NCBI GenBank assembly: GCA_026417795.1
Contig: JAOACP010000005.1
Coordinates: 35,001-89,971, forward strand
Direction of reading: 5' to 3'
Source: Thermanaerothrix sp.
Lineage (GTDB): Bacteria > Synergistota > Synergistia > Synergistales > Synergistaceae
DNA length: 54,971 bases
Below are positions 1-54,971 of this stretch, piece by piece. How positions within the stretch are numbered: the first letter of the stretch is position 1; each line of letters opens with the position of its first letter. The notes under the pieces were generated by a model. It was not told the origin of the DNA and searched no databases. It saw nothing but the letters and a program-made list of their open reading frames with translations. Both the position numbers and the translations under genes were made by a program.

Positions 1-2160
1 GGTTGCTATTTTTTCCCCAACTGCCTTCGAATCACCAGTAAGCATAACAATATTTCTAACACCTAATGCCTTCAATCCTTTAATCGCATCAGCTGAATCT
101 TCCTTCACTGCGTCAGAGATTACAATATTGCCTGCATATTTCTTGTCTACTGCAACATGTACTATTGTACCCAGAGTCTCAACTTCCTGATATTTAATGT
201 TTTCTTTATTCATCAGTTTGCTATTTCCGACAAGAATCTCTTTACCACCAACTTTAGCTAAAATCCCATGACCTGCAATTTCCTCATAGTCTTCAATTTT
301 AGTGGTATCGACATCTTTGTTATAGACTTTCAAAATGGATAGTGCAATTGGATGACTTGAGTGACTTTCAGCAAATGCTGCATATTCAATCAATTCCTCA
401 TCAGTAAAATCGGCTTGGGGGTTAACATCCACAACCTCAAATATACCTTTAGTTAAAGTACCTGTCTTATCGAAAACAACTGTTTCCACATTGTTCAACG
501 CGTCAAGATAGTTACTGCCTTTTACTAATATACCTCTCTTCGATGCTCCACCAATCCCTCCGAAGAAGCCCAATGGTATTGAAATTACTAACGCACATGG
601 ACAAGATATAACTAAGAACACTAAGGCTCGATATATCCATGTAGAGAAAGTTGCACCGGGGATCACCAATGGAGGTATGATTGCTAAGGCTAATGCTCCA
701 AAGACTACAATCGGAGTATAGAAACGGGCAAATTTTGTTATAAATTTTTCTGTAGGAGCCTTCTTACTGCTGGCATTCTGAACCAGATCCAAAATTTTAG
801 ATACAGTTGAATCACCAAAATCCTTTGTTACCTCTATTGTCAAAACGCCATTTTTATTAATGAATCCGCTCAATGCATCGTCTCCTGGCCCGAGTTCACG
901 AGGAACAGATTCCCCTGTTAACGCTGCAGTGTCAACCATTGAGTTTCCTTCTATAACCTTGCCATCGAGGGGAACTTTTTCTCCTGGTTTAACAATAATG
1001 ATGTCACCTATGTTTACCTCTTCAGGAGATACTTTCCTGATCTCATCGCCAACTTTAAGATTTGCATAGTCAGGACGAATATCCATCAAAGCACGTATTG
1101 ATTTTCTGGAGTGACCTACAGCTATATCCTGAAACAATTCACCTACCAGATAGAACAGCATAACTGCTACACCTTCTGGATACTCTCCAATGAAGAAAGC
1201 ACCAATGGTAGCAATACTCATCAAAAAATGCTCACTGAATACCTGACCGCGGGCAATACCTTTTATTGCTCTTAAGACAACCTCTCCACCAACTATGATA
1301 TAACTAATAATAAACAAGGTAAGCTCAAGCCAATTTTGGAAATTAAAGATGATTCCCACGGCAAATATTGCTCCACCGACCACAAGTCTTATGATTTCTT
1401 TTTTGTTGACACCTTCTTCTTCCTTTTCGTTATTTTCGTTTATTTTGGTCTTGGAGTTATTCTCCTCAAAAATGACCTTTACATCTGGCTCTATTTTCTT
1501 TACTATGCCTTCAATCTTCTCATTTAACTCAGAGCGGTTGACTTTCGGACTTATTTCCAGTGTTAGTTTCTTCGAAACAAAATCTACTGCAGCAAATTCA
1601 ACTCCTTCTAGACCGCTTATTTCTTTTTCCATTTTAGCTGCACAATTCGCGCAGCCAAGTCCTTCAAGCATTACTATGCTTTTGTTCACCTTTTTCTTCT
1701 CTGCATCAACTATTTTAACATCCGGCTCAAGTTTATTTACAATGGATGTTACTTCTCCAAGAATTTTACCAAATTCCTTTTTATCGACCGCTTCAATTGT
1801 CAGCTTCTTAGATACAAAATCAACGGTCGCACTATTTACTCCTTCAAGGCTTTGTGTTTGAGCTTCAATCTTTGCAGCACAATTCGCACAGTCAAGTCCT
1901 TCAAGTATTAATACTTTTTTATTGCTCTTGTTAACGGATTTTTCTTTCACTACCACATCCGGTTCGTGCTTGTGCACTATGGTTTTAACTTGCTGTAATA
2001 TATTCTTATACTCTTGCTCTGATTCAATTTCTAAAGTCAATGTCTTGTTCATGAAGTTCATATAGGCTTTGACTCCATTTAATTTATTAACCTCATCTTC
2101 AATTTTAGCTGCACAATTTGCGCAATCTAAACCTTCTAAAATTACTTCCTTCTTTAACAT
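1..2160 (-). CDS. cadA: Cd/Zn/Pb-type P1B heavy-metal exporting ATPase CadA (C-terminus outside window)
   Basis: Membrane pump that exports soft divalent metals (Cd, Zn, Pb) using ATP. 720 codons are visible from an ATG preceded by AAAGGAGG. Three N-terminal heavy-metal-associated domains repeat about every 80 residues, with CANC motifs near residues 13, 91 and 170. Membrane helices follow, then the metal-site SCPCALV motif near residue 518, the phosphorylation loop DKTGT near 562, a SHPIA motif, and TGDS just before the window edge. The ATP-hinge GDGIND part and the last helices lie outside. CPC plus CxxC HMA domains place it in the CadA/ZntA branch (family knowledge); the exact metal is inferred. 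It starts 13 nt after cadC and is co-transcribed. AT-rich base use differs from the rest of the window, pointing to transfer from a Firmicute-like donor. Confidence 0.93.
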   Translation of the reverse strand, partial: MLKKEVILEGLDCANCAAKIEDEVNKLNGVKAYMNFMNKTLTLEIESEQEYKNILQQVKTIVHKHEPDVVVKEKSVNKSNKKVLILEGLDCANCAAKIEAQTQSLEGVNSATVDFVSKKLTIEAVDKKEFGKILGEVTSIVNKLEPDVKIVDAEKKKVNKSIVMLEGLGCANCAAKMEKEISGLEGVEFAAVDFVSKKLTLEISPKVNRSELNEKIEGIVKKIEPDVKVIFEENNSKTKINENNEKEEEGVNKKEIIRLVVGGAIFAVGIIFNFQNWLELTLFIISYIIVGGEVVLRAIKGIARGQVFSEHFLMSIATIGAFFIGEYPEGVAVMLFYLVGELFQDIAVGHSRKSIRALMDIRPDYANLKVGDEIRKVSPEEVNIGDIIIVKPGEKVPLDGKVIEGNSMVDTAALTGESVPRELGPGDDALSGFINKNGVLTIEVTKDFGDSTVSKILDLVQNASSKKAPTEKFITKFARFYTPIVVFGALALAIIPPLVIPGATFSTWIYRALVFLVISCPCALVISIPLGFFGGIGGASKRGILVKGSNYLDALNNVETVVFDKTGTLTKGIFEVVDVNPQADFTDEELIEYAAFAESHSSHPIALSILKVYNKDVDTTKIEDYEEIAGHGILAKVGGKEILVGNSKLMNKENIKYQEVETLGTIVHVAVDKKYAGNIVISDAVKEDSADAIKGLKALGVRNIVMLTGDSKAVGEKIAT

Positions 2161-2173
2161 TACTGACCCTCCT

Positions 2174-2548
2174 TTACTTACTTTCTTCTGAAATATGAAT
2201 TAATCCCTGGTCAAATATTTGCTTTACATGTTCATCTTCAAGAGAGTAGAATACAATCTTTCCTTCTCTTCTGCTCTTTACTAGTCCAGCCTGCTTTAAG
2301 ACTCTTAGCTGATGTGAAATTGCTGATTGGGTCATATTTAATAAGAATGCAATATCGCAAACGCACATCTCTGATTCATCTAATGCCCAGAGTATCTTAA
2401 TTCTTGTTGAATCTCCAAAAACTTTAAATAGTTCTGCTAGATCATATAGAGTTTCTTCTTGAGGCATTTTTTCTCGCACTTTATTTACAATTTCCTCATG
2501 TATTACATCAGAGTCGCATCTTTCAATTGGTTGAATTTTTTTTGCCAT
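2174..2548 (-). CDS. cadC: CadC/SmtB-type ArsR-family metal-sensing repressor
   Basis: 124-aa winged-helix repressor that should release DNA on binding Cd, Zn or Pb. The winged helix spans about residues 35-100. Candidate ligands for the CadC alpha-3N site are visible: Cys11 near the N-terminus and Cys62/Cys64 in the CVCD motif. The alpha-5 site pattern D-x-H-x10-H-x2-E is also complete (Asp105, His107, His118, Glu121). Both metal sites of the CadC class are therefore plausible. The ATG has a good AGGAGGT ribosome site. First gene of a cadC-cadA operon whose promoter and operator-like repeats lie just upstream. The gene is AT-rich like cadA. Confidence 0.92.
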   Translation of the reverse strand: MAKKIQPIERCDSDVIHEEIVNKVREKMPQEETLYDLAELFKVFGDSTRIKILWALDESEMCVCDIAFLLNMTQSAISHQLRVLKQAGLVKSRREGKIVFYSLEDEHVKQIFDQGLIHISEESK

Positions 2549-2579
2549 ATTTATATCACCTCCTTATCATTCAATTGAA

Positions 2580-2659
2580 CACTTGAATAAGCTTTCATAT
2601 GTATTATAAACCTCAATTCTCCGTTTGTCAATAAAAACATATGAGTAATTGTTCAAGTG
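2580..2659. promoter_or_regulatory. Pair of inverted operator-like repeats flanking the cad promoter
   Basis: The 22-bp segment 2580-2601 and the reverse complement of 2638-2659 match at about 16 of 22 positions, including the outer CACTTGA/TCAAGTG and inner CATATG blocks. One copy covers the transcription start side and the other lies just upstream of -35, bracketing the promoter. TCAA-rich inverted repeats are typical ArsR/CadC operators, so these are the likely CadC binding sites. Function is inferred from position and symmetry. Confidence 0.6.
2603..2631 (-). promoter_or_regulatory. Consensus sigma-70 promoter of cadC-cadA
   Basis: On the minus strand TTGACA (2631-2626) and TATAAT (2608-2603) are separated by exactly 17 bp, a perfect consensus. 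Such a strong promoter suits a gene kept silent by a repressor. It lies between the two operator-like repeats and about 55 nt upstream of the cadC start. Confidence 0.85.
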
Positions 2660-2678
2660 TGTTTATCTTTTAGCTTTA

Positions 2679-2775
2679 CGGTCAAGACCGCCACCTCTAA
2701 GCGCAGCGTAGGTGGGTTTTAATCAGGTGGAGTAGACTCTCCATCTGATTCCCCGATGTTTCAGCTTGCTGAAAC
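2679..2775. other. Non-coding stretch with four consecutive hairpins (candidate structured RNA or transposon end)
   Basis: Four inverted repeats follow one another: 2679-2683/2686-2690 (5 bp), 2691-2696/2710-2715 (6 bp), 2722-2732/2739-2749 (11 bp including one G.U if read on the plus strand) and 2758-2765/2768-2775 (8 bp). No open reading frame is present. The wobble in the third stem pairs only in plus-strand RNA, favouring a plus-strand transcript. Series of small hairpins like this occur at ends of IS200/IS605-type elements and in their associated RNAs. No transposase is seen here, so the identity is open. Confidence 0.5.
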
Positions 2776-2809
2776 GAGTTCACTTATTAGATTATCCCTA
2801 AGTATAAAT

Positions 2810-2854
2810 AGAAAAGAACCGCCCATCAAGAAGTATTTCTCCTCAATCGGCGGT
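2810..2854 (-). terminator. Rho-independent terminator after the recombinase remnants
   Basis: Minus-strand RNA folds as a 6-bp GC stem (2849-2854 with 2818-2823), then a further 9 pairs including G.U wobbles around a 5-nt loop, followed by a U-rich run (TTCTTTTC). The wobble pairs work only on the minus strand, supporting that direction. It closes the recombinase fragment ending at 2865. Confidence 0.7.
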
Positions 2855-2864
2855 CAAGTTCATT

Positions 2865-3094
2865 TTAAATTAATACATCAATCTCTACTCCAAACTTAAA
2901 CTCAACGGTCAGCTTATTATCAAATACCGTAACTTTTTCAATAAGCCGCCTTACCAGTTGCTCATCATATTCCTCCAGCTCATAGGACTGTTCATTCAAG
3001 AAGTCTGTCATTTCAGCTATTCGCTGCTTCTTCCTTCACGCTCTGCATTTTTAACCAGCGCATTTTGCTTCTGCTCCCGCAATCGGTAATCCAA
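2865..3094 (-). pseudogene. Large serine recombinase, C-terminal remnant 1
   Basis: The minus strand reads as the C-terminal end of a large serine recombinase of the transposon/ICE type. The last 40 or so residues (LVRRLIEKVTVF...VEFKFGVEI) closely parallel the end of the neighbouring remnant at 3165-3720. The upstream part (DYRLREQKQNAL...) is in another frame, so there is at least one frameshift near 3035. No catalytic N-terminal domain is present. It is a decayed relic of the element that brought in the cad genes. Confidence 0.75.
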
Positions 3095-3164
3095 TTATGT
3101 CTCCTGTAGTTATTTATAATAGTATAAGTACTCTTCCCCTACTGGCGGCTATCTTAATACGAGC

Positions 3165-3719
3165 TTATAGGTTTACTTCTATTTCTAACCCCGACTTAAA
3201 CTCTACCACTAACCTGTCATCATATACAATTGCTTTTTCAACTAGTTTTCTAACCAGTTTATCATCAAATTCCGTAATACCACCGGTTTGCATATTAAGA
3301 AAGTCCGTCATCTCAGCGATCCGATCCCGCTTATCTTGACGGAGAGCGTTTCTTGAAAGGGTTTCTTGCCTTAAGTCCCGTAAGCGGTAAATCTCATTGA
3401 CAATATTATCATATGCTTCCTTTGAATTTGCCAATTGGATCAACTCGGCTTGAAGCTCTTCCAGCCTTTTATCAATATCTGCCGTACTCTCGTCCAAATC
3501 CTCGTTTAATACGGTTTCAATATTCTTTTTCAGTATGGCCAGGAAAGAGTTTTTCCCGCTGACGGCTATATTGATAGCTTCTACAATCTTCTCTTTGAGA
3601 GTATCTTCAAGTATAGTGGAAGCGGTACAAAACAAACCGGTGTTTTCCAATCTGCTGACGCATCTCCAAACGATGGATTTTTTCCCTCGGTTATTCCAAT
3701 GAACCCTGCGGAATATCTC
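3165..3719 (-). pseudogene. Large serine recombinase, C-terminal remnant 2
   Basis: An uninterrupted frame gives about 180 residues of a large serine recombinase C-terminus. It begins at FRRVHWNNRGKKS with a zinc-ribbon-like WRC...GLFC segment, then a coiled-coil (about residues 75-125) and the closing LVRKLVEKAIVYDDRLVVEFKSGLEIEV-type end. The resolvase domain with the catalytic serine is missing. The frame has no start at its 5' end, because it is fused to the truncated rlmD at about 3718. The internal ATG at 3650 is probably not a real start. Homology to remnant 1 suggests tandem recombinases, as in clostridial integrative elements, later trimmed by deletion. Confidence 0.8.
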
Positions 3720-4743
3720 ATGACACAGTTACCCGGTGCCCACTTTGGGCTAACAGACATGTAAGAGATCCAACCCCACAATACAGCTCCAACACATGAT
3801 CCGCACCAATTGAAGCCACTAAATCCCTTACGTAGTGGAACATGGCTTCCGCCTGAGATGTGTTAACCTGGAAAAAGGATGTGACATCATATTGAAGGGT
3901 CAAATCTCCCAAAACATCCCTGACCTTGCTCTGGCCCTGCCCCCACACAAAAGAACCGTCCCATACAAAGTTTACATCCGATCGATTCCTGAAGACCGAT
4001 AGACCGGCCACACCTATACCCTTCATTAAACCCCACAAGCGCTCCACTTCAGCCCTAGCAGATCCACGGGGTTTATCCCGCATCACCAAGCTCAAAAGCA
4101 CATCCTCGGTCCTCTCCCCGGACCTAATTACCAACTCCCTAAGAAGCCCAGAAGGATTCATCCCTTCCCCGTAAGGGGGCAATATACCTTTGGAAATGCG
4201 AGGCATCAAAAAATCCATAGCTCCCCTTAAAACGGTGTTCACCGTATCGGACATTACCGGGCAATCCATCTTGAGGGGAACCACCCTATGGGAAAGGGGT
4301 TCATAAAAACCTATTACGCCACCGGCACCCTGACGTCTAACCGGGACAATGGCCTTGTTGCGATAGCCAAACTGCTTAGGGCTTCCCTGGCAATCCATCA
4401 GCATTTCGCTTGAAAGGCCACCTATGCGCCTTAACGCATCACTTACGATCCCAGTCTTTACCTCAAGCTGCGCCTTATATGAGACGTGTTGAAGCTGGCA
4501 ACCTCCGCAACGGCCAAAAATGGGGCACAATGGTTCCACTCTTGAACCAGAAGGGGTCAATACCTCCAACAGCCTAGCCCTTGCATAGGTCTTTTTTACG
4601 ACGCTTATCGCCACCTTCACCGTCTCGCCGGGCAAGCTTCGAGGCACGAAAACAACAAAATCACCCAGCCTCGCCACCCCGTCTCCGGCGCTGCTAACAG
4701 AAGAAACCGATAAATCCAAAACATCACCAGGTTTTACCAACAC
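3718..4743 (-). pseudogene. rlmD: RlmD/TrmA-family rRNA uracil-C5 methyltransferase, 3' end lost
   Basis: Family members methylate uracil in 23S rRNA using SAM and an iron-sulfur cluster. Visible are an N-terminal TRAM domain (VKPGDVL... to about residue 60), the CxxxxxCGGC cluster ligands with a fourth Cys in LKMDCPV, and SAM motif I (ELYCGVGSL). The frame then stops after HRVTVS, where recombinase sequence begins. About 100 residues of the methyltransferase domain are missing, including the catalytic Cys and general base, so the product should be inactive. GTG at 4743 is chosen because GGGAG lies 5 nt upstream; TTG at 4740 is also possible. Base composition matches the host genome, not the insert. 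Confidence 0.88.
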
Positions 4744-4825
4744 ACCATCTCCCGCCACAAAAATAAATATCGTGCTCCATTACAACAAAACACCATATCA
4801 CAGCTTGGATAACTTGAGAGCACAT

Positions 4826-4862
4826 CAAAAAATCCGGGAATCCACACAAATAGGATCCCCGG
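4826..4862 (-). terminator. Terminator of the korDABC operon
   Basis: A 10-bp stem (4853-4862 with 4834-4843, one G.U) with a 9-nt loop is followed on the minus strand by ATTTTTTG. It lies about 90 nt past the korC stop. The rest of the 4744-4953 spacer shows nothing else clear. Confidence 0.8.
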
Positions 4863-4953
4863 ACAAAGACGCCACAGATTGCACAAGCGAAGCAAACCCA
4901 GAGGCGTTAACAGAGGAACGATAGATTCCCCCTCCCCCTAGGGATATGCCAAG

Positions 4954-5511
4954 CTACTTTTTGATCTTCATCATCTCATATCCCGCATCAAAGGCCTTGG
5001 CGTTTAGCTCCTCCGTACCCTTAGGAACCCTGTTTAGTATGGCCTTCTTTATGGACTCCGGGTTCATGATACCCTTCAACTCTAAGGCCCTAGCCAAAGC
5101 CCCAAGGGCCACCATGTTAGTGACAATCTCCCTTCCCAGCTCTTCCCTGGCGGTCCTGACTATTGGAAGTGGGTATATCTCCGCATCCAGATTGGGGAGA
5201 TCAGTAACGAAGAAGTCATCAACTATTACCAACCCACCGGGTTTCGTATCCCCGCTGTACTCGTCACAGGCCTTCTGAGTAAGGATAACCTGAAGATCCG
5301 GCACACTGGCCTTGGGGTAGTCTATCTCGCTCCTAGATATTACCACCTCTGACTTGGAGGCCCCGCCTCTGGCCTCGGGCCCATAGGACTGGGTCTGAAC
5401 CGAGTAAAGCCCCTCCTCCATAAGGGCAGCAGCCTCACCCACTATCACCGCCGCCAAGATAATCCCCTGGCCGCCGGACCCAGCCAAGCGAATCTCAAAA
5501 CGATCGCTCAT
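4954..5511 (-). CDS. korC: 2-oxoacid:ferredoxin oxidoreductase, gamma subunit
   Basis: 185 aa, the usual length of the gamma subunit. The N-terminal GSGGQG loop (about residues 12-17) and the QSYGPEARGG segment are family hallmarks. With KorA, KorB and KorD it forms an enzyme that decarboxylates a 2-oxoacid to an acyl-CoA, with electrons going to ferredoxin. Last gene of the operon; it starts 6 nt after korB. The order korD-A-B-C matches oorDABC-type 2-oxoglutarate oxidoreductases. A 2-oxoisovalerate-type substrate cannot be excluded from sequence alone. Cytoplasmic. Confidence 0.92.
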   Translation of the reverse strand: MSDRFEIRLAGSGGQGIILAAVIVGEAAALMEEGLYSVQTQSYGPEARGGASKSEVVISRSEIDYPKASVPDLQVILTQKACDEYSGDTKPGGLVIVDDFFVTDLPNLDAEIYPLPIVRTAREELGREIVTNMVALGALARALELKGIMNPESIKKAILNRVPKGTEELNAKAFDAGYEMMKIKK

Positions 5512-5517
5512 ATCCGA

Positions 5518-6333
5518 CTACCCCCTTACCCGCTCTATGAGCTTCTGGTACTTCTTGGTGTACTCCTCCCCTTCGGCGCTGAAGAGCTCGCCTATAACTA
5601 TCTTGCCCTCCAACTCCTCCGGAGACATGGAATCTGCTTTTGCCTTCATAACGCTGTGATCCTTGAAGAAATTGAAGTTGTCGATGGGGCGGCTCCTCTT
5701 ATTCTTGCGGCCGAACTGGGTATGGCAGTGGGTGACCACCTCAACCACGGAAAAGCCGTCGTTCTGTATGGCCTTCTTTATGAGGGTCTCGCAAAGTTGC
5801 GGCTGGGCTATGGTAGCCCTGGCTACAAACGTGGCGCCAGCCCCTATGGCCAACTTGCAAAGATCAAAGGAAGGATCCACTGCCCCATAAGGGGTGGTGG
5901 ATGCAAAGGCACCTTCCGGAGTGGTTGGGGAAGCCTGACCTCCAGTCATTCCGTAAATGTTATTGTTCATGACAATGGCAGTTATGCCTATATTCCTGCG
6001 GCAGGCGTGGATAAAGTGATTTCCCCCTATGGCCGAACAGTCGCCATCCCCCATCACGTTAACCACCGTCAACTCCGGGTTAGCCAGCTTGACACCGGTG
6101 GCAAAGCTCAAAGAGCGCCCATGGGTGGTATGAAGGGTACAGGCGTTGACATAGCCGGGAAGCCGGCTGGAACAACCTATACCAGAAGAAATAACCGTCT
6201 TAGTTGGATCCTTGTCCAAATCAGAAAGGGCCCGCAACAGGGCATGCATAACTATCCCGTGGCCACAGCCGGGGCACCAGATGTGGGGCATGAATTGACT
6301 GCGGATCCACTTCATAACATCTTCCCGCGGCAT
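5518..6333 (-). CDS. korB: 2-oxoacid:ferredoxin oxidoreductase, beta (thiamine diphosphate) subunit
   Basis: 271 aa from the ATG at 6333, which has AGGAGG 9 nt upstream; the longer frame to 6351 overlaps korA and is less likely. The subunit carries the thiamine diphosphate site: WCPGCGHG near the N-terminus, the GDGDC...NNNIYG magnesium/diphosphate motif in the middle, and the TGGQ.SPTTP stretch. It starts 1 nt after the korA stop, so it is translationally coupled. This is the catalytic core of the ferredoxin-dependent 2-oxoacid oxidation in this operon. Confidence 0.93.
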   Translation of the reverse strand: MPREDVMKWIRSQFMPHIWCPGCGHGIVMHALLRALSDLDKDPTKTVISSGIGCSSRLPGYVNACTLHTTHGRSLSFATGVKLANPELTVVNVMGDGDCSAIGGNHFIHACRRNIGITAIVMNNNIYGMTGGQASPTTPEGAFASTTPYGAVDPSFDLCKLAIGAGATFVARATIAQPQLCETLIKKAIQNDGFSVVEVVTHCHTQFGRKNKRSRPIDNFNFFKDHSVMKAKADSMSPEELEGKIVIGELFSAEGEEYTKKYQKLIERVRG

Positions 6334-6334
6334 A

Positions 6335-7459
6335 CTACGCCACCTCCTCAACGGCGGCCATTATCTGGGCCGGCTTAAAGAGCTCACCATTTATGAGGGT
6401 CTTTGATATTACCTCCGCATACCTACCCATTACCCTCTCGACCTCAAGGACCATCTGTCCTGCGTTAAGCTCAGGAACGATAACCTTCTTCACATGGGAA
6501 GCAAGTTCCCTCAGCTCCTTATCGGGAAAGGGCCATATGGTTATGGGCCTAAAATGTCCAACCTTTATCCCCCTGGACCTAAGTTCCCTTACGGCCCTCA
6601 ATGCCGAGCGACTGACGCAGCCGTAAGAAAGGACCAAGACCTCGGCATCATCAAGCCCCTCATGGGAGTAAGAAACTATCTGGTCCCTAAAACGATCAAC
6701 CTTACGGATTATCCTGGTGGCCTTCCTGTCTATATCACTCGCGTTATTAGTGGGAAACCCCCAATCGTTGCTGGTAAGGCCAGTAACGTGCCAGCGATAA
6801 CCATCTCCAAAGGCCGCCATGGGAGGCACGTCGTCATCGTCGGGCCTGTAGGGGACGAACTGGTCGGGAGATACGCTAGGGCGCTTCCTTTCGATGGTAT
6901 CAACCTTATCAGGGACCACTATCTTCTCCCTCATGTGCCCCACAACCTCATCGGTCATTATAAGAACCGGCTGACGGAACCGCTCCGCCATGTTAAAAGC
7001 GGTCACGGTAAGGTCAAAGCTCTCCTGAACAGAAGATGGTGCATAGGCTATGGTACCGTGATCCCCATGGGTCCCCCAGCGGGCCTGCATCACGTCCGCC
7101 TGGGACACCTTGGTAGGAAGGCCGGTGGAGGGACCTCCGCGCATAACATCAACCACCACAAGCGGAACCTCCGCCATATAGGCATAACCCAAGTTCTCCT
7201 GTTTAAGCGAGAAACCAGGGCCAGATGTGGCCGTCATGGCCTTAACACCGGTCAGAGCAGCTCCTATGGAAGCCGCTATCCCGGCTATCTCGTCCTCCAT
7301 CTGGATGAACTTGCCACCCCTCAAGGGCAACTCCTCCGCCATCACCTCCGCTATTTCCGTGGAGGGGGTTATGGGATATCCACCAAAGAAGCGGCACCCT
7401 GCGGCTATACCGCCCATGGCTATAGCCTTGTTACCCTGCCAAAACTCGACCCTAGGCAT
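6335..7459 (-). CDS. korA: 2-oxoacid:ferredoxin oxidoreductase, alpha subunit
   Basis: 374 aa. The pyrimidine-binding and transketolase C-terminal-like domains of the POR/KOR alpha subunit are recognised from FFGGYPITPSTE near the N-terminus, TATSGPGFSL around residue 80 and MRGGPSTGLPT around 110. ATG at 7459 is taken as start, with AAGGAG about 10 nt upstream. A GTG 9 nt further up sits inside that ribosome site. It overlaps the end of korD by 8 nt. The protein pairs with KorB to form the substrate pocket. Confidence 0.93.
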   Translation of the reverse strand: MPRVEFWQGNKAIAMGGIAAGCRFFGGYPITPSTEIAEVMAEELPLRGGKFIQMEDEIAGIAASIGAALTGVKAMTATSGPGFSLKQENLGYAYMAEVPLVVVDVMRGGPSTGLPTKVSQADVMQARWGTHGDHGTIAYAPSSVQESFDLTVTAFNMAERFRQPVLIMTDEVVGHMREKIVVPDKVDTIERKRPSVSPDQFVPYRPDDDDVPPMAAFGDGYRWHVTGLTSNDWGFPTNNASDIDRKATRIIRKVDRFRDQIVSYSHEGLDDAEVLVLSYGCVSRSALRAVRELRSRGIKVGHFRPITIWPFPDKELRELASHVKKVIVPELNAGQMVLEVERVMGRYAEVISKTLINGELFKPAQIMAAVEEVA

Positions 7460-7754
7460 TCTCCTCACGCTCCTTCACGGTGATGGCGAAGTCCGGGCAG
7501 ACGTTATCACACTGACGACACCCTATGCAGTCATCTTGACGGGCCGCCTCGCACTTAACCCTGCTGTCCAGCTCAAGGACCTTTTTGGGGCATATGGCGA
7601 TGCAAAGCCCACACCCCTTGCACCACTTCTTATTTACCAGGACGGAGAACTTCTTGGCCAAACGCTCCACCTTCCTTCCCTTGACATGTAAACCCTCGCT
7701 GACGCTGCCCATGACTTCGTTAATTATGCCAGCCGCCACGACGGGTTGCAACAA
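7452..7754 (-). CDS. korD: 2-oxoacid:ferredoxin oxidoreductase, delta (2x[4Fe-4S]) subunit
   Basis: Ferredoxin-like subunit with two tetranuclear cluster motifs, CKGCGLCIAICP and CIGCRQCDNVCP, which carries electrons out of KorAB. First gene of the operon. The frame to 7754 (TTG) gives 100 aa, longer than the usual 75-80. Alternative starts (ATG at 7712 or downstream GTG/TTG codons) also lack a clear ribosome site, so the start is uncertain. The extra N-terminal residues before KKFSVLVNKKW may be untranslated leader. Confidence 0.85.
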   Translation of the reverse strand: MLQPVVAAGIINEVMGSVSEGLHVKGRKVERLAKKFSVLVNKKWCKGCGLCIAICPKKVLELDSRVKCEAARQDDCIGCRQCDNVCPDFAITVKEREENA

Positions 7755-7819
7755 AAAAAAGGTGTTTATATGTTGAATCTACTGATCCAAAATAGACAAT
7801 TCAAAAATTTTACCCCACA

Positions 7820-7846
7820 TCAAAAGAGGGGGGATTGCTCCCCCCT
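7820..7846 (-). terminator. Terminator of the dehydrogenase operon
   Basis: Perfect 8-bp stem (7839-7846 with 7827-7834) with a TTGC tetraloop, followed on the minus strand by CTTTTG. It lies 28 nt past the last gene of the five-gene dehydrogenase operon and before the korD promoter region. Confidence 0.8.
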
Positions 7847-7873
7847 AGCCATCAACTAAATTAAATGGGAAAG

Positions 7874-9025
7874 CTATACCACCGCAGGCTCCAGTATCAG
7901 CTCACCCTTTTCAAATCGCTTGTAATTAAGCATGGATATGTCTATTGACGTGGTTCCCTTGGTGTACAACTCTGCTATGAGCTGACCCGATATGGGGGCA
8001 AACATGAAACCATGCCCAGAGTACCCCGTTGAGAGGTAAAAGCCCTTGACATCGGTTTCACCAAGCTCAGGCTGCTTATCAGGAGTCATGTTGTACATCC
8101 CAGACCACTGACGAACCACCCTTATCCCCCTAGTCTTAGGAAGAACCTTGACGAAGGTCTTAGACATATGCTGCAGGAAGTCCGCAGATGCCTTATTCTC
8201 ATAATCCTCCGGGTGCCCCTCAGGGCTACAGCCTCCTATTATAGAACCATGGGGACGCTGCTGAATGTAGTAGTTACCGGAGAAGCTCATAAGCATGGGA
8301 GGACACACGCCAAACTCCACGGGTTCGGTGATCAATATCTCATGCCGCTCCGAGTAGTTCGGTATCTTTATGCCCGCCATGGCGGCTATAAACTGAGCAT
8401 AGGGCCCCGCACAGTTCACCACCGCCCTGGTGGATATGAATCCTCGACTGGTCTCCACACCAGCGATCCTACCGGATTCAACTCGGATCCCTGTAACCTC
8501 TGTGAACTTAAAGACCTTAACCCCAAGGCGCTTGGCCGCCTCTTGATATGCAAAAGTGGTCAAGAAGGGATCCGCATGGCCATCCCTCTCGTGGAAGGTG
8601 AAGCCCACCGCATCATCGGCGGAAAGACACGGGCATATTTCCAACGCCTCATCCCTGGAAACAACCCGGGTCTTTATCCCCAAGCTGTTCTGAAGGGCCA
8701 TGCTCTTCTTGAGGGTCTCAAACTCACTTTCCTTGTATGCCACCATCAGGTAGCCACACTGGTTAAGCCCCACATCCATGCCCAACTCTTCGTGAAGCTG
8801 TTCGAACAAGTTAAGGGAAGCTAACCCAAGGCGGCAGTTCATCTCGGTTCCCCACTGGGCCCTTATCCCCGCCCCGCAACGACCGGTGGAACCAGAACAG
8901 ATACTGTTCTTCTCCAGTACCACCACGTCCTTAACCCCAAACTTGGCGAGGTTATAGGCCACAGACATGCCCTGAACCCCACCGCCGATGACCACCACCT
9001 CAGCGGTATCCTTCCACTCCATCAC
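7874..9025 (-). CDS. FAD-dependent DAO-family dehydrogenase, catalytic beta subunit (proline/amine dehydrogenase-like)
   Basis: 383 aa. An N-terminal Rossmann FAD site (VIGGGVQGMS, about residues 12-21) and the C-terminal STGYSGHGFMFAP segment mark the D-amino-acid oxidase/sarcosine oxidase-beta family. Members oxidise amines or imino acids such as proline, hydroxyproline and sarcosine. It overlaps the upstream [2Fe-2S] gene by 4 nt (ATGA). The neighbours are one NAD/FAD subunit and three iron-sulfur proteins, so this is likely the substrate-oxidising subunit of a multi-subunit dye-linked dehydrogenase, comparable to PdhB of archaeal proline dehydrogenase. The substrate is not fixed by sequence. 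Cytoplasmic; no signal peptide. Confidence 0.85.
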   Translation of the reverse strand: MMEWKDTAEVVVIGGGVQGMSVAYNLAKFGVKDVVVLEKNSICSGSTGRCGAGIRAQWGTEMNCRLGLASLNLFEQLHEELGMDVGLNQCGYLMVAYKESEFETLKKSMALQNSLGIKTRVVSRDEALEICPCLSADDAVGFTFHERDGHADPFLTTFAYQEAAKRLGVKVFKFTEVTGIRVESGRIAGVETSRGFISTRAVVNCAGPYAQFIAAMAGIKIPNYSERHEILITEPVEFGVCPPMLMSFSGNYYIQQRPHGSIIGGCSPEGHPEDYENKASADFLQHMSKTFVKVLPKTRGIRVVRQWSGMYNMTPDKQPELGETDVKGFYLSTGYSGHGFMFAPISGQLIAELYTKGTTSIDISMLNYKRFEKGELILEPAVV

Positions 9026-9348
9026 TCTCCACCCCCAGAGGCTAGGATGCCAAGTTTAACGGGCTTAACCGGCGGCCGGATCGTACCGGCCGGTATCTCC
9101 GCAACGGGCTTACCGGTCATCCGAGAGATCTCCCGGAGTATCATCTCCCGGCAACCACGACCTTGACAGGGGCCCATACCCACCCGCAGAACCCTCTTAA
9201 GTTCATCAAAAGTGTCATAACCTCGAGCTATCCAATCCCTTATCTCCCCTAGGGTTACCTCCTCGCAGCGGCAAATGACTATCTCCCGCTCCCGGCTCTC
9301 CACTTCCTCGTTGTTGCAAACCTCTCCGGCTTTGATTATCTCGCTCAT
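9022..9348 (-). CDS. BFD-like [2Fe-2S] protein of the dehydrogenase complex
   Basis: 108 aa with an ICRCEEV motif and, about 35 residues later, GPCQGRGC. These four cysteines are the bacterioferritin-associated-ferredoxin-type [2Fe-2S] fold, also found as a domain in sarcosine oxidase alpha and in PdhX of archaeal proline dehydrogenase operons. It probably relays electrons between the two flavoproteins. It begins 1 nt after the 4Fe-4S gene and overlaps the catalytic subunit gene by 4 nt. Confidence 0.85.
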   Translation of the reverse strand: MSEIIKAGEVCNNEEVESREREIVICRCEEVTLGEIRDWIARGYDTFDELKRVLRVGMGPCQGRGCREMILREISRMTGKPVAEIPAGTIRPPVKPVKLGILASGGGE

Positions 9349-9349
9349 C

Positions 9350-9859
9350 TCACTTCACCACCCTAACAGCCCTAACCTGGTCCACAAGATCCACAGGGAC
9401 TCCCACGTGAACCACCAAGGTCTTGTCCTTCCAGGGCTCAGTGACCGCCTCTACCACGCTCTTGCAAACAACCTCGCCTATCCTGTTAAGACACTCCACC
9501 GGATCTCCCTTTTCCGGACGAGGCAACATCTCGTAGGGAAGCTTCATCAGCGCCATACCCTCGCCACCCCAAGTAAGGTCCACTACAAAACAAGCCAATC
9601 CCGGGCACTTGGCAACGCACATGGCACAGCCAGTACACTTTGAATAATCTATCCGCGGCGTATCATTTATGTCTTCGAAGGGGAGAACCGCCCCGGTTGG
9701 ACAGCTGGTATTACACGGGTTGCATGGTATGCGCTGAGGGCATTCAATTATGACAAGCCCATTTTTCTTCCCCTCCCAAAGCTCCTTAGGGGGGAGCTCC
9801 GCACCCTGACGATGCTCCACCAAAACTCCGCTGTTAAACAAGAGCTCCTTCTCGGTCAT
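9350..9859 (-). CDS. 4Fe-4S ferredoxin-like subunit of the dehydrogenase complex
   Basis: 169 aa with cysteine clusters CNPCNTSCP (about residues 46-54) and CTGCAMCVAKCP (about 74-85). The C-terminal half has no cysteine-cluster motif. Comparable to PdhF, the ferredoxin-like protein encoded between alpha and beta subunits in Thermococcales proline dehydrogenase operons. It lies 3 nt downstream of the NAD/FAD subunit. Role inferred: an electron wire, possibly the exit point to an outside acceptor. Confidence 0.8.
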   Translation of the reverse strand: MTEKELLFNSGVLVEHRQGAELPPKELWEGKKNGLVIIECPQRIPCNPCNTSCPTGAVLPFEDINDTPRIDYSKCTGCAMCVAKCPGLACFVVDLTWGGEGMALMKLPYEMLPRPEKGDPVECLNRIGEVVCKSVVEAVTEPWKDKTLVVHVGVPVDLVDQVRAVRVVK

Positions 9860-9862
9860 GGC

Positions 9863-10960
9863 CTATTCCTCCCAACCATCCACCATAACCTGACTAACGC
9901 CAGCCCGAATCTTCTCTCCCACCTCACCGGCCCTCAGGTGTCCAAGACGCGCCCAATACTCGTCCATCTTCTCAACCTTGCATGGAAGCCCCAGGCTAAT
10001 GGCGGCAGCCAACCCAGCAATGCGGCCCTCCACCATGGCAGCACTGGCTTCCTCTATGCCAGAGGCATCCCCGGCAACCCATATGTCCCGGTGGCTGGTC
10101 CTCATGGTCCTATCCCTAAGGGGGACGTAACCACACAAATGGGGGACGTATTTCATCTTGCACCCCGCTTGCCAGCAAAGCTCAACGGTTGGGGACAATC
10201 CAACGGCCATGCATATTATGTCGCAATCTATCCTCTTCTCATTCCCTATGCCTGAACAACGATCATCCACCTCTTGAATGATCGCGCCTTCAACCACTTC
10301 CTTACCCAGCGCCTCTTTTATGCTGTGCTTTAAATATATAGGAACGCCAAGACGGCGTATCTTCGCAGCGTGAACCCAATAGCCACCCACCTTCGGCATG
10401 GCTTCCACCACCGCCGCAACCTCTACCCCTGCCTGCATTAGCTGGTAGCTGACTATTAGACCTATGTTCCCGGCTCCAACCATGAGGACCCTCTTGCCGG
10501 GAACCACTCCATAGACGTTCATAAGGGTCTGAACCGCTCCAGCCCCATATACCCCGGGAAGGTCGTTGTTGGGAAAGGGTATCAACCTCTCTTGGGCACC
10601 GGTAGCGATTACCACTTTTCTGGCGGAGACCCGGAAATACTCTTCCTCCCCCCGCATAGCGGTTATGGTCCCATCCTCAGGGTAGTACCCCGTAACAGTC
10701 ACGTTAGTCTCCACTTGAACCCGGTCTCCAGCGGATCGAATCTCCTCAAGGAGGATGTCGGCTATCTTATAGCCCCTGGTACCAGCATACTCATCCTTGC
10801 TCCCAAAGAACTTGTGGGTCTGCTTGATCAGCTGCCCCCCAAGCTGCAAGTCGCTTTCCAAAACAAGGATTTTAGCCCCATAGGATGCGGCTTCGGCAGC
10901 GGCGGACAAACCAGCCGCTCCTCCACCAACCACCAAAATGTCCGTGCTCATCATGTCCAT
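9863..10960 (-). CDS. NAD(P)/FAD-dependent oxidoreductase, alpha subunit (HcnB/PdhA-like)
   Basis: 365 aa with two dinucleotide-binding sites: VVGGGAAGLS near residue 10 for FAD and VGAGNIGL near 160 for NAD. The GDASG segment that closes the FAD site is near 310. This is the pyridine-nucleotide-disulfide-reductase-like fold of hydrogen cyanide synthase HcnB, sarcosine oxidase alpha (middle part) and PdhA. In dye-linked proline dehydrogenases the alpha subunit shows NADH dehydrogenase activity. The second gene of the operon, it starts 9 nt after the small [2Fe-2S] gene. Confidence 0.85.
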   Translation of the reverse strand: MDMMSTDILVVGGGAAGLSAAAEAASYGAKILVLESDLQLGGQLIKQTHKFFGSKDEYAGTRGYKIADILLEEIRSAGDRVQVETNVTVTGYYPEDGTITAMRGEEEYFRVSARKVVIATGAQERLIPFPNNDLPGVYGAGAVQTLMNVYGVVPGKRVLMVGAGNIGLIVSYQLMQAGVEVAAVVEAMPKVGGYWVHAAKIRRLGVPIYLKHSIKEALGKEVVEGAIIQEVDDRCSGIGNEKRIDCDIICMAVGLSPTVELCWQAGCKMKYVPHLCGYVPLRDRTMRTSHRDIWVAGDASGIEEASAAMVEGRIAGLAAAISLGLPCKVEKMDEYWARLGHLRAGEVGEKIRAGVSQVMVDGWEE

Positions 10961-10969
10961 CCCGCCCCC

Positions 10970-11281
10970 TTATATGGACACCTTGCCCTTGCCAACCTGA
11001 GTCCTGACGTCCATTCCCTCCTCTAGGGGAGTAACGCAGGTCCTGACATTTGGCACTCCGTTAACCACCATAAAACAACTGCTGCACTTCCCTATGGCAC
11101 AGAAAAAGCCTCGGGGGCGTTTCATCTCTGGGGTTATACGGTATACACGAACTCCATTGGCATGAAGGGCCACCGCGATGGGCTCCCCCTCATAACCCTC
11201 CATCTCCCGGCCATCGAAGGTGAACTTAACCTTCCTGCCATGGCGATAGTCCAAAATGGGGTGCTGGTCAATAAGGTGCAT
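10970..11281 (-). CDS. HcnA-like [2Fe-2S] ferredoxin subunit
   Basis: 103 aa from ATG at 11281, which has AGGAGGG 9 nt upstream and gives the expected family N-terminus. A GTG at 11356 sits against its own ribosome-site sequence and is less likely. The plant-type [2Fe-2S] ligands are in CAIGKCSSCF and, further on, RTCVTP. The same domain forms the N-terminus of sarcosine oxidase alpha and is a separate protein in HcnABC-type systems. First gene of the five-gene operon, it probably sits on the NAD/FAD subunit. Confidence 0.85.
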   Translation of the reverse strand: MHLIDQHPILDYRHGRKVKFTFDGREMEGYEGEPIAVALHANGVRVYRITPEMKRPRGFFCAIGKCSSCFMVVNGVPNVRTCVTPLEEGMDVRTQVGKGKVSI

Positions 11282-11401
11282 GCCTAATATCCCTCCTTGA
11301 ACTTTGAACGGATATTGCCTAACACCAACCACCGCCAGAAACCTTGGTTCAATCACCTCCCCTGTCGGGATAATTCAAATACAAAATGCTGTATAGAAGA
11401 T

Positions 11402-11430
11402 ATAATACTCTCGCCTAGTGATGCTTGCAA
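11402..11430 (-). promoter_or_regulatory. Putative promoter of the dehydrogenase operon
   Basis: TTGCAA (11430-11425) and TATTAT (11407-11402) are 17 bp apart on the minus strand, with -35 inside the end of tsaB. The implied leader is about 115 nt. No operator-like repeat is evident. Confidence 0.5.
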
Positions 11431-12095
11431 GGCGTAGGTCCCAAATCTGGCTCCCTTAAATACATCAACCGCACATCAGCGGGGCATACCGCGGTTGTTG
11501 AACAGCGCTCTGCAAAATCTAACATACCCCTGACAGAGGGGGACGGTACGTCCACGACTATAAAACCAGCCTGATGCATCAGGTCGATCTCCTCGCAATA
11601 AGGGCCCTTGGCCAAACCTATACCCCTAGCCTCGGCCTCCTTAAGCACCCAAGAAGGCTCCCCAATTAAAGGCCCCCAGCAAGGGCCGCAAGACAGGTCC
11701 TCGCCATATGCCGCCACATACAACAACCCCATCTTCGCCCTAAGAAACGACATACATGGTCCCTGATAACAGGCTCTCTCCGCTGCAATGGCATCCAAGG
11801 TGGACACAGGCAAAATCCCAACACCTATGGCCTCCGCCAATCCCTGGGCATAACACACCCCCACCCGAAGCCCCGTGTAGTAGCCAGGCCCAACCACTAC
11901 TCCAATGGAATCCAACGATTGCATCGAAACCCCAAGGCTTCGCAAAAGCCCCTCCACCACACCGGGAAGGTGCGTTGACTGAGAACGGCCAAGATCAAGC
12001 CCTACCTCCCCTACAACCCTGCGGCCTTCGCTAAGGCCTACCGTGGTATAGCCACATGATGTATCTATCCAAAGAACCCTTCCCAAACCAGCCAT
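11415..12095 (-). CDS. tsaB: tRNA threonylcarbamoyladenosine biosynthesis protein TsaB
   Basis: 226-aa ASKHA-fold protein, inactive partner of TsaD in making t6A37 of ANN-decoding tRNAs. Family marks are LWIDTSCGYTTVGL at the N-terminus, QSTHLPGVVEGLL, and VVGPGYYTGLRVG around residue 68. It lies 7 nt after tsaE. TsaD is not in this window. C-terminal sequence is variable, as usual in the family. Confidence 0.9.
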   Translation of the reverse strand: MAGLGRVLWIDTSCGYTTVGLSEGRRVVGEVGLDLGRSQSTHLPGVVEGLLRSLGVSMQSLDSIGVVVGPGYYTGLRVGVCYAQGLAEAIGVGILPVSTLDAIAAERACYQGPCMSFLRAKMGLLYVAAYGEDLSCGPCWGPLIGEPSWVLKEAEARGIGLAKGPYCEEIDLMHQAGFIVVDVPSPSVRGMLDFAERCSTTAVCPADVRLMYLREPDLGPTPCKHH

Positions 12096-12102
12096 TGTCC
12101 TA

Positions 12103-12615
12103 TTATCCCCTTCCCTTATCCTCTTCCTCTAGAAATACAGGCCCCCGGAGCTTGGATACAGCAAAAGCCAGCGCATCCAAGGACCTTTCGGAGGAAGCCG
12201 AAGCCCTAACCTCCCTTGAAAACTGCGAATCACCCACTGTTATGTAAATCTCCCAACGATCCTTAACCCTCTCCACGTTCATTCGAGAAGCCCATTCGAC
12301 CAAAAGAACGTTCCCTTCGTCCAAATATTCCCAAAGCGCCAAGTCCTCAACCTGCTCCCCAGACAGCCTGTAAAGGTCCACGTGGACTAACGGCGGTTCC
12401 GAATCATATTCCCTCACCAGGACAAAGCTGGGGCTTTGCATGCGCCGTATCCCCAAGGCCATCCCCACATACTGCGCCAATGTGGTCTTACCAGCTCCCA
12501 ACTCACCATCCAAACAAATCAAAAGGCCGGGATAGAGGCTACCCCCCAAAGCCCGGCCAAGCTCCTCCATTCCCTCCAGCCCATTCACCTGGATCTTAAA
12601 TACCCTATCAAGCAT
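12103..12615 (-). CDS. tsaE: tRNA threonylcarbamoyladenosine biosynthesis ATPase TsaE
   Basis: 170-aa P-loop ATPase that drives TsaB-TsaD turnover in t6A synthesis. The Walker A site GELGAGKTT lies near residue 37, followed by SPSFVLVREY and HVDLYRL. VEWASR is the Walker-B-side motif. Length is typical. It is encoded between a small membrane protein gene and tsaB in an acpS-nnr-tsaE-tsaB gene order that is common in bacteria. Confidence 0.93.
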   Translation of the reverse strand: MLDRVFKIQVNGLEGMEELGRALGGSLYPGLLICLDGELGAGKTTLAQYVGMALGIRRMQSPSFVLVREYDSEPPLVHVDLYRLSGEQVEDLALWEYLDEGNVLLVEWASRMNVERVKDRWEIYITVGDSQFSREVRASASSERSLDALAFAVSKLRGPVFLEEEDKGRG

Positions 12616-12638
12616 TTTTAACTATTCACCTCAGTCAC

Positions 12639-12875
12639 TTAACCATCCCGCCTTGAAGCAATGGCTATCATCAACAGCGTACCAAGCACCAATGCGCCAA
12701 GAACCATCATTGGGGACTTAATGGAGATATTTGGATACCTCACCTTTGCTCCCACCATAACGACAAGAGCGGACAGAAAACCCAAAAGGGTATAACGAAG
12801 CCCCCTGACCCTAGCCCTTCTAGCTTCCTCCTGCCGCTTATAAAAATCCGCTGCAGAACGCCTAGGACGCCTCAT
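12639..12875 (-). CDS. Small two-helix membrane protein of unknown function
   Basis: 78 aa: a strongly basic N-terminus (RRPRRSAADFYKRQEEARRARVRG), a hydrophobic helix about 27-44, a short polar loop and a second helix about 53-72. By the positive-inside rule the basic start is cytoplasmic. Its ATGA overlaps the nnr stop by 4 nt, so it is translated with nnr and is likely real. I do not recognise a family. Confidence 0.7.
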   Translation of the reverse strand: MRRPRRSAADFYKRQEEARRARVRGLRYTLLGFLSALVVMVGAKVRYPNISIKSPMMVLGALVLGTLLMIAIASRRDG

Positions 12876-14419
12876 CTATTACACATCCCACCAAGCAAAA
12901 CAGCCGCTTCCTCCGCCAAGTGCCTGGCCCAAATGCCGTCTCCCCTACCCTTTAATGCCAAGTTCTGCCCCGCCATACCATGGAGGCCAACCGCAAACGT
13001 CGCAGAGTCCATGCCATAACCAGCCCTGGCAAACATGGCTCCTAAAATGCCCGATAGAACATCACCAGAACCCGGTATCGACATGTTCGGATCTCCAACG
13101 CAGCAAACCCTAATTCTCTTATCAAACACCAATACGGAGTTCCTACCCTTTAACAACGCTCCGCCGAATAAATTTCCCAATCCCTCCGCCGCATCCCGCC
13201 TGTTATCCCTAACCCAGCCAGATGGCTTGCCAAGAAGCCTCGCAGCCTCGCCCTCATGAGGGGTCACCCATATTTTCGATCTTATAGCGCCAGGTTTTAT
13301 GTCGAGATCTAAAAAAGCATTAAGCCCATCGGCATCCAAAACCAAAGGCCCATCCCAAGACGATAGAACTCTGCCCACAAGGGATCTAACTCCTTCGCTT
13401 CTCCCAAGGCCCGGTCCTATAACGATGGCCTTAACCCTTCCTCCATAACGGGCCATCATGTACTCATAAGACTCCGGGAGTATCGCTCCTCCTTGATCAA
13501 CGGGAAGAGATTCGACCATGGCCTCCGGGATCATCGAGGCATAACAGGCTGACCACTTTTCCGGCACACCACACACAACCCAACCGGCACCAGCACTCAT
13601 GGCACCCAGGGCGGAAAGGAAGGGCGCCCCGCCGAAGGAATCTGATCCACCTATGACCAGGACCATTCCCCTGTCAGCTTTGCTGAAGCCGCCATGAAGC
13701 CTGGGCTTTAACGGGGCGAGATCTTGGGGGAAAAAGGCCGTGACCGCCGGTTCACCAGGAAGGACCAAACAAGCTGGCACGCCGATGGGCACAACCTCAA
13801 GGTTACCCATAAAATCAAAGGCGGGGGTAAAAAAAAGACCGCTTTTAGGGACCAGAAATGATATCGTTATTGAAGCATTAACGCCTAGCCCAGGCTCACC
13901 CAAGAAAGAGCCGGTCCTCCCATCAAATCCCGTAGGAATGTCAAGGGAAGCCACTGGGACGTCGAGGTCTCCAAGAAACCTGATTAATCTAAGAACCTCC
14001 CCCCTGGGGGATCCGCCGGAACCGGTGCCCAAAAGGCCGTCCACCAAGAGGTCAGAGGATTCCATAAGGTCTAAAAGGTCCCGATCGGAGCATTCACAAG
14101 AGACAACCATCTTTCCCCCCGCCCCAAGGTACATGGCTTCTGCTACCAGGGAATCGCCGGTCCTGTTGGGTGCGGTAGTTATAACCCTAGCATCTACGCC
14201 GGAAGCCAATAAATGCCTTGCCACCACCATTCCATCCCCGCCGTTGTTCCCTGGGCCACATAGCACAACCGCTTTCTTAATATCTCTAAACCTTTCCAGG
14301 ATAACCCTTGCGGCACCGGCTCCAGCGTTTTCCATAAGTATTTGGCCGGGGATTCCCTTCTGAACGGCCCTTTGATCCGCCCGCCTTACATCCTGGGGAT
14401 CATAAGCGAACAAGGGCAA
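12872..14419 (-). CDS. nnr: Bifunctional NAD(P)H-hydrate epimerase/dehydratase
   Basis: 515 aa. The N-terminal YjeF epimerase domain (about 1-210) includes ENAGAGAARVI and CGPGNNGGDG. The C-terminal ribokinase-like ADP/ATP-dependent dehydratase (about 230-510) includes VIGGSDSFGGAPFL, VIGPGLGRS and the anion-hole motif PGSGDVLSGI. Together they repair damaged hydrated NAD(P)H in the cytoplasm. It starts with TTG, supported by GGAGG 8 nt upstream, just after acpS. The acpS neighbourhood is common for this gene. Confidence 0.93.
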   Translation of the reverse strand: MPLFAYDPQDVRRADQRAVQKGIPGQILMENAGAGAARVILERFRDIKKAVVLCGPGNNGGDGMVVARHLLASGVDARVITTAPNRTGDSLVAEAMYLGAGGKMVVSCECSDRDLLDLMESSDLLVDGLLGTGSGGSPRGEVLRLIRFLGDLDVPVASLDIPTGFDGRTGSFLGEPGLGVNASITISFLVPKSGLFFTPAFDFMGNLEVVPIGVPACLVLPGEPAVTAFFPQDLAPLKPRLHGGFSKADRGMVLVIGGSDSFGGAPFLSALGAMSAGAGWVVCGVPEKWSACYASMIPEAMVESLPVDQGGAILPESYEYMMARYGGRVKAIVIGPGLGRSEGVRSLVGRVLSSWDGPLVLDADGLNAFLDLDIKPGAIRSKIWVTPHEGEAARLLGKPSGWVRDNRRDAAEGLGNLFGGALLKGRNSVLVFDKRIRVCCVGDPNMSIPGSGDVLSGILGAMFARAGYGMDSATFAVGLHGMAGQNLALKGRGDGIWARHLAEEAAVLLGGMCNR

Positions 14420-14420
14420 G

Positions 14421-14792
14421 CTAACTACCTCCCTCCAAAACCACGAATGCTACCGCCACTTCCCTTTCGTGGGATATGGATAAGAAGATCCTACCAACCC
14501 CCATAGATCTAACGTACTCAGAGATTCTATCATCAAGGCAAAGAACGGGTCCCCTTTCGGTACGCCTCACCCACGCACCCTTAAGGCCAAGCTTTGAAAG
14601 CCCTATACCAAGGGCCTTCGCAAGGGCCTCCTTGGCAGCAAAAGATCCTGCCAAGCTCTCCTCCGGCCTGGTAGAGCCCCTTACATATTCTATCTCCTCT
14701 GCGTGAAAAACCCTCTCAACAAACCCATCAATGCTAATGCTTCGCCTCATCCTGGGCACAGAACATATATCCACCCCTATGCCGATTATCAA
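14421..14792 (-). CDS. acpS: Holo-[acyl-carrier-protein] synthase
   Basis: 123-aa 4'-phosphopantetheinyl transferase that activates acyl carrier protein. GVDICSV (magnesium-binding Asp) is at the N-terminus and ESLAGSFAAKEALAKALG is the CoA/magnesium site near residues 45-62. TTG start at 14792 with GGAGGG 6-7 nt upstream. It lies just downstream of the tRNA array terminator and heads the nnr-tsaE-tsaB operon. Confidence 0.92.
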   Translation of the reverse strand: MIIGIGVDICSVPRMRRSISIDGFVERVFHAEEIEYVRGSTRPEESLAGSFAAKEALAKALGIGLSKLGLKGAWVRRTERGPVLCLDDRISEYVRSMGVGRIFLSISHEREVAVAFVVLEGGS

Positions 14793-14878
14793 GTCAATCC
14801 CTCCTGACCCGGCACACTAGAAGCATCAAGGCTGAAGAAAAGATCCGTACGGTCAACCCCACAAGGGAGGTCAAATAC

Positions 14879-14908
14879 AAAAAAGGGCAAGGCCTAAAGC
14901 CCTGCCCT
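14879..14908 (-). terminator. Terminator of the seven-tRNA operon
   Basis: A 10-bp stem (14899-14908 with 14884-14893, one G.U) with a short loop is followed on the minus strand by TTTTTTG. It begins 8 nt after the CCA end of tRNA-Lys. Confidence 0.88.
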
Positions 14909-14915
14909 GAAAGCC

Positions 14916-14991
14916 TGGTGGACCGTACAGGAATCGAACCTGTAACCCCCTGATTAAGAGTCAGGTGCTCTGCCAGTTGAGCTAACGGTCC
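14916..14991 (-). tRNA. tRNA-Lys (anticodon CTT)
   Basis: Full cloverleaf with 7-bp acceptor stem GGACCGT/ACGGTCC, T-loop GGTTCGATTCC and encoded CCA. The anticodon loop is CTCTTAA, giving CTT, which reads AAG. Last gene of the array. Confidence 0.95.
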
Positions 14992-15008
14992 ATCAAAGCT
15001 ACACTCCG

Positions 15009-15084
15009 TGGCGCGCCCGGCAGGATTTGAACCCGCGACCAACAGATCCGAAGTCTGCCGCTCTATCCACTGAGCTACGGGCGC
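15009..15084 (-). tRNA. tRNA-Arg (anticodon TCG)
   Basis: Cloverleaf with acceptor GCGCCCG, discriminator G and encoded CCA. Anticodon loop CTTCGGA gives TCG, reading CGA and other CGN codons. No A34 is present in the gene, so this is not an ICG-type tRNA. Confidence 0.94.
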
Positions 15085-15100
15085 AAGCCCAAAGAAAAAC

Positions 15101-15178
15101 TGGGGTGAGCGAGGGGACTTGAACCCCCAACCCCTGGAGCCACAGTCCAGTGCTCTGACCGGTTGAGCTACGCTCACC
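15101..15178 (-). tRNA. tRNA-His (anticodon GTG)
   Basis: Anticodon loop CTGTGGC gives GTG. The extra G-1 (position 15178) opposite discriminator C is visible, the histidine identity element. Encoded CCA. Confidence 0.95.
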
Positions 15179-15191
15179 ACTCCACCCTGTT

Positions 15192-15268
15192 TGGCGCGCC
15201 TGAGAGGACTCGAACCTCCAACCCACGGATTAGAAGTCCGTTGCTCTGTCCAGTTGAGCTACAGGCGC
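15192..15268 (-). tRNA. tRNA-Arg (anticodon TCT)
   Basis: Anticodon loop CTTCTAA gives TCT, reading AGA/AGG. Acceptor GCGCCTG, discriminator G, encoded CCA. AGG is a frequent arginine codon in this window. Confidence 0.95.
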
Positions 15269-15289
15269 AAAACCTAAACAAAAAACACC

Positions 15290-15366
15290 TGGAGCGGGAA
15301 ACGGGATTCGAACCCGCGACCTACGGCTTGGAAGGCCGTCGCTCTAGCCAACTGAGCTATTCCCGC
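15290..15366 (-). tRNA. tRNA-Gly (anticodon TCC)
   Basis: Anticodon loop CTTCCAA gives TCC, reading GGA/GGG. Acceptor GCGGGAA, discriminator U, encoded CCA. Confidence 0.95.
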
Positions 15367-15379
15367 CTCCGATCTACCC

Positions 15380-15457
15380 TGGTCGGGGCGAAAGGATTCG
15401 AACCTTCGACCCCCTGCTCCCAAAGCAGGTGCGCTAGCCAGACTGCGCTACGCCCCG
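15380..15457 (-). tRNA. tRNA-Pro (anticodon TGG)
   Basis: Anticodon loop TTTGGGA gives TGG. Acceptor CGGGGCG, starting with the C1 typical of proline tRNAs. Encoded CCA. Confidence 0.95.
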
Positions 15458-15466
15458 ATATCTTGC

Positions 15467-15541
15467 TGGTGGAGCTGGGGGGACTCGAACCCCCGACCTT
15501 TTCCGTGCGAAGGAAACGCGCTCCCTCTGCGCTACAGCCCC
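15467..15541 (-). tRNA. tRNA-Ala (anticodon CGC)
   Basis: Anticodon loop TTCGCAC gives CGC, reading GCG. The acceptor contains the G3.U70 wobble pair that defines alanine tRNAs. Encoded CCA. First gene of the array. Confidence 0.93.
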
Positions 15542-15556
15542 GAAATCACGAGGAGC

Positions 15557-15585
15557 ATTCTATACATCATTTGCAAGCTTGTCAA
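15557..15585 (-). promoter_or_regulatory. Promoter of the tRNA array
   Basis: TTGACA (15585-15580), 17-bp spacer, TAGAAT (15562-15557) on the minus strand, 15 nt before tRNA-Ala. Near-consensus, as expected for stable RNA genes. Confidence 0.85.
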
Positions 15586-15631
15586 GCCCGATCCATTCGT
15601 GATACCCTCCCATTCCTTGGAGGTGATGAGA

Positions 15632-17230
15632 ATGGCTTTCGGACCGGAGATTATAAGACTCCAGGAAGCTTGGATAAACAAGAACCTGAGCCATGCATTG
15701 GTGGACCGCGGAGACTCATGCTCTGAGGGGATCCTCCTGGATCTTAGGTGTCAGCGAAAAGAGGTAACCCTATTCGTCTCGTGGTCCCCCAAGCTGCCAG
15801 GGATATTCAAGATAAACCGTTATCAAAGAAGAGATCTCACCAGTTTATTCCCAAGAAAGTCTCCAATGGGAGAGCTCTTAAACGGACATCTGCCTGGAGC
15901 ATGCCTGCTTCAAGCAAGACAGATCCAACAAGATCGGGTCATGGCCTTAGAATTCGCCAAGTTCGTGAGCTCTTCCGTTAGCCATCGAATCACCTTGATA
16001 ATTGAACTCATGGAGCGGTCGCCCAACATATGCCTTCTCCAGGACGACATCATACTTGATTGCCACAGACGGCTATATCCCGATAGCTCTGACAGAATCA
16101 TCCTGCCAGGAAACCCCTACTCCCCCCCATCCCCCATGGGGCATCAGCTTTGTTCAGGTCTAAGCAGAGGGATGATCAAGGTGCTGCAGAAATACCCTAA
16201 CTACCCAAGCACAGCAGAAGAGGTGGAGCACCTTCTATACGCCAGGGATCCCCTGGAAACCGAATGGCAGATCATGCAAAAGGGTAAGGATCTTTTCCCC
16301 ATCCCAAAGAGCATTGACCAAGATCAACTCCCTAGCCTAAAAGATCCTCTCAGTGCTACATCCATAATCATGGAAGAATATCTAATAGGTGAAGCCCTGG
16401 CTGCCAAAAGGAAAAAACTGCTATCCATAATAGACAAAAAGTTGACGGCTCTACGGCCACAACTTCCGGATCCGGAACTGCTTAAAAGGGCCAACAGGTT
16501 GAAGTCAATTGGGGAGTTCCTAATGAGCCTTCCGCAGGAAAGGGGGGGTGGTAAAATAACCATCACCGACTGGCCGGGACTGGAAGAAGCCATTGAGGTT
16601 GAAATCCCCAACGGCGTAACCCCCGTCGAAGAAGCCCAGAGGCTTTTCAATGAGTACCGCCGCCTGCTTAGAAGACATAAAGCGTCGGAGGAAAGGGCCC
16701 CCATGGTAAGGGGCGAAATAGCCACCCTTGAGGAGCAAAGGGCACTCCTTATGGGACCCATCAGCGGTCAGGACATGGCTACGCTGGAATCAGAAATAGA
16801 CACCAAGGGCAACAACGGAAGCGTCAAAAGGTCAAGGGCAAAAAAGGGACAGGAGCCCCCAGGGGTGAAAAGGCTCAACCCATGCTTTGGCACCATATAT
16901 GTTGGGCTAAGCGCCATGGGAAACCGGGAGATAACGTTTAGAATAGCAAAACCGGAAGACATATGGTTCCATGTAAAGGATCTGCCAGGTTCTCATGTGC
17001 TGCTAAGGTTGAAAGACCCCAAAGCACCTCTTATGGAAGACGCGCTGGAACTCGCGGCGTCCTTGGCCGCCTGGTTCAGCCCTGCCAGAGGCGAAGATAA
17101 GGTTTGGATAGATTACACCCAAAGGAAGAACTTACGCCCGCTCCCAGAAAAGGGCGTGGCGGGCGTAAGGTATAGGGTGTTTAAAAGCCTGTTGGTACAG
17201 CCTAAGAGCCCCGACGAACTTGGACTATGA
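15632..17230 (+). CDS. NFACT-family protein (RqcH/FbpA-like)
   Basis: 532 aa from ATG at 15632, chosen for GGAGG 8 nt upstream (GTG at 15599 and ATG at 15626 are less well placed). The C-terminal NFACT-R/DUF814 domain is clear from DIWFHVKDLPGSHVLLR near residue 440. A helical middle region (about 260-400) and an NFACT-N domain precede it. RqcH proteins bind stalled 50S-peptidyl-tRNA complexes and add C-terminal alanine tails; older names call them fibronectin-binding. The N-terminal domain is more diverged than usual, so activity is inferred. It converges with, and overlaps by 29 nt, the pseudouridine synthase gene. Confidence 0.85.
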   Translation: MAFGPEIIRLQEAWINKNLSHALVDRGDSCSEGILLDLRCQRKEVTLFVSWSPKLPGIFKINRYQRRDLTSLFPRKSPMGELLNGHLPGACLLQARQIQQDRVMALEFAKFVSSSVSHRITLIIELMERSPNICLLQDDIILDCHRRLYPDSSDRIILPGNPYSPPSPMGHQLCSGLSRGMIKVLQKYPNYPSTAEEVEHLLYARDPLETEWQIMQKGKDLFPIPKSIDQDQLPSLKDPLSATSIIMEEYLIGEALAAKRKKLLSIIDKKLTALRPQLPDPELLKRANRLKSIGEFLMSLPQERGGGKITITDWPGLEEAIEVEIPNGVTPVEEAQRLFNEYRRLLRRHKASEERAPMVRGEIATLEEQRALLMGPISGQDMATLESEIDTKGNNGSVKRSRAKKGQEPPGVKRLNPCFGTIYVGLSAMGNREITFRIAKPEDIWFHVKDLPGSHVLLRLKDPKAPLMEDALELAASLAAWFSPARGEDKVWIDYTQRKNLRPLPEKGVAGVRYRVFKSLLVQPKSPDELGL

Positions 17231-18221
17231 AATCAACCAACTCGTCCGGCAGGGGACACACAAAGCTCATCGTCTCTCCTGTCCTGGGATGCTGGAAGCT
17301 GAGCCGCCAGGAATGCAAAAACACCCTATCCAGCAACCAATTCCTAGGGCACGAGCCCCCATAAAGCTGATCCCCTACCAAGGGATGCCCAATGGCCTTC
17401 ATGTGAACCCTTATCTGGTGGGTCCTGCCAGTCTTTATTTGACATAGCACCAGGCTGTACCCACCGTGGCTCCAAAGGGTCCTATATATGGTATGGGCAT
17501 CCCGCCCCCACTCCACCGGAGCCATCCGCTTTCTATTTACCGGGTCCCTGCCTATCGGAAGCCGGATCTCCCCTTCCGCAGGGTAGGGAGATCCCGAAAC
17601 CGCAGCGATGTAAACCTTATCAACCCATCTCCCCTTAAAGGATCTTATAAGGCCCTCCATCGCCAAGCCGTTTCTGGCCACCACCATCAGGCCAGAGGTG
17701 GTGCTATCCAATCGATGAACGATGCCTGGGCGCCTGACTCCATTAAGCTCCATCATCTCCGGGTATCGGTAAAGAAGCCCATGAACCAACGTTCCCCTCC
17801 AGTGTCCAGGAGCAGGATGAACCACCAGTCCCGCAGGCTTGTTGATCACCACTATATCCTGATCCTCGTACACCACCTGGAAGGGGACGTCTTCGGGCTG
17901 AAGCTCCAAATCCTCCGGAGGCGGCAAGTCCACCCAAACAGTACCGTCCAAGGGAACCTTGAGGGCCGGTTTAACCCTGTTGGCCCACGAAACCACAACT
18001 CTCCCCAGGCGGATCAGTCTGGTAGCATAGGATCTGCTAAGGCCAAGCTCCTGGGATATGAAAAAATCCAACCTATGCCCCTCCATACTCAGGGGAACCC
18101 GGATCTGAACCGGGTCCGCCTTTGGGGCATCCTCCGCTTCCACAAAGGCATGCCCCAAAGGTGGATAATCGTCCGAGGAGAGGGCGTCAATTTCCCTATC
18201 CAAGCTTGGAAAGCACCTCAC
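17202..18221 (-). CDS. RluD/RluA-family 23S rRNA pseudouridine synthase
   Basis: 339 aa. An S4 RNA-binding domain (about 45-100: RLDFFISQELGLSRSYATRLI) is followed by the synthase domain, with the catalytic Asp in GIVHRLDSTTSGLMV near residue 165 and KTGRTHQIRVHM near 265. It likely modifies helix 69 of 23S rRNA like RluD, though the exact site is not readable from sequence. GTG start; the gene overlaps the ileS end by 26 nt. The extra 35-40 N-terminal residues before the S4 domain are unusual, so a later start is possible. Confidence 0.9.
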   Translation of the reverse strand: MRCFPSLDREIDALSSDDYPPLGHAFVEAEDAPKADPVQIRVPLSMEGHRLDFFISQELGLSRSYATRLIRLGRVVVSWANRVKPALKVPLDGTVWVDLPPPEDLELQPEDVPFQVVYEDQDIVVINKPAGLVVHPAPGHWRGTLVHGLLYRYPEMMELNGVRRPGIVHRLDSTTSGLMVVARNGLAMEGLIRSFKGRWVDKVYIAAVSGSPYPAEGEIRLPIGRDPVNRKRMAPVEWGRDAHTIYRTLWSHGGYSLVLCQIKTGRTHQIRVHMKAIGHPLVGDQLYGGSCPRNWLLDRVFLHSWRLSFQHPRTGETMSFVCPLPDELVDFIVQVRRGS

Positions 18222-20979
18222 TGCACCGCCCGCAAACGCCTAGTTTTTCAACCTCGCTCTTCCACTTCCAGCACCTAGGACATTTCTGGTACGGACTGTG
18301 AGAAACCGCCACTTTAACCCCCGTCTCCTCATCGACGCGCGCATCGGAGGAGGGGGAGATAGATACCGCAAGGCCAGAAACCATTAAAAGATCCTCCAAA
18401 AACTCCGGCGAGAAGTAGTTCAACAGATCGCCGTATTTCCCAAGGTCCATCTCCACTTGGGCCTCCAGGGAATTACCTATCATGCCGTTCAAACGGGCTT
18501 GCTCAAGGGCCCTTAAAACCGCCCCCCTCACATCAAACAACCTTTCCCAAGCCCTCATGTCCACCTCATCAAGGCCGGTCCTGTCCACAGAGGGCCAAGC
18601 GCTCAAGAAGACGCTTTCCTCCAGTGTGGGATCTATCTGGCGGGCAAACTGCCATATTTCCTCACATGTAAAGCTTAGGATCGGTGACAAAATCTTGGTA
18701 AGGGATACCAGTATCTCCCACATGGCACTTTGGGAGCTCCGCCTTGCCAGGCCATCGAAATGGTCGGCATACAACCTATCCTTGCATACATCCAGGTACA
18801 AGGAACTCATGTCGTTATCGCAGAATTGGTGAACCGCAAAATAAGGAACGTGGAACTCGTACTCCTCATATCCCCTTGTAACCTTCTCCACCAGATCCTG
18901 AAGCCTGCTCAAAGCCCATTTGTCAAAGGGCATGAGGTCCTTACGACTCACCATGTGCTTAGACGGATCGAAGTCTGACAGGTTTCCTAGGATGAACCGG
19001 GCAGTGTTCCTTATCCTCCTGTAAGACTCCACTAGGTTCTTAAGTATCCTGTCTGATATCCTTACATCACCGCGATAATCAGTGGAAGCCACCCAAAGCC
19101 TAAGTATATCCGCTCCGTACTTGTCTATTACCTCCTGCGGGCTGGTTACGTTACCAAGGGACTTGGACATCTTGCGGCCCTGCCCATCAACGATGAAACC
19201 ATGGGTAAGGACCTGACGAAAAGGCGCCTTGCCCCTGGTAGCCACACCGGTGAGGAGAGATGTCTGGAACCATCCCCTATGCTGATCGCTTCCCTCCAAG
19301 TACATATCCGCAGGCCACCGAAGCTCCTGCCGGGTCTCAAGGACCGCCAAGTGACTCACGCCAGAGTCAAACCAGACGTCCATTATGTCGCTTTCCTTAC
19401 GCAGCCGGCTGGACCCGCAGTGGGGACAGCGGCACAGATCACCCAGCATCTCTTCCGGTGATTTAACCCACCATGAATCACTCCCCTCCCGGCGAACCAC
19501 TTGGGCTACCTTCCTCACCATGGGAGGCTCCACAACAACCTTTTTGCAGTCCTCGCAGTAAAACGCCGGTATTGGCACACCCCAAACTCGCTGACGGCTT
19601 ATACACCAGTCAGACCTGTCACGAACCATGTTACCTATCCTGTCCCTACCCCAGGAGGGCACCCATTGAACTGAATCTATGGCCCCCATGGCCTCATCCC
19701 GGAAGGCCTGAACAGATACAAACCATTGATCGGTGGACCTGAAGATCACGGGTCTTTTGCATCGCCAACAATGTGGATATGAATGCTTTATCTTGCCGCT
19801 GAACAAAAGGCGCCCAGATTCAGCCAACGTGGTCATAACCAGCTTGGCTCCATCGGATATGGGCATGCCCCCCACCAGCGGAGTATCCTTAACGAAAACC
19901 CCTTTGTTGTCGACGGGATTAAGGATCTCAAGCCCATAGCGGACTCCGGTTTCAAAGTCCTCCACCCCATGTCCTGGGGCGGTGTGGACACAGCCGGTAC
20001 CGGAGTCAAGCACCACATAATCCGCCAACACCAAAGGAATGTCCCGATCGGAGTAGAAGGGATGCTCCGCGATCGCCCCCTCCAAATTCGCTCCGGAGAA
20101 AACTTTTATCGCCTCACCAAGGGACATCCCTGACTCCGCTTCAAAGGCCTCCTTACGATCCACCGCCATGATTAAACGTCTTCCATCGGAGGCACGGAAA
20201 ACACCATATCCATACTGAGGATGCACCGCCACAGCCATGCTGGCAGGGAGAGTCCAAGGGGTAGTGGTCCATATGACCACGTAGAGGTCATCCAGCGGCA
20301 TATCCCCCATGGAGACACTAAGCTTTCTCATAGGATAAGCCACGTAGATAGAGGGAGAGGCCTCGTCCTCATACTCTATCTCCGCAGCGGCAAGGGCGGT
20401 CTGGCAATCGGTACACCAGAACACGGGCTTCTGGCCCTTGTAAACCAGCCCCTTTTCAACCATGTCCGCAAAGGCCTCTATCTGAGCTGCCTCATACTCG
20501 GGCCTAAGGGTAAGATACGGATTGTCCCAATCCCCTAAAACCCCAAGGCGCTTAAACTCCTCCCTTTGTATATCCACAAAACCCAACGCATATTTAGCAC
20601 ACTTAGCTCTCAGCTCCACCGGGGATAGCTGATCCTTATCCACCCCTTCCTCCTTAAGAACCTTAAGCTCTATGGGCAATCCATGGGTATCCCAACCGGG
20701 GATATAGGGCGCCCTGTACCCCTTCATGGACTTGTACTTAGGGATAAAGTCCTTCAGAATCTTGTTGAAAGCGGTACCTATGTGAATGTGACCGTTGGCG
20801 TAGGGAGGTCCGTCATGCAAGACAAAAACGGGAGCCCCATTCGGTTTATCCTGCATCTTCCCATATATGTCCCTTTCAGCCCAGAAGGCCAAAAACTCCT
20901 TCTCCCTCTGAGCCAAATTGGCCTTCATCGGGAAGTCCGTCTTGGGCAATCGAAGCGTGTCTTTGTAGTCCGTGGTCAC
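18196..20979 (-). CDS. ileS: Isoleucyl-tRNA synthetase
   Basis: About 927 aa, class I synthetase. The HIGH motif is in PPYANGHIHIGTAFNKIL near residue 60. The editing (CP1) domain is inserted in the middle, with [17 protein letters not shown] is near 605 and an anticodon-binding domain follows. The C-terminal zinc ribbon CPRCW...CGRC is near the end. GTG at 20979 is preferred because GGGGG lies 7 nt upstream; TTG at 20982 is closer to the ribosome site. Bacterial type by domain order. No T-box leader is visible upstream; instead there is a short hairpin leader. Confidence 0.95.
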   Translation of the reverse strand: MTTDYKDTLRLPKTDFPMKANLAQREKEFLAFWAERDIYGKMQDKPNGAPVFVLHDGPPYANGHIHIGTAFNKILKDFIPKYKSMKGYRAPYIPGWDTHGLPIELKVLKEEGVDKDQLSPVELRAKCAKYALGFVDIQREEFKRLGVLGDWDNPYLTLRPEYEAAQIEAFADMVEKGLVYKGQKPVFWCTDCQTALAAAEIEYEDEASPSIYVAYPMRKLSVSMGDMPLDDLYVVIWTTTPWTLPASMAVAVHPQYGYGVFRASDGRRLIMAVDRKEAFEAESGMSLGEAIKVFSGANLEGAIAEHPFYSDRDIPLVLADYVVLDSGTGCVHTAPGHGVEDFETGVRYGLEILNPVDNKGVFVKDTPLVGGMPISDGAKLVMTTLAESGRLLFSGKIKHSYPHCWRCKRPVIFRSTDQWFVSVQAFRDEAMGAIDSVQWVPSWGRDRIGNMVRDRSDWCISRQRVWGVPIPAFYCEDCKKVVVEPPMVRKVAQVVRREGSDSWWVKSPEEMLGDLCRCPHCGSSRLRKESDIMDVWFDSGVSHLAVLETRQELRWPADMYLEGSDQHRGWFQTSLLTGVATRGKAPFRQVLTHGFIVDGQGRKMSKSLGNVTSPQEVIDKYGADILRLWVASTDYRGDVRISDRILKNLVESYRRIRNTARFILGNLSDFDPSKHMVSRKDLMPFDKWALSRLQDLVEKVTRGYEEYEFHVPYFAVHQFCDNDMSSLYLDVCKDRLYADHFDGLARRSSQSAMWEILVSLTKILSPILSFTCEEIWQFARQIDPTLEESVFLSAWPSVDRTGLDEVDMRAWERLFDVRGAVLRALEQARLNGMIGNSLEAQVEMDLGKYGDLLNYFSPEFLEDLLMVSGLAVSISPSSDARVDEETGVKVAVSHSPYQKCPRCWKWKSEVEKLGVCGRCSEVLSKLG

Positions 20980-21004
20980 CAAAATACCCCCTTCATGCTA
21001 TAAG

Positions 21005-21048
21005 GAGCGCCCCTTGCTAAGCGCAAGGGGCGCTCTCGTGTGATTATA
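21005..21048 (-). promoter_or_regulatory. ileS promoter -10 and a 13-bp hairpin at the 5' end of the leader
   Basis: TATAAT lies at 21048-21043 on the minus strand, with only a weak -35. Just downstream is a perfect 13-bp hairpin (21035-21023 with 21017-21005, 5-nt loop) ending about 20 nt before the ileS ribosome site. It has no U-run, so it is not a normal terminator for the upstream permease gene. It may stabilise the mRNA 5' end or modulate ileS. Interpretation is inference. Confidence 0.45.
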
Positions 21049-21099
21049 CACCAACCATATGACTTTAAAAGTTATCGATCACACACCCACCAAATCCAC

Positions 21100-23067
21100 C
21101 TAGGATTTTACCTTTTTAGCCTTCATGGTCTGCCAGAAGTGAACAACCACAAGGATGGAAAGACCCAAGAGGTCGGTCTTGGTACCTGGTATCAGCAAAC
21201 CAAGGGCTCCCACCATGGCCAGTATCCTAAAGGGCCAGGACATATCAGCCTTATAAAAACCTATGGTGGACATACCCAAGAGGAAGATCCCCATCACTGC
21301 CGTTAGCACCGCCTGAGCAAAGGGCAACGGCTCATATCCTATAAGCAGGATCATGGGATTATAGACGTATATATAGGGCACCAGGAAGCCGGCCAAGGCC
21401 AGCTTGAAAGCGGTAAAGCCCGTCTTCATGGGGTCAGAACCCGCAATACCAGCCCCAGCGTAGGCCGCCAACGCCACGGGAGGGCTAAGGTCCGCCGCAA
21501 TCCCAAAGTAGAAGACGAACATATAGGCCGCCATGGCTGGAACCCCAAGCTGAAGAAGCGATGGAGCCACCATCATGCTGGTTATTATGAAGTTCGCCGT
21601 GGTAGGGAGCCCAGTGCCAAGCAATATGCTGGAAACCATGGCAAGCACCAAGGTGTTCAGCAACTTGCCACCAGAGAGGGCGATGATGGTACCAGCCACC
21701 CTAAGGGCAAGGCCCGTCAACGTGGCCATTCCCACCACTATACCCACGGTGGCGCAGGCACAGGCTACACCGATAGCCCCTCTGGCACCAGCCTCAAAGG
21801 CCTCGATAAGCCTCTTGGGGGTAAGTCTGGTTTCTTTGTTGAGGAATGACAGGATGTAGCTGGCGATTATGCCGTTGAAGGCCGCCTTCAACGGGGTGTA
21901 ACCGGCCAAGAGGAAGTAAACTATGACCACCAATGGTATCAAAAGGAACCCCTGGGACTTCAGAAGGGGCCATAAAGGCGGCAGCTGATCTCTGGGTATG
22001 CCCTTAAGCCCCAATCTGGTTGCCTCCAAGTGAACCTGTACAAGCACACCACCATAGTAAAGCAGAGCCGGAACTATTGCAGCGATGGCAACCTCTATGT
22101 ACGGCACGCCTAATATCTGGGCCAGGATGAACGCACCGGCCCCCATAACGGGGGGCATTATCTGTCCTCCAGTGGAAGCCACCGCCTCAACAGCCCCCGC
22201 AAAATGGGGCCTGTAGCCCACACTCTTCATCAGGGGTATGGTGAACATTCCGGTGGTGCATACGTTGGCCACAGAAGAACCGGATATGGTCCCCATAAGC
22301 CCCGAGCTCAGCACCGCCACCTTAGCGGGGCCACCGGTGGACCAACCGGCCAAGGCAAGGGAGAGGTCTATTATGAACCGTCCCATGCCGGTTTTCTCAA
22401 GCACCGCCCCAAACAGGATGAACATGAACACAAAAGTAGAAGACACGCCGAGAGGGACTCCGAATATGCCTTCCGTACCCAGATACATGTGGTTAACTAT
22501 CCTGGGTATCGAAAAACCACGGTGAGCTAAGATGGACGGCATACTCCTACCGAAGTAACAGTAAAGCAACGAAAGAAGCGCCAATATCGGCAGCACCGGG
22601 TTTGATATCCTCCGAGTAGCCTCCATAAGCAGGGCCATGGTCATGAAGCCCATGGCCAGATCCATGGTTGTGGGAAGGCCAGCCCTGGCGCTCAAGGCGT
22701 CAAAGTTTATCACCAGATAAAGGGAACCGTATGCAGCCCCCAGGGCCAGAAGCACATCGTACCAAGGGATCTTATCCTTTGGGGACTTATTTGATATCGG
22801 GTAAAGCAGGAAGACCAACGACAGGGTAAAAGCCAGGTGCACTGCCCCTTGCTTAACCGCATCCAAAAGGCCAAAGCCGGCGGTATAGAAATGGAACACC
22901 GACATGGCAACCGCTATGGCGGTCACCAATCCCCCTTGCCATCCCTTAAGGTTCCTGAACCTTGCCTCCGTATCGTACTTCCTAACTATCTCATCAATGT
23001 CGATGGTACCACCCGGACTTTCGGTGGCCACATTACCAATTTCAAACTCCTTCTCGCTCAAATCCAT
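21100..23067 (-). CDS. TRAP transporter fused permease (DctQM, 4TM/12TM, TAXI type)
   Basis: About 655 aa, almost entirely hydrophobic helices. A short cytoplasmic N-terminus is followed by about four helices (DctQ-like, about 55-170). The DctM-like 12-helix region then contains GLMGTISGSSVANVCTTG, GGQIMPPVMGAGAFIL and GTGLPTTANFI. Such fused subunits import organic acids or amino-acid-like solutes with an ion gradient and need a TAXI-type solute-binding protein, which is not encoded nearby. ATG at 23067 with GGGGGG just upstream is taken as start. GTG at 23097 is possible but has no ribosome site at the right distance. It is transcribed after the DUF1850 gene. Confidence 0.9.
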   Translation of the reverse strand: MDLSEKEFEIGNVATESPGGTIDIDEIVRKYDTEARFRNLKGWQGGLVTAIAVAMSVFHFYTAGFGLLDAVKQGAVHLAFTLSLVFLLYPISNKSPKDKIPWYDVLLALGAAYGSLYLVINFDALSARAGLPTTMDLAMGFMTMALLMEATRRISNPVLPILALLSLLYCYFGRSMPSILAHRGFSIPRIVNHMYLGTEGIFGVPLGVSSTFVFMFILFGAVLEKTGMGRFIIDLSLALAGWSTGGPAKVAVLSSGLMGTISGSSVANVCTTGMFTIPLMKSVGYRPHFAGAVEAVASTGGQIMPPVMGAGAFILAQILGVPYIEVAIAAIVPALLYYGGVLVQVHLEATRLGLKGIPRDQLPPLWPLLKSQGFLLIPLVVIVYFLLAGYTPLKAAFNGIIASYILSFLNKETRLTPKRLIEAFEAGARGAIGVACACATVGIVVGMATLTGLALRVAGTIIALSGGKLLNTLVLAMVSSILLGTGLPTTANFIITSMMVAPSLLQLGVPAMAAYMFVFYFGIAADLSPPVALAAYAGAGIAGSDPMKTGFTAFKLALAGFLVPYIYVYNPMILLIGYEPLPFAQAVLTAVMGIFLLGMSTIGFYKADMSWPFRILAMVGALGLLIPGTKTDLLGLSILVVVHFWQTMKAKKVKS

Positions 23068-23159
23068 CTCCCCCCATTCTGTTGCAGCAATTGACACTTT
23101 GAACCCGACGAAAACAGGCTAAAGCCCCTGGCCCCACCTCCTTTATTAAATATCCAAAA

Positions 23160-23621
23160 TCACCTGGTTTCCAGACAGAAGTTCAAGACCTCATTTGGGA
23201 AAATCTTAAATAGATCCACCCGTTCACCGCATAGGAACATATGGTTCTTGCCGAACACGGCGTTGCCAACCCGGTATCTGAAGGGATGGGGAAGTTGGCG
23301 CCTTCCACCTAAGAACACGTCCCACTCCCCCCTTTTCACAAAAGCTCCCCCCGAAGGAACCTCTGTGGGGATCCCGGCGTTATAAGTCCTAACCGCGGTA
23401 CTCCATATCCAGAGATTACCGTCGCAAAGCACCACTTGATCCTCCATCCGTGATCTCTCCAACGAATGCTCGGACCGCAGTACAAGCCTTGAGCCAAGAT
23501 AAAAAGGCCTGCTTAAGACCTGCCTCCCTTGGTCATCCCTTACCACAAGCATAAATTCGGGAGGAACCATCGGCAAGAACAAGGATAACAGGACTGCCAG
23601 GGCAAGAAGCCATCTGGTCAT
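23160..23621 (-). CDS. DUF1850 family protein, TRAP-TAXI associated
   Basis: 153 aa from ATG at 23621 (GGGG 9 nt upstream). The N-terminal hydrophobic segment LLALAVLLSLFLPMV is a membrane anchor or signal peptide. The rest is a beta-rich external domain with RPFYLGSRLVLRSEHSLERS near the start. DUF1850 genes sit beside fused TRAP-TAXI permeases in many bacteria, as here. Biochemical role unknown. Confidence 0.8.
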   Translation of the reverse strand: MTRWLLALAVLLSLFLPMVPPEFMLVVRDDQGRQVLSRPFYLGSRLVLRSEHSLERSRMEDQVVLCDGNLWIWSTAVRTYNAGIPTEVPSGGAFVKRGEWDVFLGGRRQLPHPFRYRVGNAVFGKNHMFLCGERVDLFKIFPNEVLNFCLETR

Positions 23622-23681
23622 GTTTAGATTCCCCATCGCAAAAAACAAAAAATAAAAATTAATCAGCCATTTAAGCCCAAA

Positions 23682-23715
23682 CTAAAAGCCCTGACATGGC
23701 TACCACGTCAGGGCT
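23682..23715 (-). terminator. Terminator of tRNA-Arg(CCT)
   Basis: A perfect 9-bp stem (23707-23715 with 23687-23695) is followed on the minus strand by a TTTTAGTTT run. It starts 10 nt after the tRNA CCA. Confidence 0.85.
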
Positions 23716-23724
23716 ATCGCATCA

Positions 23725-23801
23725 TGGCGGGCCCAGCCAGAGTCGAACTGGCGACCTACGGCTTAGGAGGCCGTCGCTCTATCCTGCTGAGCTATGGGCC
23801 C
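23725..23801 (-). tRNA. tRNA-Arg (anticodon CCT)
   Basis: Anticodon loop CTCCTAA gives CCT, reading AGG. Acceptor GGGCCCA, discriminator G, encoded CCA. A stand-alone gene with its own promoter and terminator. A dedicated AGG reader fits the heavy AGG usage seen in the proteins here. Confidence 0.95.
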
Positions 23802-23817
23802 GCACATCACGGCGTAC

Positions 23818-23846
23818 ATGATACCCAGCCACATCCGCCGTGTCAA
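23818..23846 (-). promoter_or_regulatory. Promoter of tRNA-Arg(CCT)
   Basis: TTGACA (23846-23841), 17-bp spacer, TATCAT (23823-23818) on the minus strand, 16 nt before the tRNA and just after ribF. Confidence 0.85.
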
Positions 23847-23859
23847 GGATCTGGCCAAT

Positions 23860-24816
23860 TTACGGAATTTTTCTTGCCTCCGCTGCTACTGTGATGGAGT
23901 CGACCAACACCTTCCCCATACGATCCATGAACTCATGGGGCACTTCTACGAAAATCCTGCGACACTCCTCCACATCTCTCTCCATCTGTTTTATCAGTTC
24001 ACAGGAGGAACCGAATCTTCGTTCATCCCTTATCATCTTCAATGGGAATACCGCCATCTCAGAGCCATATATGTCCCCATCGAATCCCACAAGGTGAGCT
24101 TCCACCCGGATGGAGCGGACTCCCTGAAAGGTTGGGTTGAAGCCTATGTTCAAAGCAGCACTCCGCCAACCACCTCTAACCCAAGCGGCGGCAGCATATA
24201 CCCCCCTGCCAGGTATGAGCTTAGAAGGGGGAAGGGATATGTTAGCGGTGGGGAACCCCAAACCGCGCCCTCTGCCATCTCCATGGACAACCCTTCCCAG
24301 CATCATGAAGGGGTAGCCTAGAAGTCTATTGGCATCGTATATGGCGCCGGATTCCACACAACCCCTTATCCTGGTGCTGCTCACCATATCTCCATCCACC
24401 TCAAGGCACCTGAGGGTTTTGAAGAACCATCCCCTTTTTAGGCAAAACTCCCTTAAAACAGCTACGTCACCGGCCCTACCGCGGCCAAAGCGAAAGTTGT
24501 CACCCACCACAACTCCTGATGGGGCAAACTTCCTCTCAACCAAGTAAAGGAAGTCAATGGGTGACATCTCCGCTACGGATCTGTCAAAGGGCATCTCCTC
24601 CATCACAGGCACCTCAAGGTAGCCAGCCAGGAACCTCCTCTCCCGTCTGCTGAAAAGAAGTCCCATCGGCTTATCTAAAAGGACCTCCTTGGGATGAGCC
24701 GCAAAGGAAAGCACTCCCCATTTTCTTCCCCTTTCCTTGGCGGCCCTATTGGCCTCCTTCAAGAGAAGCTGGTGACCCAGGTGAAATCCGTCGAAATATC
24801 CCATCACCCATATCAT
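23860..24816 (-). CDS. ribF: Bifunctional riboflavin kinase/FAD synthetase
   Basis: 318 aa. The N-terminal FAD synthetase domain has the nucleotidyltransferase HIGH-type motif in GYFDGFHLGHQ and the SSTRIR motif near residue 150. The C-terminal riboflavin kinase domain (about 185-310) contains GRGLGFPTANI and NIGFNPTF. It converts riboflavin to FMN and FAD, needed by the flavoenzymes here. The start lies only a few residues before the motif, slightly shorter than many homologues. End of the rimP-nusA-infB operon, next to truB, the standard arrangement. Confidence 0.93.
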   Translation of the reverse strand: MIWVMGYFDGFHLGHQLLLKEANRAAKERGRKWGVLSFAAHPKEVLLDKPMGLLFSRRERRFLAGYLEVPVMEEMPFDRSVAEMSPIDFLYLVERKFAPSGVVVGDNFRFGRGRAGDVAVLREFCLKRGWFFKTLRCLEVDGDMVSSTRIRGCVESGAIYDANRLLGYPFMMLGRVVHGDGRGRGLGFPTANISLPPSKLIPGRGVYAAAAWVRGGWRSAALNIGFNPTFQGVRSIRVEAHLVGFDGDIYGSEMAVFPLKMIRDERRFGSSCELIKQMERDVEECRRIFVEVPHEFMDRMGKVLVDSITVAAEARKIP

Positions 24817-24838
24817 GAGGCAAAACCCCCGATATTAA

Positions 24839-25750
24839 CTAAAGGACCATGTTCACCACACAATCCAGCCGCCCCCCATCGGCAAGCCGATATATTCCGC
24901 CGCCAGCTGAATGTCTAACAAAGACCGCCCCACCGGCCATAAGCCCAGGGGAAATGCGAAAGCCAACGAGATCCTTCGCATGGATGGACGCCCCGTTGAC
25001 ACACTGCTTATCCAAACGTTCCGGCACGTCACCACAGGGCAAAAGAGAAAGGACCCTAGACGCTGGGACAACACGAGAGAGCAGATCCTCCCTGGGAAGC
25101 TCAAGGGCCACCGAAAACGGAACTGCATCCTTGACAGCGAAAGGACCCACGGACATCCTTCTAAGCCTTAAAACCGAGGCAACGGTTCCAAGGGCCGTTC
25201 CAAGATCCCGGACCACGGATCTAACATAGGTTCCCTTGCCGCATAAAACACCCAGGGAGAACACCCCTTCACGGTCCGGATATCGGAGTATATCTATACT
25301 ACGGATCATCACTTCCCTAGGGGCTATGTCCGGCATTTCCCCTGATCTGCTGATCTCATGGGCCCTCCTGCCTCCTACGTGGACCGCAGATATGACAGGT
25401 GGGCGCTGAAACCTGCAACCTAACATTGACGCCACAGCACGATCAACCTGCTCCGATGAAACCCTTGGGGGGTCCTCCCGATGTAGGATCTTGCCAGTCA
25501 TATCATCGGTGTCGGTCGAAACCCCCAACATGCCGTCAACCATATACTCCTTGGGGAAGGACATCACCAGCTCAGCCAGGCGGGTAGAGCGCCCTATAAG
25601 CAACACCAAAAGCCCGCTAGCTCCCGAGTCTAGGGTCCCGGCGTGTCCCACTTTAAGGGATCTGCCAAGCCTAGATCGTATCTGCTCTACACAGGCGGTG
25701 CTTCGAAGCCCCTCCTCCTTATCTATCAGAAGAAATCCGCTGAAGCACAT
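24839..25750 (-). CDS. truB: tRNA pseudouridine-55 synthase
   Basis: 303 aa. The catalytic Asp lies in GHAGTLDSGASGLL near residue 42. The N-terminus GFLLIDKEEG and the KGTYVRSVVRDLG motif near 170 are family marks. A PUA-like domain ends the protein. It makes the universal T-loop pseudouridine. The gene overlaps nrnA by 32 nt. Confidence 0.94.
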   Translation of the reverse strand: MCFSGFLLIDKEEGLRSTACVEQIRSRLGRSLKVGHAGTLDSGASGLLVLLIGRSTRLAELVMSFPKEYMVDGMLGVSTDTDDMTGKILHREDPPRVSSEQVDRAVASMLGCRFQRPPVISAVHVGGRRAHEISRSGEMPDIAPREVMIRSIDILRYPDREGVFSLGVLCGKGTYVRSVVRDLGTALGTVASVLRLRRMSVGPFAVKDAVPFSVALELPREDLLSRVVPASRVLSLLPCGDVPERLDKQCVNGASIHAKDLVGFRISPGLMAGGAVFVRHSAGGGIYRLADGGRLDCVVNMVL

Positions 25751-26717
25751 GAGACACCAGCTCTCTCAAAAGCATCCTGGCCCCCTCCGCAGGGGACGTC
25801 TTGAGCCTAAACCCAGCAGCCCTTTCATGGCCTCCACCGCCAAACAAGGTCGCGATCTCTCGGGCACTCACAGGCCGCCGGGTCCTAAGGCTCACCCTTG
25901 ATATATCCCCGCCATCCCTACTTATCAAGGCCCCCGCCATGGCCCTTGGGGTTGAGAATATCAGGTTGACCAATCCCTCCGTGGAAGCAGAACCGCAACC
26001 ACATTGTCTAAAATCATCCTCGTCTAACCACGATACCACCACTAAACCATCATCCGATGCGGAAACCCTGCACAGTGCCTTCCCCCACAGGCGAAGTATC
26101 CCCTCATCCATCGACCTGTTCAAAACATCATCCACAAAGGCCAAGTCAACCCCTTGTGACAGGAGGAATGCCGCAGCGTCAAAGGTAGCGGGGGTCACCG
26201 AGCTGAACCTAAAGGACCCCGTGTCGGTGGCAATAGCAACGTAAAGATCCGTTGCGATCGGCGCCGATAGGGATATATGGAGATCACGAAACATTCTGGC
26301 CACCATCTCACCAACCGCTGCAGCGGATGGATCAACCCAGTTGTAATCCCCAAAGAACGAGTTATCGCCATGGTGGTCCACGTTTACAACCACATCTTCG
26401 TCCACCCGAGGTATCCTCTCCATGGCCCTGGTAAAGTCGCTATGATCCAAAAAGAACCACCCAACAGGCTCATCCCCAAGGGATAATCTCACATCACGTG
26501 GATCAAGAAAACGAATATACTCCCCAGCGGAACTAAAAAAGCTGTATATCCGAGGCATCTCACTGGGACCACACCAAACGACCTTCTTACCCATGGACCT
26601 TAGGATAGACGAGACCGCACTTCCACACCCCAAGGTGTCGCCATCCGGTTTTTCGTGAGATACAACTATCCATCGTTGAAATCTCTCCACGAGGTCAAAG
26701 AATGGGATAGGCGTCAC
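25719..26717 (-). CDS. nrnA: DHH-family phosphoesterase, nanoRNase/pAp phosphatase (NrnA-like)
   Basis: 332 aa. The DHH domain carries HEKPDGDTLG (metal-binding Asp residues) near residue 20 and NVDHHGDN near 105. The C-terminal DHHA1 domain has GGGGHERAAGF near 290. Degrades short oligoribonucleotides and/or 3'-phosphoadenosine 5'-phosphate. The position between rbfA and truB is the normal place for this gene. It overlaps rbfA by 4 nt. Confidence 0.9.
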   Translation of the reverse strand: MTPIPFFDLVERFQRWIVVSHEKPDGDTLGCGSAVSSILRSMGKKVVWCGPSEMPRIYSFFSSAGEYIRFLDPRDVRLSLGDEPVGWFFLDHSDFTRAMERIPRVDEDVVVNVDHHGDNSFFGDYNWVDPSAAAVGEMVARMFRDLHISLSAPIATDLYVAIATDTGSFRFSSVTPATFDAAAFLLSQGVDLAFVDDVLNRSMDEGILRLWGKALCRVSASDDGLVVVSWLDEDDFRQCGCGSASTEGLVNLIFSTPRAMAGALISRDGGDISRVSLRTRRPVSAREIATLFGGGGHERAAGFRLKTSPAEGARMLLRELVSHVLQRISSDR

Positions 26718-27133
26718 TCGGAATCCTCCTCATCCTCCCACTCATACGACGTGTCGTCCTCCCCAGCCTCTTCAACGTTACCTGGAGCGGCGGCATAAGA
26801 CGATAAACGGTTTAACAGGGCCTCCACCCGTCCAGCCCGGTCCTCGGTATCGTCATAAACAAACCTAAACTCCGGTATCTTCCTAAGCCTCATCTCCTTG
26901 CCCAAGAGGCCTCTAATGAGGCCCCCAACCTCCTCAAGGCCTGACTTGACTTCATCCACGGTGGATCTGTCCAGAACAGTGAAGTAAACCTTGGCCACGC
27001 TAAGGTCTTTAGAACAGGCCACCGCGGTCAATATGGCCATCCTCGCCTTCTCATTCTTAATCCTGCCCTGGAGCAGGATCGATATCTCCCTTAAGAATTC
27101 CTTGTTAAGTCTTTCAATCCGAAAGGTCGTCAT
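26714..27133 (-). CDS. rbfA: 30S ribosome-binding factor RbfA
   Basis: 139 aa from ATG at 27133 (MTTFRIERLNKEF). The longer frame to 27199 runs back through ylxP and is rejected. The KH-like fold is recognised from the RIERLNKEFLREIS start, the LSVAKVYFTV strand, and IPEFRFVYDD near 95. The C-terminal acidic tail (YEWEDEEDSE) is prominent. Assists 16S 5'-end maturation. Overlaps ylxP by 20 nt. Confidence 0.88.
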   Translation of the reverse strand: MTTFRIERLNKEFLREISILLQGRIKNEKARMAILTAVACSKDLSVAKVYFTVLDRSTVDEVKSGLEEVGGLIRGLLGKEMRLRKIPEFRFVYDDTEDRAGRVEALLNRLSSYAAAPGNVEEAGEDDTSYEWEDEEDSE

Positions 27134-27440
27134 CGCAAAAAACCTCTTCCAAAAAATCCAGGATCTCAAGGCCGTTATCCTCCGCCATGCGGGCAACAAA
27201 TGATTTAACGGCTTCGATCCTTCCTATCAGCTCGGAATTACAAGAACTCGCCAGAGCAAACCCCAATGCCACCGCCCCATAATCCCCATCGGGGCTGAGG
27301 TCCGCCAGGGAAACATTGAACTTGCCTCTAGCCTGATCCTGAACGGAGCGGATCCAACTCCTCCTATCCTTCAGGCACGAGAACATGGGACCTGTAAGCT
27401 CTACCCTCAAGTACCCCACCCATCCTCTAAGCCCTCCCAT
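27114..27440 (-). CDS. ylxP: DUF503/YlxP family protein
   Basis: 108 aa. The pattern VGYLRVELTGPMFSCLKDRRSWIRSVQDQARGKFNVSLADL is characteristic of the small DUF503 family encoded between infB and rbfA in many Gram-positive and related bacteria. Function not firmly established; thought to be linked to ribosome assembly by context. The acidic C-terminus overlaps rbfA. Confidence 0.85.
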   Translation of the reverse strand: MGGLRGWVGYLRVELTGPMFSCLKDRRSWIRSVQDQARGKFNVSLADLSPDGDYGAVALGFALASSCNSELIGRIEAVKSFVARMAEDNGLEILDFLEEVFCDDDLSD

Positions 27441-27461
27441 GGCGGACCCCCGTAATTTCTG

Positions 27462-29483
27462 CTAATCCAGGTGACGCTTTTCCTTCACCAGCTCGTAGGC
27501 CTCCACCACGTCTCCCTCTCTGAAGTCCTGGAAGTTTTGGAAGCTCAAACCGCACTCATAGCCGGCGGAGACCTCCCTTACATCATCCTTAAACCGCTTA
27601 AGGGTGGCCAGGGCTCCTTCCCATATGACCACTCCCTCCCTGATGAGTCGGACCTTGGCGTTACGCCTTATAAGTCCTTCCTGGACATAACAACCAGCGA
27701 TCTTACCCACCTTAGGAACCTTGAAGACCGCTCGAATCTCCACCTGGCCAAGTATGTTCTCCCTTATGGTCGGGGACAGCATGCCTTCCAACGCCGCTTT
27801 TACGTCGTCCAAAACGTCGTATATAACCCTGTAAAGCCTTATCTGAACCCCTTCGTTCTCCGCTATCTTCTTCGCATTGGCGTCGGGCCTCACGTTAAAA
27901 CCTATTATTATGGCGTTCGAGGCCGAAGCCAGCATAACATCGCTCTCCGAGATCCTCCCGACCCCTTCGTGAACGATGTTTATGCCCACCTCATCGGTGC
28001 TCATCTTCAAGAGCGAAGACCTAAAGGCCTCCACGGAGCCCTGGACATCACACTTTAGAACAAGGTTGAGCTGGGGAGCCTCACCGCCCTCCTGCATCCT
28101 CTCATATAGTTCCTCCAGCGTAAGACGGGACTCCTTCTTAACCTCCGCATTCCTCTTCTCTTGAAGGTGCATCTGGTAAAGTTCTCTGGCTTCCTTTTCA
28201 TCCGCAACCCTCTCAAAGGTTTCACCCGGCTGCGGCACCGACTCAAAGCCCAGTATCTCCACCGGAGTGCTTGGACCCGCCGCGTCAACGAAATTACCCC
28301 GGTGGTCCAGCATGGCCCTTATCTTGCCCCACGTGGAGTTGGTCCTTATCACATGGCCTCTTCGGAGAGTTCCTTCCTGGACTATCACGGTTGCCACCGG
28401 CCCCTTGCCCTTATCCAGGTTGGCTTCCACCACGGTCCCCCTGGGCTCTGCATTGGGATCCGCCTTAAGCTCCTCCATCTCCGCCACCAGAAGGACCATC
28501 TCCAGCAACTGGTCCACACCCAATCCGGACTTGGCTGCCACTTCCACCATTACGGTGTCGCCGCCCCACTCCTCGGGCACCAGGCCATGATCCGAAAGCT
28601 GCTGGCGCACCCGATCAGGTCTGGCCTCGGGCTTATCCACCTTGTTTATCGCCACGATTATCGGCACTCCCGCAGCTTTTGCATGGTTGAGGGCCTCAAG
28701 AGTCTGGGGCATGACCCCGTCATCCGCCGCCACCACAAGGATAGCTATGTCCGTAACCTTGGCTCCCCTGGCCCGCATGGCAGTAAACGCCTCGTGACCC
28801 GGCGTGTCCAAAAAAACTATCCTCTTCCCACCATAGTCAACCACCGAGGCTCCTATGTGCTGAGTTATACCCCCAGCCTCCTTGTCCGCCACCTTGGTCT
28901 TCCTTATGAAGTCCAACAAGGTGGTCTTCCCGTGATCAACATGCCCCATTACGGTCACTATGGGGGGTCTTGGCTGCACTTGACCAGAGGATGCAGGGAC
29001 CTCCTTCTTGGATTTGGACTTACCCTTGCCGGCCGCGGACTTATCCTTCTTCGACTTAACATTAACATCCTCTGGACCAGGGGTCACATCAAGATTCCCC
29101 TGGGAGGGCTCAAAGACAACCCCAAAGTGCTTGGACAGGACCGCCAAAACCTTCTCATCCGCCACGGCAGAGGCGGGAGCCATCATGCCGGCCTCAACCA
29201 ACACCTTTACCACTCCGCCAGGGGTCTGGCCTAAGGCCTTAGCGATATCACCAACGCTGCAGCCAGGCCTATATTGCACCTTTGGAGTATCTTTAGACTC
29301 ATTCTCTTCTCTACCGCCGCCAAGAACCGTATCCTCCACCAGCTGGGCCACATCGGCATCTATGGAGCTCATGTGGGTCTTAACGTCCACGCCTAAGTCC
29401 TTCAATATATCCATCAGCTCTCCGTTGGTCTTCCCCAACATCTTAGCCAGTTCATAAACCCTTATCTTGCTCAACAGTATCAC
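27462..29483 (-). CDS. infB: Translation initiation factor IF-2
   Basis: 673 aa GTPase that places fMet-tRNA on the 30S subunit. Two IF2-N modules ([22 protein letters not shown] and [20 protein letters not shown]) are joined by a charged Lys/Ser linker. The G domain follows, with [17 protein letters not shown] and NKVDK, then the beta-barrel and C-terminal domains. GTG start at 29483 with AAGGGGAG immediately upstream. It overlaps the L7Ae-like gene by 32 nt. Shorter than E. coli IF-2 because the linker is short. Confidence 0.95.
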
Positions 29484-29793
29484 TCTCCCCTTCTAAAAGA
29501 GACGCCAGCGACCGCCCCATCGGATCCGACAAGGGGATCGCCACCACGTTAACCGCCCTGGTACCCAGCGAACAACCAACTTCAGCGGAGTCAACACCAT
29601 TTAACCTATACACCGCACAACCGGTGCGACAAAATTTAAGCAGCAACTTGTCAGGACAGTCGCCCGATGCCAAGACCACCCAGGCGCTTGGCCTATCACA
29701 AACAGCCCTCATCGCCCTATCTTGACCATAGGCTATGACCCCACGACGCCTCATTAACCCTATAAGCCCCAAAAGTCTCCTAGGGTCAACCAT
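29452..29793 (-). CDS. L7Ae/YlxQ-family ribosomal-type protein
   Basis: 113 aa. The L7Ae fold is inferred from the N-terminal LLGLIGLMRRRGVIAYGQDRAMRAV pattern, WVVLASGDCPDK and the following beta-alpha pattern. Members bind K-turn RNA; the bacterial YlxQ role is unclear. It lies between rnpM(ylxR) and infB, the conserved place, overlapping both. Confidence 0.8.
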   Translation of the reverse strand: MVDPRRLLGLIGLMRRRGVIAYGQDRAMRAVCDRPSAWVVLASGDCPDKLLLKFCRTGCAVYRLNGVDSAEVGCSLGTRAVNVVAIPLSDPMGRSLASLLEGESDTVEQDKGL

Positions 29794-30076
29794 CAGATGT
29801 TTCCGCCTCCAGGGCTCTAAGCAGATCCTCCAAGTCCCTTATAACCTCGGGCCCCACGTCCACCCGAAGGGACCTCTGGAGGGCTTTTTTCTTCACCGCC
29901 AAAGCCAGGCACGATAAGTTAGGGCACAAATAGGCGCCTCGGCCAGGAGCCCGCCCGGACCTGTCAAGATGCACCTTCCCCTCCGGAGATCTAACCACCC
30001 TGACAAGGCCTCGCTTTGGAGCCTCGGTACCACATGCCACACAACGTCTTGGACGGCGCCGCTTCTCCTGTACCAA
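29786..30076 (-). CDS. rnpM: YlxR/RnpM family RNA-binding protein
   Basis: 96 aa. RRCVACG near residue 12 and the GRGAYLC signature near 50 identify the YlxR family, shown in B. subtilis to modulate RNase P. TTG start 2 nt after nusA, with GGAGAAGGA upstream. Sits between nusA and the L7Ae-like gene as in most bacteria. Confidence 0.88.
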   Translation of the reverse strand: MVQEKRRRPRRCVACGTEAPKRGLVRVVRSPEGKVHLDRSGRAPGRGAYLCPNLSCLALAVKKKALQRSLRVDVGPEVIRDLEDLLRALEAETSDG

Positions 30077-30078
30077 TC

Positions 30079-31188
30079 CTAATCCTTCTCCCCGCCTGCA
30101 TCGGCCATTATGTCTTCAAAAAGATCCTTCAGGGTAGGAAGCCTTTCGGGCTCCAAGACCTTTATGTCTATCTTCCAGCCCGTAAGCCGAGCGGCAAGCC
30201 TCACGTTCTGACCGGCCTTGCCTATCGCCAAAGACAGCTGATCCGGCCTTACGTACACCCTGAGGGCCTTCTCCTGATCAAGCATAGGCTCCACCTTAAC
30301 CGCCTTGGCTGGCGAAAGGGCGTTCCTCACGTATACCATGGGGTCGCTGCTCCAGGGTATGACGTCAACCCGCTCACCGCCCAATTCGTCCATAACCGAT
30401 TTTATCCTCGTTCCCTTAGGACCAACACAGGCACCCACCGGGTCAACGTTGGCGTCAAGGGATTGGACCGCCACCTTTGACCTACCACCAGCCTCCCGCA
30501 CGATGTTCTTTATCTCTATGATGCCGTCCCTTATCTCCGGAACCTCCAGCTCGAACAACTTTCTTAAAAGCCCGGGATGGGTCCTCGACACCACTATGCG
30601 GGGCCCCTTGGTGGTCTGCCTTACGTCCAGAAGGAAGAACTTAAATCGATCCGAAACCCTGTAAGTCTCCCCTAAGATCCTCTCCTCCCTGGGGAGTATG
30701 GCCTCGGTCCTGTCATTTAAGCGAACCAGAATCTGGTCTCCCTCTATCTTAAATATTACCCCCTGCACCAGATCCCCGGTCTTGTCTGCAAACTCCTCAA
30801 AGATAATCTGCCTTTCCGCGTCCTTCAGACGTTGAATTATGACCTGCCTTGCGGTCTGGGCTGCTATACGACCAAAGTTCTCAGGGAATACTTCTATCCT
30901 TATTACATCCCCAATCTCCACGTCCGAAAAACCCATCTTCCTGGCATCTTCCAAGGATATCTCCGTATCCGGATTATCCACACAAGACACCACCTGTTTG
31001 ACCTCTGAGAGGAATATCTCCCCGTTCTCAAAGTCTATGAATACCTCTACGTTCTGGTTTCCCCCCTTAAACTTCCTGTAAGCGGACACCAAAGCAGCCT
31101 CCAGGCTGGACGATATGATGTCAAGAGACAACCCCTTCTCCGCCTCAAGCTGCTTAAGGGCCCTGGTAAAATCCCTTCCCAAGATCAT
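30079..31188 (-). CDS. nusA: Transcription termination/antitermination factor NusA
   Basis: 369 aa: N-terminal RNA-polymerase-binding domain (about 1-125), S1 domain (about 135-200) and two KH domains (about 200-345, including DPVGACVGPKGTRIKSVMDELGGERVDV). No C-terminal acidic repeats, like Gram-positive NusA. It stimulates pausing and intrinsic termination. That is relevant because a terminator lies in the leader of its own operon. Confidence 0.95.
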   Translation of the reverse strand: MILGRDFTRALKQLEAEKGLSLDIISSSLEAALVSAYRKFKGGNQNVEVFIDFENGEIFLSEVKQVVSCVDNPDTEISLEDARKMGFSDVEIGDVIRIEVFPENFGRIAAQTARQVIIQRLKDAERQIIFEEFADKTGDLVQGVIFKIEGDQILVRLNDRTEAILPREERILGETYRVSDRFKFFLLDVRQTTKGPRIVVSRTHPGLLRKLFELEVPEIRDGIIEIKNIVREAGGRSKVAVQSLDANVDPVGACVGPKGTRIKSVMDELGGERVDVIPWSSDPMVYVRNALSPAKAVKVEPMLDQEKALRVYVRPDQLSLAIGKAGQNVRLAARLTGWKIDIKVLEPERLPTLKDLFEDIMADAGGEKD

Positions 31189-31234
31189 GAAAAAACTCCC
31201 CCGTTTCCGTTAATCTGCTTCTGCTGATGATCCC

Positions 31235-31684
31235 TTAGTCACAAAGCCTGGGATTCCTAAGCTCATCCCAAGGGCAGATCATTTCCTCCCCCTCTTGGAT
31301 GAGCCTTACCCTGCCATCAGGCATAACCTGATCTATAAAAAATGTCCTCTTCTTCCCCTTACCCATTGATATCTTGATCTTCCGTCCCATGAAACGCCTG
31401 AAGTCATCCAGACAGAGCAAAGGCCTCTGAGGCCCTGGAGATGAAACCTCCAGATAATACCTGTCCTTTATGCCGCCATCTTCATGACTATCCAATAGCT
31501 CATTAATGCGTCTAGAAACTGCCTCGCAATCCGAAAGACCAACCGGGTAATCCAGAGAATCTATGGTTACCCTTAAAACCTGGGCTCCCATCTCCCTTGC
31601 TACCTTAACCTCCAAACATATGTAACCCATTTCCCCAACCATACGCTTTATGTCATCACGCAAGCGAAATCCTGCTACCGCCAA
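31235..31684 (-). CDS. rimP: Ribosome maturation factor RimP
   Basis: 149 aa from a TTG at 31684, chosen because GGAGGTG lies 6 nt upstream and the product then starts at the family's usual place. The long frame to 31789 runs through the leader terminator. Family marks are VLRVTIDS, the SxxINELLD helix and YYLEVSSPGPQRPL near residue 78. Works in 30S assembly. First gene of rimP-nusA-rnpM-L7Ae-infB-ylxP-rbfA-nrnA-truB-ribF. Confidence 0.88.
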   Translation of the reverse strand: MAVAGFRLRDDIKRMVGEMGYICLEVKVAREMGAQVLRVTIDSLDYPVGLSDCEAVSRRINELLDSHEDGGIKDRYYLEVSSPGPQRPLLCLDDFRRFMGRKIKISMGKGKKRTFFIDQVMPDGRVRLIQEGEEMICPWDELRNPRLCD

Positions 31685-31716
31685 TGCAGCCACCTCCATG
31701 GCAAGGGGGACGGAAC

Positions 31717-31747
31717 AAAAAACGAAGAGTGGGATATAACCCACTCT
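31717..31747 (-). terminator. Intrinsic terminator inside the rimP-nusA leader (candidate attenuator)
   Basis: Perfect 8-bp stem (31740-31747 with 31726-31733), 6-nt loop, then TCGTTTTTTG on the minus strand. It ends about 33 nt before the rimP start codon, leaving no room for a promoter downstream, so all rimP-nusA transcription must pass through it. Confidence 0.8.
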
Positions 31748-31807
31748 CCAAACGCTAAACCCACCGGCTGTAGAAATCGCACAAGGCACAAAGGCTACTC
31801 TTTTCTC

Positions 31808-31836
31808 ATTATATTACACCGTTACCGCTAAGGGAA
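31808..31836 (-). promoter_or_regulatory. Putative rimP operon promoter
   Basis: TATAAT at 31813-31808 on the minus strand with a weak -35 (TTCCCT) 17 bp upstream. The implied leader to rimP is about 115 nt and contains the terminator at 31747-31717. Confidence 0.5.
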
Positions 31837-31842
31837 GGACCA

Positions 31843-32022
31843 TCACAGGTTCATATCGGCGGTAAACTCTGCCCACCAATCGTCCATACCCATCAGGAAG
31901 TCCTCCTCCGGCATGCTCTCCAGGGAGTCATCGCTGAACACGTCAAGCTCTAGATCGGGAAGCATCATGATCCCATCCTTATAGATATCACCAAAATCCT
32001 CGGGAACGTGAAACACCCTCAT
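31843..32022 (-). CDS. Small acidic protein of unknown function
   Basis: 59 codons, ATG at 32022 with GGGGGTGA upstream, 15 nt after guaB. The product is strongly acidic (about a third Asp/Glu) with MPEEDFLMGMDDWWAEFTAD near the C-terminus. Codon choice resembles neighbouring genes and the frame is clean, so it is probably real. It contains no domain I recognise. It fills the gap between guaB and the rimP promoter. Confidence 0.6.
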   Translation of the reverse strand: MRVFHVPEDFGDIYKDGIMMLPDLELDVFSDDSLESMPEEDFLMGMDDWWAEFTADMNL

Positions 32023-32037
32023 CGTGCATCACCCCCG

Positions 32038-33531
<1,494 letters not shown>

Positions 33532-33550
33532 TTATAAAAAAAGCTGGGCC

Positions 33551-34327
33551 CTATCTACCGCCCACCCTTTTGACGTGACCTATTACCTCCACCAACACCT
33601 TAGCAACTCCTTGGCTTTTGAACCCCAGAAGCTCCGCCGCAGCCCTTGAAACATCCAGTATCCGCCCTCGGTGCTCCCTAAAACGGTCCACCACCCTAAC
33701 CACCACCGTCTTACCCGAAGCCAGGTTCTTTATCCTCAGCAACGTTCCAAAGGGCAGGTCCTTAGCCGCCGCCACCAGCTCATTGCCGGAATAGACTTCT
33801 CCGTTGGCAAACTTTCTGCCAACCATGGACTCCCCACCATACCAGGATATGGTCCCCTCCGCCATCCTCCCGCCTCGGAGGTTAAACCGCTCATCCTCTC
33901 CCACAGGAGCTCCCCTTCCAAGTACATCGTAAATCCGCGAAAGAATCAGAAGAGCTGTAAACTTGGGAGGAAGCCTTAAAAGTCCCGAATGATCCGCCTT
34001 AACTTCCATAAGGTCATCTTGTCCAACCCTAAGAAACCACCGATCCCCTTGTTTTGTAACCCTAAGGGCAGATATGTTAAAACCCCTGGATAAAGCGCTG
34101 TTTAAAGCATCGGAGGCGGACCTAGCATCCACCTCCGATGAAATGGGAAACCTCCAGATCTCCTCCCCGTAGAGAGACCATACCGCCACCTCCTCAGCGG
34201 TTGAAACCTCGGAGGCAACGCTTCCCAGAAGTAAATCAGCAAAACCAAGCAGAAACGAAACGCATAGGAGAACCGGCGCTAAAACCCATACCTTCTCAAA
34301 GTGGCCACGGAATGACAAATCATGCAC
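33551..34327 (-). CDS. RlpA-like double-psi beta-barrel lipoprotein/cell-wall protein
   Basis: 258 aa. An N-terminal hydrophobic stretch (VWVLAPVLLCVSFLLGFADLLL, about 13-34) acts as signal or anchor. The C-terminal RlpA domain (about 155-250) has GTISWYGGESMVGRKFANGE, LPFGTLLRIKNL and VRVVDRFR. RlpA-family proteins are septal peptidoglycan lytic transglycosylases or related wall binders. No SPOR domain is present. The middle region (35-150) is unrecognised. It overlaps the ispDF end by 49 nt. Confidence 0.8.
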   Translation of the reverse strand: MHDLSFRGHFEKVWVLAPVLLCVSFLLGFADLLLGSVASEVSTAEEVAVWSLYGEEIWRFPISSEVDARSASDALNSALSRGFNISALRVTKQGDRWFLRVGQDDLMEVKADHSGLLRLPPKFTALLILSRIYDVLGRGAPVGEDERFNLRGGRMAEGTISWYGGESMVGRKFANGEVYSGNELVAAAKDLPFGTLLRIKNLASGKTVVVRVVDRFREHRGRILDVSRAAAELLGFKSQGVAKVLVEVIGHVKRVGGR

Positions 34328-35451
34328 TCCCCTCTGCCCACCGCCCCCACATTTTCCCCGGATTTTACCTTAACATTGACCAAATTTAAACCCCCAAACA
34401 CCGACGAAATTTTCGACTTAATCGGAGATATCCAAGAGGAAAGTTTGGGAACCTGGGCCGTTATGGTAACATCTACCCACTCCAACGTGAATCCAAGTTC
34501 AACCACCCGCAGGTAAACCTGTCTTAATAACTCAAGGCTGTAGGCGCCGCGATACGCTGCATCGGAAGCTGGGAAAAGAGTACCTATGTCAGGCTCACCG
34601 GCGGCACCAAGGAGGGCGTCCGCAATCGCATGGCACACCACGTCACCATCGGAATGCCCTAAAAGCCCCATCGGAGCCCCATCAATGGTTACACCCCCAA
34701 GCACCAAAGGTCTTCCGGGTACCAGAGGGTGAACATCGTAACCATGACCACATCGAAATCCCAATCCCTCCGTCATAGCCACCGCCACCTTCCAATCCCA
34801 CTCTTCGGTTATCTTGAAGAGTTTTCTGTCCCCCTCAACCCAGCCAACATCCCATCCGGCTTCAAGCCAAGCTTCCGCCTCATCCTTAAACCCCTCACCC
34901 CTTAAAAGGGCGGCCATCAATCTCTCCCGTTCAAAGGCCTGCGGTGTCTGGGTCAGCCGCAGGGATGACCTGTCCAGGGTACCACATATCATCCCTGCTT
35001 GGATTGATCGCACCGAGTCGTTGCACTGGACCACCGGTATTGCAGCCCCCCTCTTCTCCGCCACCTCCATCAATCTAAGGCAAAGATCCTCACTAAGGAA
35101 AGGTCTTGCTGCATCGTGGACCATCACCATGTCACCGGAGGCTGCCCTAACTCCAGCTATAACCGAAAGATACCGCTCGCTGCCACCGGACACCGTGACC
35201 AACGGCATTGGAGAAAAAAGATCCTCAAAGGTACGCCGAACCGGCCAATGATCTTCCATATCCGAAGGAAGGACGAGGACCACTTCTCCAACAAGCCCCC
35301 GTTCCCAAAGCCTCCTTGGAGCCTCGCAACTCCAAGCCCAAAGAGGACGCCCATTAAGGCGTCTAAACTGCTTTGGCTCCCCTCCAAGCCTCACCCCGCC
35401 TCCAGCAGCCACGCATATAAAGGACCAGCAGGATCTTCTATCGTTCATCAT
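34279..35451 (-). CDS. ispDF: Bifunctional IspD-IspF (MEP pathway)
   Basis: 390-aa fusion. The N-terminal IspD cytidylyltransferase domain (about 1-225) has VAAGGGVRLGGEPKQFRRLNGRPL and VHDAARPF. The C-terminal 2-C-methyl-D-erythritol 2,4-cyclodiphosphate synthase domain (about 230-390) has GHGYDVHPL and GHSDGDVVCHAIADALLGA. Together they perform steps 3 and 5 of isoprenoid precursor synthesis. It overlaps the upstream PIN-TRAM gene by ATGA. Fused ispDF occurs in several phyla. Confidence 0.94.
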   Translation of the reverse strand: MMNDRRSCWSFICVAAGGGVRLGGEPKQFRRLNGRPLWAWSCEAPRRLWERGLVGEVVLVLPSDMEDHWPVRRTFEDLFSPMPLVTVSGGSERYLSVIAGVRAASGDMVMVHDAARPFLSEDLCLRLMEVAEKRGAAIPVVQCNDSVRSIQAGMICGTLDRSSLRLTQTPQAFERERLMAALLRGEGFKDEAEAWLEAGWDVGWVEGDRKLFKITEEWDWKVAVAMTEGLGFRCGHGYDVHPLVPGRPLVLGGVTIDGAPMGLLGHSDGDVVCHAIADALLGAAGEPDIGTLFPASDAAYRGAYSLELLRQVYLRVVELGFTLEWVDVTITAQVPKLSSWISPIKSKISSVFGGLNLVNVKVKSGENVGAVGRGECMICHSVATLRRYGF

Positions 35452-36584
35452 CGTCTTATCCTAGCGAATATCATCCTTCCCGCCGATGTCTGCAGCATAG
35501 ATGTAACCACCACATCCACGCGGCTTCCGATGTACCTATGGCCATCCTCCACCACTATCATGGTACCGTCCTCAAGGTAGCCAACGCCCTGGTTGGGCTC
35601 CTTACCCTCCCGGATGACGTCAACCCTGATGTTTTCCCCCGGCAAAAGCATGGGCTTAAGGGCGTTTGAAAGGTCGTTAACGTTGAGAACCCTGACCCCG
35701 TCTATCTGGGCTATCTTGTTCAGGTTATAGTCCGTGGTCAGCACGCAACCGTCCATCCTCTTAGCCAAGGCAACGATGGCCTCGTCCACGACTTCCCTGT
35801 CCAGATCTTTCATGGGAACATCCATTATTCTGAGGTCGTCGCCAAGATGCTGCTGCATTCGGTTAACCACATCAAGCCCACGCCTTCCACGGGCTCTCTT
35901 TATTGGGTCCGCGCTGTCCGCCACCCCCTGAAGTTCCGATAGGACAAAGCGGGGAAGTATCAGGGGACCTTCAATGAAACCCGTGGATACTATGTCGGAT
36001 ATCCTCCCATCTATCAAAATGCTGGTATCCAAAACCTTGGGCTTCCTTGGGCCGTAGCTCTCACAGGGCTCAACCGCCGACGTCTTGGGGGCCTGATCGG
36101 TTTTTTTGCGGAAGTTTATCTTCCCCTTTATCGAACCGGCGGAAGAGAAAAAAGCCCAGATGTCATCCCTGCGCCTTAAGGACAACCTAACACCCAAGTA
36201 CCCTAATACCACGTTGATCAGAACGGCAACGTAGACCCCTACCACAGGTATCCTGGACAGTGGAAGGGCTATCAGGTTGGCTAAAACCAACCCCAAGGTA
36301 AGACCCATCAGTGATATTAATATTTCATGAAGACCGAAGCCCTGCAGGTTTGCCTCAAAAAGCTGTCCCAGTTTACCAAGGCCCATCCAAAAAACCGGGG
36401 TAAGCATGAACCCCACAAGGGCAAAGGAAAATACGAAGAAAATCATCCATCCAACCGGGTGAGAGCCAATAAAGGCCCCCATCTCCCCGCCCTCTGCCAA
36501 GATAAAAGCAGAAACTTGATAACCCACAACACCACCTAATATGGCCAGCAGGAGCCTTATGACCCCCTTCATTATTCTAAACAT
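35448..36584 (-). CDS. Membrane PIN-TRAM domain protein (YacL-like)
   Basis: 378 aa: about four N-terminal membrane helices (to about residue 130), a PIN nuclease-like domain (about 180-300) starting VLDTSILIDGRI with conserved acidic residues, and a C-terminal TRAM domain (about 315-375). B. subtilis YacL and relatives share this layout; they are likely membrane-bound ribonucleases, activity unproven. ATG with GGAGG 9 nt upstream. It is followed by ispDF, the same linkage as yacL-ispD in Firmicutes. Confidence 0.9.
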   Translation of the reverse strand: MFRIMKGVIRLLLAILGGVVGYQVSAFILAEGGEMGAFIGSHPVGWMIFFVFSFALVGFMLTPVFWMGLGKLGQLFEANLQGFGLHEILISLMGLTLGLVLANLIALPLSRIPVVGVYVAVLINVVLGYLGVRLSLRRRDDIWAFFSSAGSIKGKINFRKKTDQAPKTSAVEPCESYGPRKPKVLDTSILIDGRISDIVSTGFIEGPLILPRFVLSELQGVADSADPIKRARGRRGLDVVNRMQQHLGDDLRIMDVPMKDLDREVVDEAIVALAKRMDGCVLTTDYNLNKIAQIDGVRVLNVNDLSNALKPMLLPGENIRVDVIREGKEPNQGVGYLEDGTMIVVEDGHRYIGSRVDVVVTSMLQTSAGRMIFARIRR

Positions 36585-36626
36585 TCCACAAAACCTCCGA
36601 AAAAATGATATATAAAGCCAAGGGGC

Positions 36627-37229
36627 CTAAAGGCCCCTGCGCCCCTCCATCGCAAGTTTCAAGGTGGCGCTGTCCACAAAACCTATGCTTCCTCCCACGG
36701 GAATACCGAAGGCCAGTCGAGTAACTCTTACAGGTAGGTCCCCTATGGCATCCCTCACCGCCATGGCAGTGAGTTCGCCCTCCACGCTTGGATTAAGCGC
36801 CAGTATGACCTCCGCAATCCCTTCTTGGGCAACCCTTCGGCGCAGCTGATCTAACCTCTCCCTAGGGATCTCCTCTCCGTCCATAGGAGAGAAACGCCCC
36901 CCAAGCACGTGGTATCTACCATCGAACACGCCATGCCTTTCAATAACCAGGCTATCCTCAACGGTCTCCACCACGCATATGACCCCATTAGACCTATTGG
37001 GATCCAAACATACGGGGCAAAGGTCCTTCTCCGCGAGCCCTCCGCAAACCCTACACTGACGGATTGAGCTCCTGGCCTCCAACAAATCCCTGGCGAACTC
37101 TTCAACCCAACCGGGGGATTGTTGGAGGACGAAGAAAGCAAAACGCCTGGCCCCCTTTTCGCCAACACCCGGAAGCCTTTTAAACTTCTCTATAAGCCTA
37201 TCTACCAGCAAAACACCGGTTGAGCTCAA
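36627..37229 (-). CDS. recR: Recombination mediator RecR
   Basis: 200 aa. Helix-hairpin-helix RLPGVGEKGARRFAF, C4 zinc finger CRVCGGLAEKDLCPVC near residue 58, and a Toprim domain starting ICVVETVEDSLVIE. Works with RecO/RecF in gap repair. TTG start next to the ybaB stop. The ybaB-recR pair is widely conserved. Confidence 0.95.
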   Translation of the reverse strand: MSSTGVLLVDRLIEKFKRLPGVGEKGARRFAFFVLQQSPGWVEEFARDLLEARSSIRQCRVCGGLAEKDLCPVCLDPNRSNGVICVVETVEDSLVIERHGVFDGRYHVLGGRFSPMDGEEIPRERLDQLRRRVAQEGIAEVILALNPSVEGELTAMAVRDAIGDLPVRVTRLAFGIPVGGSIGFVDSATLKLAMEGRRGL

Positions 37230-37544
37230 TCAGAAACCCCCAAACCCAAGACCACCGGTCAGCCTGTTCATCTGCTCCGAAGCGAAATCCCTGCTCTTCC
37301 TGAGGGCATCGTTAACCGCCGAGACCACAAGATCCTCAAGCATCTCAGGATCCGATGGATCGATAACCTCCTTGGATATCTTCACCGAGAGCAGATCCCC
37401 CTGGCCGTTAACTCGAGCGGTAACCATGCCGCCGCCGGAAGACCCCTGGTGTTCCGTCTTTGCCAGCTCCTCCTGCAACGTGGCCATCTGGGCTTGAACC
37501 TTCTGGGCCTGCTTAAGAAGCTTGTCTATCTTCAAAACCACCAT
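37230..37544 (-). CDS. ybaB: YbaB/EbfC nucleoid-associated protein
   Basis: 104 aa. Long N-terminal helix KLLKQAQKVQAQMATLQEELAKTE, then the VTARVNGQGDLLSVKI strand pair typical of the family. Dimeric DNA-binding protein. Directly upstream of recR. No dnaX and no 4.5S RNA are found next to it in the 95-nt gap to the glycosyltransferase fusion, although that is their usual place. Confidence 0.92.
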   Translation of the reverse strand: MVVLKIDKLLKQAQKVQAQMATLQEELAKTEHQGSSGGGMVTARVNGQGDLLSVKISKEVIDPSDPEMLEDLVVSAVNDALRKSRDFASEQMNRLTGGLGFGGF

Positions 37545-37639
37545 CTCCCCCTTTTAAATATTTGGAAACGAGAAACAACACCCAAAACACCACGCCGCCC
37601 CAAGCACCAAACACACATAGAGGCATACAAAATGATATG

Positions 37640-39376
37640 CTACTCTATTTTATCATCCCCTGGTCCCAGCAGCTTTTCCAACAGGACAAGCAAGAGAAAC
37701 TTAGGCAGCCTCGCTATCCGTCGTATCCTCCAGGGTTCCTGAATGGTCCTATAAAGCCACTCCAGCCCAAGGCGCTGCCACGACAACGGAGCGCGCTTGA
37801 GCCTCCCCGATATTACGTCAAAGCTGCCGCCAATTCCCACCCCAACCACGCCGGCAAGACAGCCATCCGTCTTCAACACCTTAAACAGCCACTTCTCCTG
37901 GCGGGGAACCCCAAGGCCAACGAACAGTACCTTAGCTCCGCTGGAGGCTATGGATTTCACCACCTCAGCTTCCTTAGAATCCGGGAAGTAGCCGTCCATG
38001 CATCCAGCCACCACAAGTCCTGGATGCCGCTCCACCAGCCTCTGGGCCGCCAACTCCGCCACACCCGGCTTGCCACCCAGGAGAAAAACCTTCCACCCCT
38101 CCGACGCAGCCAAACGGCAAAGGTGATCCACAAACTCTACCCCTGGAATCCGCTCCGACAGCGGATTTCCAAGGATCCTGAAGGCCTCAAGCAAGCCCTT
38201 GCCGTCTGGAAGCACCAGGTCCGATCGATTTAGAACTTCCCTATACTCCGAATCATCCCTGGACCGCAGGGCCCCTAGGGCATCCAGTGTACATATAAGG
38301 CATGATTCCCCCCGAGAGACCATTGCCCTTACCCTGCCTAAAACGTAGTTAAGAGTAACGTTGTCCACGTGAACACCGAATATACGTGGACGTCTGCTGT
38401 GGGCCAAAACCGAACCACCTCGCCTCAAAAAGGTATAAAGTCCCCCTCCCAGCAGCACAATTCCGAGAAGCACCAAAAGAGACAACTGCCAGGTACCGGA
38501 CCGCTGGGCGGAGAAGCCCAGCATCCCAAGGCAGAGGCACGTGAAGGATACCATGTATACCGCCATCGGGTGGTCCACCCCTCGGTTCATTAGAGCCCTG
38601 TAAAGGGTAACGCTACCAAGTTGACGCCTCACCAGAGAGGTTCCAACAATTTTAAGGGAGGTTTCCACGATTGGCACCAGGAAAAGTCCCAGGGGCATCA
38701 AAAACAACGCAGAGAAGGCCAACCCCTTGGAAGCCCCAAGCACCGTTATGCCCCCCATGATCATCCCCCACATGGAAGTCATCTGCTCCCCAAGCCTACC
38801 GTAAACATGGAGGTAACGACTCCAAAAGGCCCCCATCAGCACCAATCCAGCCAAACAGGCGTATATCACCTCGTTCCAGCCCGGGGAAGAAATCAGCACT
38901 CCAAGGGACATCAACAGCCATCCAACGAAAAGCAAGCTGCCGCCAAGACCCGGTATCTGATCCACTTCTTGAAGCACCAAGGGGAAAAGGGAGTACCAAA
39001 GGGCACTTAAAACCACCGCCACACCCTGGGGCAGGTAAAGGAAAACCCCCCCGGGCATCCCTATGAAGTTTATCCTTGGCCCAAAGAGCGCAAGCAAAAG
39101 CCCCAAGAAGAGGAATAGAGGCCTAAGCTCAAAGGACCGCTGCATCTTCTGACAAAACCCCAAGAACAAACCACCCATGCCGGCTATGATGACCCACTTG
39201 AGGAGGCCGCTTCCAGACCAAATCCCCACCATGGCCCAAGATGCCAGCATGGTTATGTCCTTAACGTAGTAATACTGATCCCGGTCCAGATGGGGCTTAA
39301 AGAACCGCTGAACCAACAATCCCCCAAGCCCCAGGACCAGGATCAATGAAAGTTGAGAGCAAACCCCCAAATTCAC
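37640..39376 (-). CDS. Fusion of a GT4-like (WecA/MraY-fold) membrane domain to a WecG/TagA/CpsF glycosyltransferase
   Basis: 578 aa. Residues 1-330 form about ten membrane helices whose spacing resembles polyprenyl-phosphate sugar-1-phosphate transferases. The usual catalytic stretches are altered: QEVDQIPGLGG where NLIDGLDGL is expected, GRLGEQMTSMWG for GDSGSLFLG, and no HxHH loop. Residues 345-560 are a GT26 domain: FGVHVDNVTL, VLPDGKGLL, VGLGVPRQEKWL, GVGIGGSFDVISG. GT26 enzymes add a sugar (for example ManNAc) to lipid-linked GlcNAc. One protein may hold the lipid carrier and add the second sugar, or the membrane part may only anchor. No polysaccharide genes surround it. Confidence 0.82.
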   Translation of the reverse strand: MNLGVCSQLSLILVLGLGGLLVQRFFKPHLDRDQYYYVKDITMLASWAMVGIWSGSGLLKWVIIAGMGGLFLGFCQKMQRSFELRPLFLFLGLLLALFGPRINFIGMPGGVFLYLPQGVAVVLSALWYSLFPLVLQEVDQIPGLGGSLLFVGWLLMSLGVLISSPGWNEVIYACLAGLVLMGAFWSRYLHVYGRLGEQMTSMWGMIMGGITVLGASKGLAFSALFLMPLGLFLVPIVETSLKIVGTSLVRRQLGSVTLYRALMNRGVDHPMAVYMVSFTCLCLGMLGFSAQRSGTWQLSLLVLLGIVLLGGGLYTFLRRGGSVLAHSRRPRIFGVHVDNVTLNYVLGRVRAMVSRGESCLICTLDALGALRSRDDSEYREVLNRSDLVLPDGKGLLEAFRILGNPLSERIPGVEFVDHLCRLAASEGWKVFLLGGKPGVAELAAQRLVERHPGLVVAGCMDGYFPDSKEAEVVKSIASSGAKVLFVGLGVPRQEKWLFKVLKTDGCLAGVVGVGIGGSFDVISGRLKRAPLSWQRLGLEWLYRTIQEPWRIRRIARLPKFLLLVLLEKLLGPGDDKIE

Positions 39377-39399
39377 CGAACCACTTGCTCCAACCGAAC

Positions 39400-40692
<1,293 letters not shown>

Positions 40693-41181
40693 TTAGTCCT
40701 CCTTCTGCCCCTGATCCTTTCGTATCTGATCCAAAAGCCTGGCCATCTCAAGGGCGGTCAAAGCCGCTTCGGCCCCCTTATTACCAGATTTGCTGCCAGC
40801 CCTCAACAAGGCCTGCTCCAGGTTATCGCAGGTAAGGACCCCAAAGGCCACCGGAACCCTCTGATCCAAACCAACCGCCGCCAAGCCCTTGCTAGCCTCC
40901 GCAGCCACGTAATCAAAGTGCGGAGTGTCTCCTCTTATTATGGCTCCCAATGCCACTATACCGTCATAGCGTCCGGTGAGGGCCAACTCCTTAACCACCA
41001 GAGGAATCTCCCAAGCCCCAGGAACCCAAAAAACGTCCACGTCCTGATGCCTCACGTCATGCCTGAAAAGGGCATCCTTGGCCCCCTCCAGAAGCTTTGA
41101 TGATATCAGCTCGTTAAATCTAGACACCACAACCGCAAACCTCAACCCAGTTCCTATCAGTTTCCCGGAATAAACCCTCAC
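40693..41181 (-). CDS. ribH: 6,7-dimethyl-8-ribityllumazine synthase
   Basis: 162 aa. [13 protein letters not shown] at the start, [13 protein letters not shown] near residue 56, [17 protein letters not shown] near 80 and the [10 protein letters not shown] strand near 110 are all family marks. Condenses the RibA-RibD product with dihydroxybutanone phosphate and forms a large oligomer. Fifth gene of uvrC-ribD-ribE-ribBA-ribH. Confidence 0.95.
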
Positions 41182-41292
41182 GTCATGACCCCCTCAACAG
41201 CCAATTAATTTAAAATTTAAAACATCAAAACCCAAAGCCCCAAAAGAGCAACCCCAACAGCCCTTAACCTTGTGCCTAACCCCAAAACTTTA

Positions 41293-42522
41293 TCAAAGGT
41301 GTAGATGGTGGCCCAGCTTACACGACTTGGTCTTTAAATACCTCTCATTGTATGGGTTGGAAGGTATCTCTATGGGCACCCTCTCTACTATCTTAAGACC
41401 ATACCCCTCCAAACCAACTATCTTTCTGGGGTTATTGGTCAACAGCCTTATCTCCTTCAACCCAAGATCAGCCAATATCTGGGCTCCCACACCATAATCC
41501 CTGAGATCTGCGTCAAAACCCAAGGCCTCGTTTGCCTCAACGGTGTCCATCCCCCGCTCCTGAAGCTCGTAAGCCTTGAGCTTGGCAAGCAATCCTATCC
41601 CCCGCCCCTCTTGCCTCATGTACAGCAGGACCCCAGCTCCCTCTTCCTCTATCATCTCCATGGCCCTATGAAGCTGAGGGCCGCAGTCACAACGGAGGGA
41701 TCCCAATATGTCCCCAGTAAAGCACTCCGAATGAACCCGCACCAGAACCCCGGATTTACCCTCCACATCCCCCTTAACCAAGGCCATGTGAACCTTATCG
41801 GGGTCCTCATCCAATACAAACCTGTAACCGATGGCTCTAAAGTCGCCATAGGCGGTGGGCAGGTGTATCTCCGCCTCCCGCCTTACCAACTTCTCCCTGC
41901 GGCTTCTGTACCTTATGAGATCCTCGATGGAGATTATCATCAGCCCATGCTCCCTGGCAAAATTAACCAGCTGAGGGAGCCTTGCCATGGTACCATCTTC
42001 GTTCATGATCTCACATATCACACCCGCCGGAAAAAGCCCTGCGTACCTGGCAAGATCAACCGCCGCCTCCGTGTGGCCAGCCCTCTTCAAAACCCCTCCC
42101 CTTCTGGCTATGAGGGGGAAAAGGTGTCCAGGCCGCCGGAAATCCTCGGGTCTTGACTTGGGATCCGCCAACAACCTAGCAGTTAAAGCCCTCTCCTGGG
42201 CGGATATACCGGTGGTGGTACCCTCTTTGGCATCAACGCTGACGGTGAAAGCGGTCTCATGAAGGTCCGTGTTTCTCTCCACCATGGGGGCAAGCTCCAA
42301 TCTCCTGGCTATCTCCTCGTCTACCGGAGCACATATCAACCCCCTGCCATACCGAGCCATGAAGTTTATGTCCTCCCCACGACAGAACTGGGCGGCCATA
42401 AGAAGGTCCCCCTCATTCTCCCGTTGGGCATCGTCAACAACTATCACCATTCCACCTTCGGATATCACCCTGAGAGCGTCTTCCACGCTCCCTAAGACAT
42501 CCCTCATAGCATCCTCTGCCAA
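41293..42522 (-). CDS. ribBA: Bifunctional DHBP synthase/GTP cyclohydrolase II
   Basis: 409 aa. The N-terminal RibB domain (about 1-205) has [18 protein letters not shown] and GRGLICAPV. The C-terminal RibA domain (about 210-405) has the zinc site [18 protein letters not shown] and RQEGRGIGL. It supplies both precursors of riboflavin. The gene starts 3 nt after ribE. Length is typical. Confidence 0.95.
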
Positions 42523-42525
42523 CCT

Positions 42526-43227
42526 CTAACGCCCCCCAACGTCCCATCCGTAAAGGGCCAGCTTATCGTAGCTGATCCCATCATCCGCAACTCCCCCATG
42601 GACACCTTCCTTGGCAACCACCGGTGATCCCCCGAAGATGCCAAGCCAACGCATTACATATTTGCCTATTATATCCCCCTCCACATTAACCTTGTCCCCA
42701 ACCTTAAGATCCACAAGGCAGGTCCTCTTCAACGTCTCGGGGATAAGACCCACAGAAAAGGCCTCATCAAGGGCGTCTATGACTGTTAGACTGACCCCAT
42801 CCAGCGCCACAGAACCCTTAGGAACCACGTAGGGGGCAAACCATCGGGGCATGGAAACCCACAGCTTTCTCCAACTTCCCTGGTCCTCCCACCTCTCAAC
42901 CGTGCCAAGACAGTCCACATGGCCCTGAACCATGTGCCCATCCAGCCTCCCATCCAATCGCATGGGAAGCTCCAAGTTCACCCGGTGACCTGCTTTCAAA
43001 TGGCCCAGCTTCGTTCGCTCCACCGTCTCCTTCATCATCTGCGCCACCATCCTGGTGCCTTTAATGGCAGTCACGGTGAGGCAAACTCCATCCACCGCCA
43101 CCGAATCCCCCACCGATGCCCCACCTAAAATATCACCCATGGGATCAACCTGTATCTCCCAAACGTCACCGCCCACCGGCTTTACCGAAACCACCTTCCC
43201 TACAGCCCCTACAAGGCCGGTGAACAC
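42526..43227 (-). CDS. ribE: Riboflavin synthase, alpha chain
   Basis: 233 aa from GTG at 43227, giving the conserved start MFTGLV; GGAGGGGG lies 7 nt upstream. Two lumazine-binding repeats are visible: GDSVAVDGVCLTV near residue 45 and GSVALDGVSLTV near 140. The C-terminal 30 residues after KYVMRWLG are an unusual extension. It overlaps ribD by 19 nt. Confidence 0.93.
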   Translation of the reverse strand: MFTGLVGAVGKVVSVKPVGGDVWEIQVDPMGDILGGASVGDSVAVDGVCLTVTAIKGTRMVAQMMKETVERTKLGHLKAGHRVNLELPMRLDGRLDGHMVQGHVDCLGTVERWEDQGSWRKLWVSMPRWFAPYVVPKGSVALDGVSLTVIDALDEAFSVGLIPETLKRTCLVDLKVGDKVNVEGDIIGKYVMRWLGIFGGSPVVAKEGVHGGVADDGISYDKLALYGWDVGGR

Positions 43228-44342
43228 CTTAATACCCCCTCCAACCAAAGATCACGCCCCGACTGCCGGACCACGTGATTCGTTATCTCCACCCTGTCGC
43301 CAAGGCCTTGAAGCACGAAGGATTCAAAGATATGAAGTCCCCTGCCCAATATGGATGGGGCTATGAACAGGGAGACCATGTCGCCAAGACCGCTCTCCAC
43401 AAAAGCCCCAAGGACTCTTGCGCCCCCCTCCACGAGCAGGTTATTAACCCCAAGCCTTCCCAGCTCTGCCAAAACCCGATTAAGATCCAGCCTTCCATCA
43501 ACACGGGGAACTTGAATCACCGTAACACCCATGTTGCTAAGACAGGCCAGTTTGTCCGCCGGCGCATCTTGGGAGGTAAATATTATCCTCTCCCCTCCCT
43601 TAAGGACCTTTGCCTCCATGGGGATTCTCAAATCCCCGTCAAGTATCACCTTCTTAGGGTTTTCGCCATCCAACGCCCTAACCGTCAGCTCCGGGTCGTC
43701 ATTTATAACGGTGTTGATGCCCACAAGAACTGCGTCGTTTTCCGCCCTCAACAGGTGAGCCTTCTGCCGCGCCATGGGACCGGTTATCCACTTGCTCTCC
43801 CCGCTCTCAAGACATGCGGTCCCATCAACGGACAAGGCCCCCTTCAAAGTGACCCAAGGCCTGCCCATGGTAACACGCCTTAAAAAACCTCGATTAATCC
43901 ACTTGCAGTCATCTTCCAGCACAGGCCCTACCACTTCTACGCCGCCTGATTCTAAGATCCTAAGGCCCTCTCCGTTCACCTTCGGGTTTGGATCTTTGAG
44001 CCCGTAAACCACCCTGGCTACGCCGGCATTCACAAGGCGTGGGGCACAAGGGGGGGTTTTCCCATGGTGGGAGCATGGTTCAAGGGTAACGTATGCGGTG
44101 CTTCCCGCCGCCTCATCTCCCGCCATGGCCAAGGCCTCCGCCTCCGCATGGGGGCCTCCGTATCGACGGTGGTACCCAAAGCCCACCACCTTACCCTCCC
44201 TAACAAGCACACAGCCAACCTTGGGGTTTGGACTTACCGAAACTCCGCCCCTCGCAGCAAGGCTTAAGGCCATGCGCATAAAATATATATGCCTTTTGGA
44301 TTCCTCCAGGGATTCCCTACTAAAATCCTTAAGAACCTTCAA
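43209..44342 (-). CDS. ribD: Bifunctional riboflavin deaminase/reductase
   Basis: 377 aa. The N-terminal deaminase domain has the zinc motif GGPHAEAEAL and TLEPCSHHGKTPPC. The C-terminal reductase domain begins about residue 155 (PWVTLKGALSVDGTACL) and includes NNLLVEGGARVLGAF. TTG start overlaps the uvrC stop, with AAGGAGG 7 nt upstream, so ribD is coupled to uvrC. Confidence 0.94.
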   Translation of the reverse strand: MKVLKDFSRESLEESKRHIYFMRMALSLAARGGVSVSPNPKVGCVLVREGKVVGFGYHRRYGGPHAEAEALAMAGDEAAGSTAYVTLEPCSHHGKTPPCAPRLVNAGVARVVYGLKDPNPKVNGEGLRILESGGVEVVGPVLEDDCKWINRGFLRRVTMGRPWVTLKGALSVDGTACLESGESKWITGPMARQKAHLLRAENDAVLVGINTVINDDPELTVRALDGENPKKVILDGDLRIPMEAKVLKGGERIIFTSQDAPADKLACLSNMGVTVIQVPRVDGRLDLNRVLAELGRLGVNNLLVEGGARVLGAFVESGLGDMVSLFIAPSILGRGLHIFESFVLQGLGDRVEITNHVVRQSGRDLWLEGVLRCSPAL

Positions 44343-45778
44343 TCTTTATCCTCCTTTAGATGCTCCAATATGATCCTGGCAAGTTTCCTCCCTATACCGG
44401 GCATGGCCATAAGTTCCTCTTCTGATAGTTTTGCTATGTTCTTTACGCTTCCAAACCGGCTCAACAGCTGGGAAGCCCTGCCCCGTCCAACTCCCGGTAT
44501 GTCCTCCAGCTTAGTTCGCCTCATACGCAGCCCCCTGCTTGCCCTATGGGAGGAAACGGCAAAGCGATGGGCCTCGTCTCTCACCATCTGAAGCATTCTA
44601 AGGGCCAAGTTGCCATCTTCCAACCGTAAGGGCATTTCTTTGCCCGGAAGGTATACCTCCTCCTCTCCCTTTGCCAGGGAAACCACCGGAACCGATATCC
44701 CCATGTCATTGAGCACCCTCAAAGAGAACTCCAGCTGCACGGGACCACCATCTATAAGGATCAGATTGGGAAAAACATCGTCCTCCGGTGCGCTTGAAAA
44801 CCTCCGTTTTAAGACCTCCCCCAAAGCCCTAAAGTCATCGCCACCAAAGTCCACGAGGTTATACCTCCTATACAAAGACTTGTTAGGTCGCCCCTGTTCA
44901 AAAACCACCTTTGAGGCCACCGTGTCAGTGCCCCCAAGGTGCGATATGTCATAACCCTCTATCCGCCAGGGAAGCAGCTTAAGCCCTAACGTCTCCTGAA
45001 GCGAACACAACAGCGAAAAATTGTCCTCATCTCCAAGCTGGACAGAAGGGGATTGCCTGCCAACCCTCCATATGGCCCTTATCATATCCCTTATCTGGGC
45101 GGCCTCTTCAAAAGCAAGCCTATTATACGCCGCATCCTCCATCCTGCACCTCAGCCGTTCCACCAGATCAGCCCCGCGCCCCTGGAGGAGCATGACAGCA
45201 TCAGAAACCAACTGACGGTACTCCACCTGGGAACAAAGTCCAGCGCAGGGGGCAAGGCATTTACCTATCGAGTGGTATATGCACGGTCGTTTATCATAGG
45301 GGGGTTCTATGGGGATGGAACACTTGCGGAGGGGGAAAAACCTATCCAAGAGGCGCAAAAGTTCCCGAAGCTCCCTTACCCTTACATAGGGGCCGATGAA
45401 AAGGCCTCCTCCAGACTTCACCCTGGTAACCGTTATCCTCGGGAACCTCTCATCGGTCACCCTTATGTAGGGATACCGCTCGGACATCTTAAGTTCCACA
45501 TTGAAAAAGGGCTGAAGCTGCCTTATCAACCTAGCCTCAAGTATCAACGCCTCAGCCTCGGTGGCGGTTCTAACCACCGATATGTCCCTCACGGTCTCAA
45601 CAAGCTTCCTCAACCTTGGAGACGCAAAACCTCCATGCCTAAAATAAGACATGACCCTTCTTCTTAAGGCTTTGGCCTTGCCCACGTATATGACGCGACC
45701 CTCCTGGTCTCTCATTATGTAGACTCCGGGCCGCTCGGGAAGGGACTTAACATAATTTATTAACCGCTCTTCCGCCAT
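44339..45778 (-). CDS. uvrC: Excinuclease ABC subunit C
   Basis: 479 aa from ATG at 45778 (AAGGG 8 nt upstream; ATG at 45799 lacks a site). The GIY-YIG nuclease domain is at the start (PGVYIMRDQEGRVIYVGKAK), the UVR domain near residue 200 (LAFEEAAQIRD), the RNase-H-like second nuclease domain near 255-400 (IEGYDISHLGGT, IDGGPVQL) and paired helix-hairpin-helix motifs end the protein. About 100 residues shorter than typical UvrC, mostly between recognised domains. Divergent from cysS. Confidence 0.93.
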   Translation of the reverse strand: MAEERLINYVKSLPERPGVYIMRDQEGRVIYVGKAKALRRRVMSYFRHGGFASPRLRKLVETVRDISVVRTATEAEALILEARLIRQLQPFFNVELKMSERYPYIRVTDERFPRITVTRVKSGGGLFIGPYVRVRELRELLRLLDRFFPLRKCSIPIEPPYDKRPCIYHSIGKCLAPCAGLCSQVEYRQLVSDAVMLLQGRGADLVERLRCRMEDAAYNRLAFEEAAQIRDMIRAIWRVGRQSPSVQLGDEDNFSLLCSLQETLGLKLLPWRIEGYDISHLGGTDTVASKVVFEQGRPNKSLYRRYNLVDFGGDDFRALGEVLKRRFSSAPEDDVFPNLILIDGGPVQLEFSLRVLNDMGISVPVVSLAKGEEEVYLPGKEMPLRLEDGNLALRMLQMVRDEAHRFAVSSHRASRGLRMRRTKLEDIPGVGRGRASQLLSRFGSVKNIAKLSEEELMAMPGIGRKLARIILEHLKEDKD

Positions 45779-45836
45779 CGGCTCATCCCTTTGCGCCATG
45801 AAGCTGTTCTGTCTTTAGTGCAAGCCCCTCAGGGCT

Positions 45837-45865
45837 TTGATTCTTTCCCAATCCTGATATAGGAT
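45837..45865 (+). promoter_or_regulatory. Putative cysS promoter
   Basis: TTGATT (45837-45842), 17-bp spacer, TAGGAT (45860-45865) on the plus strand. The leader of about 30 nt reaches the GGGAGG ribosome site of cysS. Confidence 0.55.
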
Positions 45866-45900
45866 AACATAATAGGCGAACAGGCGAGGGAGGTATAACC

Positions 45901-47301
45901 GTGGCTTTTAGCATCTTCAATGATCTCACCAACAAAAAGGAACCCTTTGTGCCGGTGGAGGAGGGCAAGGTTAGGTTTTACGTGTGTGGACCTACGGTTT
46001 ACGATTACTTCCACATCGGCAACGCAAGACCATTCATAGTCTTCGACGTCATGCGCAGATACCTGGAGTACCTAGGGTATGAGGTCAAGTACGTACAAAA
46101 CTTCACAGACATAGATGACAAGATGATAAACCGTGCCAACGAGATGGGAATCACCGTTGAGGAGTTGGCCGATAGGTTCATAGAGGCCTATTACCAGGAC
46201 GCAGACGCCCTTGGGATAAAGCGTGCCACCGTAAACCCCAAGGCCACCGACGAAATACCGCACATCATAGAGCTCATAGAGACCCTGATACGCAAGGGAC
46301 ACGCGTACCAGGCGGATGGGGACGTGTACTTTGACGTTAAAAGCTATCCCGTCTATGGCAAGCTGATCCGCCAGGACCTGGAGGAGCTTCAAGCCGGAGC
46401 CCGCATTGAGGTGGATCCACGGAAGCGGCACCCTCTGGATTTCGCCCTTTGGAAGGCCCAGAAGCCGGGGGAACCAGCGTGGGAAAGCCCCTGGGGGTTA
46501 GGGCGGCCGGGATGGCATATCGAATGCAGTGCCATGTGCAGGCATCACCTGGGGGAAACCGTGGACATCCACGGTGGGGGCTGCGACCTGGTGTTCCCAC
46601 ACCATGAGAACGAGATAGCCCAGTCAGAGGCCGCCACCGGGAAACCCTTTGTCCGGTACTGGGTTCACAATGGGTACCTGATGATAGACAAGGAAAAGAT
46701 GTCAAAATCCCTTGGGAATTTCATGACCGCAAGGGACCTTATGAAGAAGTTCCATCCCCTGGTTATAAGGTTATTCATGCTGTCCGCCCATTATAGATCT
46801 CCCATAAACTTCTCCGAGGACAACCTGCGCCAGGCTCAAAGCGCCCTGGAGCGTCTACGGAATGGCTGGGCGGAGATATCCTTCGCATTGACCCGGCAAG
46901 ATGCAGGGGGGGTATCGGAGGAACTTAGATCCACCATAAGGGAGAGCCGGGAACAGTTCATAAACGCCATGGACGATGACCTAAACACCGCTGAAGCCAT
47001 GGGGGCGGTTTTCGCGTTGGTAAGATCCGCCAACTCCCACATAGGCTCCCAATCCCCGCTGGATATGGAAGCATTGGAGGAAGCGGCCCGTTTCCTAGAA
47101 GAAGTGGATCAGATAATGGGCATCATCGGCATAGAAAAGGCCCAATCACTGGACCAGGAGGTAGAACAGCTGATAGATCAGAGAAACCGGGCCAGAAAGG
47201 AACGAAACTTTAAAGAGGCAGACGCCATAAGGGATAAACTCCTCAGCATGGGTATAGTGCTTGAGGACACGCCCCAGGGTACTAGATGGAAGAAGGCATG
47301 A
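45901..47301 (+). CDS. cysS: Cysteinyl-tRNA synthetase
   Basis: 466 aa class I synthetase. [17 protein letters not shown] holds the first zinc Cys and the HIGH-type motif. The GWHIECSAM...[14 protein letters not shown] region gives the remaining zinc ligands, and KMSKSLGNF is near residue 265. The C-terminal helical anticodon domain ends at TRWKKA. GTG start with GGGAGG 7 nt upstream. One of only two complete plus-strand genes here. Confidence 0.96.
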
Positions 47302-47343
47302 GGGCAAACGTTTCTATCTTTTACGATTACAACAACCAAACGT

Positions 47344-47376
47344 AAATTAGGGGGGGTAAGGAATCCCCCCTAATTT
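47344..47376. terminator. Bidirectional terminator between cysS and glpX
   Basis: A 12-bp stem (47344-47355 with 47365-47376) has A-rich and T-rich ends on both strands, serving the converging cysS and glpX genes. The 47377-47453 remainder shows nothing further. Confidence 0.85.
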
Positions 47377-47453
47377 GCGTTATAGTTCCTATGATCACGA
47401 TTCCTTACAAGTCAACAACCCCAGTGACCCGCCTCTGGCATAACGCACAAGCC

Positions 47454-48425
47454 CTAAACGGACGGACCGTACTCTATGCCGCTTATCTTCTCCAGCTTGT
47501 CCAGTTGATGTATGGCTTCAACATACCGGATGGTACCGCTCTTTGACCTCATGACCATCGACGTGGTCTTTATCCTGTCCCCCTGGTACTTAACCCCCTT
47601 CAGGAATTCCCCATCCGTTATTCCCGTAGCGGCAAAGAACACGTTGTCGCTGCTTACAAGATCGTTGAGGGTAAGCACCCTGTCAAGATCCATGCCTAAC
47701 TCCCTGCAACGGGAGGCTTCCTCTTCATTTCTGGGCCAAAGCTTGCACTGCATGTTACCCCCTACGCACTTTATGGCGCAGGCGCTTATCACCGCCTCTG
47801 GAGATCCGCCTATCCCAAGGAGCAGATCTATGCCGCTGTCATCCTTGCACGTCATAAGAGCTCCCGCCACATCTCCGTCCCTTATAAGCCTTATCCTGGC
47901 CCTCATGGCCCTTATGCGCTTTATCAAATCCTCGTGCCTTGGACGGTCAAGCACCACAACCGTAACGTCCTCCACGGACTTCTTCAATGCCGCCGCCACC
48001 CTGCGCAGGTTCTCCTCAACCGGGGCTTCGATATCTATAGCATGGGCCGCACCAGGCCCAGTGGCGATCTTATCCATGTAGAAAATGTGCTTGGGATCAT
48101 ACAAGGACCCCTTCTCCGCCACCGCCACCACGCTAACCGCGTTTGGCTGCCCCTCCGCACACAACCTGGTGCCGTCAATGGGATCCACCGCGATGTCAAC
48201 CTCAGGAGGCTCGCCGGTACCAAGCCTCTCTCCGTTAAAAAGCATAGGGGCCTCGTCCTTCTCTCCCTCCCCTATGACCACCACACCATCCATGTGGATC
48301 GTGTTAAGCATATACCTCATGGCATCAACCGCAGCCTTATCGGCGCCGTTCTTGTCCCCTCGCCCCATCCACCTACCCGCCGCCATAGCCGCAGATTCGG
48401 TGGCCCTCACCAACTCCAACGCCAT
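47454..48425 (-). CDS. glpX: Class II fructose-1,6-bisphosphatase (GlpX type)
   Basis: 323 aa from ATG at 48425 (GGAG 6 nt upstream); GTG at 48455 would add ten residues. Family marks are RWMGRGDKNGADKAAVDAMR, IGEGEKDEAPML, the metal-binding DPIDGTRLCAEG and LLGIGGSPEAVISA. Gluconeogenic enzyme, fitting growth on amino acids. It lies downstream of purB and ends at a shared terminator. Confidence 0.93.
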   Translation of the reverse strand: MALELVRATESAAMAAGRWMGRGDKNGADKAAVDAMRYMLNTIHMDGVVVIGEGEKDEAPMLFNGERLGTGEPPEVDIAVDPIDGTRLCAEGQPNAVSVVAVAEKGSLYDPKHIFYMDKIATGPGAAHAIDIEAPVEENLRRVAAALKKSVEDVTVVVLDRPRHEDLIKRIRAMRARIRLIRDGDVAGALMTCKDDSGIDLLLGIGGSPEAVISACAIKCVGGNMQCKLWPRNEEEASRCRELGMDLDRVLTLNDLVSSDNVFFAATGITDGEFLKGVKYQGDRIKTTSMVMRSKSGTIRYVEAIHQLDKLEKISGIEYGPSV

Positions 48426-48527
48426 GTTCCTCTCCGGAGCATACAACCGAAGCACCCCCTGACATTTTTAATATTTAATAATAACCAAACCCTTAGGTCC
48501 TAAAACCTAAACCGCAGATGAATCCAT

Positions 48528-49826
48528 TCAGTTGAGCTCCGGGAACCTGGAGAAAACTTCTTCCACGTGCCTGGTAAAAAAGCCCACGTCAAAAAGGGAT
48601 TCCAGCTCCTCCTTGGGTACGGCCTTAAGTCTGCCGTCCGCAGCGAGTAGGTCCAACAGCCTCTCTCCGGTATTCCAACACCTCATGGCGTTATCCTGAA
48701 CCACAGAGTAGGCTTCCTCTCTGGACATTCCAAGGCGCTCCACGAGGAAGAGCAGAACCCTCCCGCTGAATAGGAGCCCTCCAGTCATATCCATGTTTTG
48801 CCTCATCCTATCCTGGTCAACGGTAAGACCTGAAAGGACCTTCTTCGCGGAACGTATCATGAAATGGGACACGTGGAAAGCGTCGGGCCATATGACCCTC
48901 TCCGTTGAAGAATGGCTTATGTCTCGCTCGTGCCAAAGGGCTATGTTCTCCATGGATGTCAAGGCATAGGATCGAAGCAACCTGGCCATACCGCATATCC
49001 GCTCACACAATATGGGGTTTTTCTTATGCGGCATGGCGCTTGATCCCTTCTGCCCCTTCCCAAAGGGTTCCAAAGCCTCCAGCACCTCGGTCCTCTGAAG
49101 GTGCCGGATCTCCAGGGCAAGCCTCTCCAGGGATCCACCCATTATGGCTAAAGAGCAAAGCAGCGAACAGTGCCTGTCCCTTTGTATTATCTGGTTCGAT
49201 ACTTCGTCCCGCCTAAGTCCAAGGGACTCACACACCTTCGCCTCTATGTGGGGAGGACAGTTAGCATAGGTCCCAACCGCTCCGGATATCTTCCCAACCC
49301 GGATCTCCTCCGAAGCGGACTTTATTCTAGAAAAGTCCCTTTTAATCTGAGCGTAGTGGTTTAAAAGTTTAAGCCCAAAGGTCATGGGCTCCGCATGAAC
49401 TCCATGGGTTCTGCCGGCGCAGGGGGTGAACTTATGTGAAACCGCCAGATCCCCCAAGATCTTCAGTAATTCCTCCATCTCCTGCAGTATCACCTTGGAA
49501 GACCTATAAAGCAAAAGCGACGAGGCGGTATCAACCACATCGCTACTGGTAAGTCCAAGATGTATATAGCGTCCGCTCTCCCCAACCCGTTCCGCCACCG
49601 CGCTCACAAAGGCTATGACATCGTGCTGGGTGACCTCCTCTATCTGCCTTATCCTATCGACGTCAAACCCTGCCCTGGACTCTATGGCCTCCATGTGCTC
49701 CCCAGGGATAACGCCTTCTTCCGCCCAAGCCCTACAGGCAGCGATCTCCACCTCAAGCCATGCATTGAACCGATTCTCATCGGACCATATGCCGCGCATC
49801 TCCTCCGTCTCATACCGATGTATCAA
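48528..49826 (-). CDS. purB: Adenylosuccinate lyase
   Basis: 432 aa from TTG at 49826 (GGGGGGA 6 nt upstream), giving the standard N-terminus IHRYETEEMRGIWSDENRF. The upstream 50 codons of the open frame are rejected. The fumarase/aspartase signature SSAMPHKKNPIL lies near residue 260, with HLGLTSSDVVDT near 85 and GRTHGVHAEPMTFG near 140. Acts twice in purine synthesis. Follows the hypothetical gene by 73 nt. Confidence 0.95.
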   Translation of the reverse strand: MIHRYETEEMRGIWSDENRFNAWLEVEIAACRAWAEEGVIPGEHMEAIESRAGFDVDRIRQIEEVTQHDVIAFVSAVAERVGESGRYIHLGLTSSDVVDTASSLLLYRSSKVILQEMEELLKILGDLAVSHKFTPCAGRTHGVHAEPMTFGLKLLNHYAQIKRDFSRIKSASEEIRVGKISGAVGTYANCPPHIEAKVCESLGLRRDEVSNQIIQRDRHCSLLCSLAIMGGSLERLALEIRHLQRTEVLEALEPFGKGQKGSSAMPHKKNPILCERICGMARLLRSYALTSMENIALWHERDISHSSTERVIWPDAFHVSHFMIRSAKKVLSGLTVDQDRMRQNMDMTGGLLFSGRVLLFLVERLGMSREEAYSVVQDNAMRCWNTGERLLDLLAADGRLKAVPKEELESLFDVGFFTRHVEEVFSRFPELN

Positions 49827-49899
49827 AAAAATCCCCCCAATGCTCGCCGGATAATAAAAAACATCTTCCCAAAGGCATGGATTGAACAACCCAGCCAAA

Positions 49900-50652
49900 C
49901 TAGGCTTCCACAGCCCCCTTGGAGCGCTTTGCCTTGGAGCTGCGGGGAGATCTTGGTTTACCGACCCCTTCCTCATTGGGCATGGGGATAAAAAGATACC
50001 CCATCAGATCCTTTTCCCACATGCAAGGCACCACCTCTCCACCTTGAGGCACCACATCCTGAGGATCAAAAACCCTTACGTCCAAGCCGTTATCCCTAAA
50101 ACGGTCCACAATAGACCGTCCCACCGCAGCCCATTTGCATATCTCTCTGGCGGAAGCGCTGTCCGATGAAATGTCTTCCAGCCTATAAATACCCTCACCT
50201 AGGGGGTGGATCATGAAAACCCTTTCAGAACCATCATGCCAAAGGGACACCACGTCCTCCCCCGAAGATACCGCCCCATCTATGGCCTCCACAAGGCCTT
50301 CTAAAGAACCATACTCACTAACCCCCGCAGGATTCAACCTTCCCAACCGAGTCGAAAAAAGAGGTACCGGCACATCCCACCAATGGGGCACCCCAGTTGC
50401 CTCGGCAACCATGTGATAAGTTGCGGCTTCTTCCTCTAGAAAAAAGATCTTACCATCAAGGGATGAATCAACCGATGGAGACCTGCGGTATTCAAACTTT
50501 ACCATCACCGTTTCTACTTCAACGGAATCGTCTGCCTCAACGAATGGTATGAGCTCGTCCTTGTGTATTAAAACAACACCACCGGGGCTGCGGTGACCCA
50601 GATAATCGGCCCCGGATCTAAATATCTCCCGCAAGGCCTCCCGCAGCGTCAT
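49900..50652 (-). CDS. Hypothetical protein between ftsY and purB
   Basis: 250 aa, not recognised. It starts with an ATGA overlap with ftsY, so it is co-translated. Two similar-looking halves can be felt: GGVVLIHKDELIPFVEADDSVEVETV near residue 25, and a C-terminal part with WDVPVPLF, YGSLEGLVEAIDGAV and a VSLWHDGSERVFMIHP segment. The tail is basic (SPRSSKAKRSKG). No helices long enough for membrane insertion and no cysteine clusters. Probably cytoplasmic; function unknown. Confidence 0.75.
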   Translation of the reverse strand: MTLREALREIFRSGADYLGHRSPGGVVLIHKDELIPFVEADDSVEVETVMVKFEYRRSPSVDSSLDGKIFFLEEEAATYHMVAEATGVPHWWDVPVPLFSTRLGRLNPAGVSEYGSLEGLVEAIDGAVSSGEDVVSLWHDGSERVFMIHPLGEGIYRLEDISSDSASAREICKWAAVGRSIVDRFRDNGLDVRVFDPQDVVPQGGEVVPCMWEKDLMGYLFIPMPNEEGVGKPRSPRSSKAKRSKGAVEA

Positions 50653-51578
50653 GCCTCTGCACCGCCCCCAAGCAAGTCCTCAACGAAAGAGTCACAGGAG
50701 AAGGGCTCCAGATCCTCCATTCCCTCTCCAACCCCCACGTACAAAACCGGCACCTTAAGCTCCGACGTCATGGCCAAAACGGTTCCGCCCTTTGCGGTGT
50801 GATCAAACTTGGTAAGTATCAACCCCTTAAGGGGCATGGCCCCGTTAAAAGCCTTGGCTTGGGCTAAGGCATTCTGACCCGTTATTGCATCCACCACCAA
50901 AAGCGGGTATATATCGTCGGCGGACAGGTCCTTAAGAGCCACCCTGTATATCTTAGCAAGCTCCTCCATCAGGTTATGCTTAGTGTGGAGCCTTCCAGCG
51001 GTGTCGGCTATCACCACTCCGCCTGCAGTTTTAACCGACTGTATGGCATCATACACCACTGCCGCGGAGTCCCCACCGGGCTCTTGGGCGATTACCCTTA
51101 CTCCCGCACGCTTACCCCACACCTTAAGCTGATCTATGGCGGCAGCCCTAAAGGTATCCGCCGCTGCCAATACCACGTTACGTCCTTCGCTCTTGAGCAA
51201 CCGTGCCAGCTTTGCAGCGGTGGTGGTCTTTCCACTTCCGTTGACCCCTATAAGCAAAACAAGTCCCACAGGCCCCTTGAAACCAAGGGCGAAACCGCTT
51301 CCTTGTGCCTGGCTTAACATGTCCTTAAGCATCTTTGCGAAATGGGCCTTAAGGTCAGAAGCCCTTGATATCCTGGAGGAAAGCGCAAACTCCTTAAGGT
51401 CTTTCACCAGGGCCTCGGAAAGCCCAACCCCCACGTCCCCAGCTATGAGATGTTCCTCAAGGCGCTCAAAAAAATGGTCGGTTACCGGTTCATCGGAGAA
51501 GATGTTCCAAAGCCCATACTCCCAACGGGCCTTTACGTCCTTTACTTTATCAAATACCTTCTTGAGAAAACCTATCAA
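50649..51578 (-). CDS. ftsY: Signal recognition particle receptor FtsY
   Basis: 309 aa SRP GTPase. The N domain spans about 1-95 and the G domain then carries GVNGSGKTTTAAKLA, DTFRAAAIDQL, DTAGRLHTKHNLMEEL and TKFDHTAKGG. No long acidic A domain, as in many non-proteobacteria. TTG start overlaps the ricT stop (TTGA) with GGAGGGGG upstream. Docks ribosome-SRP complexes at the membrane. Confidence 0.95.
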   Translation of the reverse strand: MIGFLKKVFDKVKDVKARWEYGLWNIFSDEPVTDHFFERLEEHLIAGDVGVGLSEALVKDLKEFALSSRISRASDLKAHFAKMLKDMLSQAQGSGFALGFKGPVGLVLLIGVNGSGKTTTAAKLARLLKSEGRNVVLAAADTFRAAAIDQLKVWGKRAGVRVIAQEPGGDSAAVVYDAIQSVKTAGGVVIADTAGRLHTKHNLMEELAKIYRVALKDLSADDIYPLLVVDAITGQNALAQAKAFNGAMPLKGLILTKFDHTAKGGTVLAMTSELKVPVLYVGVGEGMEDLEPFSCDSFVEDLLGGGAEA

Positions 51579-52849
51579 TTGGATTCCCCCTCCTTCTCCC
51601 TCTCTGGCCTGTTCTTACTCCTCCTGCCCTTCCACTTTCTGCGTTTGGAAGCGGTTTTGCTCCTGTCAAGGGTCTCCGCGGAAGGCAAGGCAACCCCATC
51701 GGGAGCCAAGCTAGGTGATCCAGCATCAGCAGTAGATGGCCTACCCTCGGCAGCAGCCCTATCCTTATCCTTGCCATTCTTCGGCTTCCTACGCCTGCGC
51801 CGCCGCTTAGGAACCACTTCTTCCTTCTCCGCCAGCCCATCGGACTCAGCAATGGCATCTAAACTCTCAACGGCATCCACCGAAAGCTCAAGTTCTGGCG
51901 TCTCAAAATGACCCGCATTGGATTTCATACAGGCATCGCAATGTGATTCCTCCGGCAAATCCGGGGCTTCCCAAGCCTCCCCCTTGGTAACCGCATCCTT
52001 AAACTGCTCGAAAAACCGCACCGGAACCATTATCTCCCCGCCACCGGGGACAGAACATCGGACGGACGAACTTCCAAGATCCACCCCCAACACCACGTAA
52101 TTACCCGCAGGGGTTTTTATCTTAGAACCCGGGTTCGGCAGCTCCTCCCACAGCTCCCTGTAGGTCTTGTGCTCGTAGCTCATGCAACACATGAGCCTAC
52201 CACATAGACCAGATATTTTAGTGGGGTTAAGCGCCAGGTTCTGCTCCTTAACCATCTTTATACATATAGGAGCAAACTGATGAAGCCAGTAACTACAGCA
52301 GCATGGCCTGCCACAGGGAGCAAGGCCCCTTATTATCTTGGCCTCGTCCCTAACTCCCACTTGGCGAAGCTCTATCCGGGTCCTAAACTCCTTCGCCAGG
52401 TCTTTCACCAATGCCCGGAAGTCCACCCGCTGCTCGGATGTAAAGTAAAAGAAGAGCTTTTTCCTGTTAGGCAGATACTCCGCATCGATGATCTTCATCG
52501 GAAGCTGATGGGATTCCAGAATGGCCCTGGCGGACTTAAGAGCCCCATCGTTTTCCATGGACAACCGATCTATCTCATTAAGTTCCTCTTCCCCCAAAGG
52601 GGAAACAAACTCAAGGTCCATAACCAGTGGCTCCGATCTAACCCCATCCCCCATATCCTGGTTAGATCTCATGGACCTGAGCTCCTCTTCCTTCTCCTCC
52701 GATATCGTACCGAGCACCACCGCGGTTTCTTCCCCCCTGGGGGAGGAAACCATCACCCTGTCTCCCTTCGACAACGAAATCGCTGGGTCATCCAATGAAA
52801 ATATTCCAAGGTACCTGGGCTTACCAAGCACCACAAGATATTTAGGCAA
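51575..52849 (-). CDS. PSP1/RicT family protein with basic C-terminal tail
   Basis: 424 aa from TTG at 52849 (GGAGGG 8 nt upstream). The PSP1 C-terminal domain is in the first 270 residues, with the cysteine motifs CGRPCCCSYWL and LCGRLMCCMSYEH that in B. subtilis RicT help bind iron-sulfur clusters in the RicAFT complex. A low-complexity tail (about 330-424) has KRRRRRRKP and repeated Lys/Arg/Ser stretches, and may bind nucleic acid. Position between holB and ftsY is close to the tmk-holB-ricT order of Firmicutes. Confidence 0.88.
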   Translation of the reverse strand: MPKYLVVLGKPRYLGIFSLDDPAISLSKGDRVMVSSPRGEETAVVLGTISEEKEEELRSMRSNQDMGDGVRSEPLVMDLEFVSPLGEEELNEIDRLSMENDGALKSARAILESHQLPMKIIDAEYLPNRKKLFFYFTSEQRVDFRALVKDLAKEFRTRIELRQVGVRDEAKIIRGLAPCGRPCCCSYWLHQFAPICIKMVKEQNLALNPTKISGLCGRLMCCMSYEHKTYRELWEELPNPGSKIKTPAGNYVVLGVDLGSSSVRCSVPGGGEIMVPVRFFEQFKDAVTKGEAWEAPDLPEESHCDACMKSNAGHFETPELELSVDAVESLDAIAESDGLAEKEEVVPKRRRRRRKPKNGKDKDRAAAEGRPSTADAGSPSLAPDGVALPSAETLDRSKTASKRRKWKGRRSKNRPEREKEGESN

Positions 52850-53558
52850 AGTCCAATCCCTCCTCAAGGGTTAAGAACGCCATATCCGCCCCCATAGAGG
52901 TGGACATGGGATGATTCGAAAGGATCTCAACCAAGCGAGAAGCCCGGTCAGCATTTTCTAGCATACCATCCACGACCATTTGTGTTACCCACCCCTGGAT
53001 CTCATTCCTAAGCCTTGGCAAATCCCACTGGGTCTTGCCGCCGCTCCCGCAGGCCCTCATGATCCTCGCCCATGCCTCAGAATCGGATGGATACGATGAC
53101 GGCTCGTGCATCTCCGGGGGGAGCAGGTTGAACATGCTAACCCGGCTCCTCAAGGTTGGTAAAAGGTTATCCCTCTCCAAAAGGAAAACCACCTTGGATC
53201 CTCCAGGTGGTTCCTCCGTAACCTTCAAAAGACTGTTAGCCGCCGCAGCAGAGAGCTTGTCGGCGGAAAAGACCAACCCAATCCTAAAGGGCCTTCCAAC
53301 GGGGGAAAGGGACAACTCCATTGCCAGTGGTTTACAAATCTCTATGCCAGGAGGAGTGCCGGGGGCCCCAAGGGCTATGAGATCATCCATGCCCATCCCA
53401 TCTTCCCCCCAAAGAGCCCTCGCCACTTTGACGCCCAAGGCCTCCTGAAATGCCTCGGGAATCACAAAACACAGGCTCTGGCAGCGGCCAGAGCGGGCCA
53501 TCCGAATAAAGTCATCCCATCGAGGGTTGGAAATCAGGAAAGAATCGATATCAAGCAA
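52842..53558 (-). CDS. holB: DNA polymerase III delta-prime subunit-like protein, short
   Basis: 238 aa from TTG at 53558, where AGGAG stands 8-9 nt upstream; the longer frame overlaps yaaR by 157 nt. Clamp-loader AAA features remain: SAAAANSLLKVTEEPPGGSKVVFLL (sensor-1 side) and LLPTLRSRVSMFNL. The Walker A loop is replaced by PEAFQEALGVKV and the four zinc cysteines of usual delta-prime are missing. Delta-prime does not need ATP hydrolysis, so this can still be a functional subunit. Shorter than the typical 320 aa. Confidence 0.75.
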   Translation of the reverse strand: MLDIDSFLISNPRWDDFIRMARSGRCQSLCFVIPEAFQEALGVKVARALWGEDGMGMDDLIALGAPGTPPGIEICKPLAMELSLSPVGRPFRIGLVFSADKLSAAAANSLLKVTEEPPGGSKVVFLLERDNLLPTLRSRVSMFNLLPPEMHEPSSYPSDSEAWARIMRACGSGGKTQWDLPRLRNEIQGWVTQMVVDGMLENADRASRLVEILSNHPMSTSMGADMAFLTLEEGLDFA

Positions 53559-53971
53559 CCTTTTATCTCCTCCACCAGATCCAAGACTCTTGAGCGATCC
53601 CCTTCTCCTGCTATCACCGCCTCCAGCTCGGAAAGGGCGTTTTCGGTCCTCTCTATAAGCACATAGAGGGTCCTCTCGGACCTCCTCCACTTATAATCAC
53701 GTTTGAGGGCCATGGTGCTACGAACCATCGCTATGGCCAGGCCTATTAACTGCCTATACCGCTGAAGGGCCGAGGTGGATGGATGTTTTGAAAGGCTATC
53801 CCCCAAAGAACGAATCTCCTCTATCAACCTTGACCGCTCTACCTCTTCCATGGCATCCAAAAAGCTGGCCCCTTCAACCCTATCCCCAGCCTTGGACTGC
53901 CCAGTACCCCTACCCCCAAGGAAAACCCCCTGGTTGCCGGAACTCCTCTTTCCCCGGCCATCCACCTTCAT
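53534..53971 (-). CDS. YaaR-like DUF327 protein
   Basis: 145 aa from ATG at 53971 (ATGA overlap with tmk; TTG at 53977 also possible). A disordered Gly/Lys-rich start is followed by a helical DUF327 domain: FLDAMEEVERSRLIEEIRSLGDSLSKHPS near residue 40, RYRQLIGLAIAMV and YKWRRSERTLYVLIER. YaaR lies between tmk and holB in Firmicutes as well. Function poorly known. Overlaps holB by 25 nt. Confidence 0.82.
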   Translation of the reverse strand: MKVDGRGKRSSGNQGVFLGGRGTGQSKAGDRVEGASFLDAMEEVERSRLIEEIRSLGDSLSKHPSTSALQRYRQLIGLAIAMVRSTMALKRDYKWRRSERTLYVLIERTENALSELEAVIAGEGDRSRVLDLVEEIKGCLISILS

Positions 53972-54585
53972 GAACAAAGCATCCTCACCAACTCTTCTTT
54001 CAGCCGCTGAAAGACCTCTTCGGGGTCTCCGGAAGCAGGTATTCTAACGAATCTCTCCGGTTCCCTGACAGCTATGGCACGGTATCCTTCCCGCACCCTT
54101 CTGAAGAATTCCAATCCCCTCGCCTCTATCCTATCACCGCCTCCCCTGGAAGAAAGCCTGGCCATGGCATCCTCGGGAGATATGTCAAGCCAAAGAGTGC
54201 CAGTCGGAAGCGGAAGCTTCAGGGAAGAAAAAACATCCACCACCAAGCTCTCAGGAAGCCCCATCCCAAAGGACTGATAGGCAACGGTGGAGTCCTGGTA
54301 ACGCTCACAAACCACCACAGCCCCATCCAAAATGGCCGGAGTGATCACCCTGGAACAGTGTTCACAACGATCCGCAAAGAAGAGGAGCATCTCAGTGTAA
54401 GGATTAGCCCAATTTCCACGAATCAACATGTCCCTTATGGCACCGTCTCCCCAACCACCCGGTTCTCTGGTCCAAACCACCGGCCTGCCAAGCTCCTGCC
54501 TAATCCAGGATACCACTTTGCCTGCCTGGGTGCTCTTTCCGGATCCATCTATGCCCTCTATCGTCAGAAAGAAGCCCAAGGACAT
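53968..54585 (-). CDS. tmk: Thymidylate kinase
   Basis: 205 aa from ATG at 54585 (GGGGG upstream). P-loop IEGIDGSGKSTQAG near residue 9, the DRX-type motif CERYQDSTVAYQ near 95 and TREPGGWGDGAIRDML near 37. The open frame continues upstream into tRNA-Sec, which is rejected. Phosphorylates dTMP. First gene of tmk-yaaR-holB-ricT-ftsY-hyp-purB-glpX. Confidence 0.95.
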   Translation of the reverse strand: MSLGFFLTIEGIDGSGKSTQAGKVVSWIRQELGRPVVWTREPGGWGDGAIRDMLIRGNWANPYTEMLLFFADRCEHCSRVITPAILDGAVVVCERYQDSTVAYQSFGMGLPESLVVDVFSSLKLPLPTGTLWLDISPEDAMARLSSRGGGDRIEARGLEFFRRVREGYRAIAVREPERFVRIPASGDPEEVFQRLKEELVRMLCS

Positions 54586-54626
54586 CAAAAATCCCCCTGC
54601 CTCCCGTGATTTTAAGCGAAACATCC

Positions 54627-54662
54627 TAAAAAATAAGCCCCTCCTCGGAAGGGAAGGGGCTT
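54627..54662 (-). terminator. Terminator after tRNA-Sec
   Basis: A 7-bp stem (54656-54662 with 54635-54641), extended by three more pairs past a bulge, is followed on the minus strand by ATTTTTTAG. It lies 10 nt after the tRNA CCA and 42 nt before tmk. Confidence 0.82.
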
Positions 54663-54671
54663 TCCAGACTC

Positions 54672-54767
54672 TGGCGGAGGCGCGTGGGAATCGAACCCAC
54701 CGGGACCGGTCCACCGACCCCCACCAGGTTTGAAGCCTGGGCGCAGCACCAGCTACGACTCACCTCC
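54672..54767 (-). tRNA. selC: tRNA-Sec (anticodon TCA)
   Basis: 96-nt RNA including encoded CCA, with a long acceptor stem and an extended variable arm (GGTCGGTGGACCGGTCC region). The anticodon loop CTTCAAA gives TCA. Size and long variable arm are typical of selenocysteine tRNA, so the organism should make selenoproteins and hold selA, selB and selD elsewhere. It has its own promoter and terminator. Confidence 0.94.
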
Positions 54768-54782
54768 ACTGAGAACCAGTAA

Positions 54783-54811
54783 ATCCTACTAGTTTTTCGT
54801 CCCTCTTTCAA
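54783..54811 (-). promoter_or_regulatory. Promoter of tRNA-Sec
   Basis: TTGAAA (54811-54806), 17-bp spacer, TAGGAT (54788-54783) on the minus strand, 15 nt before the tRNA. The first IS-end repeat begins 10 nt upstream of the -35. Confidence 0.7.
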
Positions 54812-54820
54812 GGGCACGAA

Positions 54821-54881
54821 TTGCCTCACGTAAAATCTAAACGAAAAGGGAACGTTGCCTCACCTAAGAATCCAAACGAAA
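54821..54881. repeat. Tandem pair of IS-end direct repeats
   Basis: Both copies share TTGCCTCAC at one end and AAACGAAA at the other, with one 1-nt indel and two substitutions. The starts are 34 bp apart, about three helical turns. The CCTCACCT core also appears inverted as AGGTGAGG at 54921-54928, next to the start codon. Confidence 0.7.
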
Positions 54882-54934
54882 TATGATCCCCTATAGGGCG
54901 AAGCCCGAAGGGGAGAAACGAGGTGAGGTTGTCC

Positions 54935-54971
54935 ATGAAAACGCGGATGGAGATCGTGAAGGCAGAAGCGG
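54935..54971 (+). CDS. Putative transposase/integrase, first 12 codons only
   Basis: ATG at 54935 preceded by AGGTGAGG about 6 nt upstream. The visible product MKTRMEIVKAEA resembles the N-terminus of integrase-catalytic-region transposases from memory of the family; no catalytic residues are in view. Assigned mainly from its position behind the IS-end repeats. Confidence 0.45.
   Translation, partial: MKTRMEIVKAEA

Follow-up and report, generated by a model that had tools for sequence, protein, structure and literature searches.

The hairpin and the operon behind it

The locus described here raises the question why an intrinsic terminator should stand in the leader of an operon of translation genes, ahead of the first gene, and which protein it might answer to. 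The window, that is, the whole stretch of 54,971 nucleotides of Thermanaerothrix sp. DNA that was analysed, carries the following features.

31808..31836, minus strand: candidate promoter, predicted only, with TATAAT at 31813-31808, -35 TTCCCT at 31836-31831, and a spacer of 17
31724..31749, minus strand: rimP-leader hairpin GGAGAGTGGG-TTATAT-CCCACTCTTC, from sequence and folding; the same hairpin in relatives
31749-31740, minus strand: 5' stem arm GGAGAGTGGG
31739-31734, minus strand: loop TTATAT
31733-31724, minus strand: 3' stem arm CCCACTCTTC, followed by G31723
31714..31722, minus strand: U-tract TTTTTTGTT, with six T at 31722-31717; T-rich tail kept in relatives
31682..31696, minus strand: Shine-Dalgarno GGAGGTG and rimP TTG start, from sequence (TTG 31684; alternative ATG at 31699)
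31235..31684, minus strand: rimP, putatively the first gene controlled (Pfam RimP_N, E = 1.5e-17)
30079..31188, minus strand: nusA, proposed feedback effector (TIGR01953, E = 2e-118; NusA_N and KH domains)
23860..30076, minus strand: remaining operon, from family searches (rnpM, ylxQ-position ORF, infB, DUF503, rbfA, DHH, truB, ribF)

The initial annotation had described a perfect 8-bp stem and six T placed 33 nt before rimP, and both the sequence coordinates and the fold agree with this description. AGAGTGGG and CCCACTCT form eight perfect Watson-Crick pairs, to which one G-U and one G-C pair are added, and the distance from the six-T run to the rimP TTG start is 33 nt. The folding energy of the hairpin is -18.0 kcal/mol (z = -6.0), and none of 200 shuffled sequences folded as well. 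What had been understated is the hairpin itself, as its sequence is near-invariant in relatives, which goes beyond an arbitrary terminator.

Family searches upheld the ten-gene operon that had been proposed, namely, rimP, nusA, rnpM/ylxR, a 113-aa ORF, infB, DUF503, rbfA, DHH, truB, and ribF, and there is a terminator-like site after ribF and a tRNA at 23715-23687. The 113-aa ORF (29452-29793, minus strand) lies between rnpM and infB, the position of ylxQ, and no Pfam or NCBIfam match to it was found. On the 5' side of the hairpin the window has guaB and then a 59-aa ORF, and the hairpin lies 93 nt past this ORF. The 59-aa ORF (31843-32022, minus strand), which is acidic and lies between guaB and rimP, is kept in 14 compared genomes with the core LPDLE...DDWW..F; it too gave no match in Pfam or NCBIfam, and evidently it represents an unannotated small protein family.

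Conservation with rimP and nusA

When rimP was searched for in the genome of the window and in 60 relatives it was matched in 55 genomes, and 55 rimP loci were fetched from the 54 relatives with a match, one genome having supplied two. The same hairpin was found upstream of rimP in all 55 fetched loci, and thus the conservation in relatives that the initial annotation had named as a check was borne out. The T-rich tail 3' of the hairpin was also kept across the relatives. In the 56 sequences made up of these loci and the window, the information per stem position was 1.2-2.0 bits, and it measured 0.15-0.24 bits in the loop positions and 0-0.5 bits in the flank just upstream. The invariant pairs are at stem positions 4-6 (GAG) and 9-10 (GG), and changes on both sides of a pair were seen at position 3 (A-T to G-C in 3 sequences) and at position 7 (T-A to C-G in 3 sequences). 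Because a few stem pairs change on both sides, a paired RNA fits these data. The exact pattern AGAGTGGG-N3-8-CCCACTCT, which covers 16 stem bases, occurs as a single copy per genome in 49 of the 61 genomes. In one genome (G015) the motif was found without a first-pass rimP match, yet it precedes a rimP that is truncated by the contig end.

The hairpin is constant among genera that differ in the gene 5' of it, which was identified in other genera from reading the sequences (guaB, a SpoU-type methyltransferase, an FAD oxidoreductase, HU, and others). These comparisons indicate that the hairpin is linked to rimP/nusA and not to the upstream gene, and that it is not there by chance. As a separate observation, one genome (G052) has two different rimP loci, L047 on contig 96 and L073 on contig 94, with their own hairpin variants GAGCAGG and GAGTGGG; this genome, whose listed contamination is 5, may be a mixed assembly.

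An exact-motif scan across 84,980 species gave at least 117 stretches; such a scan selects perfect matches only, and neither stem variation nor frequency per phylum is readable from it. At no fewer than 95 of these motif loci (themselves at least 117) rimP is 42-342 nt downstream. These at least 95 loci are mostly from Bacillota, and also from Synergistaceae, Nitrospirota, Hydrogenedentota, and Fusobacterium (taxa as named in the records), and the Synergistaceae contigs L174 and L227 are, among the matches listed, among the best scores against a rimP profile built from the relatives. At least 7 motif loci lack rimP and have nusA directly 3' of the motif, at 30-155 nt. Among the matches listed these are four from Verrucomicrobiota and one each from Atribacterota (Atribacteria), Elusimicrobiota, and Planctomycetota (L153, L195, L199, L214, L232, L236, and L162), the Planctomycetota case, with 155 nt to nusA, being the least certain. 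On reading, two other loci (L147 and L178) show a PolC-like protein to one side and are cut where rimP would be. The T-tract outside the relatives is often weak, the mean longest run being 2.9. It appears from these loci that the element follows nusA even where rimP is not at the locus. Because the motif precedes nusA where rimP is absent, NusA is favoured over RimP as the effector, and the comparative evidence supports nusA rather than rimP as the gene served.

The candidate promoter and other elements looked for

That the hairpin lies 3' of the only good -10 box was also claimed initially, and this holds, since TATAAT at 31813-31808, a perfect -10, is upstream of the hairpin and is kept in both other genomes of the genus and thus in all three. 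The -35, TTCCCT, is poor; a consensus scan found no full sigma-70 site in the window leader, and no promoter-like site was found between the hairpin and rimP in the window. Transcription in the window is predicted to start near 31801, and the short leader RNA is predicted to have its 3' end near 31717.

In 54 leaders, from the relatives and the window, the best σ70-like site 5' of the hairpin scored 11 or higher in 72% compared to 1.3% of shuffles, and the distance from the predicted start to the stem had a median of 24 nt (IQR 21-28). An extended -10 TG was present in 85% of these leaders, a share that is partly selected because the promoter score rewards TG with a bonus. For the exact-pattern loci listed, a σ70-like site with such a score was present in 60% compared to 3.2% of shuffles, the median distance was 23 nt, and TG was present in 89%. 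The genus of the window is an outlier, its predicted start being 40-51 nt before the hairpin and without TG, whereas in most genomes the distance is about 20-28 nt. The same scoring found no good promoter site at the four Verrucomicrobiota loci or at the Planctomycetota locus. The four Verrucomicrobiota nusA leaders (L195, L199, L214, and L236) have in common a ACTTTCGGCTTGCAAG block about 50-65 nt 5' of the hairpin, which is possibly a promoter element.

The absence of a clear antiterminator stem, remarked on earlier for the window, was seen in all the leaders taken together: the mean for pairing between the 5' arm and the 120 nt before it was 0.63 in 55 leaders and 0.63 in shuffles. Because no antiterminator is detectable and because the predicted start leaves few bases ahead of the stem in most genomes, what remains is a protein that acts on the polymerase or on the hairpin. 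There was no Rfam match at the hairpin in the window and, with no Rfam leader match and no antiterminator, a riboswitch, a T-box, or a ribosomal-protein leader was rejected. The Rfam model for rimP, RF01770, does not match the window form: at its gathering cut-off of 47 bits it had no match in the window, and none of the 61 genomes was above the cut-off. Since this model does not detect the form seen here, the element is probably unannotated in many genomes. A DNA operator, that is, a palindrome for a dimeric protein, was also rejected because the loop length of 3-8 nt across loci and the T-tract fit an RNA hairpin better.

The 3' arm contains CACTCTT, which we take to resemble the Nus boxA core. 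Sequestration of boxA was rejected because CCCACTCTTC is absent from those rRNA leaders of relatives that were in the correct orientation (L240, L242, L243, and L247), although the test is a weak one, the remaining loci having been wrongly oriented; in two of these four leaders CCTTTGAGT is found in place of CCCACTCTTC. When the leader was compared to plasmids there was no match.

The proposed NusA feedback and its alternatives

The rimP-leader attenuator family was described by Naville & Gautheret in 2010 (PMC2965389). Its common form, found in Firmicutes and others, has a GGGc(...)gCCC terminator stem and a T-stretch 4-130 nt before the gene and has no antiterminator or larger conserved element. 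The window shares with it the position in the leader of rimP-nusA-infB, a G-rich 5' arm and a C-rich 3' arm (GGG...CCC), the T-stretch, and the lack of an antiterminator. Its hairpin ends 33 nt before rimP, which is within the range given, its stem has GGG/CCC and is followed by six T, and arm pairing in the 55 leaders was at the shuffle level (0.63 vs 0.63). The identical 16 stem bases are found before rimP at many of the listed Bacillota loci, which makes the window form continuous with the Bacillota rimP-leaders. It differs in that the c-g pair described after GGG is absent in the window (GGGttatatCCC), whereas it is present in several relatives, for example, GGGC...GCCC in G040 and G041, and in that it belongs to another phylum, Synergistota. 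On these likenesses the window element is a member of this known family, which the initial annotation had not recognised.

In B. subtilis, nusA has been reported to be autoregulated through termination that NusA stimulates in the nusA leader (Mondal 2016, reviewed in PMC12288461). The window likewise has an intrinsic terminator ahead of the nusA operon, in its 5' leader, and would share the NusA feedback; its U-tract exceeds in length that of most Bacillota-type loci. In the gbs0413-gbs0418 operon of S. agalactiae, RNA-seq located termination 31 nt past the start and NusA feedback was proposed (PMC4448216). The operon is the same, but termination is predicted in the window, and the predicted leader is longer. 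In E. coli, NusA feedback on the rimP-nusA-infB operon has been reported (PMC2965389), and the metY-rimP-nusA-infB leader has, like the window, a terminator before rimP, in E. coli with a GGGC...GCCC core, but differs in having metY, RNase III sites, and terminators in tandem.

We consider it probable that this promoter-proximal intrinsic terminator is a rimP-leader transcription attenuator of the rimP-nusA-infB operon that is limited by NusA, where promoter use, termination, and the response to NusA are what we infer. RNA polymerase would start at the TATAAT promoter and would have made about 50 nt of leader by the time it comes to the hairpin and its U-tract. With abundant NusA, binding of this factor to the polymerase where the RNA exits would aid hairpin formation and prolong the pause, and most transcripts would stop near 31717; when NusA is scarce there would be more read-through and the operon including nusA would be expressed. 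The degree to which the polymerase is occupied by NusA would itself be the sensor, and an RNA switch would be unnecessary. Such a feedback had been suggested at the outset, and it is the reading best supported, as the hairpin is kept before rimP whatever the upstream gene and before nusA without rimP, and the mechanism has been published elsewhere. Against this reading, the six-T tract is strong and the hairpin stable, and termination may be independent of NusA; generic stimulation by NusA leaves a stem that is near-invariant in sequence, beyond pairing, unexplained; and the window promoter has a poor -35.

The hairpin could instead be the ordinary 3' terminator of a unit made up of guaB and the small ORF, with rimP having its own unrelated promoter. 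Its position 93 nt past the 59-aa ORF would let it halt guaB read-through in the window, but it remains with rimP in genera that lack guaB upstream, it is found before rimP or nusA in other phyla, and in the window a candidate promoter lies 5' of it and none between it and rimP. We hold this to be very improbable. Hardly any credence is due to the view that the hairpin mainly stabilises the operon mRNA at its 5' end or serves in RNA processing, and causes little termination: its place would be close to the start of the transcript and its T-tract is often weak outside the relatives, but the T-rich tail is kept in the relatives and premature termination at the operon was seen by RNA-seq in S. 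agalactiae (PMC4448216).

An attenuator in the rimP leader whose invariant stem is read by another effector, be it RimP, IF2, RnpM, or a ribosomal protein, is unlikely, even though a near-invariant stem with few compensatory changes is what sequence-specific recognition predicts and the possibility of RimP was also raised by Naville & Gautheret (PMC2965389). The motif persists without rimP where nusA is next, which disfavours RimP, and control by NusA has been reported in B. subtilis (PMC12288461). More speculative than the NusA-limited attenuator, and rather doubtful, is a widespread 'nusA-leader' in which promoter and terminator keep a near-fixed spacing. A hairpin no more than about 50-60 nt from the start would then gauge the speed at which sigma gives way to NusA on a polymerase that has just begun transcription, and NusA or the polymerase would recognise the invariant stem as such, over and above generic stabilisation.

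Switches of this type have been described before in other bacteria; what is added here is evidence of how tightly the terminator stays with nusA across many phyla. What may be new is the 16-base motif before rimP in several phyla and directly before nusA where rimP is absent (Verrucomicrobiota, Atribacterota, Elusimicrobiota, and perhaps Planctomycetota), the promoter-like site at a spacing of about 20-28 nt in most genomes, and a stem that is conserved in sequence beyond pairing; within an incomplete coverage of the literature, neither the loci with nusA first nor the spacing of the promoter across phyla was found described. NusA is a general termination factor whose level sets termination genome-wide, and an attenuator that senses NusA would be the simplest means of keeping that level steady. 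This leads one to ask what has held the stem sequence of a 'generic' terminator near-identical across several phyla.
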